A stretch of DNA of 22,960 nt from a virus: the IMG/VR virus record IMGVR_UViG_3300010148_000128, positions 1-22,960 of that record. The stretch is one strand, 5' to 3'. The translations under genes were made by a program, and so were the position numbers. Shown piece by piece: positions 1 to 22,960 of this stretch. The stretch's first letter is position 1. Each line of letters begins with the position of its first letter. Below the pieces are notes generated by a model that did not search any database, was not told where the DNA came from, and saw only the letters and a list, made by a program, of their open reading frames with translations.

Positions 1-1
1 C

Positions 2-184
2 ATAGCACCTGTTATATGGGTGTTTCGTAGTATGTTTAATGAAGTAAAACGCTTGGATATACTCCTCAATAAAACACGAGAGGAGTATGCCAAACGTGAT
101 GATGTTAAAGAAGATATGCATGTGGTAATGGATGCATTACAAAGACTAGAAGATAAATTAGATAAGATATTAATAGGAAAGTAA
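2..184 (+). CDS. C-terminal end of a small coiled-coil phage protein (partial, 5' end outside window)
   Basis: The frame is open from the left edge and ends with TAA just before the next gene, giving the last 60 residues of a protein whose start lies outside the window. The visible part begins with a short hydrophobic stretch (IAPVIWVFRS), which may be the end of a membrane helix. A charged, Leu/Lys/Glu/Asp-rich segment follows, with heptad-like spacing (for example ALQRLEDKLDKIL) typical of a short coiled coil. Small phage proteins with one membrane helix plus a coiled coil are often found near lysis or virion genes, so a holin-like or virion-accessory role is possible, but nothing seen here proves it. 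Its stop codon is followed after one base by the ATG of the 731-aa gene, whose AGGAAAG ribosome binding site overlaps its last codons. Confidence 0.7.
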   Translation: MAPVIWVFRSMFNEVKRLDILLNKTREEYAKRDDVKEDMHVVMDALQRLEDKLDKILIGK

Positions 185-185
185 T

Positions 186-2381
186 ATGAACGCACTTCAA
201 CAGTTGCAACAGGAAATGTCAAATGTTGCGACTTCCCCTAAAGAGTATGAACAAATGGTTTTAGCTATGCAAGAAGCTGATAAGTTTGCTAAACAAACAA
301 ACGTACAGGAAATGCAAGAAGGTGGGTTTATTCAAAAGCAAGAACAAGAGGGTGTAGGTGCATATGTACCACCACCTAAACAAACATTTGATATGACACC
401 TGTTCAAATGCAACAAGGTGGTTTAACTAGCCAACCTTTTGTAAATGTAGACCCTAATAATATGCCACCTGCAGGAATGATAGGGGGAGCATTAAAAGGA
501 AAAGAGTATGTTGAAGAAGTAAGTCCTGACGGAATGAGAAGTGTAGGATTTTTTAGAGACCCTAATCAAGGGTCATTTACGGGAAATGTAACTAGTGAAC
601 CTATGTTTAGACAACCCGGAGATATGGGTAGATATGTAGCTGCTAATGACCCCGGACAACCTTATGCTGGTTTTAGTAGTATGGCTGATTATCAAGCATC
701 CTTACAAAAATCAGTACCAACAGGAACTTATACAGGAAAAAATGTAGGTGATATATCTGCTGAAATGATAGAGACACCTAAGTTACCAACAGGTGCTGCT
801 ATTACCCCTGCTCTTACACAACAAACAACAGGACAAGATATTGATGCAGGAGTTGGTCAGGTATCAGGACAGGTTGCAATACCTACAGCAATGGCTGCAA
901 CAGCTACTGCACAAGGTATACAAAAAACACCTGCACAACAAATGCAAGAACAACAAGTGCAACAGCAAGTACAAAATGTTACAGATGCTACACAGGCACA
1001 ACAAGGTGCTATAACACAAACAATAGCACCTCAAACATTAGATAAAAGTTCAGTATCAGAACTACAAGCTGCACAAGGAACTGCTACTCAAATGGTCAAT
1101 CCTGTGCAAAGACAGATACAATCAGGTGAGTTAGTATCTAGTGTTGCAAACGCACAAACAGCTTCACAATATACAGAACAAATACAGGAAGCTACAGCTA
1201 CACCTACTAAAAAAGCAACTGTAGCAGGTCAACTAGAAGGTTTAATGCAACAGTTTGAGGGTGGTAATACTCCTTCTTGGGCTGCAGGTGCATTAAGAAA
1301 TGTAACTGCTGAGATGGCTAGACGAGGTTTAGGTGCATCAAGCATGGCAGGACAGGCAATGGTTCAGGCTGCAATGGAGTCTGCTTTACCGATTGCACAA
1401 ATAGATGCACAGACACAAGCACAGTTTGAAGCACAGAATTTAAGTAACAGACAACAAAGAGCAATGTTAGCTGCACAGCAACGTGCTACATTTATTGGAC
1501 AGGAGTTTGACCAAGCCTTTCAAGCAAGAGTGCAGAATGCATCTAAAATAGGTGATATAGCTAATATGAACTTTACTGCTGAACAGCAGATTGCCTTAGA
1601 AAACTCTCGTGCTGTACAAACTGTTAACATGGCTAACTTAAATAATAGACAAGCTATGGTTATAGCAGAAGCATCTGCATTAGCCAACATGGATTTATCA
1701 AACTTAAATAATCGTCAACAGGCAGGTGTGCAAAATGCACAGAACTTCTTACAGCTTGACATGGCTAATTTAAGTAACAGACAACAAACAGAATTATTTA
1801 AATCACAACAAAGAGTACAATCACTATTTACAGACCAAGCTGCAACAAATGCTTCTAGACAGTTTAATGCAACATCTCAAAATCAGGTAGACCAATTCTT
1901 CGCTAATCTAGCAAGTCAAACAGGACAATACAATGCAAGTCAGATAAATGCACAGCAACAGTTTAATGCAGGTCAATCTAATGTAGTAGAGAGATTTAAT
2001 GCAGAACTTAATAATCAACGTGACCAATTTAATGCACAAAATCAAACAGTAATTGCACAGTCTAATGCACAGTGGAGAAGACAGATTGCCACTGCAGATA
2101 CTGCTGCACTCAATCGTGCTAATGAAGTAAATGCACAAAGTTTATTAGGTATTAGTAATCAGGCTTATAATAATTTATGGCAATACTATGGTGATACTAT
2201 GGAATGGGCTTGGAAGAGTGCAGAAAATGAAAGAGAACGTGTAAAAGATTTAACAGCAGCCCAAATAAATGCATCAGCCGCAACAGATGCAGCCAAAATA
2301 AAAGGTGATTATGAGTCAAGTAGTAGTATAGGAAGTGTAGTATTACCTATACTTCTAAAAGGTGCGTTTGGAATAGGATAA
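186..2381 (+). CDS. Gln/Asn/Ala-rich virion protein with 11-residue repeats (putative DNA-ejection/internal protein)
   Basis: The protein has 731 residues. Residues 1-200 are Met/Gln/Gly/Pro-rich and low in complexity. Residues 200-350 are dominated by Gln, Ala and Thr. Residues 355-400 form an Ala/Met-rich segment (GALRNVTAEMARRGLGASS). From about 405 to 657 an unbroken 11-residue periodicity runs, with Asn, Asp or Glu at position 3 of most units; the clearest units (559-635) begin QFNA, QYNA or RFNA. The C terminus ends in a hydrophobic Gly-containing tail (VVLPILLKGAFGIG). Eleven-residue periodicity is typical of long amphipathic helices or right-handed coiled coils. Position at the head of a run of probable internal virion genes suggests an ejection protein or an elongated virion part, by inference only. 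A tail fibre is a less likely alternative, because no trimeric beta or fibre-tip features are visible. The start is supported by AGGAAAG eight bases upstream. Confidence 0.8.
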   Translation: MNALQQLQQEMSNVATSPKEYEQMVLAMQEADKFAKQTNVQEMQEGGFIQKQEQEGVGAYVPPPKQTFDMTPVQMQQGGLTSQPFVNVDPNNMPPAGMIGGALKGKEYVEEVSPDGMRSVGFFRDPNQGSFTGNVTSEPMFRQPGDMGRYVAANDPGQPYAGFSSMADYQASLQKSVPTGTYTGKNVGDISAEMIETPKLPTGAAITPALTQQTTGQDIDAGVGQVSGQVAIPTAMAATATAQGIQKTPAQQMQEQQVQQQVQNVTDATQAQQGAITQTIAPQTLDKSSVSELQAAQGTATQMVNPVQRQIQSGELVSSVANAQTASQYTEQIQEATATPTKKATVAGQLEGLMQQFEGGNTPSWAAGALRNVTAEMARRGLGASSMAGQAMVQAAMESALPIAQIDAQTQAQFEAQNLSNRQQRAMLAAQQRATFIGQEFDQAFQARVQNASKIGDIANMNFTAEQQIALENSRAVQTVNMANLNNRQAMVIAEASALANMDLSNLNNRQQAGVQNAQNFLQLDMANLSNRQQTELFKSQQRVQSLFTDQAATNASRQFNATSQNQVDQFFANLASQTGQYNASQINAQQQFNAGQSNVVERFNAELNNQRDQFNAQNQTVIAQSNAQWRRQIATADTAALNRANEVNAQSLLGISNQAYNNLWQYYGDTMEWAWKSAENERERVKDLTAAQINASAATDAAKIKGDYESSSSIGSVVLPILLKGAFGIG
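1398..2156 (+). repeat. Coding array of 23 degenerate 33-bp (11-residue) units
   Basis: Inside the 731-aa protein, residues 405-657 can be cut into 23 consecutive 11-residue units without any gap. Position 3 is Asn in 15 units, Asp in 3 and Glu in 2. Seven units in a row (residues 559-635) begin QFNA, QFFA, QYNA, QFNA, RFNA, QFNA and QSNA. Earlier, NL(S/N)NRQ(Q/A) occurs at residues 418, 484, 506 and 528, that is at multiples of 22 residues. Codons vary between units, so this is an old, protein-level repeat and not a recent tandem duplication. Confidence 0.85.
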
Positions 2382-2385
2382 TATT

Positions 2386-2589
2386 ATGGAACAAAGTGCT
2401 TCAAAAGTAGCATGTAGAAACATGACTAGATATATAAAAGAGGGTGGCTACGAGCAACCTGCAGAAGAAAGTAAAAAAGGTTTACTTGCTAGAAATATGC
2501 CAAAATCAAATCCTATAAAAAATAAAATGGACTCTATTGCTGATTATGTTTTAAGTATAAAGAAGGCTTTTAATAATGATGATGAATAA
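2386..2589 (+). CDS. Small hypothetical protein with KKGLLAR motif
   Basis: This is a 67-residue, charged protein with no membrane segment and no domain I recognise. Its start has an AGGATAATATT leader, and the gene lies four bases after the preceding one. Residues 26-41 contain EESKKGLLARNMPKS, which closely resembles the C-terminal EEEPKGLMARRV of the next gene's product. Its last 14 bases overlap the start of that gene. Location in the run of probable internal virion genes suggests a small virion component or assembly helper, but no function can be assigned from sequence. Confidence 0.7.
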   Translation: MEQSASKVACRNMTRYIKEGGYEQPAEESKKGLLARNMPKSNPIKNKMDSIADYVLSIKKAFNNDDE

Positions 2590-3100
2590 AGAAATATTAA
2601 CAGATATGCCTATAGCAGGTGAGTCTTTAACACCTGAACTTGGTAGTAGACCTTGGCAAAGTCCACCACAGTTTAACACACCTGAACAGGCTATTAAACA
2701 TTACTTTACAAGAATAACAGACCCTGAAGATAGTGCAGGTATAATAAACGCACTTGAAATGGGTGTGCCTGTAGAAACATTAACAGAAGTTATACAACTT
2801 GGTGGTGTTATGGAAGGACTGCATACTATTGATGTAGGTGTTTTAATTAGTCCTGTTATAGCTGAAACACTTATACAGTTAGCAGAAAAATCAGGTATAA
2901 AATATACAGTTGAAGATAAAGAAAAACCTGAAGAAAAGATGCCTGAAGATATAGACGTAAGATTAGCAACTATGGATTTAGAACCTAGTGTAAAATCTGT
3001 AGATGAAATTATGACAGGTAAAGAAGAAGAACCTGTAGATGAAGTAAAAGAAGAAGAACCAAAAGGTTTAATGGCAAGGAGAGTTCAAGATGGGGTTTAA
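2576..3100 (+). CDS. Hypothetical structural-module protein with acidic tail ending in KGLMAR
   Basis: The product is 174 residues. Residues 1-110 look globular and helical, with a segment beginning NTPEQAIKHYF and hydrophobic stretches near EVIQLGGVMEGL and VLISPVIAETLIQLAEK. Residues 113-165 are highly acidic (many EEE/EEP runs) and probably disordered. The protein ends in PKGLMARRVQDGV. The start region encodes MMMN (ATGs at 2576, 2579 and 2582) behind an AGAAGG sequence, so the exact start is uncertain by two codons. It overlaps the previous gene by 14 bases and the next by 11, which suggests coupled translation. The family is not recognised. An acidic linker with a short basic C-terminal peptide would suit a scaffold or docking role, but that is inference. 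Confidence 0.75.
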   Translation: MMMNKEILTDMPIAGESLTPELGSRPWQSPPQFNTPEQAIKHYFTRITDPEDSAGIINALEMGVPVETLTEVIQLGGVMEGLHTIDVGVLISPVIAETLIQLAEKSGIKYTVEDKEKPEEKMPEDIDVRLATMDLEPSVKSVDEIMTGKEEEPVDEVKEEEPKGLMARRVQDGV

Positions 3101-4490
3101 TTTTGGTGCATTTTTAGCAGGTGGTGCTGAAGCTATAAAAGCAGAAGCTGACCAAGAAAGACAAGATGTAAAAGAATTATTTAATACCTCTGCTAAGTTG
3201 TGGACAGAAATGGGTATAACTAACTTGCAAACAAACAGGGCTAAAAGAAAAGAGTTAAATAAAATTGCAGAAAGGTTACAAAAAATAGGTAACAACAATA
3301 GTCAATTTCTCTCTACAGACCAAATAGCAGCAGTAATTGGTCAGGGAAAAGGAGAAGATGTAGCAAAAACATTAGAAAAATTTAATGCTGAAGGTCTTAA
3401 TTGGAATCCTGCAGATATTGTTGACATGGGAAAAAATTACAAATCTACCAATAAAACTATAGACGAATATTTAGAGGGTATATTAGGAAAAGTTAAATCA
3501 GGCACAACATACTCTGATGCTCTAATTGACAGTCAACCTGAAACACTTTCAGAAAAAATAGGTTTATTTAGTTCTAAAGATTATATAAAGAAAAGAGTGG
3601 ATACATTTGGTTCTGTATTAGGTAGAGATTTAGCAGAGTTACAAGCATTAGCTATGGATGATAGGGAGTTTGGTGATTATCCAACAGCACAAATAAAACT
3701 AGGTTTACCAGTAGAATCTGGTTTAAAAGTTACATATTCTCAACTAAGAAGGGATTTTACAGATGTAATAGCAAATCAATATGGTTTTAAACTAACATAT
3801 GTATATGATGATAAAGATAAAGAATATAAACCTGTATTTCCTGAAGAAATGGCAGAACTTCAAAATGAAATAACAACTGCAGTTGAAAAAGCACTGAATG
3901 ATTTTGACACTTTAACTAAAACAGATACAGATAAAACACAGTTACAGATAAAGCAAGGCATAACAAACAACATACTAGGAAATAATTTAGCCACAGACCC
4001 TAATAGATATATACCAAAAGGCAAAAGAAAGATTAAAACAGAAAAAGAAATACAAGACGATATAGAATCAGGAAAACAAACTATAAAAAGTTTTAATAAA
4101 AGCATTGATGAAATAATAAAAACAAAAGATTTTAGGGATGGAAGCATTATAAAAAAACAAGATTTAATTTTAGATGAAATGCTTAACCAGTTAAATCAAG
4201 GTGGTTTAAAGCCTAATGTTATAACAGATGAAATAGTACAAATATTACAGGGTGAACCTTTTAACAAGAATGTAGTTGATGCTAAAAATATTGTAAACGA
4301 TTATTTAAAGAAAAATAAAGTTGAACCTGATTTAAATAAATCATATCCTGAAAATGAGTATGGTTTTAATTTACCTGAAGGTTATGTAAAACCTAGACCA
4401 GAGAGAACTTTTTTTACTAAAGATAAATATGATAAATGGAATGAGGATTATGGAAAAACACATTTTCCAAATGGAAAACCAAAAGCATAA
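3090..4490 (+). CDS. Putative internal virion protein (466 aa)
   Basis: The protein has 466 residues. It starts with a Gly/Ala/Phe-rich segment (MGFNFGAFLAGGAEAI) followed by a long charged helix (residues 17-75). Most of the rest is Lys/Asp/Asn-rich and helical, with further coiled-coil-like stretches around residues 280-350. The C terminus is Tyr/Pro/Lys-rich (NLPEGYVKPRPERTFF). A short Gly/Ala N terminus followed by long helices is common in internal and ejection proteins of marine podoviruses, and the position before the 1045-aa gene fits that. No enzymatic motif was found. The start is well supported by AAGGAGAG about nine bases upstream, inside the end of the overlapping previous gene. 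Functional confidence is low; confidence that this is a gene is high. Confidence 0.8.
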   Translation: MGFNFGAFLAGGAEAIKAEADQERQDVKELFNTSAKLWTEMGITNLQTNRAKRKELNKIAERLQKIGNNNSQFLSTDQIAAVIGQGKGEDVAKTLEKFNAEGLNWNPADIVDMGKNYKSTNKTIDEYLEGILGKVKSGTTYSDALIDSQPETLSEKIGLFSSKDYIKKRVDTFGSVLGRDLAELQALAMDDREFGDYPTAQIKLGLPVESGLKVTYSQLRRDFTDVIANQYGFKLTYVYDDKDKEYKPVFPEEMAELQNEITTAVEKALNDFDTLTKTDTDKTQLQIKQGITNNILGNNLATDPNRYIPKGKRKIKTEKEIQDDIESGKQTIKSFNKSIDEIIKTKDFRDGSIIKKQDLILDEMLNQLNQGGLKPNVITDEIVQILQGEPFNKNVVDAKNIVNDYLKKNKVEPDLNKSYPENEYGFNLPEGYVKPRPERTFFTKDKYDKWNEDYGKTHFPNGKPKA

Positions 4491-4492
4491 AT

Positions 4493-7400
4493 ATGTTAAA
4501 ATTAAAAGACTACAATTATCTCGAAGAAGATGAAATAAATAAAGAAAACCTCATAAAAGATGATGGCTTCATATCTGATGCCTACGATTTCCTATATAAA
4601 AGAAATAATAATACAAAATTAAGCACAGCAGAAGAGGTGTATGATGAGTTTATGGAACATATGCGTTACTCAAGCGTAAATGAAATAACTGCATTACGTG
4701 ACTTAGAATATGCACAGAATGCAAAAGAAGAAGATAAAAATAGTTTTGGTAGATTAATAGATGTGTATGATAGAATGCCGGGAGAAGACTTATCTATGAA
4801 AATGATGTTGGATTATGCTGAAGGCATAGCTACTGCACCATCAACATATTTAGGTATAATAACAGGTGGAACAGGGAAAGCTGCAGCAGTAGCAGGTACA
4901 CAAACTGCAAGATTAGGACTAAGAAAAGCACTTGCTGGAACTATTAAACAGGCTTTTGAACAGCCATTAAAGTCAGGTATAACTCGTGCTATGGCAGTTG
5001 AAGGTTCAATAGGTGCAGGTCAAGGTTTAATTGAAGAAGGAACTAGAGTTACAACAGAAAATCAAGAGGAACTAACAGGAGAAAGAGCATTAACAACAGG
5101 ACTTGCTTCTGCAATAGGTGCAGGTGTAGTTTCTGTTCCATTTGCTGCGTTAAGTGCAAAAAGGGCTACAAGAGCATCTGAATTAAAAGAAAAATACTAT
5201 TTAAAAACATTAGAAAAAGCAAATCTTGCAAATGAAAAATCTAAAAAAGTATTAAAAGAAGCACCTGATGAAAAGATAAATGAGATAAAAGATAAGTTAA
5301 AAGCATTAGACCTAGATAAAGTGAAAGAAGGAAGGGCAGTAAGACACTATCTTTCAGACTCTGATGAACTTATAGCAGGTCTACCTAAACATGTATTTGA
5401 AAACATAGCTGCAGCTGTTATTAGAGTACAAGAAAAGATAAAAATGAAGCCCGGTGAAAGAATAACTTCGACAATACAGAAGGCAATAGCTAGTGGTGAC
5501 GTTCTTACAGATGACATAACTAGAATAATAAAAGAACATAATATAACACTAGACCAATTTTCTTTAATTTACAAAGCAGAAATATCAGATGCAGGTAGAA
5601 TACTAGGCACACAAAGTGCATTAAAAAGAAGTTTAGGTGGAAAATTTGTTGGAATACCTACCAAAGAATACAGGGATGCTGTAAACAAACAATTAAAAGA
5701 TTATGATGCTCTTCGTACAGCAGGATTATCGACTGTTTCAAGAGAAGAAGCTGAAGCAATATTGTCAAATGATAAAGGTGTATATAGTGCTTTTAGAGAC
5801 TTAGATAGACTAAGATTAGGATTAATGACATCCCAACCTGCCACTACTGCTAGAAATAATTTAAACGCAGGATTTCGTGTAGGTGTTGATGCTAGTATAA
5901 GAGCAATCGATAATATAATTAATTCTAGAAATTTATTAGATGGAACATTTGACATAGCTAAATATACATTTAATCAACAAGAAGCTAAAGTTGTTAGACA
6001 ACTATATTCTGAATTATACCCTGAACAATCAGCTATATTATTTAGGCAAAATGCTGATATAGATATAGGCATGAAAAATGATACTGTTTTAGCAGATATT
6101 GGTAGAAAGTTTAATGTTCTTAACTCTGCATCCGACAACTTTTGGAAGCAATCTGTATTTGCGTCATCTTTAAGTAGAAGCGTTAAAGATAAAACAGGAA
6201 AAGAATTAGTAGAAATAATTGAAGATGGTGCTTTAGATGAACTACCTGAAGAAATGTTTCAAAAAGCATATGATGATGCACTAGAATTTACCTATCAAAA
6301 CTCATTTAGAGAAAACACAACATTTAATAATTTTGCAAAAGGTGTTATTAAGTATCAAAGAGATTTACCCTTTGTCATATCTGCTGTTCTTCCTTTTCCT
6401 AGATTTATTGCAAGTCAGTTAAAATTTATAGGAGAACATGCACCCATATTTTCACAATTAAAATTAATAAAAGATGTGGTAAATAAAGAACCTACTGAAA
6501 AATTTGTTGATGTATGGAAAAAAGAAGCAGGAAAAAGAATGACAGGTTCACTGATGCTTGCGACTGCATTTGCTTGGAGAATGAAACAGGGTGATACAAA
6601 CTATTGGTATGAAATAAAAGATAATAATGGAAATATAATTGATGGTAGACCTTTATATGGTCCTTTTTCTGCTTTTATGCTAATGGCTGATATAGCATAC
6701 AGAGGTATGACAGGAACTTTGCCACCAACAATAGGTGATTATGTTAGAGACGGATTACAGGCAACACTAGGTTCTACTTTTAGAGTAGGTCTTGGTTTAA
6801 GTATTTTAGATAATTTATATAGAAATGCATCTAAGGGTGATAAATTAGTTGGAGAAACAATAGGAGACATATTAAATACCTATATGATACCTTTGTCTGT
6901 TGTAAAAGATTTGTACAGTCAGTTTGACCCACAATCGAGAATGATTCCTGAAACTAGAAAGGGTGGGGAAATTAACTTTTTAGACTACATGTATTCAAGA
7001 GCAAATAGAAGTTTACCTGATATACCTTTAACAGATGGTCTAGGTGCAGGTTATGATGACCCTGCTTTTTCTGCATTTCAAACAGGTCCTCTACAAGCAG
7101 TTAATCCTTTAGAAAAACAGTTATTTGGTTTAGGCAAAAGAAAAAAGAAAAATGTTTTACAGGAAGAAATGGGCAGACTAAATTTATCTACTTATAATAT
7201 ATATAGAAGAAACCCTAACAACTTAATTGACAGATATACTCGTAGAGAACTTGCTAGGGAGGATAGTCCTTATAATATGTCTCAAATTTTAGAGGGTATT
7301 ATAGAAAGTGAAGAGTATCAAAGATTAGGTTATAAGGCTAGAAGACAAGAGATTATAGATACAGCTAAATATTTAATAAAAAATGCTAAACAATTAGCTA

Positions 7401-7630
7401 AAGATAGAATAGTTACAGAAACTGAAGCAAGAGTACTAAAAGGTGAACAGATTACTTATACAGAAACAGATAAAGCATTGTGGGATGAGACAAGTCAAAT
7501 AAAAAGAGATGCCGCAAACGAGGAATACGAAGCATTATATGGAAATACAATCGAAGAAGACCAAGCGTACGGCATAGGAAATATATTAGTTAAAAAATCA
7601 AGAGGTGGTAGACTAGGTTTAGCTAAATAA
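4493..7630 (+). CDS. Large putative internal virion / DNA-ejection protein (1045 aa)
   Basis: The product is 1045 residues. It has an acidic N terminus, then a Gly/Ala-rich, weakly hydrophobic region around residues 110-145 (ITGGTGKAAAVAGTQ) and another around 198-222 (GLASAIGAGVVSVPFAALS). These resemble the glycine-rich membrane-active helices of phage ejection proteins. Long charged helices follow (about 223-290), then a large helical core. Near residues 620-700 come aromatic and Pro-rich hydrophobic stretches (DLPFVISAVLPFPRFIAS). The C terminus is basic and ends KKSRGGRLGLAK. Size and position as last gene of the virion arm match the large ejection protein of T7-like phages (gp16-like role), but I see no transglycosylase motif. 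The start lies two bases after the previous stop with only a weak ribosome binding site, so translation is probably coupled. It ends one base before the convergent MazG gene. Confidence 0.8.
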   Translation: MLKLKDYNYLEEDEINKENLIKDDGFISDAYDFLYKRNNNTKLSTAEEVYDEFMEHMRYSSVNEITALRDLEYAQNAKEEDKNSFGRLIDVYDRMPGEDLSMKMMLDYAEGIATAPSTYLGIITGGTGKAAAVAGTQTARLGLRKALAGTIKQAFEQPLKSGITRAMAVEGSIGAGQGLIEEGTRVTTENQEELTGERALTTGLASAIGAGVVSVPFAALSAKRATRASELKEKYYLKTLEKANLANEKSKKVLKEAPDEKINEIKDKLKALDLDKVKEGRAVRHYLSDSDELIAGLPKHVFENIAAAVIRVQEKIKMKPGERITSTIQKAIASGDVLTDDITRIIKEHNITLDQFSLIYKAEISDAGRILGTQSALKRSLGGKFVGIPTKEYRDAVNKQLKDYDALRTAGLSTVSREEAEAILSNDKGVYSAFRDLDRLRLGLMTSQPATTARNNLNAGFRVGVDASIRAIDNIINSRNLLDGTFDIAKYTFNQQEAKVVRQLYSELYPEQSAILFRQNADIDIGMKNDTVLADIGRKFNVLNSASDNFWKQSVFASSLSRSVKDKTGKELVEIIEDGALDELPEEMFQKAYDDALEFTYQNSFRENTTFNNFAKGVIKYQRDLPFVISAVLPFPRFIASQLKFIGEHAPIFSQLKLIKDVVNKEPTEKFVDVWKKEAGKRMTGSLMLATAFAWRMKQGDTNYWYEIKDNNGNIIDGRPLYGPFSAFMLMADIAYRGMTGTLPPTIGDYVRDGLQATLGSTFRVGLGLSILDNLYRNASKGDKLVGETIGDILNTYMIPLSVVKDLYSQFDPQSRMIPETRKGGEINFLDYMYSRANRSLPDIPLTDGLGAGYDDPAFSAFQTGPLQAVNPLEKQLFGLGKRKKKNVLQEEMGRLNLSTYNIYRRNPNNLIDRYTRRELAREDSPYNMSQILEGIIESEEYQRLGYKARRQEIIDTAKYLIKNAKQLAKDRIVTETEARVLKGEQITYTETDKALWDETSQIKRDAANEEYEALYGNTIEEDQAYGIGNILVKKSRGGRLGLAK

Positions 7631-7633
7631 CCT
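7615..7633. other. Short inverted repeat across the convergent stop codons
   Basis: AGGTT and AACCT form a 5-bp inverted repeat around a 9-base centre. The repeat spans the TAA of the + strand arm and reaches the stop codon of the - strand arm. It also contains the 10-base palindrome TTTAGCTAAA. No T-run follows on either strand, so it does not look like a normal intrinsic terminator. It is the only symmetrical sequence I see at the point where the two operons meet. Confidence 0.25.
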
Positions 7634-8006
7634 ACCTGTTATCACCACTACCACCTAATACACCACGTTTCTTTCTAGACTGTAATTTAGCTATATTATC
7701 TTCCATTATCTTACCCATGTCATCTTCTAGCCAATCACACAGCATAGCACAGTACCAAAGAACATCACCTATTTCATCTCTAATATTCTGTTTAGGATTA
7801 TTTAAACGATGACCATCCCTTATAACTTTTTTAACTTTATTAGCTACCTCACCTGCTTCACCGACTAACCCTAGAGATAAATACTCTAGGGCTTTGTCTG
7901 CAGGAAATATAGCAGTTTTCTTTGCTTCTGCTTGATAAGCACTAGCAGTTATAACGCTTTTACTTTTATTTTCCATATACTTTTGTACCTCTTCTTCTAA
8001 ATTCAT
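7632..8006 (-). CDS. mazG: MazG-like nucleotide pyrophosphohydrolase
   Basis: The protein has 124 residues, the size of a single-domain MazG-like all-alpha NTP pyrophosphohydrolase. The metal-binding motifs are visible: E50-AG-E53 in LGLVGEAGEVANKVKK and E78-IG-D81 in RDEIGDVLWY. Proteins of this family hydrolyse (d)NTPs to monophosphates and pyrophosphate. In phages they are proposed to clean the nucleotide pool or to alter (p)ppGpp signalling, though the substrate cannot be told from sequence. The gene is the last of the leftward operon. Its 5' end overlaps the RMF-like gene by 41 bases, and an AAGG/AGGG sequence precedes the ATG. A MazG gene next to NrdJ and DNA polymerase genes fits a nucleotide-supply role. 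The 3' end is one base from the stop of the convergent virion gene. Confidence 0.88.
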   Translation of the reverse strand: MNLEEEVQKYMENKSKSVITASAYQAEAKKTAIFPADKALEYLSLGLVGEAGEVANKVKKVIRDGHRLNNPKQNIRDEIGDVLWYCAMLCDWLEDDMGKIMEDNIAKLQSRKKRGVLGGSGDNR

Positions 8007-8199
8007 ATCCCTTAACCTTTTTCAAATTATTCGTGTAGGCAGAGTCAAAACCTCTCTGCCACTCACGATACTGCATAGTGTTTAGAGGGTAAGGACTTCT
8101 GACCCTACCCTTTCTAAAACATTGTACACCTTTATCAAACTGTATGCGTAAAGGTGCATCATACTTTTTTAAACCAAAATGTCTACGATTTTGAATCAC
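7966..8199 (-). CDS. Ribosome modulation factor (RMF)-like small protein
   Basis: This is a 77-residue, strongly basic protein starting at GTG with GGAG eight bases upstream. Residues 21-55 match the layout of ribosome modulation factor: an aromatic residue and Gly (FDKG), a basic stretch, then SPY (CPY in E. coli RMF), a short linker and YREWQRGFDSAY, corresponding to RxxWxxGWxxA in RMF. RMF binds 30S subunits near the anti-Shine-Dalgarno region and drives formation of inactive 100S ribosomes in bacteria. The phage version has an extra basic C-terminal tail (KVKGYEFRRRGTKVYGK). It overlaps both neighbours (17 bases with the 87-aa gene's end, 41 with mazG). The resemblance rests on a few residues and the overall pattern, so the family call is moderate. 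A role in modifying host ribosomes is inference. Confidence 0.6.
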   Translation of the reverse strand: MIQNRRHFGLKKYDAPLRIQFDKGVQCFRKGRVRSPYPLNTMQYREWQRGFDSAYTNNLKKVKGYEFRRRGTKVYGK

Positions 8200-8443
8200 C
8201 TTTTTTCTCCACTTTATTATCAGGTTGCTCTTCTTTTTTAGTAAAAAACTTTTGTATCATTTCTAGTTTATCGTGGTAATCAGCAATCTTACCTAACTCC
8301 ACCTCAATAACAGCTTGTATGTCCTGATGTGGTGGGTCTCCTATTCCTACAGGATTATTTAGCAACACTTCCATATTTGCTATTGACCTGTTTATCATTC
8401 CCATATAATAAGTTCTTGCAGAACCAATTAATATATCTCTCAT
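8183..8443 (-). CDS. Conserved phage hypothetical protein (MRDILIG... NNPVGIG type)
   Basis: The product is 86 residues from the chosen start. An ATG seven codons upstream (8464) is also open, but AGGAGAATAAT lies correctly placed only for the ATG at 8443, which follows the previous stop codon by one base. The sequence begins MRDILIGSARTYYMGMINRSI and has NNPVGIGDPPHQDIQ, then a predicted helix (VELGKIADYHDKLEMIQKFF) and a charged tail. The pattern MRDxxIG...NxxVxLNNPVGIGxHP...ELxKIAxYxDKLE is familiar from marine T4-like and T7-like phage hypothetical proteins, though I cannot name a function. It is probably a small cytosolic helical protein. The 3' end overlaps the RMF-like gene by 17 bases. 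Confidence 0.75.
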   Translation of the reverse strand: MRDILIGSARTYYMGMINRSIANMEVLLNNPVGIGDPPHQDIQAVIEVELGKIADYHDKLEMIQKFFTKKEEQPDNKVEKKGDSKS

Positions 8444-8444
8444 A

Positions 8445-9017
8445 TTATTCTCCTTTCTCTTCATTAAATAATTTAAGTAACCTGTCTTTATCTATTTTAA
8501 ACCACTCGTTACTTTTCTTGTCACAGAATTGTTTTATATATCTGTGCATCTTTCTTTCTTCATCTGCAACATTTGTTACAGCTTTTTTATCAACAAGATA
8601 GTAGTCTTGAAAAGGACTACCTGTTTGATAATTTTTAAGTCTACTCTCGGCAGAGTTTACAGACATTCCTATTTTAAACCAACCTTCTTTTTCAAACTCA
8701 GGTCTAGTTGCTATGTACAATTCACCTTTGACGTTTTCATCTTTAGCCATTTCATCTAATTCATTGTGTGAATATGCATCATCAAGAGATTTATAATTAC
8801 CGGGTTTGTGAAGTGGATTAACTATTCTATTTTTGTAGTCTGAATATTTAGGTATAAACTTACCACCTACAAACATACGATTTGTATTTTTACGAGCATG
8901 AGTAACAACTCTCTCTCGATATGTGCCTGTGCTACTATAATACCACCACTCACCATCAACAAATCTTGCATTGTCCTTAGTATAGTTCTCTAGGTCTACT
9001 TTTCTTGCTTTTTTCAT
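8445..9017 (-). CDS. T5orf172 / GIY-YIG-like domain protein
   Basis: The protein has 190 residues. The C-terminal half matches the T5orf172/MUG113 branch of the GIY-YIG fold: GELYIATRP (residues 98-105), then WFKIGMSVNSAESRLKNYQ with a conserved Arg at 126, DEERKMHRYI with Glu at 153/154 and His at 158, and finally SNEWFKI around 169-175. Members are common in phages and are presumed DNA-binding or nuclease proteins. The N-terminal half (residues 1-95) is basic and aromatic (GEWWYYSSTGTYRERVV) and may bind nucleic acid, but I do not recognise it. Whether it is a homing-type endonuclease or a regulator cannot be told. A purine-rich GAAAGGAG precedes the start, downstream of the hairpin at 9057-9091. 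Confidence 0.8.
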   Translation of the reverse strand: MKKARKVDLENYTKDNARFVDGEWWYYSSTGTYRERVVTHARKNTNRMFVGGKFIPKYSDYKNRIVNPLHKPGNYKSLDDAYSHNELDEMAKDENVKGELYIATRPEFEKEGWFKIGMSVNSAESRLKNYQTGSPFQDYYLVDKKAVTNVADEERKMHRYIKQFCDKKSNEWFKIDKDRLLKLFNEEKGE

Positions 9018-9056
9018 AAATTTCTCCTTTCGTAAAAAATTTTTGTTGTTTTAAAG

Positions 9057-9091
9057 ACCCTCAGAGGGGTAAAACACCACCTCCGAAGGGT
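9057..9091 (-). terminator. Intercistronic RNA hairpin downstream of nrdJ
   Basis: Read on the - strand, ACCCTTCGGAGGTGGT, a GTTTT loop and ACCCCTCTGAGGGT form a stem of about 14 pairs, including two G-U pairs, with two single-base bulges. It is the only strong stem seen in this largest non-coding gap (9018-9102), between the nrdJ stop and the next ribosome binding site. The bases after it are CTTTAAAAC, not a clean T-run. It could therefore be a leaky terminator, a transcript-end or processing structure, or an element that shields the downstream gene. The G-U pairs make it more stable as - strand RNA than as + strand RNA. Confidence 0.5.
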
Positions 9092-9102
9092 AAACTACCT
9101 GA

Positions 9103-11085
9103 TTATGTAGACTCAATATCAACGACTTCGCAAACTCCAGCACTACAAGCCAACTCTTTTGACCCTGTTGTATTGTCTTCTTTTTCAAAATCTTGCAGTT
9201 TTTTCCAATCTATCACATCAGGCATAAGTTTGTCAAGTTTTTTATACTCTTTTTCTGTGATTTCTTGGTATGGTGCTTGTGCATAAGTATGTTCACTATG
9301 TGGTAGAAAACTAATTCCTGATATATCATCAAAGTTTTTATATACCCATGCTCCAACTTCCATCCATTCATCTTCCTTTACGGAAATAGTAACAGATGGT
9401 TTATGCTCACACCAATACTCTTGATATGTTTTCCATAGTCTTAGTTGGTCTATGGCTGACATGTCGTTTCTAGTTGTTGCTCCTTTAGGTGCTTTCATAG
9501 GAAAGCTAAATACTGTGGTGCTATCAGGTTTCATTACATCAGGTTCATTAGGTATACCTGCTGATTTCATGAACTCTGTTAATGGGTCTTTGTTATCACC
9601 ACGTACAGTACGAATATAATATTCACTATGTCTAGCATGAATGCCACTTGCACTATCTACAAGCTGTGATACAGTTCCACTTGGTTTGACACAGGTAATG
9701 GCAGTAGATTGTGGTATGCCTAAAATTTTTGCATACTTTTTATTTGTCTTGATAGCCTTTTCTTTTAACTTTGTAAGTATAGCACCTACACGTGAACCAT
9801 CAAATATTCGTTGACCATCTTCTAGGAATATCGTGTTATCGTCATTAAATAATTTACTGTCCATAATACCTGTTAATGATACACCAAGTAATCTTTCTTC
9901 TTCTGTATTCTTTTTCCATATTGACCGTAAGTATTTGAAATCTGTAAGAGTAGATTGAAATGTACCAAGTATTGTAGCCATTTCTACTTTTTCTAATAAT
10001 GTTTCTTCAGTGTCATCTGACCTTACAACAACCTCTGATAGATTACAGAATTGATAGGGTCTTAAAATAATCTCACTACATGGGTTACAACCAAAAGCAT
10101 AGTTAGTATCCCTTCTACCGTTTTTACCTGCTTGTTCTACGGCAGACTTACGATTAAAGATACCACGTTCTCCTGACTTACTTTCTACAAGTGACAACCA
10201 TTCACGCATAAAGGTTTCCATATTTATTTTACCTTTATATGCCACGCTATTATTAGCCAATGCACGTTGACCTTCATTCTCCCACCATTGACCTGACTTA
10301 GCATATCGCATTTGGTCATCACCTAAATTAGATAAACTAATTAAAGCAGAACGTCTAACACCACCTACAACAACAACCTCACCAATCTTACACATTATAT
10401 CGTGGCACTCAATAGGATATAGTCTTCTACCTGCAGACTGTTGAAATGTTTTAATGCAGAACCTATATAAATCTACAAAAGGTTCAGGACCTGATGCTCT
10501 ACCACCAAATGTTTTAAGTCTTGCACCTGCAGGTCTTACTTCTGTAACATCTAATGTAGGAATCTGACCTACATATAACATAGCAATCAACTCACGTAAT
10601 GCTCTAGCCCAACCTGAACGAGAGTCACCCACTTTGATTACAGTTGTACTTTTTTCAAAATGCTCATTTACTACAGGAAGTTTGTCCACATTCTCTCTTT
10701 CAACAGAGAAGCCTACACCTGTACCACACATAAGAATATACATACACTCATCAAATGCACGAGGGCTATCGACAGGTAAGTATGAACAGTTATATCCTGC
10801 TACATGACATTTATCAAGTGCTTTACCTGAAGTCATTAATGCTCTCATACTAGGCATTATATCTAAATTTATTATGTGATGAAATAATCTATCCCTAAGT
10901 TCATAAAACTTTCTTTCATCATAGTCATAGTTTTTAATTAAATGGTCTTGCATATAGTTTAAATACCTATCTACAGTTTCCGACCATTCTTCTCTCCTAT
11001 TTTCTTCAGGTATCCATCTAGCATATCTAGATAATGCTATAAAGTTTTGATAGTCTGTCGGTAAATTTGTGCCCATATTATTCAT
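9103..11085 (-). CDS. nrdJ: Adenosylcobalamin-dependent (class II, monomeric-type) ribonucleotide reductase
   Basis: The protein has 660 residues and would reduce ribonucleotides to deoxyribonucleotides for phage DNA synthesis, using adenosylcobalamin to create the radical. It aligns with the Lactobacillus leichmannii type. C100 (GYNCSYLPV) and C347 (QFCNLSEVV) are the active-site redox pair. N334-P-C336-S-E338 carries the radical Cys, Asn and Glu. The C terminus has the C647-x4-C652 shuttle pair (CSAGVC). The spacing C336 to C347 is 11, as in the known enzyme. It is shorter than the L. leichmannii enzyme (about 740), with most of the loss before the radical Cys. The ATG follows directly after the TAA of a 56-aa gene, with AGGAGG inside that gene's end. 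A host able to make or import B12 is implied. No class I subunits are present. Confidence 0.95.
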   Translation of the reverse strand: MNNMGTNLPTDYQNFIALSRYARWIPEENRREEWSETVDRYLNYMQDHLIKNYDYDERKFYELRDRLFHHIINLDIMPSMRALMTSGKALDKCHVAGYNCSYLPVDSPRAFDECMYILMCGTGVGFSVERENVDKLPVVNEHFEKSTTVIKVGDSRSGWARALRELIAMLYVGQIPTLDVTEVRPAGARLKTFGGRASGPEPFVDLYRFCIKTFQQSAGRRLYPIECHDIMCKIGEVVVVGGVRRSALISLSNLGDDQMRYAKSGQWWENEGQRALANNSVAYKGKINMETFMREWLSLVESKSGERGIFNRKSAVEQAGKNGRRDTNYAFGCNPCSEIILRPYQFCNLSEVVVRSDDTEETLLEKVEMATILGTFQSTLTDFKYLRSIWKKNTEEERLLGVSLTGIMDSKLFNDDNTIFLEDGQRIFDGSRVGAILTKLKEKAIKTNKKYAKILGIPQSTAITCVKPSGTVSQLVDSASGIHARHSEYYIRTVRGDNKDPLTEFMKSAGIPNEPDVMKPDSTTVFSFPMKAPKGATTRNDMSAIDQLRLWKTYQEYWCEHKPSVTISVKEDEWMEVGAWVYKNFDDISGISFLPHSEHTYAQAPYQEITEKEYKKLDKLMPDVIDWKKLQDFEKEDNTTGSKELACSAGVCEVVDIEST

Positions 11086-11256
11086 TTATATCTCCTCCTG
11101 TGTTACTCTAATGTTTTTTATTTCTATACCATTTATATCGTGTATTACTTCTTGTAATAACTCTTCAAATTCTTCTGTAACACTTCCATCGGAAGGAACA
11201 GCATATTCTTCAGGGTCTAGATTTAATGTTGTAAATATTTTAACTCTTATTTTCAT
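11086..11256 (-). CDS. 56-aa hypothetical acidic protein upstream of nrdJ
   Basis: A short open frame encodes 56 residues: MKIRVKIFTTLNLDPEEY at the start, an acidic helix (TEEFEELLQEVIHDI) and a C terminus of IRVTQEEI. The layout is two possible beta strands around a helix. It exactly fills the space between the DUF3310 gene, which it overlaps by 17 bases, and nrdJ, whose ATG touches its TAA. Its last codons (CAG GAG GAG ATA TAA) supply the nrdJ ribosome binding site, which supports a real, translated gene. No function is recognised. Confidence 0.65.
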   Translation of the reverse strand: MKIRVKIFTTLNLDPEEYAVPSDGSVTEEFEELLQEVIHDINGIEIKNIRVTQEEI

Positions 11257-11536
11257 TTTTAATCTCTATTAATCTATCTAAGTACCATTTGGCTTTTTTT
11301 AAATCTTCTAAACCGTTTTTATATCTGTATCTCCAAAGATATTTAATTATGTTACCCTGTAAATAATATTCAAAGCCTTTATCTGTTGCAGCTTCAATAG
11401 CATCAATACACTCTATGCCACGTTGATTATAATGTGGTGGGTGATTTACCATTTCTTCTACAATTTCTCTACCTATTATTTTTTTAGTAGGTTCACTATC
11501 TTCAAAGTCTATCATTTCTTTTATACTAGCAGCCAT
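11240..11536 (-). CDS. DUF3310 family phage protein
   Basis: The product is 98 residues. Residues 30-93 carry the DUF3310 signature: VNHPPHYNQRGIECIDAIEA, then FEYYLQGNIIKYLWRYRYKN and LEDLKKAKWYLDRLIE. The family is widespread in phages; the nucleotide kinase T7 gp1.7 carries the same domain, so a role in nucleotide metabolism is possible. The start codon shares one base with the stop of the 123-aa gene (TAATG), which suggests coupled translation. The gene's 3' end overlaps the 56-aa gene that leads into nrdJ, so it sits in the nucleotide-supply end of the operon. The family is clear; the activity of this copy is not shown by the sequence. Confidence 0.85.
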   Translation of the reverse strand: MAASIKEMIDFEDSEPTKKIIGREIVEEMVNHPPHYNQRGIECIDAIEAATDKGFEYYLQGNIIKYLWRYRYKNGLEDLKKAKWYLDRLIEIKNENKS

Positions 11537-11907
11537 TATGCATTTCCTTTCGTTTTAGTTTTAAAGTTTATCTTTATAACATTATCTCCATCATTATGCA
11601 AGTACTTTTTGTTGGGTGGTATAACATCATGACTATCTATAAACTCTTCTTCTAAGTCATGAATTGTATCATTAGTAATTGTAAATTCTTCTAGATGTTC
11701 TCTAAAATCATCATCTACATTACTTAGCAATACAGCATTGCACATTAATTTACATATACCATATAAGGCTTTTTTATCTTCTTTATTTAAAGAACTTTGA
11801 TTATTGTATAGTATGCTAGTATATAAACCACCTGTCCATTTCTTTCTGTCTTCTGAAAGAATAGGACTAACAACTATTGTAAAATCTTCTACATTTATAT
11901 TATCCAT
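11536..11907 (-). CDS. Hypothetical protein (123 aa)
   Basis: This 123-residue protein has no domain I recognise. The N terminus (INVEDFTIVVSPILSEDRKKWTGGLYTSILYN) could form beta strands. The middle is helical (KEDKKALYGICKLMCNAVLL), followed by an acidic segment rich in Asp/Glu (TNDTIHDLEEEFIDSHD), and the C terminus is basic (KINFKTKTKGNA). It is probably a soluble protein. The start codon lies three bases after the stop of the endonuclease I gene, whose final AGG AGT TAA provides the ribosome binding site. Its own stop overlaps the next start as TAATG. Placement between recombination and nucleotide genes suggests a replication-related helper, by position only. Confidence 0.7.
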   Translation of the reverse strand: MDNINVEDFTIVVSPILSEDRKKWTGGLYTSILYNNQSSLNKEDKKALYGICKLMCNAVLLSNVDDDFREHLEEFTITNDTIHDLEEEFIDSHDVIPPNKKYLHNDGDNVIKINFKTKTKGNA

Positions 11908-11910
11908 ATT

Positions 11911-12381
11911 TTAACTCCTTTTTACTTTTTTATTTGGAAAAGGTATAAATTTAGAATACTTTATTTTTTTCTTTTCCTTTAGCCAATCTTCAGGTATTAT
12001 TCTATCATAATATCTAAAACCGTATTTAATACACCACTCTCCATATGATGATTTAGCACCCTTACGTAACTTAGTTTTACTGTTTGTAAATACAAACCTT
12101 ATATCTAAATTAGGGTGTTGTTTCTTTATAGCAATATGTTTTCTCCTATCTGATGCTATAAATCTGCCTTTAGTTTCTATAATAATTCCATTATCTAAAA
12201 CAAAATCAGGGGTATAGGTACGATAAGAAAGGTCTTCCCACTCAATCTTAATCTTCTCATATAGGAATTTTATATTATGTTCTTTAAGATATTTAGCAAC
12301 AATATCTTCCAAACCACTCCTATACCCATGCTTTCTTGCTATGCGAGTTGCACTATATGCTGACACTATCCATTTGCCCAT
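11911..12381 (-). CDS. T7 endonuclease I-family Holliday junction resolvase
   Basis: The protein has 156 residues, close to the 149 of T7 gp3. The catalytic residues align with T7 endonuclease I: E25 in YRSGLEDIVAKYL, D59 in YTPDFVLDNG and E69-T-K71 in IIIETKGRF; the 10- and 2-residue spacings are the same as in T7. RRKHIAIKKQHPNLDIRFVF and SSYGEWCIKYG downstream also match the family. In T7-like phages this enzyme cuts branched DNA, resolving recombination intermediates before packaging and helping to break down host DNA. It overlaps the upstream PD-(D/E)XK nuclease gene by 16 bases. The last codons (AGG AGT TAA) double as the next gene's ribosome binding site. Confidence 0.93.
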   Translation of the reverse strand: MGKWIVSAYSATRIARKHGYRSGLEDIVAKYLKEHNIKFLYEKIKIEWEDLSYRTYTPDFVLDNGIIIETKGRFIASDRRKHIAIKKQHPNLDIRFVFTNSKTKLRKGAKSSYGEWCIKYGFRYYDRIIPEDWLKEKKKIKYSKFIPFPNKKVKRS

Positions 12382-13115
12382 ATCTTTTTTGCTTCTCTTT
12401 TTAGATTACTATTCCAAGTCCACGAATCAAAATTTGGATAGATAAGAGAAGCCAACTCATACTTATCACTGCTAATAGACAAAAACTTTTGTATACTAAA
12501 AGCTACCTTTTTAAGTTGTTTTTTATAAGAAGCTAATTTATCTAACGTAAACTTTTTATAATCTTTTGGTGTAGCAAAAAATAAATCTATACTATTATCA
12601 GGATATGCCATAGAATAAAATGCCATCTGTCTCATCTGTGCTTGAGTAGGTTTACTTGGCATTCTTGTAGTTGTTTTTAAGTCTACTATCTTGTCTTTAA
12701 ATCTAAAGTCTATATAACCCATAACAGGTATAGGCATATCATCAAATTGAACTTCAACTCTTTCTTGATATTGTTCTAAGTCTTCATACTCAAAGTTTGT
12801 ATCAATAATTTCTCCAAAGCCTTTTAATAACTTTCTTTCCTTTTCTACTTTAATATCACCTAAGTCAACATTAGATTCTACACATAGATTCATAAACTTC
12901 ATTTGCAATACATCGAAGTCAAACTTACCTGTTTCATATTTATCAGACAATGCAGATTCTAGAACAATACCTCTAACTGCACCTGCTCCACTGCCTGACT
13001 TAACACCAAAAAGATACCTAGCTACCCACATAGGCATGTCGCTTATGTAGGTATTTATACTGCTAGGTGACAAGTAGTTAATGTCATGAACCTCAAAAGG
13101 GTTGTTACTTTTCAT
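12366..13115 (-). CDS. PD-(D/E)XK nuclease, RecB/Cas4-like exonuclease
   Basis: The product is 249 residues. LSPSSINTY (residues 15-23) is the usual N-terminal helix of this nuclease group. The core is GYIDFRF with D136, followed by KIVDLKTT with D145 and K147, and then the RecB-type QxxxY helix (Q163 to Y167 in MRQMAFYSMAY). The usual His-containing helix (GxxxHxxLE) appears as RGIVLE with Val in the His position. Such phage proteins act as DNA exonucleases in recombination or host DNA breakdown, equivalent in position to T7 gp6. The gene overlaps both neighbours (10 and 16 bases). The family is confident; polarity and substrate cannot be read from sequence. Confidence 0.85.
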   Translation of the reverse strand: MKSNNPFEVHDINYLSPSSINTYISDMPMWVARYLFGVKSGSGAGAVRGIVLESALSDKYETGKFDFDVLQMKFMNLCVESNVDLGDIKVEKERKLLKGFGEIIDTNFEYEDLEQYQERVEVQFDDMPIPVMGYIDFRFKDKIVDLKTTTRMPSKPTQAQMRQMAFYSMAYPDNSIDLFFATPKDYKKFTLDKLASYKKQLKKVAFSIQKFLSISSDKYELASLIYPNFDSWTWNSNLKREAKKIWANG

Positions 13116-14010
13116 CAGTTGACAACTCTACGTCTACAAACTCATTAACAATATCTTTGTCTTGGTCAGATATATCCTCAGATGCTACAAACTTATCCCA
13201 CTCACTAACAACCCAACCATTGTAGTTAGTTACAAACTCTTGGAATTGTGTAAATAATATTTGGTCACTATCCGTAATGTCTGCAGTTCTAGTTAAGTCA
13301 AGAGATGCCACAGGAACATAGAAGCTACTACCACTTGGAATAGTTTGCTCGTCTGTGCCTACAGATATGTAATGATTTACAGGTATCTTTTGCATCTTAG
13401 CTAAAGTAGATATAGGAACACCCATGTTTTTAAAACCTGTAGCATTATGTATCTCCCAAATAAATGGTGTCTCTTTTGATTCAACTTCATTTAGTGAAGA
13501 GTCTACAACCTTACCTATAAACTTAACCTTACCAAAAATACCTCTAACTCTTTTTACAGACTTAATTATATCTTTAGTAGTATCAGGTAAACTGTTCCAA
13601 TCTTTTTGAAAACCTTGAGGTCTACCAAGATTAAATGTACCCATTGTATCTTTTAGGTCAATATTAAGATTGTCAGAGAATACTGTCTTCTCATACTTAT
13701 TAGCAAAAGGTATCCACTTCTTATACATAAACCTTTGCATAAAGATTCTAATCTCTATATTCTTACCATAGAATACATTCTCATCGTCAGGAAGTTTTAG
13801 TTCAAAGTGACCTGCTTCCATTATTTCTTCCTTAACCTTTTTACCATTTATCTTTGTATCTTTCATGATAGGTTGATTTACGATACGTAGTCTAGGAAGT
13901 TTTACCGAAGTAGAACCACCACTCTCTTTATCTAAACTTACACCCATAGCTTTTGCCATGATTGCATAATTGTCATTGTCTATACTCTTAATTGATATTT
14001 CATTTACCAT
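13105..14010 (-). CDS. Hypothetical replication-module protein; possible ssDNA-binding protein
   Basis: The product is 301 residues, with a start supported by AAAAGGAGAAG. The middle (about residues 37-240) has many short alternating hydrophobic segments and aromatic/basic residues (IRIFMQRFMYKKWIPF, RVRGIFGKVKFIGKVV), consistent with beta-rich folding. The last ~40 residues are very acidic (SEDISDQDKDIVNEF, VDVELSTDEK). It sits between the DNA polymerase and exonuclease genes. In T7-like phages the ssDNA-binding protein (gp2.5), also with an acidic tail, is found in the same module. The combination of beta-rich core, acidic tail and location is the basis for suggesting an ssDNA-binding role. 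I see no clear sequence match to gp2.5, so another role is possible. Confidence 0.55.
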   Translation of the reverse strand: MVNEISIKSIDNDNYAIMAKAMGVSLDKESGGSTSVKLPRLRIVNQPIMKDTKINGKKVKEEIMEAGHFELKLPDDENVFYGKNIEIRIFMQRFMYKKWIPFANKYEKTVFSDNLNIDLKDTMGTFNLGRPQGFQKDWNSLPDTTKDIIKSVKRVRGIFGKVKFIGKVVDSSLNEVESKETPFIWEIHNATGFKNMGVPISTLAKMQKIPVNHYISVGTDEQTIPSGSSFYVPVASLDLTRTADITDSDQILFTQFQEFVTNYNGWVVSEWDKFVASEDISDQDKDIVNEFVDVELSTDEK

Positions 14011-14047
14011 ATATACTTCTCCTTTTTTTTAACGGTTCGTAGTTATA

Positions 14048-16072
14048 TCATACAACTTCTTGCATGTCAAGCCAATTATTTCCTATTTTAGCTTCTAAAA
14101 TTAATGGTACATTTAAATCTACATTAAACTTATCATTAACCAAGTTAGTCATACGACTGTTAGTCTCCTTTATTAGGTGTAGCACATCATCAACTTCATC
14201 AGGATGTACATCCACCACTATTGAATCATGTACGGTATTTACCACACATGACCTATACCTGTCAAGTCTTTTGTCTATCTCCATTAATATTAATGGTACA
14301 ATATCTGCTGTAGCAAAAGACTGTACAGGAAAGTTCTTAATTTGTGTAAAGTATGTAACCTTACCATTGGCTAATCTTTCTACTTTAGGGAAGGCAAACT
14401 CTCTTCCTGAAGGTGTAGAAATCTTGCCTGTACTTACAGCTTCCTTAGCCAATCTGGAATGCCAAGATGCGATTCCTTTATACTTTTCATTGAATTGTTT
14501 GTAGTATTTTGCTTCTGCACTTGTTCTTCCAAACCCTGTCGCACCGTAGAGTGGTGCAAACGTGTGTGCTTTCGCTTCTTGCCTACTAATACTCTGACCA
14601 CCTTCAGTAATAACTTTTGCAGTGTAACTATGTACGTCAAAACCATCTTCTATCTCCTTCATTGCTATTTTATCTTGTGACAAATATGCAGCAGTTCTAA
14701 ACTCTAATTGTGCAAAATCTGCTTCCATTATCTTGCCACCTTCCCATCTAGATACAAATACCTTCTTTACAGGAAATGTACCACCTCTAGGCATATTTTG
14801 CATATTAGGGTCTGCTCCACTAAATCTACCTGTTGCAGTTCTATGCTGTAGTAATCTAACATGCAATCTACCATCAGACTTTATATGTGTTTGTATACCC
14901 TCTACAAAAGAAGAAAGGTATGTTTCTAAAGCAGATAATCTTTTTAAGTCTCCTAAAAAATCTACTGCATCTAACATATTATTTTGTTTAGCTATGTGCT
15001 GTACCATATCTAAATTATTTTTGCCTACACCAAAACCATTTGCTGATACCCATTTAGCTGTGGGTGGTGCAAACTTGAGACCTGCAACCTCTGATGTAGG
15101 TGTAAATAGATAACCTTGTGCTTCACAATGTGTGCATTTTGTTTCTCTTGCAAACGGTGTTCCATCTCTTTTGGTCTTTCTAACCTTTCCATATCCATTA
15201 CACTTAGGGCATTTCTTTGCTATAACTTTACGTACAACAGTTGAGTTTTCTTTAACAGTCTTCTTAAAATCCTCTCTACTCATGTATGGTGTAAAGCTAT
15301 TTGCCCATAGTGCTTTGTCATTAGGCTTTCTACTAAATATAACCCACGACATCTGTTCAGGACTATTTAAGTTGATAGGAATATCACCCATCAATACTCT
15401 AACTTTCTTTTTTAAACTTTCTGATATTACATTCTTCTCTGTTAAGAACTCCTGTTTAACCTTGTCTAATGACTTTACATCAACTGTAAAACCTGTCTGA
15501 TATATTCTAGCAAGAGTGATAGATATTTTATTTGTAAACTCTATAACTTTTCGTATACCATTATTAGATTTCTCTATAGCATTAATTTGCTTATCGTATA
15601 ACTGTTTAGTTGCCCATACATCAGCAGATAAATAATGTGATAGTTCTGCATGTGGTATTTCATCTGTATTATACCCTTGCTTAAAATACTCTTTCAATGT
15701 TCCTTGCTTTTTAGTTTCTAAATTATGTTTCATTGCACAGGCTTCAAGGGATAATGGTTCTTTGATACCTCTCTGTAAAATATATTCAGCTAACATAGTA
15801 TCATATACATTACCATCATACTCAAAACCACACTCCCACAACCAAAGTAATTCATGTACAACATTATGACATATAAGAAGTGTTGTTTGATTTAATATAC
15901 TTTGTATCTCTGCATGGTAAGAAACATTTACGTCATCTGTTCTATATAAATACTCTCGACCATTTACAATAAAGCCAACCATTACAAGTTTATTGTCAGG
16001 TTCAAATGGGTCAAGATGTGTCTTACCATCTCTTTTTGTTGTTGTATTTTCTACATCTAATACTGTTATCAT
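14048..16072 (-). CDS. polA: Family A DNA polymerase with 3'-5' exonuclease and DnaJ-like zinc-finger insertion
   Basis: The replicative polymerase has 674 residues from the ATG at 16072, which is preceded by AGGAG. An in-frame ATG 20 codons upstream lies inside the previous gene and lacks a ribosome binding site. The exonuclease has D6-x-E8 (VLDVENTTT), N70 with Glu at 74 where Asp is usual (CHNVVHELLW), and Y147/D151 (YLSAD). Residues 288-316 hold CPKCNGYG and CTHCEAQG, a four-Cys zinc site like the DnaJ central domain. Polymerase motifs: RTATGRFSG, A (ADFAQLEFR, D452), B (R497, K501, F505, Y509 in FAPLYG) and C (VHDS, D616). The residue equivalent to E. coli Pol I 762 is Phe. The zinc-finger insertion is the feature reported for phage HMO-2011. 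Confidence 0.96.
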   Translation of the reverse strand: MITVLDVENTTTKRDGKTHLDPFEPDNKLVMVGFIVNGREYLYRTDDVNVSYHAEIQSILNQTTLLICHNVVHELLWLWECGFEYDGNVYDTMLAEYILQRGIKEPLSLEACAMKHNLETKKQGTLKEYFKQGYNTDEIPHAELSHYLSADVWATKQLYDKQINAIEKSNNGIRKVIEFTNKISITLARIYQTGFTVDVKSLDKVKQEFLTEKNVISESLKKKVRVLMGDIPINLNSPEQMSWVIFSRKPNDKALWANSFTPYMSREDFKKTVKENSTVVRKVIAKKCPKCNGYGKVRKTKRDGTPFARETKCTHCEAQGYLFTPTSEVAGLKFAPPTAKWVSANGFGVGKNNLDMVQHIAKQNNMLDAVDFLGDLKRLSALETYLSSFVEGIQTHIKSDGRLHVRLLQHRTATGRFSGADPNMQNMPRGGTFPVKKVFVSRWEGGKIMEADFAQLEFRTAAYLSQDKIAMKEIEDGFDVHSYTAKVITEGGQSISRQEAKAHTFAPLYGATGFGRTSAEAKYYKQFNEKYKGIASWHSRLAKEAVSTGKISTPSGREFAFPKVERLANGKVTYFTQIKNFPVQSFATADIVPLILMEIDKRLDRYRSCVVNTVHDSIVVDVHPDEVDDVLHLIKETNSRMTNLVNDKFNVDLNVPLILEAKIGNNWLDMQEVV

Positions 16073-16080
16073 TTTAACTC

Positions 16081-16587
16081 CTAATCTCTGTGTCCATAAG
16101 GTTCTGCATCTTGACCCATAATATGAGTGCAACCACTAGGTGATTCATCACAATTTGGGTAACTATAACATGCTATGTGTGGGTCAACATATTTTATCTT
16201 TAACACTTTATACTTTATAAAAGACTTTATCATACTAGCAGGTATTTTAAACCAATAAGTATACGTAAACTCCCAATATCCCCAATTTTTATCTTCCCAA
16301 ACACCGTCGCTTACTTTAGACAAACCTCTATCTGATTGTATCTCTCTAACATAATGTTTGTATTCAACATAGTAAAACCACAATTCTAAAAATGTATCTT
16401 CTATCTTAGTTTTTTTTCTATCACTTTCATAATATTCCCAAAACATATCTTCACGATACTCACTAAAATATTTTCTGTGATAAGAAAAATCATATAGTTT
16501 ATTTGTTTTTTTTACGTGTCTATAATACCAAATTAAATTTGTTACAATACGTTTTATAAATGACATGTTCTTTTTTAATACTTTCAT
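16081..16587 (-). CDS. Aromatic-rich hypothetical protein with C-terminal Cys cluster
   Basis: The protein has 168 residues, is basic at its N terminus (MKVLKKNMSFIKRIV) and unusually rich in Tyr, Trp and Phe throughout (FWEYYESD, LELWFYYVEYKHYV, WGYWEFTYTYWFKIP). The C terminus has CYSYPNCDESPSGCTH and ends EPYGHRD; the three Cys and nearby His could bind a metal. No family is recognised. It is wedged between the helicase and DNA polymerase genes, sharing ATGA with the helicase stop and ending eight bases before the polymerase ATG, so it is probably made together with them. A replisome accessory role is a position-based guess. Confidence 0.72.
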   Translation of the reverse strand: MKVLKKNMSFIKRIVTNLIWYYRHVKKTNKLYDFSYHRKYFSEYREDMFWEYYESDRKKTKIEDTFLELWFYYVEYKHYVREIQSDRGLSKVSDGVWEDKNWGYWEFTYTYWFKIPASMIKSFIKYKVLKIKYVDPHIACYSYPNCDESPSGCTHIMGQDAEPYGHRD

Positions 16588-17807
16588 GATTCATACCTTG
16601 CTGTTTTATAATCAAATTCACTATGCACTATTCCATGCCAACCTGTCAACTTATTTTTTACTAAGTTTAAATGTCTCATAGAATCTTCTTCATCCTGACC
16701 CTCTACAGGTGGGTTCTTTGCAATCAGTATCATCAGGTCAGCTTCTGCAGCTTTTCCTGTTCTAGACCCTTCCATCATAGCTTGGTTCAGCACAACCTTA
16801 TTCTCTGCTTCTGCAGATAGTTGAGACATATAAAATATAGCACAGTTGTGCATCTTAGCAATCTGTCTTGCATGTATAGCATTTGCTTTTAATGCTTCGT
16901 CTGCTCTTGCAAAGCCACTTGTCCTAGCAAACTTATCACCCATGTCTAATACAACTACGTCAGGTTCTACAGCCTTACATACTGATTCCACCCATGCCAT
17001 ATCTTTACCTGTAGCATCTTTAATCAATAAGTTTTCTTTTATGGGTGCAAATAAATCTCTAGCCTTACTAGGGTTTTCTTTTATCTCCCATTTGTCCATA
17101 CCTGTTGCAGATGTTAGATACCTCATGCCAACTCTATGACTACCTTCTTCATTACAAAGTATCATACATTTAGCACCTTGTCTTGCAAACCCATTGACTC
17201 CTGCAATGAGACTTGCATGAAAAGATGTCTTACCTGTATTAGGTCTTGCACCTACTTCAATAAGATGTCCTGCATTAATGCCACCAATCTTACGAGCAAG
17301 TGACTCTATATTAAATGTCCATCTTGCTTCAAGGTCATTCATTGATAGTAATGTGTCAACATCTATGTCATCCCATGTGACATTAATATTAGGTATTAAA
17401 TTCTCGGAGTAAGACTCAAGAATATTTCTAATGGGTTCAAGTGTGGAAAGACTACCATTAACATAGTCAAAACCAATGTTAGCAATATCTTCACCAATAA
17501 CTTGCTGAAATAATTTAGATAGTACCTCTTGTGCAACGTCATCTCCCATTGTTTGCTCTTTTTTAATCTGATTAAACAGACCTTCAAATGCATTCTTCTG
17601 TGCAGTTGTCATAGATGGATTACCTGATACAAACAGAGCATGTATCTCATCAGGTGTAACTGACCTTTCATACTTTTGCATAGCAACATCTAATGCTTGT
17701 TTTATCTTACGAACATCTTTGCTAAACAATCTGTCAGGACACTTTGCTCCTCTGTGATTATCATAAAAATCTTTCTCCATTAAACTACGTATAAGTGCTA
17801 ATTCCAT
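16584..17807 (-). CDS. DnaB-type replicative DNA helicase
   Basis: The product is 407 residues. Residues 1-140 form an N-terminal helical region. The RecA-like motor follows: the Walker A GARPNTGKTSF at 186-196 has the ARPxxGKT form typical of DnaB, with the catalytic Glu at 220/221 (LCNEEG) and Walker B VVVLDMGD at 284-291. MSQLSAEAENK near 324 and MMEGSRTGKAAEADLMILI near 339-357 correspond to the later DnaB motifs. It would unwind DNA at the replication fork as a hexamer. The primase gene upstream is separate and overlaps it by 10 bases, whereas T7 fuses the two activities in gp4. The start has AGGAGAACCAAC upstream. Its stop overlaps the next start as ATGA. Confidence 0.93.
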   Translation of the reverse strand: MELALIRSLMEKDFYDNHRGAKCPDRLFSKDVRKIKQALDVAMQKYERSVTPDEIHALFVSGNPSMTTAQKNAFEGLFNQIKKEQTMGDDVAQEVLSKLFQQVIGEDIANIGFDYVNGSLSTLEPIRNILESYSENLIPNINVTWDDIDVDTLLSMNDLEARWTFNIESLARKIGGINAGHLIEVGARPNTGKTSFHASLIAGVNGFARQGAKCMILCNEEGSHRVGMRYLTSATGMDKWEIKENPSKARDLFAPIKENLLIKDATGKDMAWVESVCKAVEPDVVVLDMGDKFARTSGFARADEALKANAIHARQIAKMHNCAIFYMSQLSAEAENKVVLNQAMMEGSRTGKAAEADLMILIAKNPPVEGQDEEDSMRHLNLVKNKLTGWHGIVHSEFDYKTARYES

Positions 17808-18577
17808 GTTGGTTCTCCTTTTGGGGTTAATAGGTTTAAGTTTATTAAGTCTTCTTCTTTACGATATTTTAAATCATCTGTCAACCGTAAAACTTTTACT
17901 GTGTTTACATGCCCTCTTAATTCTTTTGCAAACTGCATAGTTTTGGGTAGGGCATCAGGGTCTAGTGCTATAATTGCTGTTGAGAATCGTGAGAGATACC
18001 GTTTGTGAATATCAGTAAGTGTCGTACCCAACACAGCTACCCCAACGTATACTTCACCTCCAATACATAAGGCACTCAAACAATCCTCAACAACGACTGC
18101 CACATTACCACATCCAAAGGTAAAAGGCAACCCACTATTACCATATTTTTTCCACTTAGGTAATCTCTTACCTAGTGACCTTCCTATGGCATCTACTGTC
18201 TTACCGTTCTCATGAATAGGAAACACAACTCTGTTATCTTTCACATCATGTAAGAACTCAACAGTATTACTATCTATATTCCTATCACGAAACCAATTAA
18301 GAATATAGTTATCTTTTGATTGTACAACAAATTCAGGTAACACAAACTCACCTTGCTCTTTCATTTGTCGTACACCCTTTATTTCATCTACAGACATTCT
18401 TGTTCTTGTAGTACCTTTAATATTACAAGATGCCTTATAGCAATTCCAAACAAGTGAACCCATGTTATTTGTAATAGTAAATGTATTATAACCACCACAT
18501 GTAGGACAGTTCATTCTTCTTGTTTCTCCTACAGTTATATGTATATCTTTTATAATATCATGTATATTATATATCAT
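17798..18577 (-). CDS. DNA primase with zinc finger and Toprim domain
   Basis: The protein has 259 residues, similar to the primase half of T7 gp4. Zinc ligands are C24, C27, C46 and C51 (MNCPTCGG and NCYKASC). A Toprim domain follows, with E164 in VVVEDCLSA and D206-x-D208 in IIALDPDA. The RNA-polymerase basic segment is represented by VDAIGRSLGKRLPKWKKYGN (128-147). It would make RNA primers for lagging-strand synthesis with the neighbouring helicase, which lacks its own primase domain. The start is preceded by AAAGGAAC. The stop overlaps the helicase start by 10 bases, consistent with making the two proteins in step. Confidence 0.92.
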   Translation of the reverse strand: MIYNIHDIIKDIHITVGETRRMNCPTCGGYNTFTITNNMGSLVWNCYKASCNIKGTTRTRMSVDEIKGVRQMKEQGEFVLPEFVVQSKDNYILNWFRDRNIDSNTVEFLHDVKDNRVVFPIHENGKTVDAIGRSLGKRLPKWKKYGNSGLPFTFGCGNVAVVVEDCLSALCIGGEVYVGVAVLGTTLTDIHKRYLSRFSTAIIALDPDALPKTMQFAKELRGHVNTVKVLRLTDDLKYRKEEDLINLNLLTPKGEPTWN

Positions 18578-18596
18578 TATATGTTCCTTTGTTTGG

Positions 18597-18608
18597 GCAT
18601 TTGAATGC
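18597..18608. repeat. Small inverted repeat between integrase and primase genes
   Basis: GCATT-TG-AATGC is a perfect 5-bp inverted repeat in the 45-base gap between the integrase stop and the primase start. Gaps beside integrases can contain operators or an attachment site, but the repeat is short and could be chance. No tRNA-like sequence is present next to it. Confidence 0.2.
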
Positions 18609-18622
18609 TTTTACCATGAATT

Positions 18623-19765
18623 TTAGTGGTTGTCAACATATTTTTTTCTTTCTTTTAGTGCAGAGTTAGCACTAGCATATGTATTTTTCATGTATGGCTT
18701 AACACTATTAGGGTTAGCATGACCTGTGACAGACATAATCTGACCCATAGGTACACCTGCTTCTACCATCTCTGTCGTTCCTGTCCTTCTAAAGTCCATT
18801 AACCATAGATTATCAGGTAGACCTGCCTTTCGCATTATACGTTTAGCCACCTGTGATATACGTTCTATGTTGTATGGAACATATTCCCCACTTCTATCTT
18901 TTGTATATGGTGCTACATATTTTTGAAAGCCAAAATCTTTTTCTTGTTCCACCAACATGTCAAGTAAATCCTCTTCAATAGGTAAACAAACTATAGAACG
19001 TCTTTTAGACTGTTGCAAATTTAACACACCTTTATCAAAATCGACATTAGACCACTCTAATAAACGCATATCACCTATCCTCTGACACCATTCATATGCC
19101 ATTTGTGATATTAATCCAACATTTCTATATTCAAAATCGGCATAGGCTACATCAAGAAATCTACGCATTTGTTCCTGTGTCCATACAACAGTTCTTTTGT
19201 GTGTGGACTTCATCTTAAAGGTCATAAATGGATTTGTTTCAGCATATCCCATTTCTGTTCCAAAAGAATACATTTTTTTGACTACGGCACAGATGTGGTT
19301 TGCCATAGATATGCCACGATTAAGCCACAGTTCATATAACTGTCGTGCAACTGCACCATTAAAATTTTTCAGCTTTATGTCTGATACTTTTTTATTTCGA
19401 TACATTGTTTCCATTGCAACTCGTAAAAAGTATTCATAATCTTTTTTAGTTTTAGTGCCTAATCTATTGAAATCATTAGATTTTTTATATTCGACAGACA
19501 AGCCTAGTAGTGTAGGAAACCTCTCTATAGATATGTTCTCCTCTAAATTAGAAATGTATTCGTCTATGGCATCATTAAACTCTTTAGCTTTCTGCCTTAC
19601 TTCTGACAAACTTTCTCCTAAATTAATACGTTGTACAATATTTGCATCAACATACTTTTGAGGTGGGTTATATCTATAGAAGGATTTACCACTAGCCCAA
19701 GTTTGTTGCACTACATATCTTGGCAACTTTTTGGGCTTTGGCACATTGACCGTAAAATTAGTCAT
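18623..19765 (-). CDS. int: Tyrosine recombinase / phage integrase
   Basis: The product is 380 residues from the ATG at 19765, which gives the ATGACTAA overlap type also seen at other junctions here; an in-frame ATG at 19789 is the alternative. In the longer numbering, residues 85-195 form the helical core-binding domain. The catalytic domain has R237 (CQRIGDMRLLEW), K262 (QQSKRR), R334 (MDFRRTGTTEM), H357 (VTGHANP) and the nucleophile Y366 (VKPYMK). The first His of the usual HxxR is Met331, a tolerated but less common change. The N terminus (PKPKKLPRYVVQQTW) may bind arm sites. It would integrate the phage at a host site. It lies inside the replication operon, upstream of primase. Confidence 0.92.
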   Translation of the reverse strand: MTNFTVNVPKPKKLPRYVVQQTWASGKSFYRYNPPQKYVDANIVQRINLGESLSEVRQKAKEFNDAIDEYISNLEENISIERFPTLLGLSVEYKKSNDFNRLGTKTKKDYEYFLRVAMETMYRNKKVSDIKLKNFNGAVARQLYELWLNRGISMANHICAVVKKMYSFGTEMGYAETNPFMTFKMKSTHKRTVVWTQEQMRRFLDVAYADFEYRNVGLISQMAYEWCQRIGDMRLLEWSNVDFDKGVLNLQQSKRRSIVCLPIEEDLLDMLVEQEKDFGFQKYVAPYTKDRSGEYVPYNIERISQVAKRIMRKAGLPDNLWLMDFRRTGTTEMVEAGVPMGQIMSVTGHANPNSVKPYMKNTYASANSALKERKKYVDNH

Positions 19766-20057
19766 GCATAGGTTTCCATGCAGTTTCATCTGACTCTAAC
19801 ACATAATCTGCATACCATTTTGCTGTATCACTATCAGGATTTTTCTGTGGAACAAACTTTAATGAATTATGCATATGATGTAGTAACTCATCTAACATAG
19901 ATACCTCTGACAATCGTATGTCATGACACTCAGAGATGTAATCTATTGTTTCTTTTAGCTTGTTATGTAATTGTAGAAACTTTAACCTTTGCTCCTCTGT
20001 AACAAGAATATCTTTCATATCTATATTAACCTTAAATTTACCGTTTGTATCTTTCAT
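19758..20057 (-). CDS. Hypothetical helical protein (99 aa)
   Basis: This 99-residue protein has no recognised domain. After a short N-terminal strand-like segment (GKFKVNIDMKDILV), most of it is predicted helix (EEQRLKFLQLHNKLKETIDYI; VSMLDELLHHMHNSL) with several His residues. The C terminus is DTAKWYADYVLESDETAWKPMHD. The start is supported by AAAGGAGTTAAT, where the AGG AGT TAA belongs to the end of the methyltransferase gene. The stop overlaps the integrase start by 8 bases. The position between methyltransferase and integrase might suggest an accessory or regulatory role, but no DNA-binding motif is evident. Confidence 0.65.
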   Translation of the reverse strand: MKDTNGKFKVNIDMKDILVTEEQRLKFLQLHNKLKETIDYISECHDIRLSEVSMLDELLHHMHNSLKFVPQKNPDSDTAKWYADYVLESDETAWKPMHD

Positions 20058-20058
20058 A

Positions 20059-21222
20059 TTAACTCCTTTCTGTTGTTTTTAATGCTTGTTGTCCACAAGA
20101 TATACCATCAAACATTGACATTACATCTCTTAAATCACCATCAATGCCCTTAAATATCTCATTGATGATAGATACTGTCCACCCATTGCCTATCGCTTTC
20201 ATACGATTAGACTTGGCTACAGGCATGTATGCTATTGACTTTTCTCCATCTTTTTGGTATCTACCCATAGATGTATAATCTCTAGGTAAAGTCTGTAATG
20301 ATTCCATTTCTGTAACCAATAACTTTCTCCATCTTAAATCATCTACAACTATGTTATCTTTTTGGATAGTGCTTAGACAATTCGTTTTATCATCTTGTCT
20401 AACTTCTATTTTTTCTGTGAAAGGTATTTCTAATTGGTTGTCTTTTCGTACACCAAACTTATCTAGTCTACGATTAACAATACGACCACCTTTAGGATTA
20501 AATGTGGCAACTTTAGGTTCTCTGTTCCCACCACCCATACTGTTTAAAGTGGGAGATTTCCCACTAGGTGAGTATACTCTTTTAAGTATATCATGACCTT
20601 TTATCTCAGCAGTTTCTCCTACTTGAACCATAGTTCTCTGCTTACGTTCTATACTGTTCCACCATACTGCACCATTATATCGTGCTGTTAGGCAATGTGA
20701 CTTACCATTTTTGTTAGTCATCAATGGATTGGCAATGCCATCTTCTTCTAGTATGTCACCTAAAACTATACCCTCGTCTTTAATTTTAGATGGGTCAAAT
20801 GGTATGTTTGTGATATACATTCTTACTCTATTCTGTCCACTTTTTAATGCACTATTGACAATGTGTACTTTAAAAGTATCACCTACGACATCTCGTATGG
20901 CATTGACCATAATGCTTTCATTCTCTTTGGACATTTTAACATTTTCAAGTAAGAAGTATTTAGGTTTGATTGCTTTGAGTGCATCAACGAATCTGTAGAA
21001 TAACTGTCCACTCTCTGCCTTGAAACCATCTCGTTTTCCTGCTACAGAGAATGATGTGCAAGGTGAACCTGCTAGTAGTAAATCTACATCACGATACTTA
21101 TCACTATAAACGTCAAGGTTATTTACATCACCTAGTTGTATAGTGCATGGGTGTTGGTATTGTGTTATTGCTATTGCATGTTTTTCTAATTCTGATGCAA
21201 AATAATTGTTATATTTAATCAT
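20059..21222 (-). CDS. Cytosine-C5 DNA methyltransferase, circularly permuted (motif I at the C terminus)
   Basis: The enzyme transfers a methyl group from S-adenosylmethionine to cytosine C5 in DNA. The product is 387 residues from the ATG at 21222, which has AGGAG well placed; an ATG six codons upstream has none. The protein opens with IKYNNYFASELEKHAIAITQ, which normally follows motif I. Then come motif IV (GSPCTSFS, catalytic C55), VI (LLENV, E93), VIII (QNRVRMY), a target-recognition region (~150-290), IX (LVTEMESLQTLPRDY) and X (AIGNGWTVSII). The cofactor-binding motif I, VMSMFDGISCG, appears only at residues 367-377, ten residues before the end. The two ends would join as the usual N terminus, so the gene looks circularly permuted and intact. 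It may protect phage DNA from restriction. Confidence 0.92.
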   Translation of the reverse strand: MIKYNNYFASELEKHAIAITQYQHPCTIQLGDVNNLDVYSDKYRDVDLLLAGSPCTSFSVAGKRDGFKAESGQLFYRFVDALKAIKPKYFLLENVKMSKENESIMVNAIRDVVGDTFKVHIVNSALKSGQNRVRMYITNIPFDPSKIKDEGIVLGDILEEDGIANPLMTNKNGKSHCLTARYNGAVWWNSIERKQRTMVQVGETAEIKGHDILKRVYSPSGKSPTLNSMGGGNREPKVATFNPKGGRIVNRRLDKFGVRKDNQLEIPFTEKIEVRQDDKTNCLSTIQKDNIVVDDLRWRKLLVTEMESLQTLPRDYTSMGRYQKDGEKSIAYMPVAKSNRMKAIGNGWTVSIINEIFKGIDGDLRDVMSMFDGISCGQQALKTTERS

Positions 21223-21230
21223 GTTATCTC

Positions 21231-21716
21231 CTATAACCATTGGGGTTTATCTGTGTACTTATATCTTGCAAACTTTAATTTGTCAACCCTATAAAAATTA
21301 CGATAGGCTTTTATCGGAAAAAATTCATCTGTTTTTAGTTCGTCATGTCCACTAAAACATTGTGGGTGTTTTGTGATACCTAACTCAGGTATAAACTTAG
21401 CACCTTCTCTTATATTGTACCTATGTTTAGATGCACCATGATTTTTACCATATCTGTAAGTATATTCTTCTAGCATAAAACAATAAAGAATATACGCAAA
21501 TATAAAATTATTTCTACTATGCATAGCCCACAATGTGCATGGGTGTTTCTGATGGACAGGCTTGTATAAGTTATGCTTTTCTGCATACTGTGGTGCATGA
21601 TGCCATAAAGCAGTACATAACATCTGTGACTCTTCTAATGGCATCTTGACTACATGTTGGTCACATAAAGATTTAGCAATCTTTTGTGGTGATTCTTCTA
21701 TAATAAATCTATTCAT
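21231..21716 (-). CDS. Conserved phage protein of the CDQHVVKM / EYTYRYGK type
   Basis: The protein has 161 residues and begins MNRFIIEESPQKIAKSLCDQ, followed by HVVKMPLEESQMLCTALW. It then has HQKHPCTLWAMHSRNNF, LEEYTYRYGKNHGASKHR and a C-terminal AYRNFYRVDKLKFARY and KYTDKPQWL. This pattern of conserved Cys, His, Trp and Tyr blocks recurs in proteins of many marine phages. As far as I recall, some are annotated as pyrimidine-dimer glycosylase-like, but I do not see a match to T4 endonuclease V, so no enzyme function is assigned. The start lies inside an 8-base overlap with the previous gene (ATGAATAG). The stop TAG forms part of the methyltransferase ribosome binding site. Confidence 0.8.
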   Translation of the reverse strand: MNRFIIEESPQKIAKSLCDQHVVKMPLEESQMLCTALWHHAPQYAEKHNLYKPVHQKHPCTLWAMHSRNNFIFAYILYCFMLEEYTYRYGKNHGASKHRYNIREGAKFIPELGITKHPQCFSGHDELKTDEFFPIKAYRNFYRVDKLKFARYKYTDKPQWL

Positions 21717-21882
21717 GTTCTTCTTCCTCTAGTTGTTCATTATATAGATAAAGACCAAAATCATAGCCTTGTTTATAGGCATCAGATACTCTACTGCTAT
21801 TGAAAGTTTTTCTAACACCCTCAAGCAAACCATCTGCAACACCATCTTTAAATTCTTGTAGATTTATTACTGTATCATTCAT
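21709..21882 (-). CDS. Small hypothetical protein (57 aa)
   Basis: The product is 57 residues from the ATG at 21882, chosen because it gives the same 8-base overlap with the upstream gene (ATGAATGA) as seen at neighbouring junctions; the ATG at 21894 is also in frame. The sequence is helical and charged, with FKDGVADGLLEGVRKTF, AYKQGYDFGLYLYNEQ and an acidic C-terminal EEEEHE. The YKxGYDFGxxLY part resembles short helical phage proteins, but no function is known to me. Its stop overlaps the next start by 8 bases. Confidence 0.65.
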   Translation of the reverse strand: MNDTVINLQEFKDGVADGLLEGVRKTFNSSRVSDAYKQGYDFGLYLYNEQLEEEEHE

Positions 21883-22186
21883 GTTCTCCCCCATTTCCTC
21901 TACCTAAACCTCGTTCCTTATACCAATGGTCAAAGTAAGTTGATTTACGTTTTGCTGTTTCAAAAACTGCTACAGTTATAACTATTCCAAATATAAGAAC
22001 AGTATGTATGATAGCAGTAAATCCAAATATCCACATGCCACCAAACCACATTGAGAATATAATACACCACATGTATGCTAATACTTGCATAACCATGTGT
22101 CTAACATGTAAGTCTTGAATGTTACTTAATGGATTACGTTCATAATTCATAACAACATTCCAACAATCATATATAAATTTACTCAT
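21875..22186 (-). CDS. Two-helix membrane protein
   Basis: This 103-residue protein has two hydrophobic segments, about residues 32-52 (VLAYMWCIIFSMWFGGMWIFG) and 54-74 (TAIIHTVLIFGIVITVAVFE), joined by a very short turn. They are flanked by a charged N-terminal region (YDCWNVVMNYERNPLSN) and a basic then Gly-rich C-terminal tail (HWYKERGLGRGNGG). It would sit as a hairpin in the inner membrane with both ends on one side. It directly follows the cell-wall hydrolase gene, overlapping it by 8 bases (ATGAGTAA), so a holin-like or lysis-helper role is possible. The conserved soluble N terminus argues for something other than a minimal holin. Confidence 0.7.
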   Translation of the reverse strand: MSKFIYDCWNVVMNYERNPLSNIQDLHVRHMVMQVLAYMWCIIFSMWFGGMWIFGFTAIIHTVLIFGIVITVAVFETAKRKSTYFDHWYKERGLGRGNGGEHE

Positions 22187-22610
22187 AGTTTATATCCCAT
22201 CTGTAAAATATGTGGTCATCAATTCGTGTGATATATGTTTTACTACTTGCCCATGATGGTAACACATAGTGAGCATGGTAGTGTGTAGCACCCTCAACAA
22301 AGTCATCAAGGTTGCCATAGTACACACCATGTGCAACTAACATAGCTTTATCCCATGCATGTTCATCTTTAGGTTTATCACTCTTACCATCACAATACCA
22401 ACTAAATTGACACTTGTTGCGAATAGGTATAGATGGATTCCATTTATATGTCAAGCCTTGTTTTACGACATCACATACATTATTAGGATACCTCTCGTCT
22501 CTAACCCTATTCATGGTTACTTGTGCTACTGCTATCTGTCCTATCAAAGATTGGTTTTTACTCTCGTGGTAGACATTAAGTGCTAGGCACATTAACATTT
22601 CAGCTATCAT
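22179..22610 (-). CDS. Cell wall hydrolase, SleB-like (probable endolysin)
   Basis: The protein has 143 residues, made up almost entirely of a SleB-type (Hydrolase_2) catalytic domain. E16 in ALNVYHESKNQSLIGQIAV is the expected catalytic glutamate. QVTMNRV (30-36), KCQFSWYCDG (66-75), AHGVYYG (93-99) and GATHYHAHYVLPSWA (107-121) are further family blocks. It would cut the glycan strands of peptidoglycan (lytic transglycosylase-type activity) during lysis or entry. No signal peptide precedes the domain, since the N-terminal hydrophobic helix is the domain's own first helix; export would need a holin or another route. A GGGAG ribosome binding site lies in the end of the previous gene. The neighbouring membrane protein supports a lysis cassette. 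Confidence 0.9.
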   Translation of the reverse strand: MIAEMLMCLALNVYHESKNQSLIGQIAVAQVTMNRVRDERYPNNVCDVVKQGLTYKWNPSIPIRNKCQFSWYCDGKSDKPKDEHAWDKAMLVAHGVYYGNLDDFVEGATHYHAHYVLPSWASSKTYITRIDDHIFYRWDINYE

Positions 22611-22614
22611 ATTA

Positions 22615-22806
22615 TTACTCCCATCTTTTTACTCCATTAATTTCAACCCAATAATCTTTATAGCTTGGGTGGTTTTCCAAAGCATTTAAAATGTCATCAG
22701 CTAAACGACCTATATCTACATACAGACGTTTACCATACTCTTCTACGTCTTCTTCCTCGTCGATATAATTAAATACATCTATTGTAAAATTACTTTTATT
22801 GCTCAT
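22615..22806 (-). CDS. Small acidic hypothetical protein (63 aa)
   Basis: This is a 63-residue acidic protein with FNYIDEEEDVEEYGKRLYVDI and a C-terminal HPSYKDYWVEINGVKRWE. No domain is recognised. It follows the partial gene at the right edge by one base and uses that gene's GAG GAG AAG TAA as ribosome binding site. Its own last codons (TGG GAG TAA) serve the hydrolase gene in the same way. It is probably soluble; function unknown. Confidence 0.65.
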   Translation of the reverse strand: MSNKSNFTIDVFNYIDEEEDVEEYGKRLYVDIGRLADDILNALENHPSYKDYWVEINGVKRWE

Positions 22807-22807
22807 A

Positions 22808-22960
22808 TTACTTCTCCTCTATGTATACACGTAAGTGTGTTGATTCGTCAATGCTTTGTCCATAAGATGTCAAGCCTTTGCCTTTTAGTTCTTCTTTAAT
22901 ATGCTGACCTCTGACTCGCATCTTATACTTATTAGTGTTAAGATACTTCTTCACATTGTC
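22808..22960 (-). CDS. C-terminal part of a hypothetical protein (partial, 5' end outside window)
   Basis: The frame is open from the right edge to the TAA at 22808, giving the last 50 residues. They include KKYLNTNKYKMRVRGQHIKE, a Gly/Lys turn (ELKGKGLTSYGQSIDE) and a final strand THLRVYIEEK. The composition is basic and could suit a small nucleic-acid-binding fold, but no family is recognised. Codon use and the end structure (GAG GAG AAG TAA followed by the next ATG) match its neighbours, which supports a real gene. Confidence 0.6.
   Translation of the reverse strand, partial: DNVKKYLNTNKYKMRVRGQHIKEELKGKGLTSYGQSIDESTHLRVYIEEK

Follow-up and report, generated by a model that had tools for sequence, protein, structure and literature searches.

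The gene at positions 20,059 to 21,222 of a 22,960-nucleotide viral contig (IMG/VR record IMGVR_UViG_3300010148_000128, analysed over its full length and here called the window) very probably encodes a natural orphan C5-cytosine methyltransferase of a marine HMO-2011-type phage, permuted between motifs I and II, with an ordinary fold and a likely role in protecting phage DNA. That this phage protein is truly a circularly permuted C5-methyltransferase, as the first-pass annotation had proposed, is well supported by its recurrence in separate contigs, by purifying selection, by a conserved start with no motif I upstream and by a confident structure model.

Artificial permutants of M.MpeI and M.SssI have been constructed, and 20,677 REBASE C5-methyltransferase entries were searched in the same study (Albert et al. 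2018, PMC5944983). The survey yielded 27 natural permutants (5 known, including M.BssHII, and 22 new), all broken in the variable region, and was taken to mean that evolution favours permutation paths leaving both domains intact; permutants cut between motifs II and III, close to the SAM site, were considered possibly disadvantaged by weaker SAM binding (PMC5944983). The window enzyme shows in nature an arrangement that had been obtained in that work by construction only (PMC5944983), and our literature search, which was non-exhaustive and covered few subscription journals, gave no description of an enzyme that is naturally cut between motifs I and II.

Gene start and motif order

The features of the gene, all on the minus strand, are as follows.

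20059..21222 (-), permuted C5-cytosine DNA methyltransferase, 387 aa, motif order II-III-IV-VI-VIII-TRD-IX-X-I
21228..21232 (-), Shine-Dalgarno AGGAG of the methyltransferase, 5 nt before the ATG at 21220-21222
21190..21204 (-), motif II YFASE, aa 7-11, at the new N terminus (from translation and alignment)
21058..21069 (-), motif IV GSPC, aa 52-55, with catalytic Cys55, invariant or nearly so in 84 relatives
20938..20946 (-), motif VI ENV, aa 93-95, invariant in 84 relatives
20821..20835 (-), motif VIII QNRVR, aa 130-134, R132 and R134 invariant in 84 relatives
20338..20730 (-), target recognition region (TRD), approximately aa 165-295, an exchangeable cassette by its identity pattern
20182..20190 (-), motif X GNG, aa 345-347 (GNGW), G345 and N346 invariant in 84 relatives
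20062..20127 (-), relocated N-terminal element, now C-terminal: strand aa 366-370, motif I, helix aa 376-383
20092-20112 (-), motif I FDGISCG, aa 371-377, the sole motif I of the protein
20063..20067 (-), AGGAG Shine-Dalgarno of the next gene (ORF 19758-20057), inside the final methyltransferase codons

The N terminus, MIKYNNYFASELEKHAI, corresponds to motif II of the family, with motif III (GD) next in the N-terminal part, while the C-terminal end, ...DLRDVMSMFDGISCGQQALKTTERS, is motif I. The first-pass annotation had described motif I as absent from the N terminus and present ten residues before the C terminus, and this agrees with its single occurrence at aa 371-377 and with a PF00145 match that starts at profile position 18. 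Its motif order, IV-VI-VIII-TRD-IX-X-I, is correct as far as it goes and left out motifs II (YFASE) and III (GD) at the N terminus. The match to PF00145 is strong (E = 1.5e-33, 117 bits vs a cut-off of 22) and spans profile positions 18-322, so that motif I at the front of the profile is missing from it; PHROG 116 (DNA methyltransferase) also matches, with E = 2e-48. When 81 canonical N-terminal segments with motif I were made into a profile HMM, the window protein was hit with E = 6e-6, and 2000 shuffles reached E = 0.5 at best. Judged from sequence, the protein belongs to PF00145 by its profile match, catalytic Pro-Cys, ENV, QxRxR and GNG, and by motif I in its C-terminal place. The break between motifs I and II with motif I last fits the class of permutant that we take to be type A of the earlier scheme (PMC5944983). 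Annotation that relies on linear motif order hides such permuted enzymes.

The start codon had been placed right at the permutation point on account of its ribosome binding site, and this assignment is borne out: the chain begins at motif II, AGGAG precedes the ATG by 5 nt, and close relatives are conserved from the start Met onward and variable in the in-frame residues upstream of it. Going upstream in frame from the chosen ATG, a stop is reached after only 8 codons, which leaves no room in that frame for an N-terminal motif I. Motif I was also sought in all three frames upstream of the window gene and was found in none, which removes a frameshift as an alternative explanation.

Recurrence and selection in viral contigs

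A search of viral contigs gave ten relatives of 87-98% identity (loci L001-L010), all with the same motif order. After a query with the C-terminal end, this group, here group A, comprised approximately 18 independent IMG/VR contigs of 59-98% identity, L167-L170 being a divergent subset. A further group of approximately 17 contigs, group B, is about 52% identical and has the same motif order. Its proteins have YYASEIDKY at the N terminus and SLFDGYSGFQQAL or similar at the C terminus, and the final glycine of canonical motif I is absent from them (FDGYSGF or FDGYSGC).

The window is a metagenomic virus record, and scaffolds of this kind can be imperfect. Near 14670-14680 of contig IMGVR_UViG_3300029787_000464 (L005, L172) the last 26 codons are repeated downstream of the gene, across an apparent gap of approximately 10 bases, which is probably a scaffolding artefact. 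One might accordingly suppose an assembly or sequencing error that conceals a true gene with an N-terminal motif I, the very outcome that the first-pass annotation had named as its refutation. Such an error is extremely improbable given that some 18 contigs from different samples are concordant, that the start codon is conserved and that motif I occurs upstream in no frame.

An automated count of motif order over the fetched loci, in which overlapping loci of one contig are counted repeatedly, placed motif I N-terminally in 259 ORF records and C-terminally in 49, with 20 undetermined; motif I at both ends occurred in 0 of the 328 classified ORF records. Among the best matches listed from 50,697 deposited phage genomes, none covered the relocated segment in the manner of a permutant. 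Croceibacter phage P2559Y, whose match seemed to span the whole query, was rejected as a permutant since it carries a tandem pair of canonical methyltransferase genes, of which the downstream one starts 1 bp after the end of the other. Pelagibacter phages HTVC309P and HTVC134P were likewise rejected, both being canonical.

The relocated segment is under purifying selection of about the same strength as the remainder of the protein, with dN/dS of approximately 0.06 over all group A pairs vs 0.07 for the body in close members; in group A the C-terminal segment shows many synonymous and few non-synonymous differences. These data bear on the suggestion that the gene encodes a degenerating or inactive methyltransferase without a SAM loop, whose C-terminal motif I-like stretch is a functionless remnant or a neighbouring fragment. 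The poor solubility of artificial permutants cut at this place (PMC5944983) would agree with such a loss of function. The suggestion is very unlikely, however, in view of this low dN/dS, of the conservation of the C-terminal motif in all contigs of groups A and B, of the exchange of the TRD within the permuted group and of the catalytic residues, which are all intact; in the alignment the permuted proteins retain every catalytic and DNA-contact motif.

Predicted fold and comparison with known permutants

An AlphaFold model of the window protein reached pLDDT 77 and pTM 0.73. The input consisted of 84 sequences together with unaltered motif I fragments of canonical relatives, entered as separate sequences, which MAFFT placed on the C terminus of the query and which thereby deepened the motif I columns. 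A first model from 12 permuted sequences only (pLDDT 36) was discarded. Both chain ends are modelled with high confidence, the C-terminal one as a strand (366-370) and a helix (376-383); the TRD part of the model is poor. In structure comparisons residues 1-364 could be superposed on DNMT3B with Z 24, on residues 30-323 of M.HhaI with Z 21.7 and on residues 31-391 of M.MpeI with Z 20.1. Since the core aligns from residue 30 of M.HhaI and residue 31 of M.MpeI, what is missing at the front of the model is precisely the first strand and the SAM loop. These are elements that the C-terminal strand and helix may supply, the strand taking the beta-1 position in the arrangement suggested by the model; the structure searches are order-dependent and neither confirm nor exclude this docking. 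Of the structure check that had been proposed at first reading, the superposing core and the C-terminal strand and helix were obtained, and motif I may enter the SAM pocket.

Translation of the permuted enzyme would accordingly open with strand 2 of the SAM-binding domain. Strand 1 and the SAM-binding loop (motif I) would follow at the end of synthesis and insert between strands 2 and 4, completing an ordinary methyltransferase fold.

Alternatively, a second chain could complete the SAM site, motif I being given or received by a partner protein or within a domain-swapped dimer. Fragments of C5-methyltransferases split between motifs do complement each other in trans (PMC5944983), and one long contig, IMGVR_UViG_3300029448_000003 (110,914 bp; L009 and L106), carries a permuted and a canonical C5-methyltransferase gene together. 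Against this, the C-terminal strand and helix form within a single chain in the model, and 13 of 15 permuted viral records contain no PF00145 gene besides the permuted one, although most of these records are fragments. The two exceptions are the contig of L009, with its extra canonical gene, and that of L281, where two blocks belong to one permuted gene. Completion by a second chain is therefore very unlikely, and completion within the chain is preferred. The contig with both genes is about twice the usual size of an HMO-2011-type phage.

Of the artificial permutants, cp35M.MpeI showed activity in vivo but was poorly soluble (PMC5944983). Its break lies structurally within approximately 4 residues of that in the window enzyme, and in both motif I is C-terminal, but cp35M.MpeI is man-made from a CG-specific mycoplasma enzyme while the phage enzyme is natural, conserved and under selection. 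M.BssHII, M.Alw26I, M2.Eco31IC, M.Esp3I and M2.BsaI are, like the window enzyme, natural circularly permuted C5-methyltransferases (PMC5944983). Enzymes of the M.BssHII type belong mostly to bacterial restriction-modification systems and are cut in the variable region beside the TRD, leaving both domains whole (PMC5944983), whereas the phage enzyme is cut within its catalytic domain, next to the SAM loop. The parallel with M.BssHII drawn in the first-pass annotation therefore applies to the natural occurrence of the permutation and not to the place of the break, which is the variable region in the one and between motifs I and II in the other. A natural rearranged motif order is also found in the plant DRM methyltransferases, where motifs VI-X precede I-V; these enzymes are eukaryotic and their break is a different one.

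Origins, cassette exchange and phage setting

Canonical phage relatives (L011, the L036 type, CRP-603 gp10 and HTVC309P gp4) share with the window enzyme a homologous core and an early gene neighbourhood and differ from it in their N-terminal motif I. The TRD cassette is common to the window enzyme and its closest canonical relatives. The TRD of the window enzyme is approximately 72-75% identical to those of the canonical L011 and L028 and of group B, compared with only about 45% in motifs II-VIII; for L011 the values are about 74% and 47%. L167-L169 carry a different TRD within the same permuted frame. By these identity patterns the TRD behaves as an exchangeable specificity cassette across permuted and canonical forms. 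The existence of permuted enzymes and canonical relatives with nearly the same cassette makes the cost or benefit of permutation directly measurable.

In trees, groups A and B each form a clade among canonical relatives. When the TRD is included they lie together on one side of a branch (73/73), and when it is left out they are apart in the best tree, with monophyly not rejected (p = 0.16).

A second natural topology, with the break between motifs III and IV, was encountered when genomes were scanned with a permuted alignment, a search of the kind that had been recommended at first reading for marine phages. A 283-aa ORF on the chromosome of Petroclostridium sp. X23 (L278:2498-3346), with a TTG start preceded by GAGGAG, has the order IV-VI-VIII-IX-X-I-II-III, and the same order was found in five viral contigs, L281 (2935-3870), L380, L383, L384 and L386, each with an ATG start, MIDLLLGGSPCQ or MVDLLLGGSPCQ. 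Pfam reports the blocks of L281 in permuted order, profile positions 55-320 and then 3-65. Among the matches inspected from 291 sampled genomes of the class of Petroclostridium there was no further permutant of this kind. A single clade uniting groups A and B with the III/IV permutants was rejected (AU p = 0.0006), which implies at least two origins of permutation. Breaks between motifs I and II, and separately between III and IV, in natural enzymes that are conserved and under selection contradict the generalisation that both domains are left intact (PMC5944983).

Head-to-tail arrays of 2-4 canonical genes, abutting or overlapping, are present in L382:450-3900, L381:1340-3927 and L081:2938-5074, with three or four overlapping methyltransferase genes in L381 and L382. 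Such tandem genes in phages are a possible substrate for permutation by duplication. The group B motif I precedes a tail (e.g. LDNPIWDERWTK or EWVEMYNNNKENV) that is also present in canonical relatives and that holds the translation-initiation region of the next gene; the final codons of group A likewise encode the Shine-Dalgarno of the gene downstream. The motif I segment has thus been placed immediately before an initiation region. Because motif I of group B stands upstream of a canonical-type tail, a duplication would have to be followed in that group by a further loss of internal sequence, unless the segment was transferred directly. Tandem duplication, put forward in the first-pass annotation, is a plausible route, and a form with motif I at both ends is the one missing from the motif-order count; the other proposal, selection for altered regulation, is not supported. 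Taken together, it is likely that phages repeatedly permute C5-methyltransferases by breaking the catalytic domain, in at least two natural topologies and probably from head-to-tail tandem genes.

The window is a fragment that can be assigned to an HMO-2011-type phage by its DNA polymerase, approximately 61% identical to those of HMO-2011, CRP-345 and CRP-1, and by its early module and the position of its integrase. The order methyltransferase-integrase-primase-helicase-polymerase is that of CRP-603, whose methyltransferase, a canonical C5 enzyme, lies upstream of the other four genes within the same early region. Canonical, group A and group B loci share a hydrolase, a glycosylase-like gene, an integrase and a primase, the exact slot of the methyltransferase being variable. 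No restriction endonuclease was recognised adjoining the window methyltransferase gene, which makes an orphan protective methyltransferase its most likely function. We infer that the enzyme is an active methyltransferase and that a cytosine target on the phage DNA would be methylated early in infection, giving protection from host restriction. The neighbouring ORF at 21231-21716 (-) resembles a pyrimidine dimer DNA glycosylase (PHROG 624, with PF03013 just below its cut-off), and that at 8445-9017 (-) has a T5orf172 / MUG113 domain, which we take to be of the GIY-YIG type.
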